Shown here: piece after piece, positions 1-64,000 of the stretch
How the letters are laid out: each line of letters begins with the position of its first letter
Position numbering within the stretch: position 1 is the stretch's first letter
Source: Rhodocyclales bacterium
Lineage (GTDB): Bacteria; Pseudomonadota; Gammaproteobacteria; Burkholderiales; Rhodocyclaceae
Direction: 5' to 3'
DNA length: 64,000 bases
NCBI GenBank assembly: GCA_016235765.1
Contig: JACRIZ010000006.1
Coordinates: 1 to 64,000, forward strand
Notes under the pieces: model-generated
Told to the model about the DNA's origin: nothing
Database searches by the model: none
Seen by the model: only the letters and a program-made list of their open reading frames with translations
Translations under genes and position numbers: made by a program

Positions 1-185
1 CGGCCCTTGAGGATCACCTCCAGCCCGCGCCACATGGTGCCGGTGGATACGGCGTTGCGGATCACGTTGTCCTTGTCGAGATTCACCTCGACGCGCAGAT
101 GGCCTTCGATGCGGCAGATCGGATCGACCACGACCCGCTTGCCGGAGTTGTCCATCTTGAAGCCTTGAGTTTCGTAGACACCCAT
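1..185 (-). CDS. hupL: [NiFe] hydrogenase large subunit HupL/HyaB, N-terminal fragment cut by window edge
   Basis: Only the first 61 codons are inside the window; the gene continues to the left. The visible peptide has the large-subunit start with [16 protein letters not shown] and ends near [11 protein letters not shown], as in HyaB/HupL proteins that carry the NiFe(CN)2CO active site. The ATG lies one base after the hupS stop codon and has a GGGAG ribosome site inside the end of hupS, so the pair is translationally coupled. The metal-binding cysteines and the C-terminal processing site lie outside the window. Confidence 0.95.
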
Positions 186-186
186 T

Positions 187-1266
187 TCAGTTTTCTCCCT
201 TCACTGCGTCAGCCTTCTTCGCCTTCTTCAGCACCGAGGCGGCGGCATGCACCGCCACCGCCGCGCCGGCCACCGCCGCCGCCGTGCCGCCGACCTTGTC
301 CGCGTTCTGCTCGACGCCAAACTGCTTGATGTCGGTGACGCGGTCGTAGAAGCTGCCCTTGTCCCAGAAGCCGTCTTCCGAGCAGCCGATGCAGCCGTGG
401 CCCGACTGGATCGGGAAGGACACGCCGTCGTTCCAGCGCACCGTCGAACAGGCGTTGTAGGTGGTCGGGCCCTTGCAGCCCATCTTGTAGAGGCAGTAGC
501 CCTTGCGCGCGGCGTCGTCGTCCCATTTCTCGACGAACTGGCCGGCGTCGAAGTGCGGCCGGCGATAGCATTTGTCATGGATGCGCTGGCCGTAGAACAT
601 CTTCGGCCGGCCCTGGCGGTCCAACTCGGGCAGGCGGTCAAAGGTCAGCAGGTAGGTGACGACGCCGGTCATCACCTCGGCGATCGGCGGGCAGCCCGGT
701 ACCTTGACGATGGGCTTGCCGCTGATCACCTTGTCGATCGGCGTCGCGCGCGTCGGATTCGGCTTCGCCGCCTGCACGCAGCCCCAGGAAGCGCAGGCGC
801 CCCAGGCGATCACCGCCTTGGCGTCGGCCGCGGTCTCTTTCAGGATTTCGACGAAGGGCCGGCCGCCCTCGATGCAGAACATGCCGTCTTCGTTCAACGG
901 CGGATTGCCTTCCACCGCCAGGATGTAGTTGCCCTTGTACTTCTTCTTGATCTCTTCGAGCTGCTTCTCGGCCTGGTGGCCGGCGGCGGCCATCAGCGTG
1001 ACGTGGTAGTCGAGCGAGAGCATCGACAGCACGACATCCTTGGTCAGCGGATGCGCCGAACGGATGAAGGACTCCGAGCAACAGGTGCACTCCAGCCCTT
1101 CCAGCCAGATCACCGGCGTGCGCGGCTTGGTCTCCATCGCGTGGGCGATCTTCGGCGCGTAGGCCGAACCCAGCCCGAGCGATGTCGCCGTCAGCGAACA
1201 GAACTTCAAAAAGCTGCGCCGGGATATCCCCTGCCTGCGCAGCACGTCGTAGAAAGTCTCGGTCAT
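187..1266 (-). CDS. hupS: [NiFe] hydrogenase small subunit, Tat-exported, oxygen-tolerant type (HupS/HyaA)
   Basis: Electron-transferring small subunit (359 aa) of a periplasmic membrane-bound uptake hydrogenase; it should carry three Fe-S clusters. A perfect Tat motif, SRRSFLK, sits about 15 residues from the start and a hydrophobic C-terminal segment near [15 protein letters not shown] could anchor it. It has ECTCCSES near the mature N-terminus and GMFCIEGG further on, which correspond to the two extra cysteines of the proximal [4Fe-3S] cluster of oxygen-tolerant enzymes such as E. coli Hya. I chose the ATG at 1266 because GGAGGGGGAC precedes it; an in-frame ATG at 1323 would bury the Tat motif behind 19 more residues and overlap the promoter. 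It is followed directly by hupL. Confidence 0.96.
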
Positions 1267-1303
1267 GTCCCCCTCCTGGTCACGGTCGTGGTGAGGGGAC
1301 CAG

Positions 1304-1319
1304 ATCAAGTTCCGTACCA
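1304..1319 (-). promoter_or_regulatory. sigma54-like promoter of hupSL
   Basis: The minus strand reads TGGTACG-N4-TTGAT, matching the sigma54 consensus TGGCACG-N4-TTGCW in layout, with GG at -24 intact but GA instead of GC at -12. Predicted transcription starts about 25-30 bases before the hupS ATG. It lies about 110-145 bases downstream of the paired palindromes, a normal distance for an NtrC-family activator such as HoxA. Confidence 0.6.
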
Positions 1320-1396
1320 GCACGCTCGGAAATTGGCGATCGCTTGCCGGTCAGCGACTTAAGAATCCCATTCCCTTATTATGTGAATGGCTGCTG

Positions 1397-1445
1397 TGAA
1401 ACATCGCCTTCCATGGCGCACTGCGGCATGGAAGGCTACCTTCCA
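1397..1445. promoter_or_regulatory. paired 17-bp palindromic operators upstream of hupSL (candidate HoxA enhancer)
   Basis: The proximal-to-ABC copy at 1429-1445 is a perfect palindrome, TGGAAGGCTACCTTCCA. A second, degenerate copy at 1397-1413 (TGAAACATCGCCTTCCA) lies exactly 32 bp away. The same two-site layout and spacing occur between hybO and hoxF. A further inverted pair CCTTCCATG/CATGGAAGG spans 1407-1435. The 297-bp gap 1267-1563 otherwise holds the hupSL promoter and nothing else I recognise. Assignment to HoxA is inference. Confidence 0.6.
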
Positions 1446-1563
1446 CGTCGGCTGGCAAAAATCGGCCGAAGCTTAAGCGGCTCGTGACTTAAGAGGGCTT
1501 TAAGTTGGGCTTCTTACCATGCACGACCGAAATCGCACCGACCGCCCTGGCACCCGACCGTAG

Positions 1564-2235
1564 ATGAGCACCACCCCGATATTCCGCGCTGAAAGACTGA
1601 CACTGCACTTCGATGCCGGCAGGACCCGCGCCCTCGATGGCATCGACCTGGAGGTGGCCGAGGGTGAGTTCGTCGCCACTGTCGGCGCCAGCGGCTGCGG
1701 CAAGAGTAGCTTGCTGAACCTGATCGGCGCCCTTGACGCACCGACGGCGGGCGAGCGCTATTTTCGCGGCCAACCCTATTCCGTGATGCTGGACCTGGCG
1801 GACTTCCGCCGTCGCCATGTCGGCTTCGTCTTCCAGTCCTTTCATCTCATTCCGACCCTGGGCGTGCTGGACAACGTCCTCGTCCCGACCATCGGTACGC
1901 CGGGGCGGTCGGCAGTCCACCGTGCCCGGGCGCTGGAACTGCTCGAACGGCTGGGCCTCGCCGACCGCCTGCAACACTTCCCCGCCACCCTCTCGGGCGG
2001 CGAACGCCAGCGCGCCGCCATTGCCCGCGCGCTCATCAACAAGCCCGACCTGCTGCTCGCCGACGAACCGACCGGCAGCCTCGACAGCGCCAATGCCGCG
2101 CAGGTGCTCGACCTGATCTCGGATATCCGGCGCGAACGCGGCCTGACCGTCGTCATGGTGACGCACGACGCCGGCGTCTCCGCGCACGCCGACCGCCTGG
2201 TGCCGATGCGCGACGGCAAGGTGGCCGCGCCATGA
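1564..2235 (+). CDS. ABC transporter ATP-binding protein (LolD/MacB family)
   Basis: ATPase subunit (223 aa) that would energise the adjacent FtsX-type permease. Walker A is GASGCGKSS near residue 41, the signature is LSGGERQR, and Walker B with the following loop is LLLADEPTGSLD. Length and motifs fit the LolD/MacB/DevA group, which moves lipoproteins, peptides or lipids across or out of the inner membrane. The end overlaps the permease start by 4 bp (ATGA). The substrate cannot be read from sequence. It lies divergent from hupSL, so it may share the intergenic control region. Confidence 0.9.
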   Translation: MSTTPIFRAERLTLHFDAGRTRALDGIDLEVAEGEFVATVGASGCGKSSLLNLIGALDAPTAGERYFRGQPYSVMLDLADFRRRHVGFVFQSFHLIPTLGVLDNVLVPTIGTPGRSAVHRARALELLERLGLADRLQHFPATLSGGERQRAAIARALINKPDLLLADEPTGSLDSANAAQVLDLISDIRRERGLTVVMVTHDAGVSAHADRLVPMRDGKVAAP

Positions 2236-3359
2236 CCCTGCTCGAATTCGCCCTGCACAACGTCCGGCAACGGCCGGCGCGCAACCTGCTGACCGTGATG
2301 GCCGTTGCCCTCGGCGTCGCCGCCGCGGTAGCGCTGACCGGCATCGCCTGGGGTTTCGAGGCCAGTTGGCAGAAGGCCAACGATGCGCGCGGCACCGACC
2401 TCATCGTCACCCGCCTCGCCAGCACCAATGCCATGCCCTCGCCGTTCCGCGCCGAACCGCTGCAGGGCGAATTGCGCGGCTATCCCAAGGTGCGCGACGT
2501 GGTGGGCCTGCTTTCGGAGATGCTGGGCGTCGAGGCCGGCGCGCCGCCCTTGTTCGTCTTCGGCTGGACGCACGGCAGCTACCTCTGGCGGCACCTGAAG
2601 CTGGCCGACGGCCGCTGGCCGGCGCACACCGACGAGCCGGCGGTCGTCATCGGCGTGGTCGCCGCCGGCCTGCTGGCCAAGAAGGTCGGCGACACGCTGG
2701 AGATCGAGGGCAGGCGAATGCCCGTGGTCGGCGTGTTCGAGAGCACGGCCGCCATCGAAAACGGCGCGGTGCTGATGACGCTCACCCAAGCCCAGCAGAC
2801 CACCGACAAGCCGGGCAAAGTCAATGTCCTCAACGTCATGCTCGATGCGGACGCGACCGATGCCGACGTCAATGCCATCAAGGCGCGCATCCGCGAGCGG
2901 GCCCCCGGCTTCGTCGCCATCACCTCGGGCGAACTGGTCGGCCAGAACACGGTGGTGCGCATCGCCAAGGCGATGAGCAACGCGACGACGCTGATCGCCG
3001 CCCTGGTCGGCATCCTGATCGTCTTCAACACCATGCTCATGAGCGTCAACGAACGGACGCGCGAGATCGGCATCCTGCTGGCGCTGGGCTGGCATCGCCG
3101 CACGGTGATACAACTGGTATGCGGCGAGGCGGCGCTGCTGACTTTGGCGGGCGGGATCGCCGGTGTGCTGGTCGGCGTCGGCCTGACCTTGCAACTGGAA
3201 CACCTCGACCTGCTGCGCGGCAAGATCGACGCGAACTTCCCGCTCTCCTTCCTCCTGACGATGCCGCTGCTGGCGATGCTGGTCGGCACCATCGGCGGCC
3301 TCTACCCGGCCTTGAAGGCCTCGCGCCTGACGCCCGCGCATGCCTTGAGGCAGGAATGA
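2232..3359 (+). CDS. FtsX-like ABC transporter permease (MacB family)
   Basis: Membrane subunit (375 aa) with the MacB/LolC layout: one N-terminal membrane helix around residues 18-40, a large periplasmic domain (about 50-255), then three C-terminal helices in the FtsX domain, including the conserved SVNERTREIGILLALGW loop. It overlaps the ATPase gene by 4 bp, so the two form a transporter. No membrane-fusion or outer-membrane partner is encoded nearby, and the substrate is unknown. Confidence 0.88.
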   Translation: MTLLEFALHNVRQRPARNLLTVMAVALGVAAAVALTGIAWGFEASWQKANDARGTDLIVTRLASTNAMPSPFRAEPLQGELRGYPKVRDVVGLLSEMLGVEAGAPPLFVFGWTHGSYLWRHLKLADGRWPAHTDEPAVVIGVVAAGLLAKKVGDTLEIEGRRMPVVGVFESTAAIENGAVLMTLTQAQQTTDKPGKVNVLNVMLDADATDADVNAIKARIRERAPGFVAITSGELVGQNTVVRIAKAMSNATTLIAALVGILIVFNTMLMSVNERTREIGILLALGWHRRTVIQLVCGEAALLTLAGGIAGVLVGVGLTLQLEHLDLLRGKIDANFPLSFLLTMPLLAMLVGTIGGLYPALKASRLTPAHALRQE

Positions 3360-3395
3360 GCATGCGCCACCCTGACAGCCGGTAGGAGAAATTTC

Positions 3396-4175
3396 ATGCA
3401 GCGACTGACGCCATTAACCGCCCCAGCCGACCTGGCCGGCGCCTGGTGCAATGACGACGACCGGACCTCGGCCACACTCGAAGCGGTCAGCTTCGTGACA
3501 CCCGCGCTCGAACGCTTCTTCATCCGCACCGTCGCCGACTGCCTGCCCCTGGAAGGAAACGACCCCGAGCTAGAGCGACTCTGCCGTGAGTTCATCCACG
3601 AGGAGGCCGAGCACACCGGCGCGCATCGCAAACTCAACACGGCGCTGCTGGACTACATGAAGGCGCCACCGCCCGGACTCGCCGCCGTCGAGGGCCTGCT
3701 CGACATCGTCAACCGGCGACTGTCGCTCTCCACCCGGGTCGCGCTGGTTGCGGCCCTCGAACATTTCACCGCCGTGCTGTCGAAGTCCTACCTGTGCAGT
3801 CACGGGCACTGGCAGTTCGGCTGCGCCTACGCGCGGGACCTGTTCCATCAGCATGCGCACGAAGAGATCGACCATCGCTCGGTGGCCTTCGACCTCTGGC
3901 TCCACCGGGGTGGCGGCAGCGTACCGGTCCGCATGGCAACCATCACCTCCATCCTGATGGTCGGCGCCGTCTATCTCGGCATCGCCGCGCCCTGGATACT
4001 CCACCGCAAGAATGGTGGCCGCTTCGCCGCGACCATCGCCGCACTCCTCACGCCCCGGCCGCGTCCCGCCGGCGCCGGCTCGACGTTCAAGGACCTGTTG
4101 CGCTACGTCGGCCGCAACTACCACCCCCGACATCTGATCGACGACTTGCCCAACCCCGAAGGAAGTTCGCAATGA
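3396..4175 (+). CDS. predicted metal-dependent hydrolase (PF10118-like)
   Basis: A 259-residue, mostly helical protein with two iron-ligand-like motifs, EEAEHTGAH near residue 70 and HAHEEIDHRSVAFD near residue 152. Together with the length these fit the uncharacterised PF10118/COG3687 metal-dependent hydrolases, which have a ferritin-like metal site. A hydrophobic stretch around 185-205 may touch the membrane. It follows the permease by 36 bp and overlaps the dihaem cytochrome by 4 bp, so it is probably in the same transcript. Its reaction is unknown. Confidence 0.75.
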   Translation: MQRLTPLTAPADLAGAWCNDDDRTSATLEAVSFVTPALERFFIRTVADCLPLEGNDPELERLCREFIHEEAEHTGAHRKLNTALLDYMKAPPPGLAAVEGLLDIVNRRLSLSTRVALVAALEHFTAVLSKSYLCSHGHWQFGCAYARDLFHQHAHEEIDHRSVAFDLWLHRGGGSVPVRMATITSILMVGAVYLGIAAPWILHRKNGGRFAATIAALLTPRPRPAGAGSTFKDLLRYVGRNYHPRHLIDDLPNPEGSSQ

Positions 4176-4678
4176 AGATCCGCCAACCCGCCGCGCTGGC
4201 TGCCGCGGCACTGTTCGCGCTATCCACCCAGGCCCACCAGCCGGACATCCCGGCCGACACCCCGCCTGAATACATCGCCGAATGCGGCAGTTGCCACGTC
4301 GCCTATCCGGCGGCGCTGCTCTCGGAATCCGACTGGCGGGACATCATGCGCAACCTCGGCAAGCACTACGGCGACAACGCCAGCCTGGGCGAGGAGACGC
4401 GCAAACTCATCGAGGAGTTCCTGGCGCGCAATGCCGAACCGCACTGGAAAGCGCACTTCCCGTCCGGCGATCCGCCGCGGCTGACTGCCACGCTCTGGTA
4501 CCGCGTCCACCATCACGAACTGCCGGACAACATCCTGCAGGACAAGCGCGTCGGCAGCGCATCGAACTGCGCCGCCTGCCATGTCAAGGCGGAGAAGCAA
4601 CTCTTCGACAAGACGGACCTCACCGAGGTGCCGGCCGACTACGGCCTTGCCGAAAAGAAGGCCGTTGCGCAGCCCTGA
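4172..4678 (+). CDS. dihaem cytochrome c (DHC family), exported
   Basis: A 168-residue periplasmic electron carrier. It has a Sec signal peptide (basic MKIRQ start, hydrophobic AALAAAALFALS, cleavage near TQA-HQ) and two haem c motifs, CGSCH near residue 38 and CAACH near 131. The YIAECGSCH... motif, the LHYG-like spacing and the late CxACH fit the PF09626 dihaem cytochrome family. The ATG overlaps the preceding stop (ATGA). It ends 15 bp from the convergent hoxJ stop. A role near a hydrogenase or the upstream hydrolase is possible but not shown. Confidence 0.85.
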   Translation: MKIRQPAALAAAALFALSTQAHQPDIPADTPPEYIAECGSCHVAYPAALLSESDWRDIMRNLGKHYGDNASLGEETRKLIEEFLARNAEPHWKAHFPSGDPPRLTATLWYRVHHHELPDNILQDKRVGSASNCAACHVKAEKQLFDKTDLTEVPADYGLAEKKAVAQP

Positions 4679-4693
4679 TCGGCAGCGACCCGC

Positions 4694-6037
<1,344 letters not shown>

Positions 6038-6048
6038 CGCTGCCTCGC

Positions 6049-7164
6049 TCAGTCGGCGAGTTCGTAGGCCGAACTACGCCCGCCGGCATCCATCTTGCGC
6101 AGAATGCCCAGCGAGATCAACTGGCTGATGTCGCGTAGCGCCGTATCGGACGAGCACTTGGCGATCGCGGCCCACTTGCTGTTCGTCAGCTTGCCTTCAA
6201 AACCATCGAGCAGCCGGTTGAGCACTATTGCCTGCCGCTCGTTCAGCGGTGTGCCCGCCCAGCGATGCCAGAAACGCGCTTTCGCCAAAACTGCTTCGAG
6301 CGTCTTCTGAGCACTTTCTACCGCGCGCAAGAGTGCTCCGAGGAACCAGGCCAGCCACTCGGTGACATCGAGCGTGCCCTTCTCCGTGCGCTCCAGGACG
6401 TCGTAGTAAGCCTTGCGCTCGCGCTGAATCTGCGCGGACAGGCTGTAGAAGCGCTGCGGGCTGCGCTCGGCGCGAGCCAGGAAGAGGTCGCCCACCGCAC
6501 GGGCGAGACGGCCGTTGCCGTCATCGAAGGGGTGCAGCGTAACCAGCCACAAGTGCGCCAGCCCGGCCTTGATCAGGGCCGGCTCGACCGTGGCGGTATT
6601 GGCCCACGTCAGGAAATTCGCAGCCTCGCCCTCCAGGCTGGCGGCGGGTGGCGCTTCGTAGTGGACACGCTGGCGCTGGGTCGGTCCGGACACTACCTGC
6701 ACCGGGCCGTTTGCATCGTCGCGCCAGGCGCCGACGCGGATTTTCGCCAGGCCGCTGTACCCGGTGGGAAACAAGGCCGCATGCCAGCCGAACAAGCGTT
6801 TCCGCGTCAGCGGTTCGGCACAGTGGGCCGTGGCGTCAAGCACCATCTCGACCACGCCCTCGACATGCCGATCCATGGGGGCAAGCGCGCCAATATCCAC
6901 GCCCAGGCGACGGGCAATCGACGAGCGCACCGACTCGACGTCGAGCTGCTCCCCCTCGATTTCGCTGGTCTTGACCACGTCCTCGGTCAGTGCCGCCAGG
7001 CTGGCCTGGTCGCGCAGTGCCATGCCAACATCCGCCAGCCTGCCCAGCAACTGCCCTTGCGCCCGGCTCACTTCGGCCAACGGCCCGGCCAGCGCGGCGA
7101 GGTCGAAATGCATCGCCGGCCAATCGGGCAACTGCCAGATGTACCGTTTATCTCCGCTATTCAT
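6049..7164 (-). CDS. Fic family protein with N-terminal inhibitory helix (class II, active-site motif intact)
   Basis: A 371-residue Fic protein; most such enzymes transfer AMP to target proteins. The Fic core HPFDDGNGRLAR has catalytic His211 and the anion-binding GNGR. An inhibitory motif TSEIEG (residues 66-71, pattern [S/T]xxxE[G/N]) lies before the Fic fold, as in class II self-inhibited Fic proteins, and the first 60 residues resemble the DUF4172 cap. The C-terminal 80 residues look like a winged helix (DTALRDISQLISLGILRK). It starts 65 bp after a duplicated hoxC 3-prime end and stops 11 bp before hoxJ, so it probably shares the hoxJ transcript. The target is unknown. Confidence 0.88.
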   Translation of the reverse strand: MNSGDKRYIWQLPDWPAMHFDLAALAGPLAEVSRAQGQLLGRLADVGMALRDQASLAALTEDVVKTSEIEGEQLDVESVRSSIARRLGVDIGALAPMDRHVEGVVEMVLDATAHCAEPLTRKRLFGWHAALFPTGYSGLAKIRVGAWRDDANGPVQVVSGPTQRQRVHYEAPPAASLEGEAANFLTWANTATVEPALIKAGLAHLWLVTLHPFDDGNGRLARAVGDLFLARAERSPQRFYSLSAQIQRERKAYYDVLERTEKGTLDVTEWLAWFLGALLRAVESAQKTLEAVLAKARFWHRWAGTPLNERQAIVLNRLLDGFEGKLTNSKWAAIAKCSSDTALRDISQLISLGILRKMDAGGRSSAYELAD

Positions 7165-7210
7165 GCGGCGATTGTGGCACTCATTCGCCGCAATCGGCGT
7201 ACTGCCGCGC

Positions 7211-7226
7211 CTGACTTTATGGTCAG
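7211..7226. promoter_or_regulatory. short inverted repeat upstream of the distal fic gene
   Basis: CTGAC-TTTATG-GTCAG lies about 50 bp before the fic ATG at 7164 and directly beside the duplicated hoxC end. A second pair, GCGGCGA/TCGCCGC, flanks the start region. These could be operator half sites for autoregulation, but nothing else supports that. Confidence 0.3.
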
Positions 7227-7229
7227 CGA

Positions 7230-7264
7230 GTCAATGCACCGTACAAACCATGCACGGATCGAAG
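7230..7264 (-). repeat. direct repeat copy B: orphan duplicate of the hoxC 3-prime end
   Basis: These 35 bp match the last 35 bp around the hoxC stop (8805-8839) at 33 positions. Read on the minus strand they encode FDPCMVCTVH followed by TGA, the exact C-terminus of HoxC, yet no upstream hydrogenase reading frame is attached. The two copies bracket one fic gene. This looks like the scar of an insertion at the hoxC end that restored the gene and left the old end behind. Confidence 0.85.
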
Positions 7265-7301
7265 CGGGGAAAGGGGCCCCTTTGCTGCAGGTCTATGTCG
7301 T

Positions 7302-8699
7302 TCATGGGTTCGTCTTCACCAACTCACTCCAAGACGCGTATTCGAGGGGGCGGAGACCGAAACGGATGGCGTTCCCCTCATGCAGACTCTTGAATTCGTC
7401 CTGAATCAGTTCGACAAATCGATCATGATCGCCTTCGGCAATTGTCGTGGGAATCGCCGATCGAATTGCCGTGTCGCTGACGGGATGCCCTCCGCACACG
7501 ATCGCACGCACAACTTCGCTGACCTCGGCGCGATGACGCAGTCGAAACGTGTCTGGAGGTACCAATTGCTGGCGAACCGCCACATAGTGCTGACATGAGC
7601 GTTCATAGGCCCAGACGAATACGTCGCGCAGCAATTCGATGCGATTCAACTCATAAACGCCAATCACTGCATCCACGTAGGCGCGGTCCGGTACATCGAT
7701 GAACGACAACGGGCAGAGGTTCTCGCGAAACAGCGGGATGTTCGCCGCGAGGCGCGACACGCGCTTATTGACGTCCTGGAACGGCTGCAGATAGGGCAGG
7801 TGCACCATCAGAAAGAAAGCTTGCTCGAAGGGATCTCGAATATCGGCCGCCATATGAATCACGATGCCAAACAACTCGTCGAGTCGCTGCGGCAGCGCGA
7901 TCGGCAGGTAGGTGCTGCCACCGATCTCGACGGCATGGTCGCGTACCCGTCCGCCGGCCTGCGGATTGGGCAGCAAGCCGTCGGACAGGAGCGCATGGAT
8001 CGCGAGCATGGTCGGAATATTGACGCCGATGCCGTCGACGCCCCTGACCAGGTACTCGATGGCCGCCTTGTGGTTCAGGATCATCTGCGTTTCAAGGGCA
8101 TCCTTGCCCTCGGCAGCCTGGCCGAACGCAATTAGCCGCTCAGTGTCGAGCCGACTGTACGTATTGCCTTCCAAGCGCGACGACGCCCACGAGAGGTCAA
8201 TCAGCAGGCGGTTCATGATGTCGCGGGCGAAGGTTCCTGCCGGCGCCTGCTCGACTGGCGAACGGCCCAAGGTATGCACTTGCTTGCGTAGGGATTCGGA
8301 AAGATAGTAAGTCTGGTTGGGGTGGTAGCTTTCGAGAAGATCCTGGTTGTAACTGACAGGACGACGTTGCGTTCTCGGCTGACGTACATAGGCCTTGATC
8401 GCCTCGCCTTCGGCGGACAGTGGGACATAGAGTTCGCCTGCCGCGCTGAGTGTGTTGTGTTGCTGAACGATTGTTGCCTGACCGACAATCGGCGCCAGCC
8501 GATATTTCAACGTCCGTCGTCCGCCGGAAGTCAGGATGCGTTCCTTCGCCACCAGCGCTGCCAGACGACGTTGAAGGGTACGGCGCGAGATCGCATCGCC
8601 GACTTTGTCCAAGAGGCCATCCAGGCCGATACCGTCCGGATACCGACCGATCAACTCGGCGACCCAGTCCAACTCCTCGGCGGGAACAACTTTCGGCAT
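7302..8699 (-). CDS. Fic-fold protein with N-terminal HTH and degenerate catalytic motif
   Basis: A 465-residue Fic-fold protein. Residues 1-75 look like a winged-helix DNA-binding domain (RRTLQRRLAALVAKERI). An inhibitory-type motif SSRLEG with Ser173 and Glu177 precedes the Fic core. The core reads QPFQDVNKRVSR from residue 305: the usual catalytic His is Gln305 and GNGR is VNKR. Normal AMP transfer by the His mechanism is therefore unlikely; related Q-P-F-x-D-V-N-K-R proteins are often annotated only as Fic family. The gene is visibly less GC-rich than the hydrogenase genes around it and sits between two copies of the hoxC end, with a palindrome-rich AT-rich region upstream, so I infer it was inserted between hoxC and hoxJ. 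Confidence 0.85.
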   Translation of the reverse strand: MPKVVPAEELDWVAELIGRYPDGIGLDGLLDKVGDAISRRTLQRRLAALVAKERILTSGGRRTLKYRLAPIVGQATIVQQHNTLSAAGELYVPLSAEGEAIKAYVRQPRTQRRPVSYNQDLLESYHPNQTYYLSESLRKQVHTLGRSPVEQAPAGTFARDIMNRLLIDLSWASSRLEGNTYSRLDTERLIAFGQAAEGKDALETQMILNHKAAIEYLVRGVDGIGVNIPTMLAIHALLSDGLLPNPQAGGRVRDHAVEIGGSTYLPIALPQRLDELFGIVIHMAADIRDPFEQAFFLMVHLPYLQPFQDVNKRVSRLAANIPLFRENLCPLSFIDVPDRAYVDAVIGVYELNRIELLRDVFVWAYERSCQHYVAVRQQLVPPDTFRLRHRAEVSEVVRAIVCGGHPVSDTAIRSAIPTTIAEGDHDRFVELIQDEFKSLHEGNAIRFGLRPLEYASWSELVKTNP

Positions 8700-8714
8700 G
8701 GCGACTGTCCATCG

Positions 8715-8800
8715 TTATGGCGCAAGATAATTATATGCGCCACTTTATTTGGCGTTAATACTCTATTTGCGCCATAAAGAAGTATCTTTATGGCGCAAAT
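8715..8800. promoter_or_regulatory. palindrome-rich AT-rich control region of the inserted fic gene
   Basis: The motif TGGCGCAA/TTGCGCCA recurs here. ATTTGCGCCATAAAG and its exact complement face each other across 6 bp at about 8765-8800, a 15-6-15 inverted repeat. Upstream, TGGCGCA and TGCGCCA face each other across 11 bp at about 8718-8742, and a lone GGCGTTAA lies between. The region runs from the fic ATG to the hoxC stop, has far lower GC than its flanks, and looks like a tandem operator for a dimeric regulator, possibly the HTH of the fic product itself. Confidence 0.6.
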
Positions 8801-8804
8801 GGCC

Positions 8805-8839
8805 GTCAATGGACGGTACAAACCATGCACGGATCGAAG
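8805..8839 (-). repeat. direct repeat copy A: genuine 3-prime end of hoxC
   Basis: This is the intact counterpart of the repeat at 7230-7264. It contains the hoxC stop codon and its last ten codons. The two copies differ at two positions inside the coding part and define a unit of about 1.58 kb carrying one fic gene. Confidence 0.85.
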
Positions 8840-10248
8840 GACCGGACGATGTGCTGGACGGCGGCCGGGGCCTTCTCGCCCTCGCCGACCGGTACGCCGA
8901 CCAGCGCCCGTTCGAGTGCGCCGGGGCGGCCGGCGGCATCGCGCGGCGAGAAGTTCCAGGTGGTGGGGGCGATGATCTGGTAGTTGTGGATGCGGCCGCG
9001 GCGGATGGAGAGCCAGTGGCCGAGCGAGCCGCGCGCGGCTTCGACGAGGCCGGCGCTTTCGGCTTCGGCCGGCAGTTCGCCTTCGAACGAGAAGGCGATG
9101 CCGGGCCGCAGGGCTTCGGCCCAGGCTTCCATGGCCGGCACCAGCCGTGCGACTTCCAGCAGGCGCGCAACGACACGCGCCTCGACACCGCCGCCGTCGC
9201 GGGCCACGAGGTCGCGCGCCAGCGGATGCCCGGCAACGACCTGGCGCGCCAGCGCGCCGGTCTCGACCACTTCGCCGCCCAGGCGCGGCGCCTTGCACCA
9301 GGTGTAGGCAGCCGCCTTGTCGGCGAGCGGCAGCGTCGAGCCGCGCCGCGGCTCCAGCGGTGCCTCGGCATCGGCATACCAGGCGTGGCTGACGTCCTCG
9401 ACGATCTGCGCCGGGTCGAGCAATGCCGGGCCACCGGCCCAGACGCCGGCCGGCCACCAGCGGCCGGCCTCCAGCTCGTAGGCGCCGTAGCTCATGAAAG
9501 CGACGCCGGCATGGCCGAGCGCGCGCAGCTCGAGCGCCTGCGAGGCACGCAGGAAGAGGCCGAAATCGCTGGCGGCGTGCCGCTCGGCCCAGGCAGCGAG
9601 TTCTGCTGCCGAAGCGATCGCGGCGACCGCTTCGAGCGTATCGCCGAAGGTGGAGCGTTCGAGGAACTGGCGGAACTCGCGCAGCACGCGCAGCAGGCGC
9701 AGGCGCTCCGAGGCGCTGAGCGGATGCGTCGAGCCGCCGGGCTGCAGGGTCAACGTGTGCGGCCACTTGCCGGCCAGCAGGCCCATGGCGCGCATCAGCC
9801 CGGCGCGCGCCGGCAGGAATTCGCCCGCCGCCGTGCCGGTGACGGCCTTGAAGCGCGTCGAGGCGGCGTGCCACCACGGCTGACTTTGGTAGCAGTCACG
9901 CGCGAAGTCGGGCATGAAGAAGAGATAGAAATGCGTCACGTGGTCGGCGAGGTTCTCGACCGACTGGATCAGGTTGGCGGCAAGCCGGCCGTTCTCGGGC
10001 GGCTTGATGCCCATGGCGCCGGCCAGCGCCTGCGACGCGGCGGCCGATTGCGACACCGAGCAGATGCCGCAGATGCGCGGCACGAAGACCAGCGCATCGA
10101 GCGGCGCCTTGCCTTGCAGGATCTGCTCGAAACCGCGATAGAGCGAACTCCTGACGTGCGCCTCGCGCACCCGGCCGTCGGCGACGTCGAGGATCACTTC
10201 CAGGTCGCCTTCGACCCGGTTGAACGGGCCGACGATCAATCGCCTCAT
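8806..10248 (-). CDS. hoxC: regulatory (H2-sensing) hydrogenase large subunit HoxC/HupV
   Basis: Large subunit (480 aa) of a cytoplasmic H2 sensor that signals to HoxJ. The first active-site motif is RICGICSVSQ, with Gln where energy-conserving enzymes have His, a feature of sensor hydrogenases. The second motif is DPCMVCTVH and the protein ends there, with no C-terminal extension to be cleaved, as known for HoxC/HupV. The ATG at 10248 lies 7 bp after the hoxB stop; longer in-frame starts would run through hoxB. The 3-prime end is the site of the duplicated sequence beside the fic genes. Confidence 0.95.
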   Translation of the reverse strand: MRRLIVGPFNRVEGDLEVILDVADGRVREAHVRSSLYRGFEQILQGKAPLDALVFVPRICGICSVSQSAAASQALAGAMGIKPPENGRLAANLIQSVENLADHVTHFYLFFMPDFARDCYQSQPWWHAASTRFKAVTGTAAGEFLPARAGLMRAMGLLAGKWPHTLTLQPGGSTHPLSASERLRLLRVLREFRQFLERSTFGDTLEAVAAIASAAELAAWAERHAASDFGLFLRASQALELRALGHAGVAFMSYGAYELEAGRWWPAGVWAGGPALLDPAQIVEDVSHAWYADAEAPLEPRRGSTLPLADKAAAYTWCKAPRLGGEVVETGALARQVVAGHPLARDLVARDGGGVEARVVARLLEVARLVPAMEAWAEALRPGIAFSFEGELPAEAESAGLVEAARGSLGHWLSIRRGRIHNYQIIAPTTWNFSPRDAAGRPGALERALVGVPVGEGEKAPAAVQHIVRSFDPCMVCTVH

Positions 10249-10255
10249 GGACGCC

Positions 10256-11241
10256 TCATGGCTTCTTCGCCGGGCGCGGCCAGCGGATGATGTGGTCGGT
10301 GGTGGCGTTCTTGCGCACCCGCGCCGGCGTCGCCGACTTCGACAGCGCCGCCAGGGCGATGAACCAGGCCTTGGGCATGTCGAGCGGCAGGCCGATCGGA
10401 ATGCCGGCGATCTTCGGCGTGCGCGTGAATGGGTGGCCCGGCTCCTCGAAGGCAGGCTCGGTGCAACTGATGCAGGCGTAGCCGCCGCTGGTGCAGGAAC
10501 CGCTGCCGTTCCAGGGCCGCTGGTTGCAGTCGGCATGCGCCTGCGTGCCCTTGCAGCCCATGTGCTCCATCAGACAGCCCTGGTCGCCGTTCTTCTCGGC
10601 ACTGGCCTTGAACTCGTAGAACTCGTTGCGATTGCAGCCGTGATGTACCAGCACGTCGGTGTAGAAGCGCGGCCGGGCCAGGTCGTCGAGTTCGCGGTCG
10701 GTCATTTCGCCGCGCGCCAGCGCCAGTAGGGTCTCGGTGACCCAGTCGGGATGCGTCGGGCAGCCCGAAACATTGACCACCGGCAGGCCGGCACCGGCGC
10801 GAAACTGGCTGCCGAGCAGGCCGCCCGGGTTGGCCCCGTCGTATTGCAGGCCGCAAGCGTCGGTCGGATTGATGCCCGCGGCGGTGACGCCGCCGAAAGC
10901 CGCGCAGGAGCCCATGGCCACGACATGCCGGGCGCGCGCCGCGAGCAGGCGCACCCACTCGATCATCGGCCGCTCGGTGCCGGCCATGACGTGGAAGCGG
11001 CCGCTGCCCGCCGGACCGCGCAGCAGCGAACCTTCGATGCAGAGGACGTCGAACGGCGTGCTGCCGTCTACGCAGGACTCGAGGATGGCCAGCGCCTCGT
11101 CGGCGCAGGCTTCGGAAATGCTCGGATGCCAGACGATCTCGATGCTGGCGTCACGCAGCGTGGCGAACAGCGAGCCCCATTCGCTGCCCAGCCAGGAAAG
11201 CGTGCAGCCGCCGCAGCCGCCCGATTGCAGCCAGACGACTT

Positions 11242-11245
<4 letters not shown>
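10256..11245 (-). CDS. hoxB: regulatory hydrogenase small subunit HoxB/HupU
   Basis: Small subunit (329 aa) of the H2 sensor. It begins MKVVWLQSGGCGGC with no Tat signal, so it stays in the cytoplasm, as expected for HoxB. Proximal-cluster cysteines are in GGCGGCTLS, MGSCAAFGG and SGCPTHPD; later cysteines (HHGCNRNEFYEF, CLMEHMGCKG, CISCTEPAF) would hold the other clusters. The ATG overlaps the hoxA stop by 4 bp (ATGA) and hoxC follows after 7 bp, so hoxA, hoxB and hoxC are one transcriptional unit. Confidence 0.95.
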
Positions 11246-12684
<1,439 letters not shown>

Positions 12685-12735
12685 TGATCGCTTCCTCCCG
12701 AAAGCAATCATTTCAAGCGGCGGAGCCCTGCCTTG

Positions 12736-13215
12736 TCAAGAACCGCGTACAAACAGGCGCCGCCGCGAAGGCGATTCGACCTCGACCGTGTCGGGATCGG
12801 CGGTCTTGTGGTCGCCCAGCAGCGCGATCAGGCTCGCGCGCGCGGAGAGCCGTGCCGTCTCCTGGTCGACGAATTGCGCCATCGAGGCGATCAGGGGACA
12901 GGCCAGGTATTCGCCGATCTCGTCCTCGCAACCACCAAGAAAAGGGAACTCACCGGCGGGGTAGGCAATCATCAGCCGGCGCCCCTCGGGCGCGCTGATC
13001 CACGTGGCCGCCGAGCCGGGCAGCAGGATCAGGTTCAGGGTCCATGGCGTGACCAGTGCGCCGAGCCACTGGTCCTCGTGCCGTGCGAAACCGACCGCCT
13101 CGACACGCAAGGCGGCATTGCAGAAGGGCAGGCCGGCCATGCGCTCGGCCTCGATGCGGCGAAAGGCATGCTCCACCTGCGCCGAGGGATCCTGCGCGAA
13201 GACCTTCACTGCCAT
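12736..13215 (-). CDS. hybE: hydrogenase assembly chaperone HybE/HupJ
   Basis: A 159-residue cytoplasmic chaperone of the HybE/HoxT/HupJ family, thought to hold Tat-exported hydrogenase precursors until they mature. The family features visible are FCNAALRVEAVGF near residue 30, the W-LGALVTPWTLNLILLP segment around 50-65 and the FPFLGG motif near 95. It overlaps hypC by 10 bp and is followed by hoxA, consistent with a single hyb-hox operon. Confidence 0.88.
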   Translation of the reverse strand: MAVKVFAQDPSAQVEHAFRRIEAERMAGLPFCNAALRVEAVGFARHEDQWLGALVTPWTLNLILLPGSAATWISAPEGRRLMIAYPAGEFPFLGGCEDEIGEYLACPLIASMAQFVDQETARLSARASLIALLGDHKTADPDTVEVESPSRRRLFVRGS

Positions 13216-13454
13216 GCGCGCACGTCTTCGGTACTCAACTCCATGAGTTCCTGCATCGCGCGCAAGGAATCCTCGGCGCGCTCGACCTCGACCCGCTCGA
13301 AGGCGAAGCCGCCCGCCTGGATCAGCAGGTAGTCACCCAGCGCGACCGGCTCGGGCAGCAACAGCAGGCTGACCTGGCGCGTCTCGCCGAAGGACTCGAC
13401 GGTCGCCATGTCGCCGTCGATCGCGATGACTTTCGACGGCACCGCTAGGCACAT
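13206..13454 (-). CDS. hypC: hydrogenase maturation chaperone HypC/HybG/HupF family
   Basis: An 82-residue HypC-type protein beginning MCLAVPSKV, with the N-terminal Cys2 that carries the Fe(CN)2CO group to the large subunit. Since it sits next to hybD and hybE, it is probably the HybG/HupF-type copy dedicated to HybC rather than the general HypC, which should lie elsewhere with hypD. It overlaps both neighbours by 10 bp. Confidence 0.9.
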   Translation of the reverse strand: MCLAVPSKVIAIDGDMATVESFGETRQVSLLLLPEPVALGDYLLIQAGGFAFERVEVERAEDSLRAMQELMELSTEDVRAWQ

Positions 13455-13933
13455 GTCGCCTTCTCCTTGAGCGTTATACCGCGCGCCGCGAGTTCGGCCA
13501 CGGCCAGATCGACCATCTCCGGAACGCGTGCCGCGACGGCCGGCGTCAGCTCCAGCCCGAGTTCGAGGCTGTCCGGCTCGACGCCGATCAGGACCATGTC
13601 CTCGGGCTTGTCGCCGATGAACTCGAGGCTGGCCAGCACGTCGCAGATGCTGATCTGGTGCGGCGACAGCTTGGAGCGGAAGAAGACCGGCACTTCGGCG
13701 CCCGCCAGCGTCACCACACTGCCGGCCGGCTGGCCGCGCTTGACCGCATCGAGCACGATCAGCAGATCGAGATTCGACAGCGGTTCGAGCAACTCCATGC
13801 CCGCCGTGCCACCGTCGATGACCTCGACGTTGGCCGGCGGATCGTAGCGCGCCAGCAGCGCCTCGGCAGCACGCACCCCCACCCCCTCGTCGGAGAGGAT
13901 GGTGTTGCCGATGCCGAGAACAACCGCTTTCAC
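13445..13933 (-). CDS. hybD: hydrogenase maturation protease HybD/HupD
   Basis: A 162-residue endopeptidase that removes the C-terminal extension of the large subunit after nickel insertion. The family motif GIGNTILSDEGVG is at the start, and a second acidic site (LDAV near residue 62) and His near SPHQISICD supply nickel-recognition ligands. The start is GTG, overlapping the hybC stop by 4 bp (GTGA), so it is coupled to its substrate gene. Confidence 0.92.
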   Translation of the reverse strand: MKAVVLGIGNTILSDEGVGVRAAEALLARYDPPANVEVIDGGTAGMELLEPLSNLDLLIVLDAVKRGQPAGSVVTLAGAEVPVFFRSKLSPHQISICDVLASLEFIGDKPEDMVLIGVEPDSLELGLELTPAVAARVPEMVDLAVAELAARGITLKEKATCA

Positions 13934-15633
13934 CGTGTGGTCACCTTGACTGCCGTGCCTTCGTCATCGGTCAGGTGGATGGCGCAGGCGATGCAGGGGT
14001 CGAAGGAGTGCACCGTGCGCAGAACCTCCAGGGGCTTGTCGGCATCGGCGATCGGCGTGTCCTTGAGGGATGCCTCGTACGGTCCGGGCTCATCCTTCTC
14101 GTTGCGCGGACAGGCATTCCAGGTCGATGGCACGACGCACTGGTAGTTCTTGATCTTGCCGTCGTCGATGACCACCCAGTGCGACAGCGCACCGCGCGGC
14201 GCCTCGTGGAAGCCGACGCCATGGACCTCGCCCTTCGGAAACACGGGTTTGTTGAAGGTCTTGAGGTCGCCCTTGGCGATGTTGCCGAGCAACAGGCTCC
14301 ACTGGTTGGACAACTCGTCGACCAGCACCGCGCAACGCACCGCCCGCGCGGCATGACGGCCGATGGTCGAATGCATGGCGTCGAGGCCGACCTTGGTCTT
14401 GGCCAATGCGGAAACGGTGTCGAGCGCCGCCGTGGCGTATTTCTTGGTCGGTGCATGGCCGGCCGCCAGTCCGCAGAGCACGTTGGCGAGCGGCCCCACC
14501 TGTGCCGTCTTGCCGTAAAAGGTCGGCGACTTCAGCCAGGAGTACTTGCCGGCATCCTGGAAGTCGGTGTAGTTCGGCTTCGTCTCGCCTTGATAAGGAT
14601 GCAGCGGTTTCTGCTCGCTGTAGTCGTACCAGGAGTGCTTGATCGACTCCTCGACGCCCTTGACCCAGTACTCGTCGCCGAACTTGCTGATCGGCTTGTA
14701 GGTCGACAGGTCCTTGCCCGTGATGAAGCCGCCGGGAACGGCGAACTTCGTACCCATGGTGTCGAGCGGCACATCCGGGACCGACAGGTAGTTGGTGACG
14801 CCCGCACCGACCGCGGTCCAGTCGGCATAGAAGGCGCCTACCGCGGCGACGTCGATCAGGTACACGTTCTTGACGAAGTCGGCCAAGTCGTCGATCCAGG
14901 CCTTGAGCGCCAGCAGGCGCTCGACCGTCAGTACCGACTGCGAATCGGTGGCGAGCGGGTTGGCGACGCCGCCGACCGCGAGGTTCTGGATGTGCGGCGT
15001 CTTCGAGCCGAGCACCGAGACGATCTTGTTGGCCTTGCGCTGGACTTCGAGCGCTTGCAGGTAGTGCGCCACGGCGAGCAGGTTCACCTCGGGCGGCAGT
15101 TTCATGGCCGGATGGCCCCAGTAGCCGTTGGTGAAGATGCCGAGCTGGCCGCCATTGACGAAGCCGGCCAGACGCTCCTTGGTCGCGCGCATCTCGTGCT
15201 TGCCGTTGAGCTTCCACGACGACAGGCTTTCCGCCAGGCTGGCGGTCTTGTCGGGATCGGCCTTCAGCGCCGAGGTCACGTCCACCCAGTCGAGCGCCGA
15301 CAGGTGGTAGAAGTGCACGATGTGGTCGTGCACCGCATGCGCCAGCATGATGATGTTGCGGATGTACTGGGCATTGAGCGGCACCTCGAGCTGCAAGGCG
15401 TTCTCGACCGCGCGCACCGAGGTCATCGCGTGCACGGTGGTGCACACGCCGCAGATGCGCTGGGTGATGCTCCAGGCGTCGCGGGGATCGCGGCCGAGCA
15501 GGATCAACTCGATGCCGCGCCACATCTGGCCTGACGACCAGGCCTTGGCGACCTTGCCGCCGTCGACATCGACGTCGATGCGCAGATGCCCCTCGATACG
15601 GGTGATGGGATCAATAGTTACACGCTTGGACAT
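13930..15633 (-). CDS. hybC: [NiFe] hydrogenase large subunit HybC (group 1c-like)
   Basis: Catalytic subunit (567 aa) of a periplasm-facing, quinone-linked hydrogenase. NiFe ligands are in RICGVCTTVH near residue 59 and in FDPCIACAIH near the end; the 14 residues after His would be removed by HybD. The gene order hybO-A-B-C-D is that of E. coli hydrogenase 2, which can work in both directions and is less oxygen-tolerant than hydrogenase 1. It follows hybB by 15 bp. Confidence 0.95.
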   Translation of the reverse strand: MSKRVTIDPITRIEGHLRIDVDVDGGKVAKAWSSGQMWRGIELILLGRDPRDAWSITQRICGVCTTVHAMTSVRAVENALQLEVPLNAQYIRNIIMLAHAVHDHIVHFYHLSALDWVDVTSALKADPDKTASLAESLSSWKLNGKHEMRATKERLAGFVNGGQLGIFTNGYWGHPAMKLPPEVNLLAVAHYLQALEVQRKANKIVSVLGSKTPHIQNLAVGGVANPLATDSQSVLTVERLLALKAWIDDLADFVKNVYLIDVAAVGAFYADWTAVGAGVTNYLSVPDVPLDTMGTKFAVPGGFITGKDLSTYKPISKFGDEYWVKGVEESIKHSWYDYSEQKPLHPYQGETKPNYTDFQDAGKYSWLKSPTFYGKTAQVGPLANVLCGLAAGHAPTKKYATAALDTVSALAKTKVGLDAMHSTIGRHAARAVRCAVLVDELSNQWSLLLGNIAKGDLKTFNKPVFPKGEVHGVGFHEAPRGALSHWVVIDDGKIKNYQCVVPSTWNACPRNEKDEPGPYEASLKDTPIADADKPLEVLRTVHSFDPCIACAIHLTDDEGTAVKVTTR

Positions 15634-15648
15634 TTTCCGTATCTCCTA

Positions 15649-16794
15649 TCAGGCTTCGCGCGGCAACACCGGGAAGCGGCGGGTAATGATGATGTAACCG
15701 AGAACTTCGAGTGCAAACATGCCGATCGTCACCAGAAGTTCAGGCAGTGCCGGGAAGTAGCTGAAGCCGTCGCCGGTCTCGTAGCCGATCAGGAAGCCGT
15801 TGATGCGCAACAGCGCACCGCCGAGCATCAGCAGGATGCCGGCCAGGAACAGCTTGGCCGGATTGCGGCGATCGGCCTCGCGGCCGATCAACACCAGCGG
15901 CGCGGCGAAGCAGGCGGTCTCGAGCCAGAACATCAGCGCTTCCAGGGACGGGGCGAAGGCGCTACCCAGTGCGCCGCGGACCAGGATGTCGCCGAAGCGG
16001 ACCACCAGATAGGCCACCAGGAAGCCAAGCATGATCTTCGACAGCGGTGTCAGCAGATGCATCTCGATTTTGCGCCGGTACGCGCTGGAGGCGACGCAGG
16101 ACTCGAACAGCACCACCGCATAGCCCATGGTCACCGCCGTCAGCAGATAGAGCAGCGGCTCGAGCGGCGTCCGCCAGAGCGGATGGATTTGCACGCCCAA
16201 CACCACCAGCAGGGTACCGAGCGACGACTGGTGCATCATCGGCAGCACGGTACCCAGCGCGATGACGAAGAACATCACCCTGGACAGCTTGCGCTTGGTG
16301 TCCTCCCTGCCCATCTGCTCCAGGAAGGTCGGCGAGAACTCGATCCACATGACGATGATGTAGGCGGTGATGCAGATCGCCACCTCGAACATCACCGAGT
16401 TCAGGTTCACCGAGCCGGGCCAGAACATGTTCCAGACGTTCCACCAGCGACCCAGGTCGAAGATTACCCCGGCGCCGGCCAGCGTATAGCCGAACAGGCT
16501 GGCCAGCAACGCCGGCCTCACCAGGGGGTGATACTCGCCGCGGTTGAAGATGTAGACCAGCATCGCGACCGAGAAGCCGCCGCAGGCGAAGGCCGAACCG
16601 ATGATCACGTCGACCACCACCCAGATGCCCCAGGGGTAGCCGTCGTTGAGGTTGGTCACCGAGCCGAGGCCGAAGATGAAACGAACCAGCAGGAGCGTGG
16701 CCATGAGCGCCACCAGCACACCCGCGACGAGGGTCGTGGCATTGAGCAGACGACCGCCGACCGGCGCTGGAGCTGCATGCGTGTGATTGGCCAT
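15649..16794 (-). CDS. hybB: hydrogenase membrane subunit HybB (NrfD family)
   Basis: A 381-residue integral membrane protein with about ten hydrophobic helices, starting near residue 20. It belongs to the HybB/NrfD-like family that passes electrons between the Fe-S subunit HybA and the quinone pool, without haem. Conserved-looking features are NLNDGYPWGIWVVVDV and the FIFNRGEYHPLVRPA loop. It begins 2 bp after hybA. Confidence 0.92.
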   Translation of the reverse strand: MANHTHAAPAPVGGRLLNATTLVAGVLVALMATLLLVRFIFGLGSVTNLNDGYPWGIWVVVDVIIGSAFACGGFSVAMLVYIFNRGEYHPLVRPALLASLFGYTLAGAGVIFDLGRWWNVWNMFWPGSVNLNSVMFEVAICITAYIIVMWIEFSPTFLEQMGREDTKRKLSRVMFFVIALGTVLPMMHQSSLGTLLVVLGVQIHPLWRTPLEPLLYLLTAVTMGYAVVLFESCVASSAYRRKIEMHLLTPLSKIMLGFLVAYLVVRFGDILVRGALGSAFAPSLEALMFWLETACFAAPLVLIGREADRRNPAKLFLAGILLMLGGALLRINGFLIGYETGDGFSYFPALPELLVTIGMFALEVLGYIIITRRFPVLPREA

Positions 16795-16796
16795 GG

Positions 16797-17792
16797 TCAG
16801 CCCTCCTTCCGTTCGCTGTCGTTGGCAGTCTCGCCTTCGTCAGCCTTGACGTTGCGCTTGGCTGCGAAGGTCATTGCGCCCAACACCGCGAAGGGCATGA
16901 GCAGGTTGCTATAGAGCGTGTGCTGGATCGTCTCCGACAGCGCGGCTGCGGACTCGGGCGGCAGGTCGGGCATGCCGACCTTCTGGAAGTTCACCCCGGA
17001 GAGCTTCAACACCTGGGTGCCGCCGTACTCCTTTTCGCCATAGACGTGCTGCAGGTAGGTGCCGGCCGGCATCTCGTAACTCTGGTCGGGACCGCCGATC
17101 TTGCCGCGCGGGAAGCGGTTCACCTGGCCCGGCTTCATCGCCAGGCGGCGCTTGGCCTCGGCCAGCAGGTCGCTGGTCTTGCCATAGAGCGTGGCGCCAG
17201 TCGGGCAGACCTCGGCACAAGCCGAGTAGTGGCCGTCCTTGTAGCGGTGACGGCACAACTCGCACTTGCCGATGCGGCCGGTCGGATCGTCGTACTGGTA
17301 CTTCGGGATGCCAAACGGGCAGGCGGCGACACAGTAACGGCAGCCGATGCACTTGTCCGGGTTGTAGCCGACGATGCCGGTTTCCGGGTCCTTGGTCATC
17401 GCCGACACCGGACAGGCCGAGACGCAGGACGGATCGGCACAGTGCATGCACGACACCTTCATGAACGAGTAGCCATTGACCTCCTGGTCCTTGGTGTCCA
17501 TCGTCCCGTTGCGGTACATCTTGATGAGGTTGAAGGTGTAGCCGTTGGTGTCGAGCGGCGTATCCCATAGCTGGTCTTCTGTCGAGAAGACCGGCGGATT
17601 GCCGTTGGCCTCCTTGCAGGCCGCGACGCAGGCCTTGCAGCCCACACACAGCGTCGCGTCGTAGAGCAGGCCGAGCGCCTCGGGCGGGCGCTGCCGGGTT
17701 TCTCGGGCACAGGCAGGGTCGGTGGCGACGCCGGCAGTCAGCGCAGCCCCTCCGGCCAACACGCCCCTGAGGAAATCACGACGGTTTGCCAT
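16797..17792 (-). CDS. hybA: hydrogenase Fe-S electron-transfer subunit HybA, Tat-exported
   Basis: A 331-residue ferredoxin-like protein with a Tat signal (NRRDFLR near the N-terminus and an Ala/Gly-rich hydrophobic stretch). Four cysteine clusters follow: CVGCKACVAAC, CMHCADPSCVSACP, CIGCRYCVAACP and CELCRHR with CAEVCP, enough for four [4Fe-4S] centres. A C-terminal hydrophobic segment (LLMPFAVLGAMTFA) may anchor it. It links the HybOC dimer to HybB and lies 2 bp from each neighbour. Confidence 0.94.
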   Translation of the reverse strand: MANRRDFLRGVLAGGAALTAGVATDPACARETRQRPPEALGLLYDATLCVGCKACVAACKEANGNPPVFSTEDQLWDTPLDTNGYTFNLIKMYRNGTMDTKDQEVNGYSFMKVSCMHCADPSCVSACPVSAMTKDPETGIVGYNPDKCIGCRYCVAACPFGIPKYQYDDPTGRIGKCELCRHRYKDGHYSACAEVCPTGATLYGKTSDLLAEAKRRLAMKPGQVNRFPRGKIGGPDQSYEMPAGTYLQHVYGEKEYGGTQVLKLSGVNFQKVGMPDLPPESAAALSETIQHTLYSNLLMPFAVLGAMTFAAKRNVKADEGETANDSERKEG

Positions 17793-17794
17793 GA

Positions 17795-18991
17795 TCAAGC
17801 CTCCGTCTTGTTGCTGCGTGCACCTTCCTGGGCCTTTTCGAGTTCCTCGGCCTTGTGCGACAAGCCCATGTTGCGCGTCAGCATCGCCGCCCCACCGGCA
17901 GCGGCGGCGGCGATCGCGGCCAGGGCCGCAGCGGCGGCGAAGGAAGCACCCTTGCCCTGCTCCTCGACGATGCGCGGATACTGGAGCGGCGGTGCGACGT
18001 TGATCATCTTCGCTACCTGATGGATGGGCTTCTGGAAGCCGATGCCCTTCTCGGAGCAGCCGATGCAGGGATGGCCGCAACCGACCGGCCAGTTGCCCTC
18101 GCCGGCGTCGCCGAAGCCGAGGGTCGGGCAGTTGGCGTAGGTTTCGGGACCCTTGCAGCCGAGCTTGTACAGGCAGTAGCCCTTGCGGTGGCCTTCGTCG
18201 CCGAATTCCATGGCGAAGCGGCCCGCGTCGAAGTGGGCGCGGCGCTCGCAGTTTTCGTGGATCAGGCGGCCGTAGGCGAACAGCGGGCGACCCAGCTTGT
18301 CGGTAGCCGGCAGTTTGCCGAAGGTGAGGAAATGGACCACCGTGCTCAGGAAGTTGTACGGGTTGGGCGGGCAGCCGGGAATCGTCACCACCGGCTTGCC
18401 GAGGATGTCCGCCACGCCGGACGCGCCGGTCGGGCTGGAGTCGGCACCGGAGATCGAGGGTATCGTCGAGGGCATGCCGCCCCACGAGGCGCAGGAACCG
18501 ATGGCGATCACCGCCGCGGCATCCGCCGCGCACTCCTTGACCAGATCGACGGCGGTTTGGCCGCCGACCTTGCAATAGATGCCGTTCTGCTTGGTCGGGA
18601 TCGCGCCTTCGACGACCAGGACATACTTGCCCTTGTTGGCGGCCATCGCGTCCTTGCGCGCCTTCTCGGCCTGGTGGCCGGCAGCGGCCATCAGCGTCTC
18701 GTGGTAGTCGAGCGAAATGACGTCGAGGATCAGCTTTTCGAGCGTCGGGTGTTCGGCGCGCAGGAGCGACTCCGAACAACCGGTGCATTCCTGGAAGTGC
18801 AGCCAGATGACGGACGGGCGCTTGGCCTTCTCCACCGCCTTGGCGATCGCCGCTTCGGCACCGGCCGGCAGACCCAGGGTACCCGCCGTCGCGGCGCAAA
18901 ATTGCAGGAACTCACGGCGATCGATATGCAGCCGGCTGCTGACCGCTTCTGCCGATTTATCTGCGTCGAGCAACAATTTCTCCCCCATCAT
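17795..18991 (-). CDS. hybO: [NiFe] hydrogenase small subunit HybO, Tat-exported
   Basis: A 398-residue small subunit with a Tat-type leader around RLHIDRREFLQF (residues 20-31). The proximal-cluster motif is ECTGCSES, with Gly where HupS has the extra Cys, so the standard oxygen-sensitive cluster is expected, although GIYCKVGG keeps a Cys at the place of the second extra cysteine. An Ala-rich hydrophobic helix before the C-terminus (about 348-375) should anchor it. GGGAGAAG precedes an ATGATG pair; I use the first ATG. It heads the hyb operon and faces the divergent hoxF. Confidence 0.94.
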   Translation of the reverse strand: MMGEKLLLDADKSAEAVSSRLHIDRREFLQFCAATAGTLGLPAGAEAAIAKAVEKAKRPSVIWLHFQECTGCSESLLRAEHPTLEKLILDVISLDYHETLMAAAGHQAEKARKDAMAANKGKYVLVVEGAIPTKQNGIYCKVGGQTAVDLVKECAADAAAVIAIGSCASWGGMPSTIPSISGADSSPTGASGVADILGKPVVTIPGCPPNPYNFLSTVVHFLTFGKLPATDKLGRPLFAYGRLIHENCERRAHFDAGRFAMEFGDEGHRKGYCLYKLGCKGPETYANCPTLGFGDAGEGNWPVGCGHPCIGCSEKGIGFQKPIHQVAKMINVAPPLQYPRIVEEQGKGASFAAAAALAAIAAAAAGGAAMLTRNMGLSHKAEELEKAQEGARSNKTEA

Positions 18992-19037
18992 CTTCTCCCG
19001 ATATTGGTCGGATCGAACCAGAAAAAAGAAATAACCT

Positions 19038-19053
19038 TACAAGAAGTATGCCA
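19038..19053 (-). promoter_or_regulatory. sigma54-like promoter of the hyb operon
   Basis: On the minus strand the sequence reads TGGCATA-N4-TTGTA, close to the sigma54 consensus with GG at -24 and GT at -12. The inferred start of transcription is about 35 bases before hybO. The paired palindromes lie about 95-130 bases further upstream, as expected for an enhancer-binding activator. Confidence 0.62.
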
Positions 19054-19116
19054 ACCCCAACTGAATCACATATCTGTTACAAGTCAATTAGATACGCAGT
19101 CACCCGTCAGGGAAAT

Positions 19117-19165
19117 TGGAAAACCACTTTCCAATCACGAGTAAAATCTGGAAGGCCACCTTCCA
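19117..19165. promoter_or_regulatory. paired 17-bp palindromic operators between hybO and hoxF (candidate HoxA enhancer)
   Basis: TGGAAAACCACTTTCCA (19117-19133) and TGGAAGGCCACCTTCCA (19149-19165) are two palindromes whose centres are 32 bp apart. The same pair with the same spacing lies upstream of hupSL. A consensus is TGGAARRCYACYTTCCA. Their place between divergent hydrogenase operons suggests that one activator may serve both directions. The 299-bp gap 18992-19290 contains no gene. Confidence 0.68.
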
Positions 19166-19175
19166 TAATCACTCG

Positions 19176-19193
19176 CTAATACGCGGCTATTAG
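19176..19193. promoter_or_regulatory. inverted repeat upstream of hoxF
   Basis: CTAATA-CGCGGC-TATTAG is a perfect 6-6-6 inverted repeat about 100 bp before the hoxF ATG and just beyond the paired palindromes. It may be an operator specific to the hoxFUYHW operon. A weak sigma54-like element, CGGCCGC-N4-TTGAT, lies at 19207-19222. Confidence 0.35.
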
Positions 19194-19290
19194 TACCTCC
19201 GATAACCGGCCGCCGTTTTGATCTGAAACAACAATGCAGTGAGCGCGCAGGCATAATTTGCTGGTGCAGCGCAAAAAACTGGAGGCCGAC

Positions 19291-21153
19291 ATGTTTCCCA
19301 CCAACGCAGTCGACATTGGCGACATCCTTGACCGCCACGGCCGCGACGGCACCCGGCTGATGCAGATACTGCGCGAGACACAGGAAGTGCTGGGCTGGCT
19401 GGCGCCGGAAACCATCACTGCGATCGCCAAGGGCGTCGGCTGGCCGCGGGCCAAGGTCGAAGGCACCGCCGGTTTCTACAGTTTCTTCCACACGCAGCCC
19501 ATGGGCCGCTACCGCATCCTGTGGAGCGACAACATCACTGACCGCATGATCGGCAACCGCGATTTGATGCAGGCCCTGTGCCGGAAACTCTGGCTGGAAC
19601 CGGGCCGCCTCTCCGAGGACGGGCTCGTCTCGGTCGATACCACCTCGTGTACGGGCATGTGCGACCAGGGGCCGGCCCTACTGGCCAACTACCGGGCGAT
19701 CACCCGCATGACCCCCGAACGGGTGGCGCAGATGGCGGAACTGATCCAGAAACAGGTGCCGGTCGCCGAATGGCCCGCCGAGTGGTTTCGCGTTGACGAC
19801 AACATCCGCCGCGCCGACATCCTGCTGAACAATGCCATGCGGCCCGGCGAAGCGTTGAAGGCGGCGCTGGCCCGCGAAGCGGAAGCGGACCAGGAAAGCG
19901 CCGCCAACGCGCGCTCCTGGCGCGAGGGCGTCAATGCCGCGACGCAGGGGCCCTCGGCGGTCCTGGAAGAGGTCAAGAAGTCGAACCTGCGCGGCCGCGG
20001 CGGTGCCGGCTTCACGACCGGCATCAAGTGGGAAGCCTGCCGGCATGCGCCGAGCGACGAGCGCTACGTGGTCTGCAACGCCGACGAGGGCGAGCCCGGC
20101 ACCTTCAAGGACCGCGTGCTGCTGACCCGCCAGGCGGACCTGGTGTTCGAAGGCATGACGGTCGCCGCCTACGCGATAGGCGCGAAGAAGGGCTACCTCT
20201 ACCTGCGCGGCGAGTACCGCTACCTGCTCGATCCGCTCAACGACGTGCTGGCACGCCGGCGCGACCTGGACCTGCTCGGCACCGGAATCCTCGGTCGGCC
20301 CGGCTTCAACTTCGACATCGAAGTACACCTCGGCGCGGGCGCTTACGTCTGCGGCGAGGAATCGGCGCTGATCGAATCGCTGGAAGGCAAGCGCGGCGTG
20401 CCGCGCAACCGGCCGCCCTACCCCGTAACGTCGGGTTTCCTCGGCAAACCGACGGTGGTGAACAATGTCGAGACTTTCGCGGCCGCGGCACTCATCGCCG
20501 CCGAGGGCGGCGACTGGTATCGCGGCATTGGCACGGCGAAGTCGGCGGGTACCAAGCTGCTCTCGGTATCGGGCGACGTCGCCCGGCCGGGCATCTACGA
20601 GTACCCGTTCGGCGTCACCGTTGCCGAGGTGCTGGCCGACGCCGGCGCCGCCGAAACCCAGGCGGTGCAGGTGTCCGGGCCCTCCGGGGTCTGCGTCGCC
20701 GACAACGAATTCGGCCGCCGCATCGCTTTCGAGGACATCCCGACCGCGGGCGCCTTCATGGTCTTCGACCGCAACCGTGACATGTTCGAGGTGGCGCGCA
20801 ACTTTGCCCAATTCTTTGCCCACGAATCCTGCGGTTTCTGCACGCCCTGCCGGGTCGGCACCACGCTGCTCAGGAACCTGATGGACAAGATCGGCAACGG
20901 CCACGGCACGCAATACGACATCAACGAGATCTACCAGGTTTCGCGCGTCCTGCAGATGGCGGCGCATTGCGGCTTGGGCCACACGGCCCCCCATCCGCTG
21001 CTCGACACGCTGGAAAAGTTCCGCCCTGCCTACGAGCGGCGCCTGAAGAGCCTGGATTTCGAGCCGGCCTTCGACCTCGATGGTGCGCTCGCCCAGGCGC
21101 GCCAAATGACCGGCCGCGACGACCTGGCCGCTCACCTGGAGAATGCAGAATGA
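19291..21153 (+). CDS. hoxF: NAD-linked hydrogenase diaphorase subunit HoxF
   Basis: A 620-residue fusion of NuoE-like and NuoF-like parts that passes electrons between NAD(H) and the hydrogenase module. Residues 1-170 carry the NuoE-like [2Fe-2S] region (TTSCTGMCDQGP). The NuoF part has NADH-binding GRGGAGFTTGIKWEAC, FMN-binding AYVCGEESALIESLEGKRG and a [4Fe-4S] site ESCGFCTPCRVGT. I chose the ATG at 19291 because GGAGG lies 5 bases before it; an in-frame start at 19258 has none. hoxU begins inside its last codons (4-bp overlap). Confidence 0.95.
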   Translation: MFPTNAVDIGDILDRHGRDGTRLMQILRETQEVLGWLAPETITAIAKGVGWPRAKVEGTAGFYSFFHTQPMGRYRILWSDNITDRMIGNRDLMQALCRKLWLEPGRLSEDGLVSVDTTSCTGMCDQGPALLANYRAITRMTPERVAQMAELIQKQVPVAEWPAEWFRVDDNIRRADILLNNAMRPGEALKAALAREAEADQESAANARSWREGVNAATQGPSAVLEEVKKSNLRGRGGAGFTTGIKWEACRHAPSDERYVVCNADEGEPGTFKDRVLLTRQADLVFEGMTVAAYAIGAKKGYLYLRGEYRYLLDPLNDVLARRRDLDLLGTGILGRPGFNFDIEVHLGAGAYVCGEESALIESLEGKRGVPRNRPPYPVTSGFLGKPTVVNNVETFAAAALIAAEGGDWYRGIGTAKSAGTKLLSVSGDVARPGIYEYPFGVTVAEVLADAGAAETQAVQVSGPSGVCVADNEFGRRIAFEDIPTAGAFMVFDRNRDMFEVARNFAQFFAHESCGFCTPCRVGTTLLRNLMDKIGNGHGTQYDINEIYQVSRVLQMAAHCGLGHTAPHPLLDTLEKFRPAYERRLKSLDFEPAFDLDGALAQARQMTGRDDLAAHLENAE

Positions 21154-21881
21154 CCGGCACCTTCACCCTCGACGGCCGCGAGATTGCTTTCGAACCCGGC
21201 CAGACCGTGATGCAGGCGGCGCTGGCTGCCGGCGTCTTCGTCCCGCACCTCTGCTACCACCCGGAGTTCCGCCCCCACGGCAGTTGCAAGCTGTGCACCA
21301 TGAAGATCAACGGCCGCCCGGCCACCTCCTGCACCATGCCGGCCGTTGCAGGCATGGAAGTGGAAAGCGACACCGCGGAGATCAACGACAAGCGGCGCAT
21401 GCTGGTCCAGATGCTGCTGGTCGAGGGCAACCACTTCTGTCCGTCCTGCGAAATGAGCGGCAACTGCAAGCTGCAGGCGCTCGGCTATACGCTGGGCGTG
21501 ATGACGCCGCATTTCACGCACTTCTTCCCGGACCGGCCGGTCGACGCCTCGCATCCCGAGATGCTGCTCGACTTCAACCGCTGCATCCTCTGCGAACTGT
21601 GCATCCGCGCCAGCGCCGAGGTAGACAAGAAGAACGTCTTCGCGCTGTCCGGGCGCGGCATGAAGAAGCACCTGGTCGTCAATGCCGAATCGGGGCGTCT
21701 CGCCGACACTGACTTTGCGGCCACCGACAAGGCCGCCGAGGTCTGCCCGGTCGGCGTCATCCTGAAAAAACGGCGCGGCTTCGCGGTGCCGATCGGCAAG
21801 CGCACCTATGACATCAAGCCGATCAACGAACAGGCCGAGCGCTTCAAGCCCGTGGCACCCACGGTCAGGGAGAAAGCCTGA
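21150..21881 (+). CDS. hoxU: NAD-linked hydrogenase diaphorase small subunit HoxU
   Basis: A 243-residue NuoG-like Fe-S protein. The N-terminal [2Fe-2S] ferredoxin part has CYHPEFRPHGSCKLC and a later Cys in TSC; the HFCPSCEMSGNC segment and the CILCELC/CPVGV pair supply the other clusters. It links the HoxF diaphorase to the HoxYH hydrogenase pair in the cytoplasm. It overlaps hoxF by 4 bp and hoxY by 1 bp. Confidence 0.95.
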   Translation: MTGTFTLDGREIAFEPGQTVMQAALAAGVFVPHLCYHPEFRPHGSCKLCTMKINGRPATSCTMPAVAGMEVESDTAEINDKRRMLVQMLLVEGNHFCPSCEMSGNCKLQALGYTLGVMTPHFTHFFPDRPVDASHPEMLLDFNRCILCELCIRASAEVDKKNVFALSGRGMKKHLVVNAESGRLADTDFAATDKAAEVCPVGVILKKRRGFAVPIGKRTYDIKPINEQAERFKPVAPTVREKA

Positions 21882-22432
21882 TGAACGCGCCCGCCAAGAA
21901 ACTGCGCGTCGCCACGACCAGCCTGGCCGGCTGCTTCGGCTGCCACATGTCCTTCCTCGACATCGACGAACGCATCCTCAAGCTGGTCGAGCTGGTGGAG
22001 TTCGACCGCTCGCCGATCACCGACATCAAACATTGCGGCCCCTGCGACCTTGGCCTGGTCGAGGGCGGCGTCTGCAACGCGGAGAACGTGCATGTGCTGC
22101 GCGAATTCCGCGCCAACTGCAAGATCCTGGTCGCCGTCGGCGCCTGCGCGGTCAACGGCGGCCTGCCGGCCCAGCGCAATCACCTCGACCTGCGCGACAT
22201 CCTGGAAGAGGTCTACGAGACCGAGGGCGGACTGGCGCGCGGCAGCAAGATCCCGAACGATCCGGAACTGCCGCTGCCGCTCGACAAGGTGCATCCCATC
22301 CACGAGGTGGTGAAGATCGACTACTTCCTGCCCGGCTGCCCGCCGCCCGCGGACGCCATCTGGAAGTTCCTCACCGACCTGATCGCCGGCCGCACGCCGG
22401 TGATGGGCCACGGCCTGCTGCACTACGACTGA
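21881..22432 (+). CDS. hoxY: NAD-linked hydrogenase small subunit HoxY
   Basis: A 183-residue short small subunit with one proximal [4Fe-4S] cluster, ligated by Cys residues in SLAGCFGCHMS, VGACAVNGG and PGCPPPAD. There is no Tat leader, as fits a cytoplasmic enzyme. The start shares its first base with the hoxU stop (TGATG). HoxY pairs with HoxH, 8 bp downstream. Confidence 0.95.
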   Translation: MNAPAKKLRVATTSLAGCFGCHMSFLDIDERILKLVELVEFDRSPITDIKHCGPCDLGLVEGGVCNAENVHVLREFRANCKILVAVGACAVNGGLPAQRNHLDLRDILEEVYETEGGLARGSKIPNDPELPLPLDKVHPIHEVVKIDYFLPGCPPPADAIWKFLTDLIAGRTPVMGHGLLHYD

Positions 22433-22440
22433 GAACGATC

Positions 22441-23928
22441 ATGAGCTTCGAACTCGAAACTGCATCCCATCCGGAAAACCTGAGACGCGTCGCCATCGAA
22501 CCCGTGTCGCGGGTCGAGGGCCACGGCAAGGTCACGCTGCTGCTCGACGACGACAACCGCGTGCACCAGGTGCGCCTGCACATCGTCGAGTTCCGCGGCT
22601 TCGAGCGCTTCATCCAGGGCCGCCCCTACTGGGAAGTGCCGGTGATGGTGCAGCGGCTGTGCGGCATCTGCCCGGTTTCGCACCACCTGGCCGCCTCGAA
22701 GGCGCTCGACATGGTGCTGGGCGCCAGGCTCACGCCGACCGCCGAAAAGGTGCGGCGCCTGATGCACTACGGCCAGATCCTGCAATCGCACGCCCTGCAC
22801 TTCTTCCACCTCTCGTCGCCCGACCTGCTGTTCGGCTTCGGCTCCAACGTTGCCAGTCGCAACGTGGTCGGCGTCATCGCCGCCGCGCCGGAGACCGCGA
22901 AGAAGGGCGTGCTGCTCAGGAAGTACGGCCAGGAAGTGATCCGCATGACGGCCGGCAAGCGCGTGCATGGCACCGGCTCGATACCCGGCGGCGTGAACAA
23001 GTCGCTTGCCGCCGAGGAACGCGAATCGCTGCGCAAGGACATCTACCAGATGGTGGCCTGGAGCCGGGAAGCGGTGCAGATCATCCGCAGCCTGTTCGAG
23101 AAGAACCTCGCCGAATACAACGCCTTCGGCCGCTTCGAAGCCCAATCGATGAGCCTGGTGCGCGCCGACGGCGCGATGGACCTCTACCACGGCGGACTGC
23201 GCGCCCGCGACGCGACCGGCAAGCTGCTCTTCGACCACTTCGACTACGGCCGCTACTGGGACGTGATCGCCGAGGAAGTGAAGCCGTGGTCGTACATGAA
23301 GTTCCCGTTCTTCAAGAACCAGGGACCGGAGCATGGCTGGTATCGGGTCGGCCCCCTGACGCGGGTCGCCAACTGTGATTTCATCCCGACGCCGCTGGCC
23401 GACCGCGAGCGCCAGCAGTTCCTCGCCTACGACGGCGGCAGCGCGGCGGGCGCCACACTCGGCTACCATTGGGCGCGCATGATCGAAATGCTGCACGCCG
23501 CCGAGAGCATCAAGGACCTGCTCAACGACGACGACGTCGTCGGTACCGACCTGGCGGCGCCCCCTGGCCAACGCCAGGAGCGCGGCGTCGGCGTCATCGA
23601 GGCACCGCGCGGCACCCTGATCCACCACTATCGCGTCAATGAGAACGACGAGGTGATCCGCGCCAACCTGATCGTGTCGACCACGCACAACAACCAGGCA
23701 ATGAACGAGGCGATCCGTCAAGTGGCGCGGCAGTACCTGGACGGCCACGAGGTCACGGAAGGCCTGCTCAACCACATCGAAGTCGCCATCCGCGCCTTCG
23801 ACCCCTGCCTGTCCTGTGCCACCCATGCGCTCGGCCGGATGCCGCTGGAAGTGGCAATAGTCAGCCGCGACGGCACGCCTGTCGACAGCCTGATGCGTGA
23901 CGCGCGCGGCGTCTGCACGCGCGCGTGA
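22441..23928 (+). CDS. hoxH: NAD-linked hydrogenase large subunit HoxH
   Basis: Catalytic subunit (495 aa) of the group 3d bidirectional hydrogenase. NiFe ligands are in RLCGICPVSHH near residue 76 and FDPCLSCATH near residue 455. A long C-terminal tail follows that His; the protease encoded by the next gene should remove it. The ATG is 8 bp after hoxY and the stop overlaps the hoxW GTG start by 4 bp. Confidence 0.96.
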   Translation: MSFELETASHPENLRRVAIEPVSRVEGHGKVTLLLDDDNRVHQVRLHIVEFRGFERFIQGRPYWEVPVMVQRLCGICPVSHHLAASKALDMVLGARLTPTAEKVRRLMHYGQILQSHALHFFHLSSPDLLFGFGSNVASRNVVGVIAAAPETAKKGVLLRKYGQEVIRMTAGKRVHGTGSIPGGVNKSLAAEERESLRKDIYQMVAWSREAVQIIRSLFEKNLAEYNAFGRFEAQSMSLVRADGAMDLYHGGLRARDATGKLLFDHFDYGRYWDVIAEEVKPWSYMKFPFFKNQGPEHGWYRVGPLTRVANCDFIPTPLADRERQQFLAYDGGSAAGATLGYHWARMIEMLHAAESIKDLLNDDDVVGTDLAAPPGQRQERGVGVIEAPRGTLIHHYRVNENDEVIRANLIVSTTHNNQAMNEAIRQVARQYLDGHEVTEGLLNHIEVAIRAFDPCLSCATHALGRMPLEVAIVSRDGTPVDSLMRDARGVCTRA

Positions 23929-24365
23929 CCGCACCGATCCTGGTCTTCGGCTGGGGCAATCCCAGCCGCGGCGACGACGCGCTCGGGCCGCTGTTCGTCG
24001 AGCGCATCGAGGCGCTGAACCTGCCGGGCGTGGCATGTCTGACCGACTTCCAGCTCCAGGTCGAGCATGCGCTCGACCTCAAGGACCGCCGGCGCGTGCT
24101 GTTCGTCGACGCCAGCATCGAGACCGAGACCATGGCCGCGACGCGCATCGAGGCCACGCGCGATACGAGCTTCACGACGCACGCGATCTCGCCGCAGAGC
24201 GTGATGCAGACCTTCGTCGACATCGAGCAGACCGCGCCGCCGCCCTGCTGGCTGCTGGCGATCGGCGGCCGCTCGTTCGAACTCGGTGAGCCGCTTTCGG
24301 CTGATGCCACGGCGAACCTGGCCGCCGCCATCGCTTGGGCCAGCCACTGGCTGGCCGTAGAATAG
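23925..24365 (+). CDS. hoxW: hydrogenase maturation protease HoxW
   Basis: A 146-residue HycI/HybD-fold endopeptidase. The family motif appears as GWGNPSRGDDALGP, and D-A-S (about 66-68) and His in TTHAISPQ are candidate metal-contact sites. It is expected to process HoxH. The start codon is GTG overlapping the hoxH stop, so production is coupled to that of its substrate. It is the last recognised gene of the hox operon; 25 bp separate it from the MaoC-PTA gene. Confidence 0.9.
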   Translation: MTAPILVFGWGNPSRGDDALGPLFVERIEALNLPGVACLTDFQLQVEHALDLKDRRRVLFVDASIETETMAATRIEATRDTSFTTHAISPQSVMQTFVDIEQTAPPPCWLLAIGGRSFELGEPLSADATANLAAAIAWASHWLAVE

Positions 24366-24390
24366 CGCGACGTCACAGGGGGGGGCCAAC

Positions 24391-25803
24391 ATGGACGTCA
24401 GCAACGCCATCGAGCACATCGAGAACCGCACCTACGACGAAATCGCCATCGGCGACAGCGCGAGGCTGGTGCGCACACTGCGTCCGGAAGACATCCAGAT
24501 GTTCGCCATCATGTCCGGCGATTTCAACCCCACGCACGTCGATCCGGAGTACGCGCGTTCCTCGGCCTTTCGCGAAGTGGTGGCCCACGGCATGTGGGGC
24601 GGCGCGCTGATTTCCAACGTACTCGGCACCCAGTTCCCCGGCCCCGGCACCGTCTACGTCGGCCAGACGCTCAATTTTGCGCGCCAGGTACGCATCGGCG
24701 ACACCGTCACGGTCAACATCACCTGCCGGCGCAAGTTCGACCACAACCACCACATCGTCTTCGACTGCCTGTGCACCAACCAGGACGGCCAGACGGTGAT
24801 CGAGGGCGCCGCCGAGGTGCTGGCACCGACCGAGAAGGTGCGCCGGCCAAAGGCCGACCTGCCGGAATTCCGCCTCTCCTCGACGCGCAAGGCACGTTAC
24901 GAGCACTTGTTGCAGATCACGCAAGGGCTGTCGCCGATCGCCATGGCGGTGGTGCATCCCTGCGACGACGAATCGCTCAAGGGCGCCATCCTGGCCCGCG
25001 ACCGCGGCCTGATCGTGCCGACCCTGGTCGGCCCCGAGGCCAAGATCCGCACCCTGGCCGAACGACTGACGCTCGACCTCGCCGGCTGTCGCATCGTCAA
25101 TGTGCCGCACAGCCACGCCGCCGCCGAATCAGCCGTAGCACTGGCGCGCGAGGGCGAAGTGGCGGCGCTGATGAAGGGCTCGCTGCACACCGACGAACTG
25201 ATGTCGGAAGTGGTCGACAAGGCCACTGGCCTGCGAACCGAACGGCGCGTCAGCCACGTGTTCATGATGGACGTGCCGACCTATCCGCGGCCGCTGCTGA
25301 TCACCGATGCCGCCGTGAACGTCCAGCCGACGCTGGAAGACAAGGTCGACATCGTGCAGAACGCCATCGACCTGGCGCTGATGCTGCACATCGCCGAACC
25401 CAAGGTCGCCATCCTCGCCGCCGTCGAGACGGTCAATCCATCCATGCAGGCGACGCTCGACGCGGCCGCGCTGTGCAAGATGGCCGACCGCGGCCAGATC
25501 AACGGCGGCATCCTCGACGGCCCGCTGGCCTTCGACAACGCCATTTCGGAATTCGCCGCCCGCACCAAAGGCATCCGCTCCGCCGTCGCCGGCCGGGCCG
25601 ACATCCTGCTGGTGCCCGACATCGAATCCGGCAACATGCTCGCCAAGCAGCTCGAATACCTGGCCGACGCACTGTCGGCCGGCATCGTGCTCGGTGCCCG
25701 CGTGCCCATTGTCCTCACCTCGCGCGCCGACTCGGCGGAAGCGCGCAGCGCCTCGACCGCCATCGCCGTCGTCATGGCGCATACCGAACGAAAGAAGCTC
25801 TGA
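24391..25803 (+). CDS. bifunctional MaoC-type hydratase / phosphate acetyltransferase
   Basis: A 470-residue fusion. Residues 15-145 form a MaoC hotdog domain with the hydratase motif GDFNPTHVDPEYA. From about residue 165 to the end is a phosphate acetyl/butyryltransferase domain (LVGPEAKIR, MKGSLHTDELM, DAAVNVQPTLEDK, GPLAFDNAIS). The second domain would convert acyl-CoA and phosphate to acyl-phosphate for the acetate kinase in the next gene, which begins at its last stop base. Annotated homologues are called bifunctional enoyl-CoA hydratase/phosphate acetyltransferase. A run of eight G just before the ATG acts as, or disturbs, the ribosome site. It lies 25 bp after hoxW and may be cotranscribed with the hydrogenase. 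Confidence 0.92.
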   Translation: MDVSNAIEHIENRTYDEIAIGDSARLVRTLRPEDIQMFAIMSGDFNPTHVDPEYARSSAFREVVAHGMWGGALISNVLGTQFPGPGTVYVGQTLNFARQVRIGDTVTVNITCRRKFDHNHHIVFDCLCTNQDGQTVIEGAAEVLAPTEKVRRPKADLPEFRLSSTRKARYEHLLQITQGLSPIAMAVVHPCDDESLKGAILARDRGLIVPTLVGPEAKIRTLAERLTLDLAGCRIVNVPHSHAAAESAVALAREGEVAALMKGSLHTDELMSEVVDKATGLRTERRVSHVFMMDVPTYPRPLLITDAAVNVQPTLEDKVDIVQNAIDLALMLHIAEPKVAILAAVETVNPSMQATLDAAALCKMADRGQINGGILDGPLAFDNAISEFAARTKGIRSAVAGRADILLVPDIESGNMLAKQLEYLADALSAGIVLGARVPIVLTSRADSAEARSASTAIAVVMAHTERKKL

Positions 25804-26984
25804 TGGCCGAAGCGATCCTTACCGTCAATGCCGGCTCGTCCTCGATCAAGTTCGCGCTGTTCGACAATGGCCACGCGATCCCCGCACAACCGGAAGTGGT
25901 CGGCCAGATCGACGGCATCGGCGCCCAGCCCCACCTGAAGGCCAGGAACGCGGCGGGCGACGTACTCGATGACTGCGACCTGCCGCTGACCGGCGACGGG
26001 CAGCACCGGGCCGCGCTCGCCTTCCTGGTCGACTGGCTGAACCACCACGACGACGGCCGCCGGATCGTCGGCGTCGGCCATCGCGTCGTGCATGGCGCGG
26101 AGACCTATTCGCGGCCGCTGCTGCTCGATGCCGCTGCGCTCGAAATCCTGCGCGGCTTCCTGCCGCTGGCGCCGCTGCACCAGCCGCACAACATCGCCGG
26201 CATCGAGGCAATGACCGCCGCCCTGCCCGGCGTGCCGCAGGTCGCCTGCTTCGACACCGCTTTCCATCGCAGCCAGCCCGAGGTCGCCCAGCGCTTCGCC
26301 CTGCCGCGCTCGATCACGAAGATGGGCGTGCGCCGCTATGGTTTCCACGGCCTCTCCTACGAGTACATCGCCGACGTGCTGCCGCAGTGCCTTGGCGAGC
26401 GTGCCGACGGTCGGGTGATCGTCGCCCATCTTGGCAACGGCGCCTCGATGTGCGCCATGAAGGACAGGCGCAGCGTCGCCACCACCATGGGCTTCACCGC
26501 CGTCGAGGGCCTGATGATGGGCACGCGCAGCGGCAGCATCGACCCCGGCGTGCTGATCTACCTGATGGACTACCAGGGCATGAATGCCAAGGCACTGGAA
26601 AACCTGCTCTACAAGGAATCCGGCCTGCTCGGCGTCTCCGGCATCTCGCAGGATATGCGCGAGCTGCTCGCCTCCGACCGTCCCGAGGCGCGCGAGGCGG
26701 TGGATCTCTTCTGCTACCGGATCGTGCGCGAGATCGGCTCGTTGTCCGCCGCCCTCGGCGGCCTCGACGCGCTGGTGTTCACCGGCGGCATCGGCGAACA
26801 TGCCGCGCCGGTGCGCACCCAGGTGTGCCGGGCGATGGGCTGGATGGGCATCGCGCTCGACGATTCCGCCAACGCGACGCACCAGAGGCGTATCACCACG
26901 GCTGACTCTTCGGTCGACGTGCTGGTGCTGCCCACCAACGAGGAATGGATGATCGCGCGTCACACGGCCGAACTGGTTGACTGA
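25803..26984 (+). CDS. ackA: acetate kinase
   Basis: A 393-residue cytoplasmic kinase converting acetyl-phosphate and ADP to acetate and ATP (or the reverse). It has the N-terminal ASKHA motif VNAGSSSIKFALF, the RVVHGAE and FDTAFH active-site motifs, GNGASM with the later MGTRSGSIDPG, and FTGGIGEHA near the end. It starts within the TGATG of the previous gene. A hairpin without a T-run (26997-27015) follows. Confidence 0.95.
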   Translation: MAEAILTVNAGSSSIKFALFDNGHAIPAQPEVVGQIDGIGAQPHLKARNAAGDVLDDCDLPLTGDGQHRAALAFLVDWLNHHDDGRRIVGVGHRVVHGAETYSRPLLLDAAALEILRGFLPLAPLHQPHNIAGIEAMTAALPGVPQVACFDTAFHRSQPEVAQRFALPRSITKMGVRRYGFHGLSYEYIADVLPQCLGERADGRVIVAHLGNGASMCAMKDRRSVATTMGFTAVEGLMMGTRSGSIDPGVLIYLMDYQGMNAKALENLLYKESGLLGVSGISQDMRELLASDRPEAREAVDLFCYRIVREIGSLSAALGGLDALVFTGGIGEHAAPVRTQVCRAMGWMGIALDDSANATHQRRITTADSSVDVLVLPTNEEWMIARHTAELVD

Positions 26985-26996
26985 AGGTCAACCGGG

Positions 26997-27015
26997 CCGG
27001 GCGCAATGCGCCCGG
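26997..27015. other. GC hairpin after ackA
   Basis: CCGGGCGC-AAT-GCGCCCGG forms an 8-bp stem with a 3-base loop 12 bp after the ackA stop. There is no following T-run, so it is not a standard intrinsic terminator; it could stabilise the transcript end or reduce read-through. It also argues against the upstream ATG at 27006 as a start of the next gene. Confidence 0.5.
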
Positions 27016-27047
27016 TACAATCGCCACATCGCGTTCCTTTGCCGCCC

Positions 27048-28592
27048 ATGACCGCCAGGCCGCCCGACCAAGACGTTGCGCTGCACCTGCTGATCCTCGC
27101 CGCCGACGCCGGCGAGGCCGCGCAGGTCGCCGCGCACTTCGAGGATGCGAGCTACGCCCTGGTGACGGACGCCACCAGCCTGCGCACCGCGCTGCGCGCC
27201 GGCCCGTGGGACGCCGCGCTCTACCTCTTCAACCTGGCCGGCCTGACGCCGGCGGGCGCACTCAAGGTACTGCACGGCCTCGACCTGGACTTGCCCTTCA
27301 TCGTCATTGCCGATCCAGCCGACGAGAAGGCGGCCGCGCGCGCGATGCGCTCGGGCGCGCACGACGTGGTCTTCCGCGACCGCATCGGCCGCCTGGTGCC
27401 GGCCGTCGAGCGCGAGGTGCGCGAGGCGCGCTACCGGGCCGACCACCGCGCCACGCTGGCCATGGTCAACGACAGCGACCTGCGCTTCCGCGGCCTGGCC
27501 GGCAGCCTGCCGGGCATGGTCTTCCACCTGCAGCGCAGCTCGGATGGTGGCTACCGCTTCCTCTACGTCAGCGAGGGCAGCCAGCGCCTGTTCGGCATCA
27601 AGCAACACGAACTGCTGGCCTCGCCGAAGAAGTTCTTCGAGGCTTTCGAGGCCGACGACCGGCGGGAACTGGAGGCGGCGCTCGCCCAGTCGGCGGCGAG
27701 CGGAACCCCGCTCGACTGGTCGGGCCGCCTGCGCGGCCGCAGCCGCAGCGGCAGGTGGGTGGACCTGCGCTCGACGCCACAGCGAGGCGAGGACGCGCAT
27801 GCGGGCGGCCACGGCATCGTCAACTGGCAGGGCATTGCCACCAATATCACGACCATCAAGGAAACCGAGGCGGCCCTGCGCTCATCGCGCGAACAGCTCT
27901 CCGAACTGTCCTTCCACCTGGAGGCGGCCCGCGAGCAGGAACGCGAGCGCATCGCCCGCGACATCCACGACGAACTGGGCAGCTTCCTGGTGCGGCTGAA
28001 GATCGAGGCGACGCTGCTCGCCGGCAAACTGCCGGCCGAGCCGCCGGCCTTGCGCGAAAAGGCCCGCTCCATCGAGAGCCTGCTCGATCAGGCGATGGGC
28101 GCCGCCGGCCGCGTCGCCCGCGAACTGCGGCCCGGCATCCTCAAGGAGTTCGGCCTGCCGGCGGCGATCGAGTCGCTGGCCGAGGACTTTTCCCAGCATT
28201 TCGGCATCACCTGCCGCGTCCATTGCGACGACGATCTCGATGCCGACCCGGACACTTCACTGGCGCTGTTCCGCATCGTCCAGGAGACGCTGACCAACGT
28301 CGCCAAGCATGCGCACGCTTCGCTGGTCGTCGTGCGGCTGAGGCGGGAAAAAGGTAGCATTGCGCTCGAACTGCGGGACAACGGCCGGGGCATTTCCGAT
28401 GCCGACATGGCCAAGCCGAAATCCTTCGGCCTGCGCGGCATTCGCGAGCGCGTGCACAGCCTGACTGGCGAATTCACGATCGCCTCGGGCGAGCATGGCG
28501 GCACCCATGTCCGCCTGCGGGTGCCGGAGCGACGCGGCGCGGAAACCACCGCAACGGACGAGGTAGAAGACGTGCAGCGCAAACTGTTTTGA
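27048..28592 (+). CDS. NarL-type sensor histidine kinase with receiver-like and PAS domains
   Basis: A 514-residue soluble kinase. Residues 1-120 have a receiver-like fold, but the position expected for the phosphorylated Asp reads LYLFNLAG, so it is probably a pseudo-receiver. A PAS domain (about 145-270) follows, then a HisKA_3 dimerisation helix with His307 in IARDIHDELGSF and a HATPase domain with RDNGRGIS and SFGLRGIRERV. Its stop overlaps the region just before the response regulator, its likely partner. I chose the ATG at 27048; an ATG at 27006 lies inside a hairpin. The signal is unknown. Confidence 0.85.
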   Translation: MTARPPDQDVALHLLILAADAGEAAQVAAHFEDASYALVTDATSLRTALRAGPWDAALYLFNLAGLTPAGALKVLHGLDLDLPFIVIADPADEKAAARAMRSGAHDVVFRDRIGRLVPAVEREVREARYRADHRATLAMVNDSDLRFRGLAGSLPGMVFHLQRSSDGGYRFLYVSEGSQRLFGIKQHELLASPKKFFEAFEADDRRELEAALAQSAASGTPLDWSGRLRGRSRSGRWVDLRSTPQRGEDAHAGGHGIVNWQGIATNITTIKETEAALRSSREQLSELSFHLEAAREQERERIARDIHDELGSFLVRLKIEATLLAGKLPAEPPALREKARSIESLLDQAMGAAGRVARELRPGILKEFGLPAAIESLAEDFSQHFGITCRVHCDDDLDADPDTSLALFRIVQETLTNVAKHAHASLVVVRLRREKGSIALELRDNGRGISDADMAKPKSFGLRGIRERVHSLTGEFTIASGEHGGTHVRLRVPERRGAETTATDEVEDVQRKLF

Positions 28593-28594
28593 CC

Positions 28595-29239
28595 ATGAAC
28601 GACAAGATTCACGTACTGATAGCAGACGACCACGCCATCGTGCGCCAGGGCCTGAAGCAGATACTCTCGGAGACCGAAGACCTGATCGTCGCGGGCGAAG
28701 CCGACGATGGCGTCGAGGCGCTGCAACTGGCGCGCCAGCAGGAATGGAACGTCTTCCTGCTCGACGTCTCGATGCCCAACCGCAACGGCATCGATACGCT
28801 CAAGCAGTTGAAGAAGGAATTCCCCAAGCTGCCCGTTCTGATCCTGTCCATGCATCCCGAGGAGCAGTACGCGGTGCGCGCGCTGAAGGCCGGCGCCTCG
28901 GGCTACCTGACCAAGCAGAGCGCGCCCGAGCAGCTCGTCACGGCGATCCGCCAGGTCGCCGGAGGCCGCAAGTACGTCAGCCCGACGGTGGCCATGCAGT
29001 TGGCCGACGCCATCGCCAACGACTCCGACTCCGAGCAACCGCCGCATGAACTGCTCTCCGACCGCGAATATGAAGTGCTGAAGCTGATTGCGACCGGCAA
29101 GACGCTGACGCAGATCGCCGAGGAGCTCAACCTTGCCGTCGCCACCATCAGCACCTTCCGGGCCCGCATCCTGACCAAGCTGGGCCTCTCCAGCACGGCC
29201 GAACTGATCCGCTACGGCCTCGAACACGGCCTGACCTGA
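28595..29239 (+). CDS. NarL/FixJ-family response regulator
   Basis: A 214-residue DNA-binding regulator. The receiver has ADDH at its acidic pocket and phospho-acceptor Asp57 in FLLDVSMPN, Lys in GYLTKQS; the C-terminal LuxR-type HTH is LTQIAEELNLAVATISTFRARI. It pairs with the kinase encoded directly upstream. The ATG at 28595 is used; a TTG at 28589 in the same frame would overlap the kinase stop. Confidence 0.9.
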   Translation: MNDKIHVLIADDHAIVRQGLKQILSETEDLIVAGEADDGVEALQLARQQEWNVFLLDVSMPNRNGIDTLKQLKKEFPKLPVLILSMHPEEQYAVRALKAGASGYLTKQSAPEQLVTAIRQVAGGRKYVSPTVAMQLADAIANDSDSEQPPHELLSDREYEVLKLIATGKTLTQIAEELNLAVATISTFRARILTKLGLSSTAELIRYGLEHGLT

Positions 29240-29244
29240 GCGCC

Positions 29245-30990
29245 ATGGCCGACACCCAGCAGCCCTCCGACATCGCCCGTGAGACGCTGCGGCAACTGGC
29301 GCTGCGCCGCACGCCGCCGACCCCGGACAACTACCGCACCCTGTATCACGAGATCGCCGGCACGGCCGCCGCCGAAACCTTCCCCGAGCGGGCACTCAAG
29401 GCGCTGAGCGCCGGCCTGCCGCGCGCGACGCAGGAGCAGATGCGCTTCGCGCGCCAGATCGACACGGCGGTCGGCGAAGGCAGTTGGGACGCCATCAAGG
29501 CGACGCTGACGGAACTGCTGAACAAGACTGCCGCGGCGCCGCCCAACTGGAGCGGGCTGATCCGGGATCTGCTCAGCCAGTACGAGGCGCGGCACGCAGG
29601 GACGACGCCGGCCAAGAAGCGCGAGGCGCTCGAACACGTGCTGGCCGCCTCCGGCACCCCCGACATCCTGTTCACCCGCCTGCAATCGCTGGTCAGAAAC
29701 TGGGCGCAGGGCATTGCCGCCGAAGGTGCGCTGACCGATGCCGCCGCTCCGGGTGCGGCCGCCGGGGGCGCCCCCGCCGCGGACGGCCGGCCGATCAGTG
29801 CCGAACTCCAGGAACTGCTGGCGCAGTTGCTGGTGAACACGCTGAGCGTGCTGCTGGGCGACACGCCGGAACTCAACAAGGAAGCGGCCGGACTCGCGGC
29901 CGACATCCGCGCCGCCGCCACTGCCGAGCAGATCGCCGCCTTCACCGGCCGCCTCAAGAAGTTCAGCTACCGCCTGCAGTTCGTCGCCGAGGACCAGGCG
30001 GAACTGCGCGGCGCCCTGCTGCACCTGCTGCAACTGATCATCGAGAACATCAGCGAGCTGGTGGTCGACGACCGCTGGCTGCAGGGCCAGGTGTCGGTGG
30101 TGCGCGAACTGGTCGGCCAGCCGCTCAGCCTGCGCCAGCTCGACGATGTCGAGCGCCGCATGAAGGATTTGATCTACAAGCAGAGCAACCTCAAGAGAAA
30201 CCTCTCGGATGCCCAGGAGCGGCTCAAGGCCATGCTGGCCAGCTTCGTCGACCGCCTGGCGGACTTTGCGTCGACCACCGGCGAATACCACGAGCGGATC
30301 GGCGTCTGCGCCGACAAGATCAGCAAGTCCAACGACATCACCGAGCTGTCCGACGTACTCGACGTGGTGATGCAGGAGACGCGCACCGTGCAACTGGCCG
30401 CCCAGCGCTCGCGCGACGAACTGCTGGAAATGCGCGCGCGGGTGCAGGAAGCCGAGCAGGAAGTCGCCCGCCTGCAGGACGAACTGGCGCAAACCAGCGA
30501 AATGGTCCGCCACGATACCCTGACCGGCGCGCTCAACCGCAAGGGCATGGACGAAGCCATCGAACGCGAGGTCGGCCGGGCGCGCCGGCGCAACTCGGCA
30601 ATGTGCGTGGCCATGCTCGACATCGACAACTTCAAGAGGATCAACGACTCTTTCGGCCACGACGTCGGCGACCAGGCGCTGGTGCACCTCGCCCAGGTGG
30701 TGCGCGAAACGCTGCGTCCGCAAGACACCCTGGCCCGCTACGGCGGCGAGGAATTCGTCATCATCCTCGCCGACACTGCGCTCGACGACGCCGTCAACGC
30801 CATGGTGCGCGTCCAGCGCGAACTGACCCGCAAGTTTTTCATGCACAGGAACGAGAAGCTGCTGATCACCTTCAGTTGCGGCGTCGCCGAACTCGGCGCC
30901 GAAGAAGCCCCGCCTGGCGCGATCAAGCGCGCCGACCAGGCGATGTACCTGGCCAAGCGGGCGGGGAAAAACCGGGTTGTAGCGGCCTAA
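29245..30990 (+). CDS. GGDEF-domain diguanylate cyclase
   Basis: A 581-residue protein whose C-terminal 165 residues form a GGDEF domain with signature GGEEF at 500-504 and a preceding DTLTGALNRKG segment, so it should make cyclic di-GMP. Residues 1-400 are helical with an N-terminal LRQLALRRTPPTPDNYRTLY motif that recurs in betaproteobacterial GGDEF proteins, and a coiled-coil stretch at about 385-420. No membrane helix is seen. It begins 5 bp after the response regulator stop, so the three genes may form one signalling operon. The product could act on the PilZ/YcgR protein at 54.1 kb. Confidence 0.9.
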   Translation: MADTQQPSDIARETLRQLALRRTPPTPDNYRTLYHEIAGTAAAETFPERALKALSAGLPRATQEQMRFARQIDTAVGEGSWDAIKATLTELLNKTAAAPPNWSGLIRDLLSQYEARHAGTTPAKKREALEHVLAASGTPDILFTRLQSLVRNWAQGIAAEGALTDAAAPGAAAGGAPAADGRPISAELQELLAQLLVNTLSVLLGDTPELNKEAAGLAADIRAAATAEQIAAFTGRLKKFSYRLQFVAEDQAELRGALLHLLQLIIENISELVVDDRWLQGQVSVVRELVGQPLSLRQLDDVERRMKDLIYKQSNLKRNLSDAQERLKAMLASFVDRLADFASTTGEYHERIGVCADKISKSNDITELSDVLDVVMQETRTVQLAAQRSRDELLEMRARVQEAEQEVARLQDELAQTSEMVRHDTLTGALNRKGMDEAIEREVGRARRRNSAMCVAMLDIDNFKRINDSFGHDVGDQALVHLAQVVRETLRPQDTLARYGGEEFVIILADTALDDAVNAMVRVQRELTRKFFMHRNEKLLITFSCGVAELGAEEAPPGAIKRADQAMYLAKRAGKNRVVAA

Positions 30991-31095
30991 TTCGGCCTTG
31001 TTCCTGCGACTGCCGGTGTCTCCCTCACCTAAGATTGGCACATTCAACTGTCTGGTCGCGGTGGCGGATGCTCGCTTGTCCTCACCATCGGAGCC

Positions 31096-31716
31096 ATGGT
31101 CGCCATGACAACCGCAAAGTCGAACGTCGTCCTCCATCTCGGTCAGGTCGCAGTTGCCCAGCGGGCGCGACGACTGTGCCAGCAGCCGCTTACCGTCTGG
31201 CTGACCGGTTTGTCCGGGGCCGGCAAATCGACCCTGGCCTATGCCCTGGAGGACCGCCTTTTCCATGCCGGATTCCTGCCCTATGTTCTCGATGGCGACA
31301 ACATCCGTCACGGCTTGAGTTCCGACCTCGGCTTCTCCGAGGGCGACCGAACCGAGAACATACGTCGCGTCGCCGAGGCCGCGGCCTTGATGAATGACGC
31401 CGGACTGATCGTCGTAACCGCGTTCATCTCCCCGTTGCGGAGCGATCGCGCCATGGCCAGGCGCATCATTGGCGCCGCTTTCGTCGAGGTTCACGTCGCC
31501 GCGCCCCTGGTCATCTGTGAATCCCGCGATCCGAAGGGACTCTACCGCAAGGCCCGCCGCGGCGAGATACCCGACTTCACAGGCATCTCGGCCCCCTACG
31601 AGGCGCCGGATAGCGCGGATCTGGTCGTTGCCACCGACAAGCTGAGCATCGACGCCGCGTGCGAGGAAGTGATGCGCGTCGTCGCCGCGCGCGCCAGGTC
31701 CGGCAGCCAAACATGA
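31096..31716 (+). CDS. cysC: adenylylsulfate (APS) kinase
   Basis: A 206-residue cytoplasmic kinase that makes the sulfate donor PAPS from APS and ATP. It has the P-loop GLSGAGKST near residue 40, DGDNIRHGLSSDLGFS, RTENIRRVAEAA and the KGLYRKARRGEIPDFTG motif. No ATP sulfurylase gene is nearby, so APS must come from elsewhere. It heads a run of six 4-bp overlaps and feeds directly into a sulfotransferase gene, which suggests PAPS made here is for sulfation rather than assimilation. A 105-bp gap before it shows no clear promoter. Confidence 0.94.
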   Translation: MVAMTTAKSNVVLHLGQVAVAQRARRLCQQPLTVWLTGLSGAGKSTLAYALEDRLFHAGFLPYVLDGDNIRHGLSSDLGFSEGDRTENIRRVAEAAALMNDAGLIVVTAFISPLRSDRAMARRIIGAAFVEVHVAAPLVICESRDPKGLYRKARRGEIPDFTGISAPYEAPDSADLVVATDKLSIDAACEEVMRVVAARARSGSQT

Positions 31717-32711
31717 ACCAGCGCCGTTGCTGGCTCCACATTGGCGCCCCCAAGACCGGAACTACTGCCATTCAGCGGTTTCTGGAGGCGAATCAGGATC
31801 TGTTGCCCGCCTTGGGCTTCGCCTATCCGATTGCCGCGCGACGCGCCGGTGGCCACCATGACCTGGCCTTCCTGGCCGGCGGCGGCTATCCTGACTGGGC
31901 GGTGCCCCAGGACCAGACCCTGGACGCGCTGGTGGCTGCCCTGCGGGCCGAGATCGAGGCGGGTCCCGCCACGACCATCCTCAGCAGCGAGAACTTCTAC
32001 CTGCTGTGCGAACCGGCCGCCGTCCTGGACCTGATGGTCCGCCTTGGCTTCCCCCGCGGCGCCGTCACGGTGGTGGTCTATCTGCGCCGCCAGGACGAGG
32101 CCGCCCTGTCCTGGTACAACCAGGCGGTGAAGGCCCAGGGCTATGCCGGCAGCTTCGAAGAGCACTTGACGACCCATCACGATCTCTGGGACTACGATGC
32201 CCGCCTCCGGGCCTGGGCCGAAGCTTTCGGCGCCGATTGTCTGGCCGTGCGCAGCTACGACGGCGACGTCCGGCGGGACTTCGTCGAGGCCGTCGGCCTG
32301 CCCGCGGATGACCTCCACTTCGCGGCGGAGCGGGTCAACACTGAGATCAACTCGGACATCCTCGAATTCCAGCGCCAACTCAACCGCCTACCACTACCCC
32401 CCCAGCAAAAACGCGCATTCCACAAACAGTTGATAGCCCTAACTGCCGCGAGCGCGGGCTCAGGCCTCTTCACCGACGCGCCGCTTCTGGACGACGCCGG
32501 GCGCCAACGCTTGCTCGAGTCCTACGCGAGTGGAAATCGCCGGGTAGCAGACGCCTACTTCGGTGGGGGCGAACTGTTCGCGCCACTGCTCACCGGCAGC
32601 AACATTCATCTCCCTCCCGCTCCGGGACTGACGCCGGAAAAGCTGGCCGCTCTGGTAGGTTGGCTACTTCTAGGGCAGTGCGACCAAGGCAAGAAGGGAC
32701 CCACGCCATGA
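31713..32711 (+). CDS. sulfotransferase-like protein
   Basis: A 332-residue protein with the PAPS-binding loop HIGAPKTGTTAIQ at residues 8-20 and a likely 3-prime phosphate site around VVVYLRRQDEAALSWYNQ (near 120-140), as in bacterial and animal-type sulfotransferases. Its start overlaps the cysC stop by 4 bp, so donor supply and use are coupled. The acceptor is unknown; the glycan genes that follow suggest a sugar. The ATG at 31713 is supported by the overlap. Confidence 0.82.
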   Translation: MNQRRCWLHIGAPKTGTTAIQRFLEANQDLLPALGFAYPIAARRAGGHHDLAFLAGGGYPDWAVPQDQTLDALVAALRAEIEAGPATTILSSENFYLLCEPAAVLDLMVRLGFPRGAVTVVVYLRRQDEAALSWYNQAVKAQGYAGSFEEHLTTHHDLWDYDARLRAWAEAFGADCLAVRSYDGDVRRDFVEAVGLPADDLHFAAERVNTEINSDILEFQRQLNRLPLPPQQKRAFHKQLIALTAASAGSGLFTDAPLLDDAGRQRLLESYASGNRRVADAYFGGGELFAPLLTGSNIHLPPAPGLTPEKLAALVGWLLLGQCDQGKKGPTP

Positions 32712-33406
32712 CCCTCCCATCCGGCGGCGCCTTCTACAAAGAGTACCCCAAGTCCTGCGACCCGGAAGACTACTGGGGCCAAGTCGGGCGCACTGTGAAT
32801 GGCAAACCGGTTCCGCAAGAGCAGATCGACCTGATCGTGGCCGCGGTCTGCCAGGGTCTCGACCTCGGCCAGAACGATTCCCTACTGGATCTCTGCTGCG
32901 GCAATGGAGCCCTGACCACCTATTTCTTCTCCCGTTGCCGGGGCGGCTTGGGCGTGGATTTCTCCGACTGCCTGATCGACGTGGCTAATAGCCGCTTCAA
33001 GCGCCGGGAATCAGAATCTTACCGTTGCCAGGATGTGCTGGAGTTCGTCCGCCAGGAAGAGAATCCCCAGCGGTTCTCCAAAGCACTTTGCTACGGATCT
33101 TTTCAATACCTTAGCCCACCAGCTTCGCTGGAAGTACTTGCTCTGCTGAGGCACCGTTTCAAAGACGTGGGCCTCCTCTTCATCGGCAACCTGCCGGACA
33201 AGGATCGACTCAGCCGCTTCTACGCCGACAAACCCTATGTCCCCGGCATCGAGAACCAAGCCGACTCGCCGATCGGCATTTGGCGCACTACCGGCGAGAT
33301 CTGCGAACTGGCGGCCGCTGCCGGCTGGAAGTGCAGCATTTCTCGCATGCAAGACCGGTTTTACGGCTCCGGCTACCGCTACGACGCCCTCCTGGTCCCG
33401 GCATGA
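32708..33406 (+). CDS. class I SAM-dependent methyltransferase
   Basis: A 232-residue methyltransferase with the SAM-binding motif LLDLCCGNGALT near residue 60 and a following acidic strand GLGVDFS. The remainder matches the Rossmann methyltransferase layout. It overlaps both neighbours by 4 bp. A sugar or amino-sugar acceptor is plausible from context only. Confidence 0.82.
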   Translation: MTLPSGGAFYKEYPKSCDPEDYWGQVGRTVNGKPVPQEQIDLIVAAVCQGLDLGQNDSLLDLCCGNGALTTYFFSRCRGGLGVDFSDCLIDVANSRFKRRESESYRCQDVLEFVRQEENPQRFSKALCYGSFQYLSPPASLEVLALLRHRFKDVGLLFIGNLPDKDRLSRFYADKPYVPGIENQADSPIGIWRTTGEICELAAAAGWKCSISRMQDRFYGSGYRYDALLVPA

Positions 33407-34632
33407 GCGACGACACACCAACAGCCAAGAGCAAGATCAGCGATCTAGCCAGATTCGGCGGGCCGCCTCTCTTCGCTTCGCCCCGCCCAATCGGCCAACT
33501 TGAAGCACCACCGCAGGAGGAATATCTGGCGTACCTGCGTGCCATGGTCGAACGGCGACGCCTTACCAATGACGGTCCCCTGGTCCAGGAACTTGAAGCC
33601 CAACTGGCCGCTTATCACGGCGTCCACCACTGCATCGCCCTGGCCAACGCTGGCCTGGGACTCATCATGCTGATGCAGATATTTTCCGGCGGACGACAGG
33701 GGGAAGTGGTGATGCCGGCATTTACCTTCCGTGGCTTACCCCACTTCGCCCGCTGGGCTGGCCAGCAGCCGCGCTTCGCGGATATCGATTTGAATACCCA
33801 AACGCTCTCGCCGGTTGCGGTCGAGGCCGCCATCAGCGAGCGGACCACGGCGATCTTGGCAGTATGCAATTTCAATAGCCCGGGAGACATCGACGGCTTG
33901 GCTGAGGTTGCCGCACGCCATGACCTGCCGCTGTTCTTCGACTCGGTATATGGCGTCGGCACGGCTTACCGCGGCCGCCGGCTCGGATCCTTCGGCAGGG
34001 CAGAGGTCTTCAGCCTTCACGCCACTAAACTCATCAACGGCTTCGAAGGAGGATACGTCACTACCAACGATGCGCCGTTGGCACGGCAACTCCGCTACCA
34101 GCGCAACTTCTGCTACGGTGCGGAAGGCGATTGCAGCGCCGATATGCTTATCGGGCTCAATGCGAAGCTCAACGAGCCTCACGCCGCCATGGCGCTGTTA
34201 TCCCTCGCGCGTATCGATGAAACGATCGGCGCCAATGGCGCCCGATTCGAGGAATATGCGACCGCCTGTGCAGGTATTCCCGGCTTGCGCCTGCTGGGGC
34301 ACCCGGTCCCGGACGGCGAGCCTCGCAACTATTCCTTGGTGGTCGCCGAGCTTGCCCCGCCTTGGCCACTGGACAGGGACCTCACTCTGGCCTTGTTGCG
34401 AGCAGAAGGCCTGGCCATCAGCGCCTACTACAGCCCGCCGCTGAACCGGGACTGGCCCGATCCCCCGGCGCACCTTCCAGTAACGGAGATCCTCGCCAGC
34501 CGTTTCCTACAACTTCCAGCCGGCCATCTGGTCTCGCGAGGCGACATTGAGGCCATCGGCGCACTGCTGCGCTTCTTGGCCCGCCACGGCCCATCGATCA
34601 GGGCCGCCCTGGCGGAAGAACGCACCCCATGA
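33403..34632 (+). CDS. DegT/DnrJ/EryC1-family aminotransferase, copy 1
   Basis: A 409-residue PLP enzyme of the sugar aminotransferase family, which usually converts a nucleotide-linked keto-sugar to an amino-sugar. The PLP lysine is in SLHATKLINGFEGG and the preceding Asp in LFFDSVYGVG; the N-terminal part has ALANAGLGLIM and VVMPAFTF. It overlaps the methyltransferase and the next aminotransferase by 4 bp each. Confidence 0.9.
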   Translation: MSDDTPTAKSKISDLARFGGPPLFASPRPIGQLEAPPQEEYLAYLRAMVERRRLTNDGPLVQELEAQLAAYHGVHHCIALANAGLGLIMLMQIFSGGRQGEVVMPAFTFRGLPHFARWAGQQPRFADIDLNTQTLSPVAVEAAISERTTAILAVCNFNSPGDIDGLAEVAARHDLPLFFDSVYGVGTAYRGRRLGSFGRAEVFSLHATKLINGFEGGYVTTNDAPLARQLRYQRNFCYGAEGDCSADMLIGLNAKLNEPHAAMALLSLARIDETIGANGARFEEYATACAGIPGLRLLGHPVPDGEPRNYSLVVAELAPPWPLDRDLTLALLRAEGLAISAYYSPPLNRDWPDPPAHLPVTEILASRFLQLPAGHLVSRGDIEAIGALLRFLARHGPSIRAALAEERTP

Positions 34633-35828
34633 AGCGCCTAAACGATCTCGCAATCTTTGGCGGCAGACCCGAGTTTCACGAGCCACTCCACGTCGGCCAG
34701 CTTTACCTGCCGGAATGGAGTGGTATCGAGGCAGCCTTTCGAGGCATCTTCGAGCGCCAGTGGTACACCAATCACGGGCCGCTGGTCAGGCAATTGGATA
34801 TTGCGTTCGCGAAGTTCGTGGGTGTCAAGCATGCTGTATCCGTCACCAATGGCACGCTGGGCCTCATGATCCTGGCCCGGGCGCTTGAGATTCAGGGCGA
34901 GGTGATCGTGCCCGCCTTCACCTTTCCCGCCACGGCTCAGGCGCTCGCTTGGGGGGGGTTAACCCCCGTCTTTTGCGACGTCGATTCCAAGACCCACAAT
35001 CTGTCCGCCGAACTGGTTCGCCGCAAGATAACGTCACGCACAAGAGCGATCATGGGGGTGCACCTGTGGGGACGCGCCTGCGCCCCGGATGACCTCACCT
35101 CCTTGGCCAAGGCTTTCAGCCTGCGCCTGATTTTCGATGCCTGTCACGCCATCGGCTGTACGCATCAAGGGCGGCGCATCGGCGGCCTGGGCGACGCCGA
35201 GGTGTTCTCCTTCCACGCCACCAAGGTACTCAACGGCACCGAAGGAGGCTGCATCACCACCAACGATGACATCCTCGCCGCGCGACTCAGGACAATCCGC
35301 AGTTTTCATCCAAGCGAGGAATTCGCGGTCGTACCATTGCGCATCAACGCCAAAATGAGTGAAGCCCAGGCGGCCTTCGCCCTGCTCGGCCTCGCAGACG
35401 TACCCCGCCACGTTGAGGCCAACCGGCGGCGGTACGACCAGTACTGCAGCCGGCTGGCCGACCTGCCGGGACTGTCCATAACGTCTTACGCAACCGGGGA
35501 AACCAACAACTTCCAGTACGTGGTGGCAGACATCGCACCTGCACAGGCGGGCCTCACGCGCGATCAGGTCGTCGAGGTCCTGCATCGGGAAAACGTCTTC
35601 TGCCGGCGTCACTTTCATCCTGGCGCCCACCGCATGCCTCCTTTCCGCAATGACGACCGTTATGCGGGCCTCTCGCTGCCCGTCACCGACCTGTTATGCC
35701 AGCGGCTCCTGCTGCTGCCCAACGGAGCCACCGTCTCCGTGGAGGACGTAGATCGGGTTTGCCACCTCGTGACGACCATCCTCACTGGCGCCGAATCCGT
35801 TCGGCGACGCCTGGAGCAGCAGGCGTGA
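34629..35828 (+). CDS. DegT/DnrJ/EryC1-family aminotransferase, copy 2
   Basis: A 399-residue paralogue of the preceding gene with the same layout: SVTNGTLGLMIL, VIVPAFTFPATAQ, LIFDACHAIGC and the PLP lysine in SFHATKVLNGTEGG. Two adjacent copies suggest two amino groups or two different keto-sugars. It contains a run of eight G (34951-34958) inside a perfect GGGGGTTAACCCCC palindrome, which could slip during replication and truncate the protein. It overlaps both neighbours by 4 bp. Confidence 0.9.
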   Translation: MKRLNDLAIFGGRPEFHEPLHVGQLYLPEWSGIEAAFRGIFERQWYTNHGPLVRQLDIAFAKFVGVKHAVSVTNGTLGLMILARALEIQGEVIVPAFTFPATAQALAWGGLTPVFCDVDSKTHNLSAELVRRKITSRTRAIMGVHLWGRACAPDDLTSLAKAFSLRLIFDACHAIGCTHQGRRIGGLGDAEVFSFHATKVLNGTEGGCITTNDDILAARLRTIRSFHPSEEFAVVPLRINAKMSEAQAAFALLGLADVPRHVEANRRRYDQYCSRLADLPGLSITSYATGETNNFQYVVADIAPAQAGLTRDQVVEVLHRENVFCRRHFHPGAHRMPPFRNDDRYAGLSLPVTDLLCQRLLLLPNGATVSVEDVDRVCHLVTTILTGAESVRRRLEQQA

Positions 35829-36553
35829 GGCTGGGCATCATGCAGCCATACTTTTTCCCCTATCTGGGCTATTTCGACCTCATCCGCAATACCGACCGTT
35901 GGATCATTTTCGATACGCCCCAATACATTCGTCATGGCTGGGTCAACCGCAACCGCATCCTGCACCCCAAGTCGGGATGGCAGTATGTCGTCGTACCCCT
36001 GAACCGCCACGACCATCTCGCTCCCATCACGGCCATCGAGACCAACGAAGCGCAACCCTGGCGACGACGGATTCTCGGGCAACTCGCCCACTACCGGCGG
36101 GCGCCCTACTTCGATGCAACCATCGATTTCGTCCGCGACTGCCTGGCGACCCGCGAATCTCGCCTGGCCCGACTGAACGGGTACCTCCTCGACCGGGTCT
36201 GTCAGCACCTGGGCATTCCATTTCGAAGGGAGTACTTCTCCGAAATGGCGCTGGACATCGGCCCGGTCGAAGGTCCCGGCGACTGGGCTCTGGGCATTGC
36301 GCGGAGCCTGGGCGCCCGCGAATACCTGAATCCGCCGGGCGGCGAATCGCTCTTCGACCGGACCGCATTCGCCGCAGCGGGAATTGCTCTGACCATCCGC
36401 CAGCCGCCTGACTTCGCATACGGTTGCCGCGGCTACGGATTCGAACCTAACCTGTCCATCATCGATTTATTGATGTGGAACCGCACCGAAGATATCGTTG
36501 CCTTCCTCGATCGAAGCGCGCTGCCCGCCGCCATACCCGGAGATCGTCAATGA
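35825..36553 (+). CDS. WbqC-family protein
   Basis: A 242-residue protein matching the WbqC-like family by MRLGIMQPYFFPYLGYFDLI at the start, FDTPQYIRHGWVNRNRI and the NPPGGESLFD motif near residue 180. The family is common in O-antigen and glycan gene clusters but its reaction is not established. The start is GTG, overlapping the aminotransferase stop by 4 bp; it overlaps the giant fusion gene by 4 bp. Confidence 0.88.
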   Translation: MRLGIMQPYFFPYLGYFDLIRNTDRWIIFDTPQYIRHGWVNRNRILHPKSGWQYVVVPLNRHDHLAPITAIETNEAQPWRRRILGQLAHYRRAPYFDATIDFVRDCLATRESRLARLNGYLLDRVCQHLGIPFRREYFSEMALDIGPVEGPGDWALGIARSLGAREYLNPPGGESLFDRTAFAAAGIALTIRQPPDFAYGCRGYGFEPNLSIIDLLMWNRTEDIVAFLDRSALPAAIPGDRQ

Positions 36554-39500
36554 AGCTCAGCCCCATTTGCATCTGTCCCTACGGGCGGCTACGCCATCTG
36601 CAGCGAACCATCGAAGCATTGAAGCGCAATCCGGAAGCCGCGGAAAGCGATCTCTACCTGTTTTCAGATGCGCCAAGGGCCGGTGACGAGGAGCGGGTGG
36701 CCGCCGTGCGTCGCTACCTACCCACGATCGGTGGCTTTCGATCGGTGGAGATCATCGAACGCGCGAGCAACGATCGGGTCGGCAACTGGGTCGGCGGGGA
36801 AATGTCCCTCCTTGATCGCTTCGGCCGGGTCATCTCACTGGAGGACGACTTGGTAGTCGCACCGGGATTTCTCGGGTTTATCAATGCGGGCCTTGAGAAA
36901 TACGCCGGTGATCCGCGCATCTTCGCCGTCTGCGGCTATACGCCCTCCATGAGGCTGGAATGGGTCACACAGGAGGATGCGTGCCTGGCGCCCCGCTACT
37001 CGGGCTGGGGTTACGGCTATTGGAAACGCAGCCTGGAACTGGTGCCGCGACGGATCGTTGACTATGAAGCAGTCGCTGCCGATCCGGGGTTCCAGCATCG
37101 CTTGGCGCGCCTTGGAGACGACTTTGTCCCGATGCTGCAAAAGGAGCTGGCCCACAGCCTCGATGCCGGAGACGTGCGCATGAATTACGTCATGGCGCGG
37201 GACAATCTACGGGTGGTAGTCCCCGCCATTTCGCTGGTAGAGAACATAGGTTTCGACAATACGGGCACTCATTGCCCGACAACACAGCGATTCAGCGTAG
37301 ACCTCGGTCGTGCTGCGGATCACCCCCGCATACCGGACGGACTAACCGACAACGAGGTCATCATCGAACTGCTGCGTCGCTTCCGAAGCGAGTCCCAGCG
37401 CACGCAACCTTGGCAAGATCACGAGATTCTCGACATCATCGCAGGCATCACCGGAAACCGCACCGTTCCCGCCTCCTCCCGCCCGGTCAGGCCAGCCCAG
37501 CCCGCAACAGGCCCTACCGGCGAGTTGGGGGAGCACATCATCTTCCTCCTGGGACTCCCTCGTTCCGGCACCACGCTGTTGCAGCGGCTGCTGAACGAGC
37601 ATCCGGCCATCCACACGACCGCAGAACCTTGGCTGCTGTTGCCTCTGTGCCAGTTGCTGAAGGACAGTGGGCAAACCGCCCCGTACGACGCAGCCCTGGC
37701 CCGTCAGGGCATTCAGGAGTTTCTGCTGGAGCTTCCCGGTGGCGAAGCAACATTCGTCGGGGCGTTGCGGAATTCGGTAAGCAATCTGTACGACAAGTGC
37801 CGGCAGCTCGCCAGCGCACGTTACTTCCTCGACAAGACACCGCGCTACCACTACATCATTCCGGAACTGATCCGGTTGTTTCCCAGGGCGAAGTTCGTCT
37901 TTCTGTTCAGGAACCCGCTTGCCGTACTGGCGTCTGTCGCCGAATCCTGGTTTGGCGGTCGGGTTGCCGACGCCCTGGCCGACGACAGCCACGGCCGCGA
38001 CCTCATCGCCGGTCCAGGCAATCTCGCTGATGGTCTTAGCCTGTTGTCAGGCCAAGCCTGCATCGTTCAATATGAATCTCTGGTCGCGAACGCGGAAAAG
38101 GAGTTGACCCGCATCTGCCGCTACCTTGACATCCAGTTCGAACCGGCAATGCTCAAATACGACCCCGGCCAACGCTTCAAAGGACGTTTCGGCGACAGCA
38201 TCGGCATCCCGAAACACGACCACGCGACGACGGAATCAGTGAACAAGTGGCAACAAATTCTGTTGCGCCCCGAGAATGTGGCCCAGGCGCGGACATACTT
38301 GGCGCGCCTGCCCGAGGGGATCGTGCGCAATCTGGGCTACGACCCGGTCAGACTGGCCGAGGAGTTTGGTGCATCCCTGTTGGCGAGCGTCAAGGCTGGA
38401 CAGTGCCCCAGCGAACTCCTTGACCAGAGCCAGCGCCTGTGCCTGGCCGACGGGGCCTGCACCGAGGCCGAAGATGCCCTCGCCCGGGCCGACTATGTAG
38501 CTGCAGCAGAAGGGCTACAGGAGTCGCTGAACTACCTGCCGAGCCATGCCCGGGCGCTGAACGACATGGGCGCAATTCTCTGGGCCATCGACGATCGTCG
38601 AGGCGCCATTGCCCGCTTCCGTCAGGCCATCTCAGCCGCTCCGGACGACCCGACGGCAGTGATCAATTGTGTCGATGCGCTCACCGCCTCGGGCCGGGAG
38701 GGCGATGCCAGGCAAATCTGCTTCGCCTATCTCGAGCGCCATCCCGACGACAGTGAAATTGGCCTGCGCTACTTGACATTGGGGGACAACGAATCTGGAG
38801 CCCCAGGCTCCTCGGCCGTTGCCGAAGTGAAAGCGGATGACTTCGGCGGCTTCAACTACTCGAAGCAAAGTCATTTCGCTGCCCTCGGCCTGCCGGCGGA
38901 ACACGCGGATGCGGACATCGAAGACTGCGACCTCAAAGTCTTCCAGGACATGCTGATGTACCGCTTCATCCTCGACAACTTTACGCCGGGGGCGCGCCTG
39001 CTTGAGATCGGCGGCGGCGACTCGCGCATCATCCGCTGGCTGAAAGATCGCTACGAGTTCTGGAACCTCGACAGACTGGAGGGCGAGGGAAATGGGCTAA
39101 CCAGCCTGGCCGACACCCAAGGGTTCCGGCTGGTCCGCGACTACATCGGCAGCTTCTCGACGGAGCTTCCGGCCCAGTACTTCGACGGCGTCTTCAGCTT
39201 GAGTACCCTGGAACACGTACCGGAATCCGAGGAGTGCTACCGAGACATCCTTGCCGATATTGATCGAGTCCTCAAGCCTGGCGGTCTGTCGGCCCATGCC
39301 TTCGACATCGTCATGCAGCCCAAGGGCTACTGGACCAATGCCTTCTTGCCCCACATCCTGGATAACGTCGCCCTGCTGCATGAAGCGGCGCCCTTTTGGA
39401 AGATCCGTCTGGATCCGGATACGTGGACCATGTCCCGCAGTGCCTACGAACGCCTTTGGCAGCCTGTGACGCGCAAAGCCTGGGCGGACTTCGGTCGACC

Positions 39501-41388
39501 GCTTTCCTACAACATATGCTGGCGAAAGCCCGTCGTCACTTCCCAAGCCGAAGAAACCGAAGGAAGAGGCAGCGCTAACCCCGATCCGCTCCCCTCGCCC
39601 CCGAACGCGAGTGGCGAAGTAACACCCGCCAATGCGGAAAGGTCGACCAGCAATGCCGCTGCGGCAACGGACGCCTTCTGTATCCTGCCGTGGCTGCACC
39701 TGCAATTCAATCCCGAGGGGAGTGTCAAGCTGTGCTGCATGGCCGGCGATTCGCTGCGGGATGCCCGCCACGCAGTCTTGACCCCCTACGGACATTCCCT
39801 CGACGAGATATGGAACTCCACCGCGCTCCGCCAGGTACGCAAGAGCATGATGCAGGGCGAACGCCTGGCTTGCTGTGCCCTTTGTTACCAGCGGGAGGAA
39901 CAGCTCGGGCAGAGCTATCGGCTGCTCTCGAACCGACGCTGGGCTGAGGCCTTGGGCGCCACAATCGAGCAGTTGAGAGAGCGTATCAACTCAGCCGGCG
40001 TGGAGAAGGGGCTCGAGCTTGCCTTCCTGCAGCTCAATCTGGGCAACTTATGCAACCTCAAGTGCCGCATATGCAACAGTTCCCATAGTTCACAGATTGA
40101 AAAGGATCCGGTCCACTCCCGCTGGAGCCCGCGCAACCCAAGCAATGTGGCAGGCCTGCGACTGGCCACGGACGACGACAGCTATCGATTCGGGATCGAT
40201 GACCTCCCTGAAGTCCACTTCGAGGGTTTCCATGCGGAGGAGCGCCACGAGGGCATCGCCTGCCGCTGGACCAACGGCGACGGACGAATCACGATTCCGG
40301 TCGCCTTTCCGGCACGGCCGCACCGCGTCGTTCTGAAGTTGCTCGCCTACCGCCCGATCACCAGCCACGGTCCTGGACCCATTCCCCTACAGGTCAGCAT
40401 CAACGAACGGGAGGTCTTCGTCGGCAACGTCACCCGCGGCGTTACCACCCTGGAATTGGCGACTCCATCGGGCTGCAAGGGCAGTCCTCTCGTGATTGGA
40501 CTCAGCAGCCCGACGTACCAGCGCGATGGACGCACTTCAGGTATTGGCGTGATCCAGTTTGAGGTAAGAACGGAAGCGGCAGCCGCCGCCCGCCGCATGC
40601 ACGCCATACCGCTGGCGACGCGACTAGGGGCCGGCATCGAGTGGAACGAAAGCGAGCCGTTCGTCTTCGGGGAATTGCTTGCCGACACACACTCCCTTCG
40701 AGAGGTCTACTTCACTGGTGGCGAGCCCTTCATCAATCGACAGGTCAACAAGATTCTCGCCACCTTGATCGAGCGTGGCGACAATGAACGTGTCGTGCTC
40801 CAGTTCAACTCCAACTTCACTTCCATCGATGCCAGCTTGCTCGAAACGCTGCGCCGATTTCCGACCGTCAACATCGCGGTGAGTGTGGATGCGACGGGAA
40901 GCGATTTCGAGTATCTCCGCTATCCGGCCAAGTGGGATCGGGTCGCCGCCAACATCCGCAAACTGCGGCGCCTGAAGCATGTGCGGATGACCTTCGTGCC
41001 CATCATCTCCGCCTACAATGTCATGGGCATCGTGGGCCTGTGCCGCTACAGCGATGAAATCGGTGCCGATCTTGCCCTGATGGATCTTGGCGGCAATCCC
41101 AGCATTGATCTTGGCGTGTTGCCGCCAACTGCGCGGGCCGCTGCATCCCGTCGGCTACGCCGCTATGCGGCGGCCGATTGCCGGCCCGCCAACCGGCAGA
41201 CGGTGCTACGAATTGCCGATCGGCTCGACAATGAGTCCTTCGACTCCAGCCAGTTGCCCGCGTTCATTGAATTCACCAATGACCTAGACGCGGGGCGGCA
41301 TTTCGACTTTCGCGTGCAGCATGCCGAACTGTGCGCGCTCATGGCCGAGGATGGCTACCGCTGGACTGCCGCGAGGCGCTTTGCGTGA
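36550..41388 (+). CDS. five-part fusion: glycosyltransferase - sulfotransferase - TPR - methyltransferase - radical SAM
   Basis: A single 1612-residue chain. Residues 1-290 look like a GT-A glycosyltransferase with the acidic ISLEDDLVV near 94-102. A sulfotransferase module starts near 327 with the PAPS loop GLPRSGTTLLQRLL and KTPRYHYIIPELI. TPR-like helices span about 650-745. A methyltransferase lies at about 805-1000 (LLEIGGGDSRIIRWL, SLSTLEHVPES). From about 1040 is a radical SAM domain with C1168-x3-C1172-x2-C1175 and the SAM-binding FTGGEPF at 1388-1394. About 165 extra residues, rich in predicted strands, are inserted between these two motifs. The gene overlaps wbqC by 4 bp and the multi-glycosyltransferase begins 51 bp later. 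No close equivalent is known to me; the substrate is unknown. Confidence 0.82.
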   Translation: MKLSPICICPYGRLRHLQRTIEALKRNPEAAESDLYLFSDAPRAGDEERVAAVRRYLPTIGGFRSVEIIERASNDRVGNWVGGEMSLLDRFGRVISLEDDLVVAPGFLGFINAGLEKYAGDPRIFAVCGYTPSMRLEWVTQEDACLAPRYSGWGYGYWKRSLELVPRRIVDYEAVAADPGFQHRLARLGDDFVPMLQKELAHSLDAGDVRMNYVMARDNLRVVVPAISLVENIGFDNTGTHCPTTQRFSVDLGRAADHPRIPDGLTDNEVIIELLRRFRSESQRTQPWQDHEILDIIAGITGNRTVPASSRPVRPAQPATGPTGELGEHIIFLLGLPRSGTTLLQRLLNEHPAIHTTAEPWLLLPLCQLLKDSGQTAPYDAALARQGIQEFLLELPGGEATFVGALRNSVSNLYDKCRQLASARYFLDKTPRYHYIIPELIRLFPRAKFVFLFRNPLAVLASVAESWFGGRVADALADDSHGRDLIAGPGNLADGLSLLSGQACIVQYESLVANAEKELTRICRYLDIQFEPAMLKYDPGQRFKGRFGDSIGIPKHDHATTESVNKWQQILLRPENVAQARTYLARLPEGIVRNLGYDPVRLAEEFGASLLASVKAGQCPSELLDQSQRLCLADGACTEAEDALARADYVAAAEGLQESLNYLPSHARALNDMGAILWAIDDRRGAIARFRQAISAAPDDPTAVINCVDALTASGREGDARQICFAYLERHPDDSEIGLRYLTLGDNESGAPGSSAVAEVKADDFGGFNYSKQSHFAALGLPAEHADADIEDCDLKVFQDMLMYRFILDNFTPGARLLEIGGGDSRIIRWLKDRYEFWNLDRLEGEGNGLTSLADTQGFRLVRDYIGSFSTELPAQYFDGVFSLSTLEHVPESEECYRDILADIDRVLKPGGLSAHAFDIVMQPKGYWTNAFLPHILDNVALLHEAAPFWKIRLDPDTWTMSRSAYERLWQPVTRKAWADFGRPLSYNICWRKPVVTSQAEETEGRGSANPDPLPSPPNASGEVTPANAERSTSNAAAATDAFCILPWLHLQFNPEGSVKLCCMAGDSLRDARHAVLTPYGHSLDEIWNSTALRQVRKSMMQGERLACCALCYQREEQLGQSYRLLSNRRWAEALGATIEQLRERINSAGVEKGLELAFLQLNLGNLCNLKCRICNSSHSSQIEKDPVHSRWSPRNPSNVAGLRLATDDDSYRFGIDDLPEVHFEGFHAEERHEGIACRWTNGDGRITIPVAFPARPHRVVLKLLAYRPITSHGPGPIPLQVSINEREVFVGNVTRGVTTLELATPSGCKGSPLVIGLSSPTYQRDGRTSGIGVIQFEVRTEAAAAARRMHAIPLATRLGAGIEWNESEPFVFGELLADTHSLREVYFTGGEPFINRQVNKILATLIERGDNERVVLQFNSNFTSIDASLLETLRRFPTVNIAVSVDATGSDFEYLRYPAKWDRVAANIRKLRRLKHVRMTFVPIISAYNVMGIVGLCRYSDEIGADLALMDLGGNPSIDLGVLPPTARAAASRRLRRYAAADCRPANRQTVLRIADRLDNESFDSSQLPAFIEFTNDLDAGRHFDFRVQHAELCALMAEDGYRWTAARRFA

Positions 41389-41439
41389 GCCGGCGGCTTG
41401 TTCCATTCATAGTGACAGAACGACATCCGCGGGGCGGCC

Positions 41440-44400
41440 ATGAAACTGCGTAGTCCTGACTCAATCCGGCAAACACGAATAGTGTTCGACGCCACCGGGA
41501 GAGAAGTCGCCCTCGTTCCTCGTCCAGCGCAGACGCCGCCCCGCATCACCATCGTCACGCCCTCGTACAACCAGGCTGACTTCCTAGCGGAATGCATCGA
41601 CTCCGTGTTAAGCCAAGGCTACCCGAACCTAGAATACATCGTCATGGACGGGGGCAGCACCGACGGTTCGGTGGATATCATCCGCAAACACGAAAAGCAC
41701 CTTGCCCATTGGCAAAGTGGGCCGGATGGTGGCCAATATCGAGCCATCGAAGCGGGGCTGAACCGCGGCACGGGCGAAATCATGGCATGGCTCAACTCGG
41801 ACGACCGCTATTGGCCGGGTGCTCTGCAGACGGTGGCCAACGCGTATGTCGCCCACGCCGGAATCGAGTGGCTGACCGGTCGTGGTACGGTCATCAACGG
41901 CGACAGCGAGATCACCCGTATCGAGCAGCTGCGCGGCTTGACGCTAGACGAGTATCTGGACCCGGAGCGACGGTGTTTCCTCCAGCAGGAGAGTACGTTC
42001 TGGAGTCGCGACCTATGGCGGCGCACCGGAGCCCACTTCGATGCATCCCTGAAACTGGCCGGCGACTTCGAATTGTGGTTGCGCTTCTTTCAGAGCACGC
42101 CTCTCTATATGGTGGATGCGGTACTGGGCAGTTTCCGGCTGCACAAGGGACAGAAGACCGATTCAGGTCTTAAGCTCTACTACGAGGAAGCATCGACCGC
42201 GGCACGGCGCGAACGAAAACGCCTGGGCTTGCCTCCCGACATCGCGACGCCAACTCACGCCAGGATTGAACTGGTTACCAGTTTGGTGCCCCGAAACGAC
42301 ACTTGGCAGCGGCTGGCCATCCGCTCCTGGGTCAAGCTGGGCTTTGCCGTCACCAGCCTCAATCCCCTGGAAGAGCACGCTTTCCTCCGCGAGGCGTATC
42401 CGGAAGTGGAGTTGGTCGCGACCCGAAGGGACGGCCGCCAAACCGTGGGCAAGCCCTGCGTCTATTTCGACGACATTCTTGCCCACCTGAAGACCAGCAA
42501 GGCCGAGGTTTTCGGCATCATCAACTCAGACGTCTATCTCGACGCCGAGCCGTCACTGGTAGATTTTCTTTGTCGCGAAGCCCGGGGCGCACTGGTATAC
42601 GGTTCCCGCCTGGAGGTCGAAAGCCTGCATTCCGCGGCCGGCTGGACCTACTGGATGGGCTACGACTACTTCTTCTTCGACAGCCAAATTCGCGATGCCT
42701 ACCCGAAGTCAGACTTCATGCTCGGCGTCCCATGGTGGGACTATTGGGCGCCCTTCCTGCTGGTGCAAAAGGGACTGCCGATCAAGCATCTGACGTCGCC
42801 GATCGCCTACCACGTTTCCCACCCGATCGCCTATCAGGCAATCCAGTTGGTGAATTTCGGCAATCACTTCGCCACCCTCTGCCACGACAGCCGCGCGGCG
42901 GCATTCAGCCGAGCGTACAACGAAAGCATGGGGTTCACGGTCGAAGAAAGCGAATGCCGCGATATGGCACTGTTGGCAGCCTTCTCGCGCCACGAAATTT
43001 CCTCCGCCGCCCAGCCCATAGCCTGGGACAGTCCGAAGACCCGTCTGCTGTCCCACGCCCTTGTGGACCTCGAGGAGACGGAATTTCTCGTCACCGCGAT
43101 CGTTTCCACCTACCGATCGGATGCCTTCATCGGCGAGTGTCTGGCGGACCTGGTTGGGCAGACCATCGCCGATCGGGTCGAGATCATCGTCGTCGATGCA
43201 GCCTCTCCGGAAAACGAGCAGGCGGTCGTCGCCGAATTCCAGCATCACCATCCGCAGATTCGCTATATCCGTACGCCAGAGCGCATTGGCGTCTATGCTG
43301 CCTGGAACCTGGCTGCCCGGCAGGCCAGAGGACGATACTTGATGTCGTGCAGCACCAACGACAGACTTGTACCCCACGCCCTCGCCATGCTGGCCCAGGC
43401 CCTCGACGAGCAACCCGAAGTGGCAGTCGCCTACGGCAGTTCTCTCCTCACACGCCAGCCGCATCAGACGCCCGAGCGATTCGACTTTTCCGGAGCCTAC
43501 CTCTGGCCGGAGTTCTCGTTCAAGCAACTCCTCAACCAACCTGGCATCGGGCCGCATGCAATGTGGCGACGAAAGCTGCATCAGGAGTTCGGCTACTTCG
43601 ACGAGCAGTTCTCAGCCATCGCCGACCAGGACTTCTGGCTTCGATTGGCGCGTCACCGGCCATTCTGGAATATCCACGATTTTACGGGCCTGTACTGGAC
43701 CACCGACGACTCCCTCTCGGGCAAACTCGCTTGCGCCCAAGCCGAATACCGGGAAATTCACGAACGCCATCGCCGTTCGTTTGCGTTTGAAAGCTGGATC
43801 ACCACCCGGTACTTCACCAAGGACATCGCCGTACAGTACGAGAGGCGAGTGGAAGCCTGGCGCCATCAACCCACCTTCCACGTCTATCTTCGCCATACCC
43901 AGCCAGGCTTCGAGGCACTGGCCAAGACCATTCAATCGCTATCAGCACAGTACTATCACGACGTGCATATCGTCGTGCTCTCACCCCATCCTGCGCCTGC
44001 AGGCGCAATCGGCGACAGCCTGCGCTGGATCACCAACGCGCCCCAGGCGTGGCCGGCGATCGTCAATCGCGGCGCCGCGGCGGTCAAAGAGACAGACTGG
44101 CTACTGGTGCTGACCGATGGCGATACGGTGGAGCCACGCATATTTCTCACACTAGGCGAAGCAATTCACACCCATCCAGACTGGCTGCTTATCGTCATCG
44201 ACGAAGACGAAGCCACTCCTCAGGGCGCCATTCCTCATTTCAAACCAGGAATAAATCTGGAATGGTTGCTTGCCGTCCCCTATCTGGGCGAGGCCGTAGC
44301 CCTATCGGCATCGTTGCTGGTGCGCGTGGGAGGTGTCGCCGATGACTTGCCAGGCGCAGAAATCCATGACCTCGCCCTTCGCACGATGGACGACAGGCCA

Positions 44401-46431
44401 GACTGCGTCGGACAAGTACAGGACATTCTGGTACACCGCCCCCCCGGGCGGTACCAGACGAAGCCGACCGAGGCCCACCGGCAGGCAGCCAGCGCCCACC
44501 TGCTGCGTCAGAGCACCCCCGGCACGGTAGTGTCTGGCATAAGCTCCACGCTGCGCGTGGTCTTTGACCACAGTCAGCACCCCTCGGTCGTGGTGGCGAT
44601 ACCTTTCACCGGGGCTTTGAGCAATCTGGAACAGTGCCTTTCCAGCCTCTTGGAAAGAACCCATTACCCGGCCTTCCGGATTGTGGTTGCAGACTGTCGC
44701 CGCAAGCCCGACCCGCAATCGGAAAGCTTCCTGGCTGGACTAGAACAGATGGCGAATCAAGCCTTGAGCGTGAAGCGTATGCCGGCAAACAGCCAACCGC
44801 CGGCCGCCATTGGCGCGCTGATTGCCGAACTGCCAGAAGAGTACTTGGTTGTTTGGCCCGAAGTCGCCGTTGCAGTGCAGGACGATTGGCTTGCCACCAT
44901 TATGAACCACGGCCAACGAGAGGGTGTTTGCGCCGTTGGGCCACGACTGGTCACTGCGGACGGACTGGTAGCCAGTGCTGGATTGGAACTTGGCGTGCTT
45001 GGGCCCGCCGAATCAGTCTATAAGGGCGTGCGCATGGAGTATGCCGGCGACACTTGTTGCCTGGCCGCGGATCGCCGCGTTTCTGCGCTGGACGCCCGTT
45101 GCCTGCTGCTGCGGATCGCGTCGGCGCGCCGTGCCGGCGGCATTGATGCGGCCCTGGGCGATCTGTGGGCCGTCGACCTCGCCATTCGGCTGGCCGGTCA
45201 GGGTACGCTCGTCTGGACGCCCTACGCGATCGCCATGGTCAAGGAAGACCTTTCCCAACTGGAGCAGTCCGATCAGGCGCGAATCAAGGACCGGCAGGCG
45301 CCGCTTGCTCAGGACCGAGATGCATTCTTTCGCCGCTGGTTTTCGGTGTTAGGTCGCGACCCCTTCCGCAACTCAAACTGGGACCGCAACTGCCGCGGCT
45401 ACATTCCCGAATGCCTGCCGGCACTGGTCTATGATCCACTACCCTGGAAGCCAGTCCCTAAATTGCTTGCCCGCGTCGCGGACCAGAGCGGTTGCGGCCA
45501 CTACCGCATCATGGCGCCGATGCGCGCGCTACTTACGGCGGGCCTGACCCGAGGCGGCGTATCGCTGCGCAACCTCAGCGTTGCCGAGTTGTCGACCCTC
45601 GAAGCCGACATCTGCGTTTTTCAGCGCCCAATCACCGAAGAAATGTTTGCCGCACTCGAAGACTGCGCACGCTACGCGCCGGCATTCCGCGTCTATGAAA
45701 TCGACGATCTCATCACGCAAATTCCAGAGGGCAGCCCCCACCACAAGGAATTCACGCCGGCAATGCTTCAACGATTCCGACGCGGTGTCGGGCTATGTGA
45801 TCGGCTCGTCGTCTCGACCGCGCCCCTGGCGGCGGCCTATCGACATCTGGCCGCCGAGACGGTGATCATGAACAATTACCTGCCCAACGAGGCTTGGCAG
45901 GGCCTGGCTCCCATGCGTCGTCGGGGAAGGCGGCCACGCGTCGGCTGGGCAGGCAGCGCCTCCCACGAAGCAGACTTGGCCATGATCCACGAGGTACTGT
46001 CGACCTTGGGCGACGAGGTCGAATGGGTACTGTTCGGCCGCTGTCCCACCGTATTGCGTTCCCATATCAGCGAAGTCCACAACCCCGTGACCAGCGACGA
46101 CTATCCGTCGAGGCTCGCCAGCCTCGACCTGGATATCGCCATTGCCCCGCTGGAGATCAATGCCTTCAACGAATCCAGGAGCAACCTCAAGCTGCTGGAA
46201 TATGGCGTTCTCGGTTATCCAGTGATATGTACCGACGTTGTACCTTATCAAGGGAGTATCCCGGTTACCCGAGTACGCAATCGCCCACAGGCTTGGATTG
46301 CCGCCATCCGCGAACATGTCAATGACCTCGATGCCGCCGCCGCGCGCGGTCGCGAATTGAGGCAATACGTTCTCGATCACTGGATGCTCGAAGACCACCT
46401 CGACGAATGTCTCGCCGCGTGGTTGCCCTGA
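41440..46431 (+). CDS. multi-domain glycosyltransferase (several GT2-like modules plus C-terminal GT4-like module)
   Basis: A 1663-residue protein. A first family 2 glycosyltransferase (about 35-240) has RITIVTPSYNQADFL, VMDGGSTDGS and NSDD near 118. A second GT-A-like segment (about 275-540) has IINSDVYLD. A further GT2 (about 545-790) has VTAIVSTYRSDAFI and IIVVDAASPENE but lacks a clear DxD. Two more degenerate GT2-like segments span about 815-1290. From about 1350 to the end is a GT4-like fold with GWAGSASHEADL and APLEINAFNESRSNLKLLEYG. One chain could thus add several sugars. It starts 51 bp after the fusion gene and converges on the TPR methyltransferase gene with a 9-bp gap. Confidence 0.85.
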   Translation: MKLRSPDSIRQTRIVFDATGREVALVPRPAQTPPRITIVTPSYNQADFLAECIDSVLSQGYPNLEYIVMDGGSTDGSVDIIRKHEKHLAHWQSGPDGGQYRAIEAGLNRGTGEIMAWLNSDDRYWPGALQTVANAYVAHAGIEWLTGRGTVINGDSEITRIEQLRGLTLDEYLDPERRCFLQQESTFWSRDLWRRTGAHFDASLKLAGDFELWLRFFQSTPLYMVDAVLGSFRLHKGQKTDSGLKLYYEEASTAARRERKRLGLPPDIATPTHARIELVTSLVPRNDTWQRLAIRSWVKLGFAVTSLNPLEEHAFLREAYPEVELVATRRDGRQTVGKPCVYFDDILAHLKTSKAEVFGIINSDVYLDAEPSLVDFLCREARGALVYGSRLEVESLHSAAGWTYWMGYDYFFFDSQIRDAYPKSDFMLGVPWWDYWAPFLLVQKGLPIKHLTSPIAYHVSHPIAYQAIQLVNFGNHFATLCHDSRAAAFSRAYNESMGFTVEESECRDMALLAAFSRHEISSAAQPIAWDSPKTRLLSHALVDLEETEFLVTAIVSTYRSDAFIGECLADLVGQTIADRVEIIVVDAASPENEQAVVAEFQHHHPQIRYIRTPERIGVYAAWNLAARQARGRYLMSCSTNDRLVPHALAMLAQALDEQPEVAVAYGSSLLTRQPHQTPERFDFSGAYLWPEFSFKQLLNQPGIGPHAMWRRKLHQEFGYFDEQFSAIADQDFWLRLARHRPFWNIHDFTGLYWTTDDSLSGKLACAQAEYREIHERHRRSFAFESWITTRYFTKDIAVQYERRVEAWRHQPTFHVYLRHTQPGFEALAKTIQSLSAQYYHDVHIVVLSPHPAPAGAIGDSLRWITNAPQAWPAIVNRGAAAVKETDWLLVLTDGDTVEPRIFLTLGEAIHTHPDWLLIVIDEDEATPQGAIPHFKPGINLEWLLAVPYLGEAVALSASLLVRVGGVADDLPGAEIHDLALRTMDDRPDCVGQVQDILVHRPPGRYQTKPTEAHRQAASAHLLRQSTPGTVVSGISSTLRVVFDHSQHPSVVVAIPFTGALSNLEQCLSSLLERTHYPAFRIVVADCRRKPDPQSESFLAGLEQMANQALSVKRMPANSQPPAAIGALIAELPEEYLVVWPEVAVAVQDDWLATIMNHGQREGVCAVGPRLVTADGLVASAGLELGVLGPAESVYKGVRMEYAGDTCCLAADRRVSALDARCLLLRIASARRAGGIDAALGDLWAVDLAIRLAGQGTLVWTPYAIAMVKEDLSQLEQSDQARIKDRQAPLAQDRDAFFRRWFSVLGRDPFRNSNWDRNCRGYIPECLPALVYDPLPWKPVPKLLARVADQSGCGHYRIMAPMRALLTAGLTRGGVSLRNLSVAELSTLEADICVFQRPITEEMFAALEDCARYAPAFRVYEIDDLITQIPEGSPHHKEFTPAMLQRFRRGVGLCDRLVVSTAPLAAAYRHLAAETVIMNNYLPNEAWQGLAPMRRRGRRPRVGWAGSASHEADLAMIHEVLSTLGDEVEWVLFGRCPTVLRSHISEVHNPVTSDDYPSRLASLDLDIAIAPLEINAFNESRSNLKLLEYGVLGYPVICTDVVPYQGSIPVTRVRNRPQAWIAAIREHVNDLDAAAARGRELRQYVLDHWMLEDHLDECLAAWLP

Positions 46432-46440
46432 CCTCGCCGG

Positions 46441-47964
46441 TCAGCGCGCCATCAGCACCAGCCAGCCTTGCACCGGAACCCCCTGCTCCAGACGCGACTG
46501 CACGCCTGTCATTTCGAGCAGGCTCAGGCCGTTCGCCGCCGCCAGGCGTTCGATGTAAGGAGCCGCATGGGCGAATCGCCCCTTGTCGTTGAGGACGAAA
46601 CCCTGCCCATCGCCGCGCTTCGCTTCCGGCAGCGCTTCCAGCGCCTCTACCGAAAAGGCGAAGGCGCCGCCCGGTCGCAGCAGCCTCGCGACCTGTGCCA
46701 CCACCTCGTCGAGCCGGCCGAGGTAGACGAATACATCGGCGGCGAGCACCACGTCGTATCCGGCCGCCGGCTCGTCGCGCATCGCCGGCAGCAAGTCGGC
46801 TTGCAGAAGGCGCTGGTAAATGTTCCGCTCCTTCGCCTTGGCCAGCATGTTGGCTGACAGGTCGATGCCGACGATGCGCCGGGCACGGGAAGCAATCGCC
46901 TCACCGGCGAGGCCCGTGCCGCAGCCCAGGTCCAGGACTTCCCAATCACCCTGGGCCGGTACCTCGTGCTTGAGCAACAGCGCAACCAGGTGCTCGGGAA
47001 TCCGGTAGGCGAGTCCATGCACCAGATGGTCGTCGAACCGATCGGCGTACCCGTCGAACACCCCGGCCACGTACCGACTCGGCGCACGCTCGGCCCCCGC
47101 ACCGGTCAAAGCCGCCAGCAGGTGGGTCGCGACCTCGTTCCCCGGCTCGAGGCGAACCGCCTCGCGGTAGCTGGCAATGGACTCGTCCAGGTTCCCCATG
47201 TCCTTGCAGGCATTGCCAAGGTTGAGGTGGGCGTCGGCAAAGGCCGGGCGGATCGATAAGGCGTGCCGATAGCAGTCGAGCGCCTCCGGAAGCCGTCGTT
47301 CGGTGGCCAAGGCGACGCCAAGGTTGTTGTAGGCCTCTGCATTTGCCGGATTTGCCGCGATTGCCCGGCGATAGCAATCGCTCGCTTCGGTCCCTTCGCC
47401 CGTATCGCGCAGGGCATTGCCCAAATTGTTCCAGGCCCGCGAGTTGCCGGGATCGACCGCCAGGGCCCGGCGATACGAGGCAATGGATTCTTCGACCTGG
47501 CCCGAATCCTTCAAGGCGCCCGCCAGGTTTGCCAGGGCCTCGGCATAGTCGGGCTTCAGTTGCACGGCGCGACGGAACGCTTCCGCGGCTTCACGGAAAC
47601 GCCGCGCCCCCATGTATGCCGCACCCAGATTGTTCAGGGCGAACGGATCGTCCGGCTTCAGCTTCACGGCCAGGCCGATCAGTTCGGTCGACTGGTCGAT
47701 TTTGCCGGCCTGATACTCGATCAAGCCCAGCATGTGCAGGGCGTCAGGATTCTCGGGGTCCCGGCCAAGCACCTGCCGGTAAATGACCTCGGCCTCGCCG
47801 ATGCGACCGGCCTGATGGAGCCGCAAGCCCGCCATGACATCTGCCGGGCCTTCGGCGGCAGCCCCGCCCACACTCGTGCCCGGGCTGGCTACGGACCCGC
47901 AGCAATGCTTGTACCGCTTCCCGCTGCCGCAGGGGCATGGATCGTTGCGATTCGGCTTGGCCAA
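46441..47964 (-). CDS. SEC-C / TPR / methyltransferase protein
   Basis: A 507-residue protein. The N-terminal 20 residues form a SEC-C zinc motif (NDPCPCGSGKRYKHCC). About eight TPR repeats follow (roughly 45-300), then a class I methyltransferase with LDLGCGTGLAGEAIA near 345 and ADVFVYLGRLDEV near 410. It starts at TTG with GGGAG 6 bases upstream. It faces the glycosyltransferase gene and lies divergent from fliC, so it may methylate flagellin or its glycan, which is inference. TPR-methyltransferases are known in glycan clusters, but not this SEC-C arrangement to my knowledge. Confidence 0.85.
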   Translation of the reverse strand: MAKPNRNDPCPCGSGKRYKHCCGSVASPGTSVGGAAAEGPADVMAGLRLHQAGRIGEAEVIYRQVLGRDPENPDALHMLGLIEYQAGKIDQSTELIGLAVKLKPDDPFALNNLGAAYMGARRFREAAEAFRRAVQLKPDYAEALANLAGALKDSGQVEESIASYRRALAVDPGNSRAWNNLGNALRDTGEGTEASDCYRRAIAANPANAEAYNNLGVALATERRLPEALDCYRHALSIRPAFADAHLNLGNACKDMGNLDESIASYREAVRLEPGNEVATHLLAALTGAGAERAPSRYVAGVFDGYADRFDDHLVHGLAYRIPEHLVALLLKHEVPAQGDWEVLDLGCGTGLAGEAIASRARRIVGIDLSANMLAKAKERNIYQRLLQADLLPAMRDEPAAGYDVVLAADVFVYLGRLDEVVAQVARLLRPGGAFAFSVEALEALPEAKRGDGQGFVLNDKGRFAHAAPYIERLAAANGLSLLEMTGVQSRLEQGVPVQGWLVLMAR

Positions 47965-48013
47965 GATGACTCCCGATTACTATCACACTGTTTTTTAATG
48001 ATTTTTATTGTAC

Positions 48014-48040
48014 TAAAGTTCCCCACGACAGCGACGTTAA
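48014..48040 (+). promoter_or_regulatory. sigma28 (FliA) promoter of fliC
   Basis: TAAAGTTC, 11 bases, then GACGTTAA matches the sigma28 consensus TAAAGTTT-N11-GCCGATAA at 7 of 8 and 6 of 8 positions. Predicted transcription starts near 48047, leaving an untranslated leader of about 88 bases before the fliC ATG at 48135, which has an AGGAG ribosome site. Confidence 0.75.
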
Positions 48041-48134
48041 TACACCCGTGACACCAGTTTTAGTTAGGCCTGCTGCGGGGCTGGTGTCCCAGAGTCCTGC
48101 GGCGGGCGCCCTGAAAACAGAATAGGAGCACATC

Positions 48135-49661
48135 ATGTCTGCCATCATCAACACCAACATCGATTCACTGAACTCGCAACGGCAGTTGACCCGTTCCCAG
48201 GGCGACTTGAGCACCGCGCTGCAGCGCCTCTCTTCCGGCCTTCGCATCAACAGTGCCAAGGACGACGCCGCCGGCCTCGCCATTGCCGACCGCTTCACCT
48301 CGCAGATTCGCGGTCTCGACCAGGCCCGCCGCAACGCCAACGACGGTATCTCGCTGGCGCAGACTGCTGAAGGCTCCCTGTCTTCGATGGCCGACATGCT
48401 GCAACGTGTGCGCGAACTGGCTGTCCAGTCCGCCAACGAAACGAACTCCGCCAGCGACCGTGCCGCTCTGCAAAACGAAGTTTCGAACCTGACCGCCGAA
48501 CTGAACCGGATGGCGCAGACCACCCAGTTCAACGGCCGCAACCTGCTGGACGGCACCTTCACCTCCGCCCAGTTCCAGGTCGGCGCCAACGCCAACCAGA
48601 CGATCACGGCCACCAGCCAGAACTTCCTGACCAGCGCCTACGGCAGCTACCGTATGGGCAGCCTGGAGGAAGGCGACGATACGACCCACACCACCAACGG
48701 CGACCTGGTCAAGGGCAGCACGACGACCAACGTCATCACGACCTTCAGCGCCACCAACACCACCCGCCTGACCGGCACGACCTTCACGGTCAATGGCTCC
48801 CTCGGTTCGCAGGCGATCACCTACGCCGGCACCGATACGGCCAAGATCGTCGCGGGCGCTGTCAATGCCAAGTCGGCGCTGACCGGCGTGACCGCCACCG
48901 CGCGGACCGAGATCCAGATGCTCAGCTTCACGGCCGCCAAGAGCTACTCGGTCGCCGTCACCGCTGACAACACCACCGCAGTCACGGTCGCCTTCACGGT
49001 CGGCGCCTCGGTCAACAGCGACGGCCTCTCCGCCGCGGTCGCGGCCTTCAACGACGTTTCGTCCAAGACCGGCGTCACCGCGCGCGTCGACGATGGCGGC
49101 ACCTCGATCATCCTGACCAACTCTGCCGGCAACAACGTGACGCTCGCCAACGCCGCATCGGGCAGCACTTCCTTCAACCTGGCGTCCTACACCGGCGGCG
49201 GCAACGCAACGGCATCCGCCGCAATCGCCACGGGTGCGACCGCCCTGGTGCAAGGCCAGATCACGCTCGACTCCGACAAGACCTTCAACATCTCCGGCGC
49301 GACCGCCAACGACTGGTTCACAGCCGCGACAGGCGCTTCGCAGCAGCAGGCAGTGCAGTACGCCGACGTATCGAACAAGGACGCAGCAAACCGGACGATC
49401 GCCTTGATCGACGGCGCGCTGCAAAACGTGGCTACCCAGCGCGCCCGCTACGGTGCCCTGCAAAACCGGTTCGAATCGACGGTCAAGTCGCTGATGACGG
49501 CATCGGAGAACATGTCGGCCTCCCGCAGCCGGATTCAGGATGCCGACTTCGCAGCCGAAACCGCCAACCTGACCCGCGCGCAGATCTTGCAGCAGGCAGG
49601 CATCGCGATGTTGTCGCAAGCCAACGCGCTGCCGCAGCAAGTCCTGAGCCTCCTCAGGTAA
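48135..49661 (+). CDS. fliC: flagellin
   Basis: A 508-residue flagellin, the filament subunit exported by the flagellar type III system. The conserved N-terminus ([38 protein letters not shown]) and C-terminus ([32 protein letters not shown]) form the D0/D1 coiled coil. The middle (about 165-420) is rich in Thr, Ser and Ala and would give many O-linked attachment sites. The 15-kb glycan/sulfation island upstream makes it the prime candidate acceptor. A sigma28 promoter precedes it. Confidence 0.97.
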
Positions 49662-49699
49662 TAGGTCGGCAACTGCGAGCGAATAGCTAGCAAAGGGAT

Positions 49700-49728
49700 G
49701 CGGGGAACGAGGAATCATCGTCCCCCGC
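49700..49728. other. hairpin between fliC and flaG
   Basis: GCGGGGAACGA and TCGTCCCCCGC pair at 10 of 11 positions across a 7-base loop 39 bp after the fliC stop. There is no T-run. It may slow read-through or protect the abundant fliC message, giving lower flaG levels. Confidence 0.45.
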
Positions 49729-49756
49729 TCCTGCGACCCAAACGAGGAACGCGATC

Positions 49757-50140
49757 ATGGGAATCAACCAAGTCAGCGGCCAAGCAACGGCCTACGTGGC
49801 ACCCGAACTGCCACAACGGCCCCAGCCTGCGCATGTGCCCGAATCGGGCACTGTTCCAGCGCAAGCGGGGAGCCAGCCCGCGCACGGCCAAGCGGCAGGC
49901 ACTCAGGTCTCGCGCCAGGAACTCGAGGAAACACTGCAGCGCGTCAGCGAGTCGCTGAAGTCGGTTGCCAGCAACAACCTCGAGTTCAGCATCGACGACT
50001 CGACCGGCAAGACCGTGGTCCGGGTAGTCGATTCGTCGACGAAGGAACTCATCCGGCAAATCCCGACGGAGGAAATGCTGGCAATTGCCCGAGCGATTGA
50101 TGGCGAGATCAAAGGACTGCTTGTCCGCAACAAGGCCTGA
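49757..50140 (+). CDS. flaG: flagellar protein FlaG
   Basis: A 127-residue FlaG-family protein; in other bacteria it affects filament length. The conserved C-terminal half has LEFSIDDSTGKTVVRVVDSSTKELIRQIP and EMLAIARAIDGEIKGL. The N-terminal half is Pro/Gln-rich and less conserved. GAGGAACGC precedes the ATG. An intrinsic terminator follows. Confidence 0.92.
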   Translation: MGINQVSGQATAYVAPELPQRPQPAHVPESGTVPAQAGSQPAHGQAAGTQVSRQELEETLQRVSESLKSVASNNLEFSIDDSTGKTVVRVVDSSTKELIRQIPTEEMLAIARAIDGEIKGLLVRNKA

Positions 50141-50168
50141 ACGGCCTACTCTTCACAGTTGCCATTGG

Positions 50169-50197
50169 AACGGCCGGCGCAAGCCGGCCGTTTTTTT
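50169..50197 (+). terminator. intrinsic terminator after flaG
   Basis: AACGGCCGGC-GCAA-GCCGGCCGTT makes a 10-bp stem with a 4-base loop followed by seven T. It ends the fliC-flaG transcript just before the fliD promoter. Confidence 0.92.
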
Positions 50198-50200
50198 GTT

Positions 50201-50227
50201 TCAAGTTTGCCCTGGAAAAGTCGATAA
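50201..50227 (+). promoter_or_regulatory. sigma28 (FliA) promoter of fliD
   Basis: TCAAGTTT, 11 bases, then GTCGATAA matches the sigma28 consensus at 7 of 8 positions in each box. It lies 46 bp before the fliD ATG and just after the flaG terminator, so fliDST and probably the following genes form a separate late transcript. Confidence 0.8.
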
Positions 50228-50273
50228 TCCAGTTATGCGACCGGGCGCATTCCGGTCAGTCTAGGACTTGAAC

Positions 50274-51734
50274 ATGGCTACCATATCTTCCGCAGGCATC
50301 GGCTCGGGCCTGGACATCAACGGCCTGATCACCAAGCTGATGGCCGTCGAGCAACAGCCCCTGATCGCGCTGGACACCAAGGAGGCTGGCTACCAGGCCA
50401 AGTTGTCTGCCTATGGCGGCCTGAAGGGCGCCGTGTCGGCCTTGCAGACTGCGGCGCACGCGCTGAAATCGTCATCGCTATATACCAGCATGTCGGCCAA
50501 GGCAGCGGACAGTACCGTCGTCAGCGCCAGCGCCGTATCGACCGCGGTGGCAGGAACCTACGGCCTTACCGTCACCGCGCTGGCCAAGTCGCAAAGCCTG
50601 GCGACCAAGGCGGATTTTTCCAGCCACACCAGCGACATCAGCACGATAGACGGCAAGATCAAGATCGAACTGGGCACTTATTCGGGGGGCACGTTCACCG
50701 CCGACTCCGCCAAGAGCCCCATCACCATCGAAATCCCGACGGAATCGTCGTCGCTGGACGAAATCCGCGACGAAATCAACGCCGTCAACGCCGGCGTCCG
50801 CGCGAGCGTGGTCTATGTGGGCAAGAACGCCGGCGGCACCGACGTTTACAAGCTCTCCCTCACCGCCAAGGACACCGGGGCGGCCAACAGCATGCGTATC
50901 ACGGTCATGGACAGCAACGATGTCGTGCTGACCGACAACACCGGACTGGCGCAGCTTTCCTACGATCCGACCAAGACCGCCGGCACGGGCAACGAATACG
51001 ACATCAAGGTGCCGGCCCAGGATGCCCGATTGACCATCGACGGCATCGACCTCACGCGTGGCAGCAACACCATCACCGATGCCATCACCGGCGTCACGCT
51101 GAGCCTCCTGAAGGAAGCTGACACGACGCTGACCATTACCAAGGACTCGGCATCGGTGAAGAGCGCGCTGCAGGCCTTCGTCAAGGCGTACAACGACGTC
51201 AACACGCTGGCGCACGACCTGTCGGCCTACAGCAGCGACACCAAGACCGCCTCGGTACTCACCGGCGACAGCGGCGTCCGCAGCCTGCAAACCGCGCTTC
51301 GGCAGATGATCGGGTATTCGGTCGAGCCGGCCACGCTGTCGGTCCGCAACTTGTCGGCGATCGGCATCGCCATGCAACGCGACGGTTCGCTGGAGTTCGA
51401 TTCGAGCAAGTTCGACGCCGCCGTCGCCAAGTCGGCATCGGACGTGGCAACTTTCTTTTCGAGCGACACCACCGCAACCAAGGGCGTCGCGGTGCGGATG
51501 TCCACCGTTCTTGATTCGATGCTGGCAACGAACGGCCTGCTCGCCAGCCGGACAGACGGCATCAATCGCAGCATCAAGGACGTCGGCAAGCAACGCGAAG
51601 CCCTGGGTCTTCGCCTGACCGCCATCGAGAAGCGTTACAGGGCCCAATTCACGGCCCTGGACAGCCTGGTTGCCAGCATGCAGCAAACCTCCAGTTTCCT
51701 GACCCAGCAACTCGCCAAGCTATCGACGACGTAG
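50274..51734 (+). CDS. fliD: flagellar filament cap FliD
   Basis: A 486-residue cap protein that folds flagellin at the filament tip. N-terminal ISSAGIGSGLDINGLITKLMAVEQQPL and the C-terminal coiled-coil ending AQFTALDSLVASMQQTSSFLTQQL are family hallmarks. I use the ATG at 50274; a TTG at 50268 is in frame. It precedes fliS and fliT, the export chaperones of FliC and FliD. Confidence 0.95.
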   Translation: MATISSAGIGSGLDINGLITKLMAVEQQPLIALDTKEAGYQAKLSAYGGLKGAVSALQTAAHALKSSSLYTSMSAKAADSTVVSASAVSTAVAGTYGLTVTALAKSQSLATKADFSSHTSDISTIDGKIKIELGTYSGGTFTADSAKSPITIEIPTESSSLDEIRDEINAVNAGVRASVVYVGKNAGGTDVYKLSLTAKDTGAANSMRITVMDSNDVVLTDNTGLAQLSYDPTKTAGTGNEYDIKVPAQDARLTIDGIDLTRGSNTITDAITGVTLSLLKEADTTLTITKDSASVKSALQAFVKAYNDVNTLAHDLSAYSSDTKTASVLTGDSGVRSLQTALRQMIGYSVEPATLSVRNLSAIGIAMQRDGSLEFDSSKFDAAVAKSASDVATFFSSDTTATKGVAVRMSTVLDSMLATNGLLASRTDGINRSIKDVGKQREALGLRLTAIEKRYRAQFTALDSLVASMQQTSSFLTQQLAKLSTT

Positions 51735-51775
51735 GGCCGCACCCTGTTCCGGTCAAGATCACAAGGACAATCGCC

Positions 51776-52201
51776 ATGTACCCCTCGACAGCAAGTCCCG
51801 CCGACGCCTACACCAAGGTCGGCATTGAAACCGGCGTCAGCGGCGCGTCGCCGCACAAGCTCATCCTGATGCTCTTCGATGGCGCGATCATGGCCATCGG
51901 GTCGGCAGCCCGGCAGATGCAGGCCAACCAAATCGCCGAGAAAGGCCAATCGATTTCCAAGGCCATCGACATCATCACCAATGGCCTCGAAGCCTCGCTG
52001 GACATGAAGGTCGAAGGTGAGCTCGGGGCACGCCTCTCGGCGCTGTATGAATACATGTGCGCGAGGCTCCTGCACGCGGGCATCAAGAATGACCGCGCGG
52101 CGCTGGACGAGGTCGCCGGCCTACTCGCCGAACTGCGCTCTGCCTGGGAAGAAATAGCCGACGATCCCGCCGTTCTTTCCGCGAACAACGCCCGGCGGTG
52201 A
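51776..52201 (+). CDS. fliS: flagellin export chaperone FliS
   Basis: A 141-residue four-helix FliS-family protein that binds the flagellin C-terminus before export. Visible hallmarks are AYTKVGIETGVSGASPHKLILMLFDGA near the start and LGARLSALYEYMCARLLHAG in the middle. Its stop overlaps the fliT GTG start by 4 bp. Confidence 0.94.
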   Translation: MYPSTASPADAYTKVGIETGVSGASPHKLILMLFDGAIMAIGSAARQMQANQIAEKGQSISKAIDIITNGLEASLDMKVEGELGARLSALYEYMCARLLHAGIKNDRAALDEVAGLLAELRSAWEEIADDPAVLSANNARR

Positions 52202-52542
52202 GTCTTACCATGCTGGCGATGGCTTCCCAGATCGATATCTACGAAGAAATGAGCGCGCTTTCGGCCCGCATGGTCGACGCGGCACGGGCGAATGATTGGG
52301 AGAACCTGATCCAGCTCGAAAAGTCAGTCGTCGCGCTACGCCGCTTGCTCACCTTGGACGACGACAACAGCCGGCTCACGCCGGGCGAAGTCGAGATGAA
52401 GCGTTCGCTGATCCAGCGCATCCTCGACGATGACGCCGAGATCCGCCGCCACACCGAACCCTGGATGGAGCAGGTGCGGCAGTTCCTTGGCGGCAATGCG
52501 CGCCGCAAACAGGTGGAAAGCGCCTACGGCGCATCCACCTGA
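52198..52542 (+). CDS. fliT: flagellar chaperone FliT-like
   Basis: A 114-residue helical protein in the fliT position, with IDIYEEMSALSARMVDAARANDWENLIQLE and a C-terminal helix ILDDDAEIRRHTEPWMEQVRQFL. In other bacteria FliT binds FliD and FlhDC. The start is GTG overlapping the fliS stop. Identity rests on position, length and helical pattern. Confidence 0.8.
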   Translation: MSLTMLAMASQIDIYEEMSALSARMVDAARANDWENLIQLEKSVVALRRLLTLDDDNSRLTPGEVEMKRSLIQRILDDDAEIRRHTEPWMEQVRQFLGGNARRKQVESAYGAST

Positions 52543-52609
52543 ACAACGAAGGCCGGCACATGGCTGCCGATGTTCCTTGCGCAGGCACTTCCGGTAGGGA
52601 CGGTCCGCC

Positions 52610-53797
52610 ATGGCCGTGATCCCGCCCGATGCGGGTGTCCGCATGCGCACGCAAACCGACCCGGGGCAATTGCAGCCCCTGGCCCCGGTAAGAGGCATTC
52701 CCGCCGGCCTGCCGGAATTCCAGCCTGGCCAGAGCTTCACCGCTCGTATCCAGGAACTGCTCCCCGACAACACCTACAAGGCCTTGGTTGCCGGCCGGCA
52801 ACTGACCCTGCAGCTCCCCGAGGGAGCAAGCCCCGGCGACCTGCTTGAACTGACCGTCGTCGATCGGACGCCGCACACGGTCATCGCCCGACGCACCGAA
52901 GGCCAGCCGTCCGGCGGTCAAGTCGATGCCCGGGCGTATCCGTATGCCAGGATTTCGGACGCAGGCCGCTTGATCGGTCAGTTGCTGCCGCCCGAGGGCG
53001 AGGCGGCCCCGCCTGTCGCCCTCACTCGCGGTCAGCCGGTCCTGACCCAGCCACCGACGACCGGCGGCCAGTTGGCGTCGGCGCTGCGCAATGCGGTCAG
53101 CCAAAGCGGACTCTTCTATGAAGCCCACCAGGCTCAATGGGTTGCTGGAGAGCGCGCGCTGGCCTCCCTGCGCGCCGAACCGCAAGGACAGCTTCCCGTC
53201 GCCCCCCGACCTGCCACGGCCACCCACGGCCTCCAGGCTCCGGGTACCGAGGTCGGCACACCGCCTGCCGGCACGCCTGGCGCCGGCGCCGCACGCACCG
53301 AGCCCGGCGTCGCACCGCGCACGGATATTGCCGCCCGGATCGCAGAACCGGCGACAGGGAGAGGTGAGTCCCCATCGCAAGCCGCTGCCAGCGGAACGGC
53401 GCAGCAAGCCACCGCCGCCAGCGTTCCCGACGGGATACGCTCGATCGTCCAGCAGCAGTTGGACGCAGTGGCCACCCAGCGCCTGGCCTGGCACGGCGAA
53501 GTCTGGCCCGGGCAATCGATGGACTGGGCGATCCAGCGGGACGACGTCGAGGAGCGGGACGCCGCGGCAACGGAAGGCGTCGAGGCACCGCGCTGGAGCA
53601 CCTCGCTGCGCCTGACCATGCCGCGCCTCGGCACCGTGGACGCGGTCATCCAGTTGACCGGTGGGCGCCTGCAGATACGGCTGGCGGCCGACGCCGATGC
53701 CGTCACCGACCTGCGCCAGCAATCGGCAAACCTGACCGCCGCACTCACCAGCGCAGGCCTGGCGGTTCAGTCCCTCGAGATCCGCCATGAAAGCTGA
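52610..53797 (+). CDS. FliK-like (flagellar hook-length type) protein
   Basis: A 395-residue Pro/Ala/Gln-rich protein. Only the C-terminal 85 residues resemble the FliK C-terminal domain (STSLRLTMPRLGTVDAVIQLTGGRLQIRLAADADAVTDLRQQ); the rest is low-complexity with an N-terminal RMRTQTDPGQLQPLAPV. It overlaps the FlhB-C-like gene by 11 bp. A second, more typical FliK begins at 63134, so this may be a paralogue with another substrate-switching role. Confidence 0.72.
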   Translation: MAVIPPDAGVRMRTQTDPGQLQPLAPVRGIPAGLPEFQPGQSFTARIQELLPDNTYKALVAGRQLTLQLPEGASPGDLLELTVVDRTPHTVIARRTEGQPSGGQVDARAYPYARISDAGRLIGQLLPPEGEAAPPVALTRGQPVLTQPPTTGGQLASALRNAVSQSGLFYEAHQAQWVAGERALASLRAEPQGQLPVAPRPATATHGLQAPGTEVGTPPAGTPGAGAARTEPGVAPRTDIAARIAEPATGRGESPSQAAASGTAQQATAASVPDGIRSIVQQQLDAVATQRLAWHGEVWPGQSMDWAIQRDDVEERDAAATEGVEAPRWSTSLRLTMPRLGTVDAVIQLTGGRLQIRLAADADAVTDLRQQSANLTAALTSAGLAVQSLEIRHES

Positions 53798-54086
53798 TCG
53801 CCCGCCCCGCCCGGTCGACGAACGCAGCCTTGCCGTTGCCCTCGCCTACGCGCCGGGCGATGCGGCGCCGCGCGTCGTCGCCAAGGGGCGCGGCCTGACT
53901 GCCGAGACCATCATCGCCGTCGCTCGCGACCACGAAGTCTATGTTCACGAATCGCCGGAGATGGTGGCACTGCTGATGCAGGTCGACCTTGACGACCACA
54001 TCCCGCCGCAACTGTATCTGGCGGTCGCCGAACTGCTTGCCTGGTTGTATCGGGTCGAGGAGCATCCGCAGCCGGCGGTCGCCTGA
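53787..54086 (+). CDS. FlhB C-terminal-like protein (FhlB/EscU-type)
   Basis: A 99-residue cytoplasmic protein matching the C-terminal domain of FlhB, the type III switch protein, without its membrane part. Visible are AVALAYAPGDAAPRVVAKGRGL, IIAVARDHEVYVHESPEMVALLMQVDLDDHIP and LYLAVAELLAWLYRVEE. The FlhB auto-cleavage NPTH is not seen (AYAPGDAAP sits there). It may modulate substrate choice together with the FliK-like gene that it overlaps. Confidence 0.85.
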   Translation: MKADRPPRPVDERSLAVALAYAPGDAAPRVVAKGRGLTAETIIAVARDHEVYVHESPEMVALLMQVDLDDHIPPQLYLAVAELLAWLYRVEEHPQPAVA

Positions 54087-54135
54087 CTCACCGGCCATGA
54101 CTCAAGCAAGGCATTCCAGTTAGAATTCGCCTGCC

Positions 54136-54942
54136 ATGAGCTCTCCAGTCCAGAATGATGCCGCCGGCCCGAGCAACGCCAAGGCGGTCGCCCATGGGCT
54201 GCTTGAACTCGCCGACCACACGCAGTATCTGCTGCGCACGAAGAACGAGATACTCTTCGTGCTGCGCGGCCTGCTCGCCAGCACGGACCACATCACGATC
54301 TATTTCAACGAAGGGCAGGACTTCCTGCTCTCCGCCGTGATCGAGGTCGACGACGACGGCCTGGTCCTCGACTATGGCGGCAACCTGGCCGCCAACGCCC
54401 GGGCGCTGGCGGCAGACAGGCTGTTCTGTGTCACCACGCACGACAAGATTCGCATCCAGTTCGTGCTGCGCGGGCTGCACCAGATCGACTATCAGGGGCG
54501 GCCGGCGTTTCGTGCCGCGTTGCCGGACAGCGTTCTTCGCCTGCAAAGACGGGAATACTACCGACTGACGACGCCGATCGCCCATCCGATCAAGTGCCAG
54601 ATTCCGGTCATGAAGGAAGGCGGCCTGAGTACCACGGTCATGGAGGCGAATGTGGTCGACATCAGTGGCGGCGGCCTGGCCATGATGGTGCCGCCGGTCG
54701 GCCTGATCTTTTCCGCCGGCGACGTCTTCGAGAACTGCCGGATCGAATTGCCCGATGTCGGCGTCGTCATCACGACCCTGGAAATCCGCAACGTGTTCGA
54801 CGTCACCTTGCGCACCGGCACCCAGGTTGCCCGCGCCGGCTGCCAATTCACGAATCTGCCGGGACCGATGCTGACGCTGATCCAGCGCTACATCATCAAG
54901 GTCGAGCGGGAGCGCAAGGCGCGCGAATCCGGAATGGCCTGA
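54136..54942 (+). CDS. ycgR: PilZ-domain flagellar brake protein YcgR-like
   Basis: A 268-residue protein. The N-terminal half matches the YcgR-N flagellar-brake domain. The PilZ domain has its two cyclic di-GMP motifs, RREYYRL (residues 139-145) and DISGGGLAM (175-183). It should slow the motor when cyclic di-GMP is high; a GGDEF enzyme is encoded at 29.2 kb. No promoter is clear in the 49-bp gap before it. Confidence 0.88.
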   Translation: MSSPVQNDAAGPSNAKAVAHGLLELADHTQYLLRTKNEILFVLRGLLASTDHITIYFNEGQDFLLSAVIEVDDDGLVLDYGGNLAANARALAADRLFCVTTHDKIRIQFVLRGLHQIDYQGRPAFRAALPDSVLRLQRREYYRLTTPIAHPIKCQIPVMKEGGLSTTVMEANVVDISGGGLAMMVPPVGLIFSAGDVFENCRIELPDVGVVITTLEIRNVFDVTLRTGTQVARAGCQFTNLPGPMLTLIQRYIIKVERERKARESGMA

Positions 54943-54955
54943 GGCACGACCGGCC

Positions 54956-55282
54956 TCAGACCGGCATGTTCATGATGTCGTTGTAGGCCGTGACCAGCTT
55001 GTTGCGCACCTGCACCATCTGCTGGAACGACAGGTTGGCCTTCTGCAGGTCTATCATCACGTCCTGCAGGTTGACGTTGTTCTTGCCGGCCGTGAAATCC
55101 TCGGCAATGTTCTGAGCCTGCTGTTGCGCCTGGTTGACCTGGTCGATGGCGGTCTTCAGCGCCAACGAGAAATCCGCACCACCCGCCGCTCCCGCCGAAT
55201 CCGCCGGCTTGCCCTGTGCAAGTGCGGCCGATGCGCGCAACTGCGCCAGCGCTTGATCAAGACTTCGGGTGTCGATTGCCAT
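54956..55282 (-). CDS. fliE: flagellar hook-basal body protein FliE
   Basis: A 108-residue FliE adaptor between the MS ring and rod. The C-terminus NVNLQDVMIDLQKANLSFQQMVQVRNKLVTAY is the family signature. It lies alone on the minus strand after fleR and has its own sigma54 promoter, so FleR should activate it. Confidence 0.95.
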   Translation of the reverse strand: MAIDTRSLDQALAQLRASAALAQGKPADSAGAAGGADFSLALKTAIDQVNQAQQQAQNIAEDFTAGKNNVNLQDVMIDLQKANLSFQQMVQVRNKLVTAYNDIMNMPV

Positions 55283-55316
55283 GGTAGCCCGCTTGGTGAT
55301 GTTTCAAGATTTTACT

Positions 55317-55332
55317 AGCAAGCGGCATGCCG
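55317..55332 (-). promoter_or_regulatory. sigma54 promoter of fliE
   Basis: On the minus strand CGGCATG-N4-TTGCT gives GG at -24 and GC at -12 with correct spacing. Predicted transcription starts about 25 bases before the fliE ATG. It sits between the fleR stop and fliE. Confidence 0.75.
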
Positions 55333-55342
55333 GTTGTCAGGC

Positions 55343-56689
55343 TCATTCCGGAATGCCGTCGCCGTTTTGCCGATATTGCGCCAGCTTGTAGCGCAAAGTC
55401 CGCTCCGATATCCCCAACAATTCGACCGCCTTCTTGCGCGACCCGCCCACTTTGGCGAGCGTCTCGAGAATGTGCTGCCGCTCCAGGTCCCTGATGTTTG
55501 CAGGGCTGGCGCCGGAACTGGCAATGGCAGCCGGCTCGACCTGAGGCACCGGATTCGCTGCCGTTCCGGTCGGCATCGCCAACGACAACTGGTCTTGGCC
55601 AACGACGTTGGCCGGTGCCATGATCACCGCCCGCTGAATGGCATTCTCCAGTTCGCGCACGTTCCCGGGCCAATCATAGGCGGCAAGTTTTGCCTCCGCC
55701 TGGGCATCGAACCGCAAGGCACGACCGTCACGGCTGCCATGCATGGACAGGAAATGGCGCGCCAGCGGCAGGATGTCGCCCGGACGTTCGCGCAGGGCCG
55801 GAATCGCCAGGGGAAACACGTTCAGGCGATAGAACAAGTCCTCCCGGAACCTGCCCGCCTTGACTTCCGCTGCCATGTCCCGGTTCGAGGTGGCCAGGAC
55901 GCGAATGTCGAGTGCGACCGGCCGCTTGCCGCCGACCCGCTCCACCTCCCGCTCCTGCAGCACGCGCAGCAGCTTGGCCTGGAGGCCGAGGGGCATCTCG
56001 GAGATTTCGTCGAGCAGCAGGGTACCGCCATTCGCCTGCTCGAACTTTCCGGCTTGGGACATCTGGGCGCCCGTAAATGCTCCCCGCTCATGCCCGAACA
56101 GGGTCGCCTCGAGCAGGCTGTCGGGAATCGCCGCGCAATTGATGGCCACGAAAGCTCCCCTGGCGCGCGCCGACTGGTCATGGATGTAGCGAGCGAACAC
56201 CTCCTTGCCGGTGCCGGATTCGCCGGTCAGGAGCACCGTGGCATCGGTCCGGGCAACGCGCGAGGCCAGCAGCAGCACGTCCCGCGAACGCGCATCTTCG
56301 GCGATCACCCCCTCCGCGCTCGGCGGCGTGGCGTAGCGGGCAATCTGGTCGAGCAGGGCCTTGGGCTCGAAGGGCTTGAGCATGAAGTCGCAAGCGCCGC
56401 CGCGCATCGCCGCCACCGCCTTCTCCACCTCGCCGAAGGCCGTCATCAACATCACCGGCAGCCCCGGATGGCGGCCGTGTATCTCGCCGAGCAGTTGCAG
56501 GCCGTCCATCGGCGCCATGCGCAGGTCCGAGATGACCATGTTGAAGCGCTCGCGTTCCATCGCCTGCAAGGCTTCCCGGCCGCCCGGCGCGCCCTTGGCA
56601 CTGTGCCCGGCTGCCTCGAGGGTCAGCAGCAGTGCGTCCCGCAGGGCATCGTCGTCCTCGACGACCAGTACGTTCAGACGTTCGTTCAT
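55343..56689 (-). CDS. fleR: sigma54-dependent flagellar regulator FleR/FlrC
   Basis: A 448-residue activator. The receiver has phospho-acceptor Asp55 in VISDLRMAP. The AAA+ domain has Walker A GESGTGKE, the sigma54 loop GAFTGA, and Walker B GGTLLLDEISE. A Fis-type HTH (RKKAVELLGISERTLRYKL) ends the protein. It should drive the sigma54 promoters of fliE and fliF. Its start overlaps the fleS stop by 4 bp. Confidence 0.93.
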   Translation of the reverse strand: MNERLNVLVVEDDDALRDALLLTLEAAGHSAKGAPGGREALQAMERERFNMVISDLRMAPMDGLQLLGEIHGRHPGLPVMLMTAFGEVEKAVAAMRGGACDFMLKPFEPKALLDQIARYATPPSAEGVIAEDARSRDVLLLASRVARTDATVLLTGESGTGKEVFARYIHDQSARARGAFVAINCAAIPDSLLEATLFGHERGAFTGAQMSQAGKFEQANGGTLLLDEISEMPLGLQAKLLRVLQEREVERVGGKRPVALDIRVLATSNRDMAAEVKAGRFREDLFYRLNVFPLAIPALRERPGDILPLARHFLSMHGSRDGRALRFDAQAEAKLAAYDWPGNVRELENAIQRAVIMAPANVVGQDQLSLAMPTGTAANPVPQVEPAAIASSGASPANIRDLERQHILETLAKVGGSRKKAVELLGISERTLRYKLAQYRQNGDGIPE

Positions 56690-57786
56690 GGCGACTCGAC
56701 CAAAGGCAGCAGGATGACAAACTCGGTTCCCACGCCCAACTCGGAGCGAACCTCGATGGCCCCCCCATGGGCACGGGCAACCCCGCGGGCGATGGCCAGT
56801 CCGAGACCGGTTCCCTCGCTGCGGGTGGTAAAGAAGGGCTCGAAGAGGCGCTCCACGACGCTGGCCGCCATCCCGCGGCCATCGTCGCGCACGACCAGCG
56901 CCAACTGGCGGTCGGACTGTTCGGAGGCCAGCGTCACGCGCCCTCCGGCCTCGACGGCCTGGAAGGCGTTCTCGATCAGATTGGTCAGGGCGCCGGTTAG
57001 CGCCTTGCGATTGCCCGTCAGCAGGGTATCGGCGGCGCCCGAGGCGATGCAGAACTCGACGTTGCGGCTGCGTGCCAGGGGCTCGAAGGTATGACCAATC
57101 TCCGCGAGGAGGTCTGCGACGGGGAAGGTCTCCCTGCCCAGGACCTCGCCGCGGGCAAACATCAAGGTATCCTGGATCAGGCGTTCAAGGTGCTTCAGGC
57201 GACCTACCGTCTTTTGGGCAATCGGAATCCGGCTGGCTTCGGGCAGTTCCGGGTTCTCGAGGTTGCCCGCATACAGCAGCGCTGCCGCCAGCGGTGTCCG
57301 CAACTGGTGCGCCAGTTGCGCCGCCATCTCGCCCATGGCGGCCAGCCGTTCATGGCGCTCGGCCTGGGCGCGGAGTCGATGGGTCTCGGTGACGTCATGC
57401 AGGAGCACGATACGGCCGCCGGCCGAATCGAGGGGGGTAACCGTGACCGCCAGGCGTCGTTCATCCAGTTGCCGTTCGCCGGGCGTTTCGGTGGCCAGCA
57501 ACTGGCGGTCAAACTCGGTCCAGGCCGATCCGACCGGATTGGCGCCCAGCACCCTGCCGGCCGCCGCGTTGGCCTCGACGGCGGTTCCTTCCGCATCCAG
57601 GACGACCACGCCGGCCGGGAGCGCTTCCTGGAGCAGCGCCATCCTCTCGGTCAGGGCGGCAACCTGCCCTTCCAGGCGGGAATAGGCCGAAGCCAGTTCT
57701 TCGGACGCCTGATTGAAGATCTGAAAGGCCTCGGCCAGACGGGCAGTGTCGATTCCTGCCGAGGGGGGTGTCGCGGTATCCATCAC
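56686..57786 (-). CDS. fleS: flagellar sensor histidine kinase FleS/FlrB
   Basis: A 366-residue soluble PAS kinase paired with FleR. A coiled N-terminus (EELASAYSRLEGQV) precedes a PAS domain (about 55-150), then the H box MAAQLAHQLRTPLAAALLYAGNL and a HATPase domain with NLIENAFQA, RDDGRGMA and SEGTGLGLAIARG. It lacks membrane segments, as FlrB does. A G7 run on the coding strand (56760-56766) lies near its end. Confidence 0.92.
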   Translation of the reverse strand: MMDTATPPSAGIDTARLAEAFQIFNQASEELASAYSRLEGQVAALTERMALLQEALPAGVVVLDAEGTAVEANAAAGRVLGANPVGSAWTEFDRQLLATETPGERQLDERRLAVTVTPLDSAGGRIVLLHDVTETHRLRAQAERHERLAAMGEMAAQLAHQLRTPLAAALLYAGNLENPELPEASRIPIAQKTVGRLKHLERLIQDTLMFARGEVLGRETFPVADLLAEIGHTFEPLARSRNVEFCIASGAADTLLTGNRKALTGALTNLIENAFQAVEAGGRVTLASEQSDRQLALVVRDDGRGMAASVVERLFEPFFTTRSEGTGLGLAIARGVARAHGGAIEVRSELGVGTEFVILLPLVESP

Positions 57787-57856
57787 CCGGCCATCATGGC
57801 AGAATCGGTGGGGTGCAACAACTCGCGAAATGCCGGCAATTTTTGCCGCTGCTTGG

Positions 57857-57872
57857 TGGAACCGGGCTTGCT
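57857..57872 (+). promoter_or_regulatory. sigma54 promoter of fliF
   Basis: TGGAACC-N4-TTGCT matches the sigma54 layout with GG at -24, GC at -12 and correct spacing. Predicted transcription begins about 50 bases before the fliF ATG. It lies in the 146-bp gap shared with the divergent fleS. Confidence 0.75.
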
Positions 57873-57932
57873 TGTAGAAGCCACAATCCGGCAGCGGCCA
57901 GATTGGCTGTTTAACGCAGAGATGACTTATCG

Positions 57933-59561
57933 ATGGCCAGTGCCGAGCAGAGCATACCCCTGAACCTGGAAGTCTTCAGTCGCATGACCACGTCCCAGAA
58001 GCTGGGTACGCTGGTCGCGGTTGCGTTGGCCATCGCGCTCTTCGTCGGCGGCCTGCTCTGGGCGTCCGAACCGCCTTATGGTGTGGTTTTTGCCAACCTG
58101 TCCGAGAAGGATGGCGGTCAGATCGTCGCCGCACTCGAACAGCAGAACGTGCCCTACAAGATTTCCGCGGGCGGCAGCGCCATCATGGTACCGGCCGAAC
58201 GGGTCCATGACGTGCGCCTGCGTCTGGCGTCCCAGGGGCTGCCCAAGGGCGGCCTGGTGGGTTTCGAGGTCATGGACACGCAGAAACTCGGCGTCAGCCA
58301 GTTTGCCGAGCAGATCAACTACCAGCGCGCGCTGGAAGGTGAGCTGGCACGATCGATCCAGTCGCTGGGCGCCGTCAAGGGCGCCCGGGTACACCTGGCC
58401 ATACCGAAGCAGACGGCCTTCCTGCGTGACGAGCAGAAACCGACCGCGTCCGTGCTGGTCGCCCTGCACGCCGGGCGCCGCCTCGACCCTTCGCAGGTCG
58501 CGGGTATCGTGCATCTCGTGTCGTCGAGCGTTCCCCGCCTGAGCCCGGGAAGCGTCAGCGTCATCGACCAGGACGGCAACCTGGTGTCCGAACCGGGCGA
58601 CGCAGGCAAGCTGGCGGGCCTGGATGCCTCCCAGATCAAGTACGTCCGGGACATCGAGGAGGAATACAAGCGGCGGGTCGAATCCATCCTCGCGCCCATG
58701 GTCGGCACGGGCAACGTCCGTGCCCAGGTGACGGCGGACGTGGACTTCACGCAGACCGAGCAACTCGCCGAGACCTACAAGCCGAACCCGACGCCGCAGA
58801 CAGCCATCCGCAGCCAGCAAACGGCCGAGACCGGCAGCAACGCGGGCGCCGGCGCCGTTGGCGTTCCCGGCGCGCTGACCAACCAGCCGCCGGTTCCGGC
58901 GACGGCGCCGATCACCAATCCGGCCGTACCTGGCGCCAGCACCGGCAACGGCCAGTCGCCGCTCAATTTCAGCAAGAACGCGACCGTCAACTATGAAGTC
59001 GACAAGACCGTCCGGCATACCAAGGGGGCGCCGGGATCGGTACGCCGCCTGGCGGTCGCGGTGGTGATCAACCACAAGCATGACCCGGCCAGGAACAGGT
59101 CGCAGCCGCTGACCGATACCGAGTTGAAACAGGCAACCGCGCTGGCCCAGGAGGCCGTCGGTTTCAGCAAGGAGCGTGGTGACACGGTCAACGTGGCAAA
59201 CGTGTCGTTTGCGCGCCTGGAGCAGGAGGCGATCTCCGATCTGCCGGTCTGGAAGGATCCCTGGCTGATCAACACGGCCAAGGAGATCGGTCGCTGGCTG
59301 TTGTTCGCCCTGGTGGCCTGGCTGCTCTGGACCCGGGCGTTCAAGCCCCTGTTCGAGATGTTCGCGGCGGCCGCCCATCGTGTCGAGGCCGAGCAGGTGG
59401 CCGCGGCGGAAGCGGCTGCAGTCGGCGGCGCCGAAGCCCGCCACTCAAACTTCGGCCGGAATTACGACTCCAAGTTGACCCAGGCGCGCGACCTGGCGAA
59501 GCAGGATCCGAAGTTGGTGGCCGGGGTAATCAAGGAGTGGGTCGGTGGCGAATCCCGATGA
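57933..59561 (+). CDS. fliF: flagellar MS-ring protein FliF
   Basis: A 542-residue ring protein with two membrane helices, at about 29-48 (LVAVALAIALFVGGLLW) and 448-465 (IGRWLLFALVAWLLW), and a large periplasmic domain between them. FANLSEKDGG, QLGVSQFAEQINYQRALEGELARSIQ-type motifs and the cytoplasmic FliG-binding tail fit the family. Its end overlaps fliG by 17 bp, which encodes the partner of that tail. Confidence 0.95.
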   Translation: MASAEQSIPLNLEVFSRMTTSQKLGTLVAVALAIALFVGGLLWASEPPYGVVFANLSEKDGGQIVAALEQQNVPYKISAGGSAIMVPAERVHDVRLRLASQGLPKGGLVGFEVMDTQKLGVSQFAEQINYQRALEGELARSIQSLGAVKGARVHLAIPKQTAFLRDEQKPTASVLVALHAGRRLDPSQVAGIVHLVSSSVPRLSPGSVSVIDQDGNLVSEPGDAGKLAGLDASQIKYVRDIEEEYKRRVESILAPMVGTGNVRAQVTADVDFTQTEQLAETYKPNPTPQTAIRSQQTAETGSNAGAGAVGVPGALTNQPPVPATAPITNPAVPGASTGNGQSPLNFSKNATVNYEVDKTVRHTKGAPGSVRRLAVAVVINHKHDPARNRSQPLTDTELKQATALAQEAVGFSKERGDTVNVANVSFARLEQEAISDLPVWKDPWLINTAKEIGRWLLFALVAWLLWTRAFKPLFEMFAAAAHRVEAEQVAAAEAAAVGGAEARHSNFGRNYDSKLTQARDLAKQDPKLVAGVIKEWVGGESR

Positions 59562-60549
59562 GGGGCTGGAAAAGAGTGCCATGCTGCTGCTTTCTCTGGG
59601 CGAGGACGAGGCTGCCGAAGTACTGAAGCATCTCGGCCCCAAGGAGGTCCAGAAGCTCGGTCACGCGATGGCGCAGATGAAGGCCGTGCCACGCGACAAG
59701 GTCGAGGCGGTACTCGACGAACTGGAGCATCGTTCTGCCATCGGTACGCCGCTCGATGTCGACGAGGCCAAGATCAAGGCCATGCTCACCAAGGCGCTCG
59801 GCGACGACAAGGCCGCCAACCTGATTTCGCGCATCCTCCAGGGCGGCGACACTGCCGGCATCGAGGGCCTGAAGTGGATGGATGCCGCCACCGTGGCCGA
59901 CCTGATCAAGAACGAGCACCCGCAGATCATCGCGACCATCCTCGTGCATCTCGAGTTCGACCACGCCGGCGAGATCCTGAAGCAGTTCACGGAGCGTCTG
60001 CGCAATGACGTCCTGCTGCGCATCGCCACCCTGGACGGCGTCCAGCCGGTCGCCCTGTTCGAGCTCAACGACACGCTCAAGCGCCTGCTCGCGGGCGCAT
60101 CGAGCAATGTCAAGAAGGCCGCCATGGGCGGTATCCGCCACGCCGCGGAAATCCTCAACTTCGTCGGCCAGGCGGCGGAAACCGCCATCATCGACAACGT
60201 CCGCGAATACGATCCCGACCTGGCGCAGAAGATCCTCGACGAGATGTTCGTCTTCGAGAACCTGATCGATGTCGACGACCGCGGCATCCAGCTCCTGCTG
60301 CGGGAGATCCAGTCCGATTCGCTGATCCTCGCGCTCAAGGGATCTTCGCCCGAGTTGCGCGAGAAGATATTCAAGAACATGTCGCAGCGGGCGGCCGAGA
60401 TGCTCAAGGAAGATCTCGAGGCCAAGGGACCGGTGCGCCTCTCCGAAGTCGAGGGAGAGCAGAAGGAAATCCTCAAGGTCGCCCGCCGGCTTGCGGATGA
60501 AGGGCAGATCGTCCTCGGCGGCAAGGGCGGTGAGGATCAGATGGTATGA
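59545..60549 (+). CDS. fliG: flagellar motor switch protein FliG
   Basis: A 334-residue switch protein. It starts at GTG inside fliF. N-terminal LLLSLGEDEAAEVLKHLGPKEVQKLG binds FliF; the middle EHPQIIATILVHL is the EHPQ motif; the C-terminal DIR..QLLLREIQSDSLILALKG and ALKGSSPELREKIFKNMSQRAAEML form the torque helix. It overlaps fliH by 4 bp. Confidence 0.96.
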   Translation: MANPDEGLEKSAMLLLSLGEDEAAEVLKHLGPKEVQKLGHAMAQMKAVPRDKVEAVLDELEHRSAIGTPLDVDEAKIKAMLTKALGDDKAANLISRILQGGDTAGIEGLKWMDAATVADLIKNEHPQIIATILVHLEFDHAGEILKQFTERLRNDVLLRIATLDGVQPVALFELNDTLKRLLAGASSNVKKAAMGGIRHAAEILNFVGQAAETAIIDNVREYDPDLAQKILDEMFVFENLIDVDDRGIQLLLREIQSDSLILALKGSSPELREKIFKNMSQRAAEMLKEDLEAKGPVRLSEVEGEQKEILKVARRLADEGQIVLGGKGGEDQMV

Positions 60550-61160
60550 ACGGCCTGACTGCCTGGGAGCGATGGGAACTGGCCAACTTCGACGCGGAGT
60601 CGCAGGCAACTGCCGTCCGTGGCCCGGATGCGGAGCCCGCCACCGTCGATCGAAGCGAGCTCGACCGCCTGCGCGATGAAGCACGCCACGAAGGCTACCA
60701 GGCCGGCTATGCCGCCGGCCAGGCGGCGGCACGGGCGGAAGCCGGCCGCCTTGCCGCTGCGGCGGCGAGCCTCGATCAAGCCATCGCGGAATTCGACCAG
60801 CAGGTCGCCGATGAACTTCTGGCGCTGGCGGTTGAAATCGCGCGGCAGGTCGTACGGGAGGAAATCACCGGACGGCCGGACATCATCGTCAAGGTCGTGC
60901 ACGAAGCGCTCGCCCAACTGCCCCATCAACATGCGACGATCTTCCTCCATCCCGACGATGCGTCGCTGGTCCGTTCCTACGTCGGCGACGCACTCGCGCA
61001 CGCCGGGCACCGCCTCCTCGAGGACGCCCGGCTCAACCCCGGGGACTGCATCCTGGAATCGGGCAGCAGCCAGACCGACGCAACGGTCGCCACCCGCTGG
61101 CGACGGGTCGTCGAAACCCTTGGTGTCTCGGCCGCCTGGCAAGACAAGGATGGTCGGTGA
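60546..61160 (+). CDS. fliH: flagellar export ATPase regulator FliH
   Basis: A 204-residue FliH-like protein with a GxxxG-rich Ala/Gly helical segment near [15 protein letters not shown] and a C-terminal DSxN-type tail with [29 protein letters not shown]. It links the FliI ATPase to the export gate. It overlaps fliG and fliI by 4 bp each. Confidence 0.92.
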
Positions 61161-62551
61161 ATCCACATTGCCAATCCTGGCGCAACTTCCTTGTCGACTG
61201 CCGCGACCAGTTGGGTGACGTGACGCCGTTCCAGTCCAGCGGCCGCCTGACCCGCATCAGCGGGCTGGTGATGGAGGCCTCCGGACTCAAGCTGGCGCTG
61301 GGCTCCAGTTGCAGGATCCAGATTCCCGGCGATGGCACGCTCGAGGCCGAGGTGGTCGGTTTCGCCGGCGAGCGGCTCTACATGATGCCTACCGAGGATG
61401 TCTATGGCCTGGCGCCGGGCTCGAGCGTCATCCCGCTGGAGATTCCGCCGCCGCCGCCCCGGCTCGGCATGACGGCCCAGCCCTTCCGCCGCGCCTTCGA
61501 TCGCGCCAAGCATCTGCCCGTTGGCGATCAATTGCTCGGCCGAGTCGTCGACGGCAACGGCCGGCCACTGGACAAACTCGGGGCGCTGGACGCAAAGCCG
61601 GCGCGGTCGTTGATCAGTCGGCCGTTCAACCCGCTGCATCGCGCGCCGATCCGCGACAGCCTCGACGTCGGCATCCGGGCGATCAATGCCCTGCTGACCG
61701 TCGGCCGCGGCCAGCGGCTCGGTCTGTTCGCCGGCTCCGGCGTCGGCAAGAGCGTGTTGCTCGGCATGATGGCCCGCTATACCGCCGCCGACGTCATCGT
61801 CGTCGGACTGATCGGCGAACGCGGCCGCGAAGTGAAGGAGTTCATCGAGCACAACCTCGGCGACGAAGGCCTGAGTCGCTCGGTCGTGGTGGCTTGCCCC
61901 GCCGACGTCAGCCCCTTGATGCGGCTCCAGGGGGCCTCCTATGCGACGTCGATCGCCGAACACTTCCGCGATCAGGGACGTCACGTCCTGCTGATCATGG
62001 ATTCGCTGACCCGCTTCGCCATGGCGCAACGCGAGATCGCGCTCGCCATCGGCGAGCCGCCCGTCACGCGCGGCTATCCGCCATCGGTGTTCGCGCGGCT
62101 GCCGCAACTCGTCGAGCGCGCCGGCAACGGGCTGGAAGGCGGCGGTTCCATCACGGCGTTCTACACGGTACTGACCGAGGGGGACGACCAGCAGGATCCG
62201 ATCGCCGACGCGGCGCGCGCAATTCTCGACGGCCACATCGTGCTGTCGCGGCACTTGTCCGATGCGGGCCACTATCCTGCGGTGGATATCGAGCAGTCCA
62301 TCTCGCGCGTCATGGCCAACCTGATCGACCTCGGCCAGGCCGAACTGGTGCGGCGCTTCAAGCAACTGTATTCCCGCTATCAGCGCGCCCGTGACCTGCT
62401 CGCCGTCGGTGCCTACGCGCCTGGCTCCGACCCGCTGCTCGACCAGGCGATCGCCCTCTATCCGCACATGGAACGCTTCCTGCAGCAGGACATCGCGGAA
62501 CGCGCCAACAGCCGCGAAAGCGTCGATGCCCTGACTGTGCTCTTTGGCTGA
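61157..62551 (+). CDS. fliI: flagellar export ATPase FliI
   Basis: A 464-residue ATPase of the type III export apparatus. It starts with GTG. Walker A is [14 protein letters not shown] near residue 190, Walker [15 protein letters not shown], and the FliI/YscN switch region includes [26 protein letters not shown]. It overlaps fliH by 4 bp; fliJ follows after 57 bp. Confidence 0.96.
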
Positions 62552-62608
62552 GCTAATATTGGGTTCCGTCCGCCTGCCTGACGCATCCGCGCAAACCGAG
62601 ATCCGCCT

Positions 62609-63061
62609 GTGACCAAAGCCTTCCCACTGCAATCGATCCTCGATCTGTCCCAGATGAAGCTTGACGAGGCCGCGAGGCGGTTGGGCGAACTCATTTCCGG
62701 CGAACAGCAGGCCGCCCAGCGTCTCGAACTGCTGGCGCAGTATCGCGACGAGTATCACGCCCGTTTCCTCGCCGCGGCCCGCGACGGCTTGAGCCGCGAC
62801 CAGTGGCGCAACTACCAGTCCTTTCTCGACCGGCTGGACGGTGCGATCACCCAGGCGCGGGAGATCGTCGCGCAGTCGCATCAACTGACCGCCGCCGGGC
62901 AGCAGGACTGGCTTGCCAAACGCGGGCGCGTCAAGGCCTTTGACACGCTGGCGCAACGCCACCAGGCGCGGATCGACTATGCGGAAACGCGCCAGGAGCA
63001 GAAAGCGCTCGACGAGCACTCCAGCCGCAAGCATGCGGCCAACGCGAGCGATGATCAGTAG
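62609..63061 (+). CDS. fliJ: flagellar export protein FliJ
   Basis: A 150-residue coiled-coil FliJ-family chaperone. It starts at GTG with MTKAFPLQSILDLSQMKLDEAARRLGEL and is entirely helical, ending DEHSSRKHAANASDD. It escorts substrates to FliI. fliK begins 72 bp later. Confidence 0.9.
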   Translation: MTKAFPLQSILDLSQMKLDEAARRLGELISGEQQAAQRLELLAQYRDEYHARFLAAARDGLSRDQWRNYQSFLDRLDGAITQAREIVAQSHQLTAAGQQDWLAKRGRVKAFDTLAQRHQARIDYAETRQEQKALDEHSSRKHAANASDDQ

Positions 63062-63133
63062 CAAGGCGGGGGGCGGCGACCGTATGGCACGCCAATTGCA
63101 TCGCCTTCGGCAGACTGCCTTGAGGACGATCGA

Positions 63134-64000
63134 ATGCCTGCAATTAATGCCGCCGCAAACCCGGTAAGCGCAGTAGCTTCTCCGCCGACACCGAATTCCG
63201 GCAGTTCCGCCGTCAGTTCCGACGAACGGCCCTTTGCCACGGTGCTTGCCGAACAGACCGGCAAGCCGCCCAAGGGAACGGAGAAGGAGCACAAGACCGG
63301 ATCGGCGACGGCAGCACCATCCTCGTCCGACAACGAGACTGAGACCGCCGCCCCGGTGACCACGGCGCCGGTCGCAGCCGATAGCCAAAGTCTGATGACG
63401 CCCATCATCGTCGCGCCAGTGCTCCCGCCGGGCGAGAGCAGCACGGACGAGGCAATCGTCGAGGCCCAGATACAGACAGCCGCTGAGCTGATCCAGGCCG
63501 TACTGACGCCCGCGGGCACCGCCCAAGGTGCTGCCCGTGCGGACGCCGCCGCAATCCGCCAGGCGAAATCCGCCGCGGCATTGGAAGCGGCACCCGCTGC
63601 CGCGCAGGTACCCGGCCTCGGTGTCGAAACGCCGGGCAAACCGGTCGCCGACATGCTGTTGGCCGTCGCCCGCAACGCACACAGCGAGACACCGCCGGAA
63701 GGTGGCGGCATGCCGGCAAAACTTGCCGCGCCGCGAGAAGTCTTTGCCCTGCCCGCCGAACGCGACGCCGTACAACAGCTCGCGGACTCCTTCGCCGCCA
63801 AGTCCGGCGCGGGGATGGCACCCGCGGCCGAAGCGGTGGCAGCCGCCGTACCCATGCATGCCGCTGCCGCATCGCTCCAGGCTCGACACGGCACCGAATA
63901 CCGGATCGTGACGCCGGTCGGAAGCCAGCACTGGGAAACTGCCGTCGGCAACAGCCTGGTCATCATGAGCGGAGCCCGCCAGGACCGCGCCGATTTGGTG
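63134..64000 (+). CDS. fliK: flagellar hook-length control protein FliK, cut by right edge
   Basis: The first 289 codons of an open frame reaching the window end. It begins MPAINAAANPVSAVASPPTPN with a GAGGACG ribosome site and has the low-complexity Ala/Pro/Thr ruler region of FliK. The last visible residues, VGSQHWETAVGNSLVIMSGAR, start the conserved FliK C-terminal domain. It sits in the expected fliFGHIJK position and differs from the FliK-like gene at 52610. The 3-prime end is missing. Confidence 0.9.
   Translation, partial: MPAINAAANPVSAVASPPTPNSGSSAVSSDERPFATVLAEQTGKPPKGTEKEHKTGSATAAPSSSDNETETAAPVTTAPVAADSQSLMTPIIVAPVLPPGESSTDEAIVEAQIQTAAELIQAVLTPAGTAQGAARADAAAIRQAKSAAALEAAPAAAQVPGLGVETPGKPVADMLLAVARNAHSETPPEGGGMPAKLAAPREVFALPAERDAVQQLADSFAAKSGAGMAPAAEAVAAAVPMHAAAASLQARHGTEYRIVTPVGSQHWETAVGNSLVIMSGARQDRADLV

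What the first reader, a model, noticed from the sequence alone, without database searches (positions are those of the whole stretch)
7230..8839. A fic gene inserted at the 3-prime end of hoxC, with the end of hoxC duplicated on the far side
Two 35-bp direct repeats (7230-7264 and 8805-8839, 33 of 35 identical) both encode the HoxC C-terminus FDPCMVCTVH and stop. The far copy has no reading frame attached. The unit between carries a lower-GC fic gene and splits the usual hoxABC-hoxJ order. This resembles site-specific integration into a gene end that restores the gene. No integrase or transposase is visible, so the mechanism is open.
Basis: seen in the sequence. Interest (0 to 1): 0.7.

Follow-up and report, generated by a model that had tools for sequence, protein, structure and literature searches.

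The report
Fic gene inserted at hoxC end
A small Fic (toxin- or defence-like) gene has been inserted exactly into the end of a bacterial hydrogen-sensor gene, bringing its own copy of that gene's last 35 letters and pushing the original ending to its far side; in related bacteria the same spot has taken up other defence-type genes again and again, with no integrase of their own.

Summary
A 35-bp direct repeat (33/35) flanks a 1.57-kb unit that carries one fic gene at the hoxC 3' end, and it occurs nowhere else in the genome. Both mismatches are synonymous. The far copy has the family-typical ending and the copy on hoxC the atypical one, so the far copy looks like the displaced native end.

The hoxC 3' end is a recurrent insertion site. 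In a survey of 122 hoxC loci, six besides the window carry other cargo followed by a second copy of hoxC's last ~19-47 bp. Cargoes are HEC-01, two SoFic-type Fic genes, HipBA, a DUF4143 ATPase and a PIN gene; most are toxin-antitoxin or candidate defence genes. Sister genomes supply empty sites for G258, G207 and G142. Fic relatives elsewhere show flanking target duplications at 10 of 75 loci, against 0 of 199 control ORFs (p = 1.5e-6).

No integrase lies on the window's contig. Two viral contigs carry a detached PCMVCTVH-stop sequence, one of them 112 bp from a lambda-type integrase, as expected of an attP. I favour att-site insertion by a recombinase supplied in trans or since lost. One-sided host recombination is a serious rival. 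This is a new variant of a known kind.

The parts
8806..10248 (-). hoxC, large subunit of the H2-sensing regulatory NiFe hydrogenase; its last ~11 nt appear to have come with the insert
   Evidence: ORF; Pfam NiFeSe_Hases; 87-88% identical protein in same-genus genomes G004 and G001
8805..8839 (-). near copy of the hoxC tail (attL-like); ...TGTACCGTCCATTGAC, atypical synonymous codons
8712..8780 (.). fic promoter region with inverted GCGCCATAA-type repeats, probable operator; similar GCGCCA repeats stand before the Methyloversatilis fic
   Evidence: inverted repeat I6; sequence comparison
7302..8699 (-). fic1, the cargo: 465-aa Fic-fold protein with motif QPFQDVNKRVSR (His to Gln) and inhibitory motif SSRLEGN
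7230..7264 (-). far copy of the hoxC tail (attR-like), no frame attached; ...TGTACGGTGCATTGAC, family-typical = displaced native end
6049..7164 (-). fic2, a DUF4172+Fic gene with canonical HPFDDGNGR motif, between the far copy and hoxJ; no hoxC tail on its own far side
4694..6037 (-). hoxJ-type PAS histidine kinase; directly abuts hoxC in the same-genus genome G001

Best explanation
The 1.57-kb fic unit is an att-flanked insertion in the 3' end of hoxC. Incoming DNA carried fic1 plus a copy of the conserved hoxC tail. Recombination inside that tail (within the shared 24-bp stretch CTTCGATCCGTGCATGGTTTGTAC) joined native hoxC to the incoming tail, so HoxC is unchanged as a protein, and left the native tail as a frameless stub beyond fic1. 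The same gene end serves as a recurrent insertion site in this family and takes mostly toxin-antitoxin or candidate defence genes. I think most likely a tyrosine recombinase of the kind used by temperate phages cut this site, acting in trans or since lost, which makes the unit a CIME-like integrase-less islet. Shown: the insertion structure, its recurrence with different cargo, empty sites for three parallel cases, and a viral contig with a hoxC-tail sequence beside an integrase. Inferred: that such an integrase acted here, and that fic1 is selected as a defence or addiction gene.
For: Repeat real and unique. Both differences synonymous; far copy = family consensus. Six further hoxC loci with a duplicated tail around unrelated cargo: G258 HEC-01, G113 and G142 SoFic-type Fic, G207 HipBA plus SWIM protein, G327 AAA_14+DUF4143, G167 PIN plus IS remnant. 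Empty sites: the far copy plus downstream of G258 runs continuously from hoxC in G010 (94% over 506 nt), and that of G207 in G090 and G230; G142 lines up with the same empty site. Most shared segments are a narrow 19-47 nt at the extreme 3' end. Viral contigs: PCMVCTVH-stop in L202, 112 bp from an Arm-DNA-bind_1/Phage_integrase gene next to an Exc excisionase, and in L204. L201 has CMVCTVH-stop 0.9 kb from one contig end and a PF00589 gene about 1 kb from the other. A fic1 relative sits beside a tRNA-like 46-bp perfect repeat (L219). Precedents read: e14 in icd, 163-bp duplicated end (PMC6379469); CIMEs keep attL and attR after losing integration genes (PMC5704250).
Against: No integrase lies between the repeats of any case inspected, and none on the window's contig. 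Fic1 relatives have duplications of 20-213 bp in unrelated targets, including a gene start (L206), which does not look like one recombinase. fic1 also sits at hoxC ends without a tail duplicate in Methyloversatilis and in L217. The viral attP case rests on one convincing contig, whose integrase had no relatives in the viral scan. No exact empty site (hoxC-fic2-hoxJ) was found for the window itself.
Confidence: 0.5

Rival explanations
1. Host recombination without any site-specific recombinase: DNA from another genome with a hoxC-fic1 arrangement recombined in the highly conserved hoxC tail on one side and by microhomology on the other (homology-facilitated illegitimate recombination), or as a small circle by a single crossover. 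This is the 'insertion with long target duplication' described for restriction-modification genes.
For: hoxC-fic1 exists without a duplicate in Methyloversatilis and Casimicrobiaceae, and the window's fic1 groups weakly (89/77) with exactly those. Fic1 relatives show variable duplications (20-213 bp) at 10 of 75 loci, 0 of 199 control ORFs. In L252 14 of 16 differences are third-codon-position, so two functional alleles met. Precedents: RM insertions with long variable target duplications (PMC3874152, PMC3031569) and HFIR for T6SS modules (PMC5361080).
Against: No donor-like tract is visible in hoxC upstream of the tail. Most tails end within a narrow 19-47 nt, whereas random illegitimate junctions should spread over the gene. 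Synonymous divergence is equally expected of an attP carrying a gene end.
Confidence: 0.35
2. Remnant of a prophage or larger element once integrated at the hoxC end; everything but an accessory defence gene was deleted.
For: A viral contig with an attP-like hoxC tail exists. G167's insert also holds transposase debris.
Against: Seven separate cases mostly hold just one clean cargo operon of 1.4-3.8 kb; no phage gene was recognised in the inserts inspected.
Confidence: 0.1
3. Exact target duplication (transposition-like or tandem) followed by drift of the frameless copy.
For: Differences in L238, L207 and L235 are spread over codon positions, as drift would give.
Against: In the window both changes lie in the coding copy, not in the free stub; in G258 the stub matches the sister species G010. 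L252 rejects pure drift (p = 7e-4).
Confidence: 0.04
4. Chance repeat or assembly artefact.
For: The genome is a fragmented assembly of 136 contigs, 87% complete.
Against: Score 29 against 11 in shuffles; unique in the genome; same structure in other assemblies with independent cargo.
Confidence: 0.01

Closest known systems
CIMEs / decayed integrative elements at gene 3' ends (PMC5704250)
   Same: Cargo flanked by attL- and attR-like repeats, target gene restored, integration genes absent, displaced gene end on the far side, accretion at one site.
   Different: Here 1.4-3.8 kb, mostly one defence or TA operon; no autonomous parent element found in this family; excision not shown.
e14 in icd and DLP12 in argU (PMC6379469)
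   Same: The insert supplies the gene's end; the old end persists as a frameless duplicate (163 bp and 47 bp).
   Different: Those are prophages with many genes; the target here is a hydrogen-sensor gene and the unit has no integrase.
Insertion with long target duplication of restriction-modification genes (Nobusato 2000; Furuta 2010, as cited in PMC3031569 and PMC3874152)
   Same: Selfish or defence genes inserted without a mobility gene and flanked by long, variable direct duplications.
   Different: Cargo is Fic and other TA or defence genes; duplications at hoxC are short (19-47 bp) and confined to the gene's last codons.
Homology-facilitated illegitimate recombination of T6SS effector-immunity modules (PMC5361080)
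   Same: A conserved stretch anchors one end, non-homologous cargo follows, old pieces are shifted downstream and can stack (compare L235).
   Different: There effector genes are displaced and immunity genes kept; here the host gene stays intact.

Membership tests
Site-specific integrative element / CIME | Direct repeats (attL/attR) at both ends, one completing the target gene | tested here: met
Site-specific integrative element / CIME | Integrase gene inside (autonomous element) | tested here: not met
   no PF00589 match on contig C23; CIMEs by definition lack it
Site-specific integrative element / CIME | Empty site in a close relative | tested here: inconclusive
   Shown for parallel cases G258, G207 and G142; for the window only G001 with hoxC abutting hoxJ, which lacks fic2 as well
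Site-specific integrative element / CIME | A recombinase that recognises this site | tested here: inconclusive
   Viral contig L202: hoxC-tail sequence 112 bp from a lambda-type integrase and excisionase
Site-specific integrative element / CIME | Excision or mobilisation | not testable with these tools
   needs PCR or reads across the circle junction
Insertion with long target duplication (RM-type) | Restriction-modification cargo | tested here: not met
   cargo is Fic
Insertion with long target duplication (RM-type) | Long variable flanking duplication without a mobility gene | tested here: met
   35 bp here; 20-213 bp around Fic relatives; no integrase
Fic AMP-transferase | Fic fold | tested here: met
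   PF02661, 36.1 bits, cut-off 24
Fic AMP-transferase | Catalytic motif HxFx(D/E)GN(G/K)RxxR | tested here: not met
   QPFxDVNKRxxR: Gln at the His position in 88 of 90 family members, no motif match in the other two
Fic AMP-transferase | Inhibitory motif (S/T)xxxE(G/N) | tested here: met
   SSRLEGN; 90 of 90 homologs

The most novel reading that the evidence does not exclude
Small defence or Fic units form a class of integrase-free mobile units that carry the 3' tail of their target gene as a landing pad. They leave by recombination between the two tail copies and enter new genomes by host recombination in that conserved tail, so any gene with an ultra-conserved end can become a defence-gene dock.
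Probability: 0.12. Interest if true: 0.85.

Novelty: new variant of a known kind. Interest (0 to 1): 0.55.

Why it matters
Small defence and toxin-antitoxin genes change places between genomes constantly, often with no visible mobility gene, and how they land is poorly known. Here one landing site, the end of the hydrogen-sensor gene hoxC, can be read across about 120 loci, with empty sites, at least seven cargoes and a duplicated gene tail that marks each event; a viral contig suggests a recombinase that may open it. That makes the competing mechanisms (integrase in trans, decayed phage, host recombination) testable at a single site. The excess of flanking duplications around one Fic family (10/75 against 0/199) is a second, general handle.

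Tried and rejected
Pure drift after an exact target duplication: disfavoured for hoxC and rejected for L252. A donor-derived tract in hoxC upstream of the tail: sliding identity to same-genus and Methyloversatilis genomes showed none, but a congeneric donor would be invisible. hoxC tail as uniquely conserved recombination patch: only partly true; the longest shared exact match ends in the last 40 nt for 15% of genome pairs against about 3% expected, but other patches do better. attP in named phages and plasmids: phage hits were at noise level and most plasmid hits were annotated hydrogenase genes. Relatives of the L202 integrase in viral contigs: only itself. A hoxC-tail duplicate around fic2: none seen. 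Literature linking fic and hoxC: none in the library.

Full report
Observation. Two direct repeats at 7230-7264 and 8805-8839 agree in 33 of 35 positions. On the minus strand both encode FDPCMVCTVH-stop. The copy at 8805 ends hoxC (8806-10248, large subunit of the regulatory NiFe hydrogenase); the copy at 7230 has no frame. With up to three mismatches these are the only two places in the 3.16-Mb genome, and the repeat scores 29 against at most 11 in shuffled flanks. Between them lies one gene, fic1 (7302-8699 -), with a palindromic operator-like promoter at 8712-8780; the unit is lower in GC. Beyond the far copy comes a second, unrelated fic gene (6049-7164 -, DUF4172+Fic) and then hoxJ. No integrase lies on the contig: the six PF00589 matches of the genome are on other contigs.

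Which copy is native. The two mismatches are third-codon-position changes. The far copy reads ACG GTG CAT TGA, the common ending in the family; the copy on hoxC reads ACC GTC CAT TGA, which is rare. So the end now on hoxC appears to be the newcomer and the far stub the displaced original, as in gene-end integration.

Recurrence at hoxC. The degenerate tail motif was scanned in 299 genomes of the family and 399 of the order. Two copies occurred only in the window's genome, in G258 (a Methyloversatilis genome) and on two contigs of G315. I then surveyed 122 hoxC loci with up to 10 kb of downstream DNA. Shorter or decayed second tails turned up at G113, G167, G207 and G327 and G142. The inserted cargo is different each time: AAA_21+DUF4276 (PADLOC HEC-01), two reverse-oriented Fic_N+Fic genes (PADLOC SoFic), HipA with an HTH partner and a SWIM-type protein, AAA_14+DUF4143 (PADLOC PDC-S01), and a PIN gene with transposase debris. 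The shared segment is 47, 35, 31, 21, 20 and 19 nt in the clear cases and about 25 nt, decayed, in G142. The G327 case is the weakest: its score of 17 equals chance matches seen elsewhere in the same scan, and it is accepted because it lies at the gene end.

Empty sites. In G258 the far copy and the next 500 nt are continuous with hoxC of G010 at 94% identity; in G207 they are continuous with hoxC of G090 and G230. G142, in the same genus as G207, has a different insert at the same point and lines up with the same empty site. For the window no exact empty site was found; the same-genus genome G001 has hoxC abutting hoxJ, and G004 has other DNA there.

fic1 itself. Relatives of fic1 also stand at hoxC ends in six genomes of the Methyloversatilis genus (in five of them without a tail duplicate; in G258 the tail duplicate belongs to the other cargo) and, without a duplicate, in a Casimicrobiaceae genome, L217. 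In a 90-protein tree the window's fic1 joins exactly these, but weakly (89/77; L217 was recognised as a hoxC case only afterwards). A linked hoxC-fic1 pair may therefore have been passed on. The family keeps the Fic inhibitory motif SSxLEGN in 90 of 90 members but has Gln in place of the catalytic His in 88 of 90, with no motif match in the other two.

A wider pattern. Among 75 testable fic1 relatives from other genomes (roughly 50-71% identity), ten are flanked by direct repeats scoring 17 or more, against a maximum of 14 in 150 cross-locus pairs and none in 199 other ORFs of the same loci (Fisher p = 1.5e-6). Targets include the 3' ends of a PIN gene (about 200 bp), a nuoBCD-like gene (213 bp), hsdR (166 bp), a helicase with three stacked copies (L235), a tRNA-like 46-bp repeat (L219) and the start of hsdS (33 bp); these gene names are read from the translations, not scanned. 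In L252 14 of 16 differences are at third codon positions, so two functional alleles met; in L238, L207 and L235 drift is enough.

A possible recombinase. A scan of viral contigs for the tail gave eight hits, about what chance would give by my own estimate. The stricter pattern with the preceding Pro codon and the stop left two, where I estimate about 0.05-0.1 by chance; the collection's total size is not stated, so that figure is rough. One of the two, L202, lies 112 bp from a gene with lambda-type arm-binding and Phage_integrase domains, next to an Exc-family gene: the layout of an attP. A third contig, L201, has CMVCTVH-stop near one end and an integrase near the other. The hosts are unknown, and the L202 integrase had no relatives in the viral scan.

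Mechanism. Best supported: recombination inside the conserved tail, with the incoming DNA supplying the end of hoxC. Whether by an integrase acting in trans or since lost, or by one-sided host recombination, is not decided. The narrow 19-47-nt position, the restored gene and the viral sites favour the first; the variable duplications and varied targets of the Fic family, and the absence of any integrase, favour the second. Both have precedents: e14 in icd with a 163-bp duplicated end (PMC6379469); CIMEs (PMC5704250); long target duplications of restriction-modification genes (PMC3031569, PMC3874152); HFIR of T6SS modules (PMC5361080). Background: 10-18% of variable segments in E. coli and other species are flanked by repeats of at least 5 bp, mostly under 30 bp (PMC2884548).

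Verdict. A real insertion with restoration of the gene end, at a site hit repeatedly by small, mostly toxin-antitoxin or candidate defence genes. The kind is known; the site, the cargo pattern and the Fic statistics appear not to have been described in the library searched.

Noticed in passing
window 7302-8699 and 90 homologs: The whole Fic1 family has QPFxDVNKRxxR where the Fic catalytic motif should begin with His (88 of 90), while keeping the SSxLEGN inhibitory motif: a possible non-AMPylating or otherwise altered Fic family.
   Followed up: partly
L202 10908-10934 with 11024-12175 and 12156-12482 (IMGVR_UViG_3300017698_000053): Viral contig with a PCMVCTVH-stop sequence beside a lambda-type integrase and excisionase: candidate phage attP for the hoxC 3' end.
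   Followed up: partly
L204 905-931; L201 12781-12801: Two further viral contigs with detached (P)CMVCTVH-stop sequences close to genes read as lysis genes; L201's record has an integrase near its other end, L204's has none.
   Followed up: partly
L085 6431 and L086 5096 (G315): The hoxC tail plus roughly 90 bp around it is present on two contigs, one after full hoxC and one ahead of hoxJ: a larger insertion or rearrangement at the same point, not resolved.
   Followed up: partly
L235 2-4486: A helicase 3' end appears three times with different small genes between the copies, the last gap holding fic: looks like serial insertion at one gene end.
   Followed up: no
window 6049-7164: fic2 has 71-84% identical relatives in more than ten genomes of other genera and families, so it too seems to spread horizontally; in G092 it lies downstream of hoxC next to an IS element (L132).
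   Followed up: partly
L238 1-3725: A fic1 relative flanked by a duplicated PIN-gene end lies next to a gene that reads as a NiFe hydrogenase small subunit, another hydrogenase neighbourhood.
   Followed up: no
L154 920-1702 (G167): Transposase (rve-like) debris inside the insert at the hoxC end.
   Followed up: no
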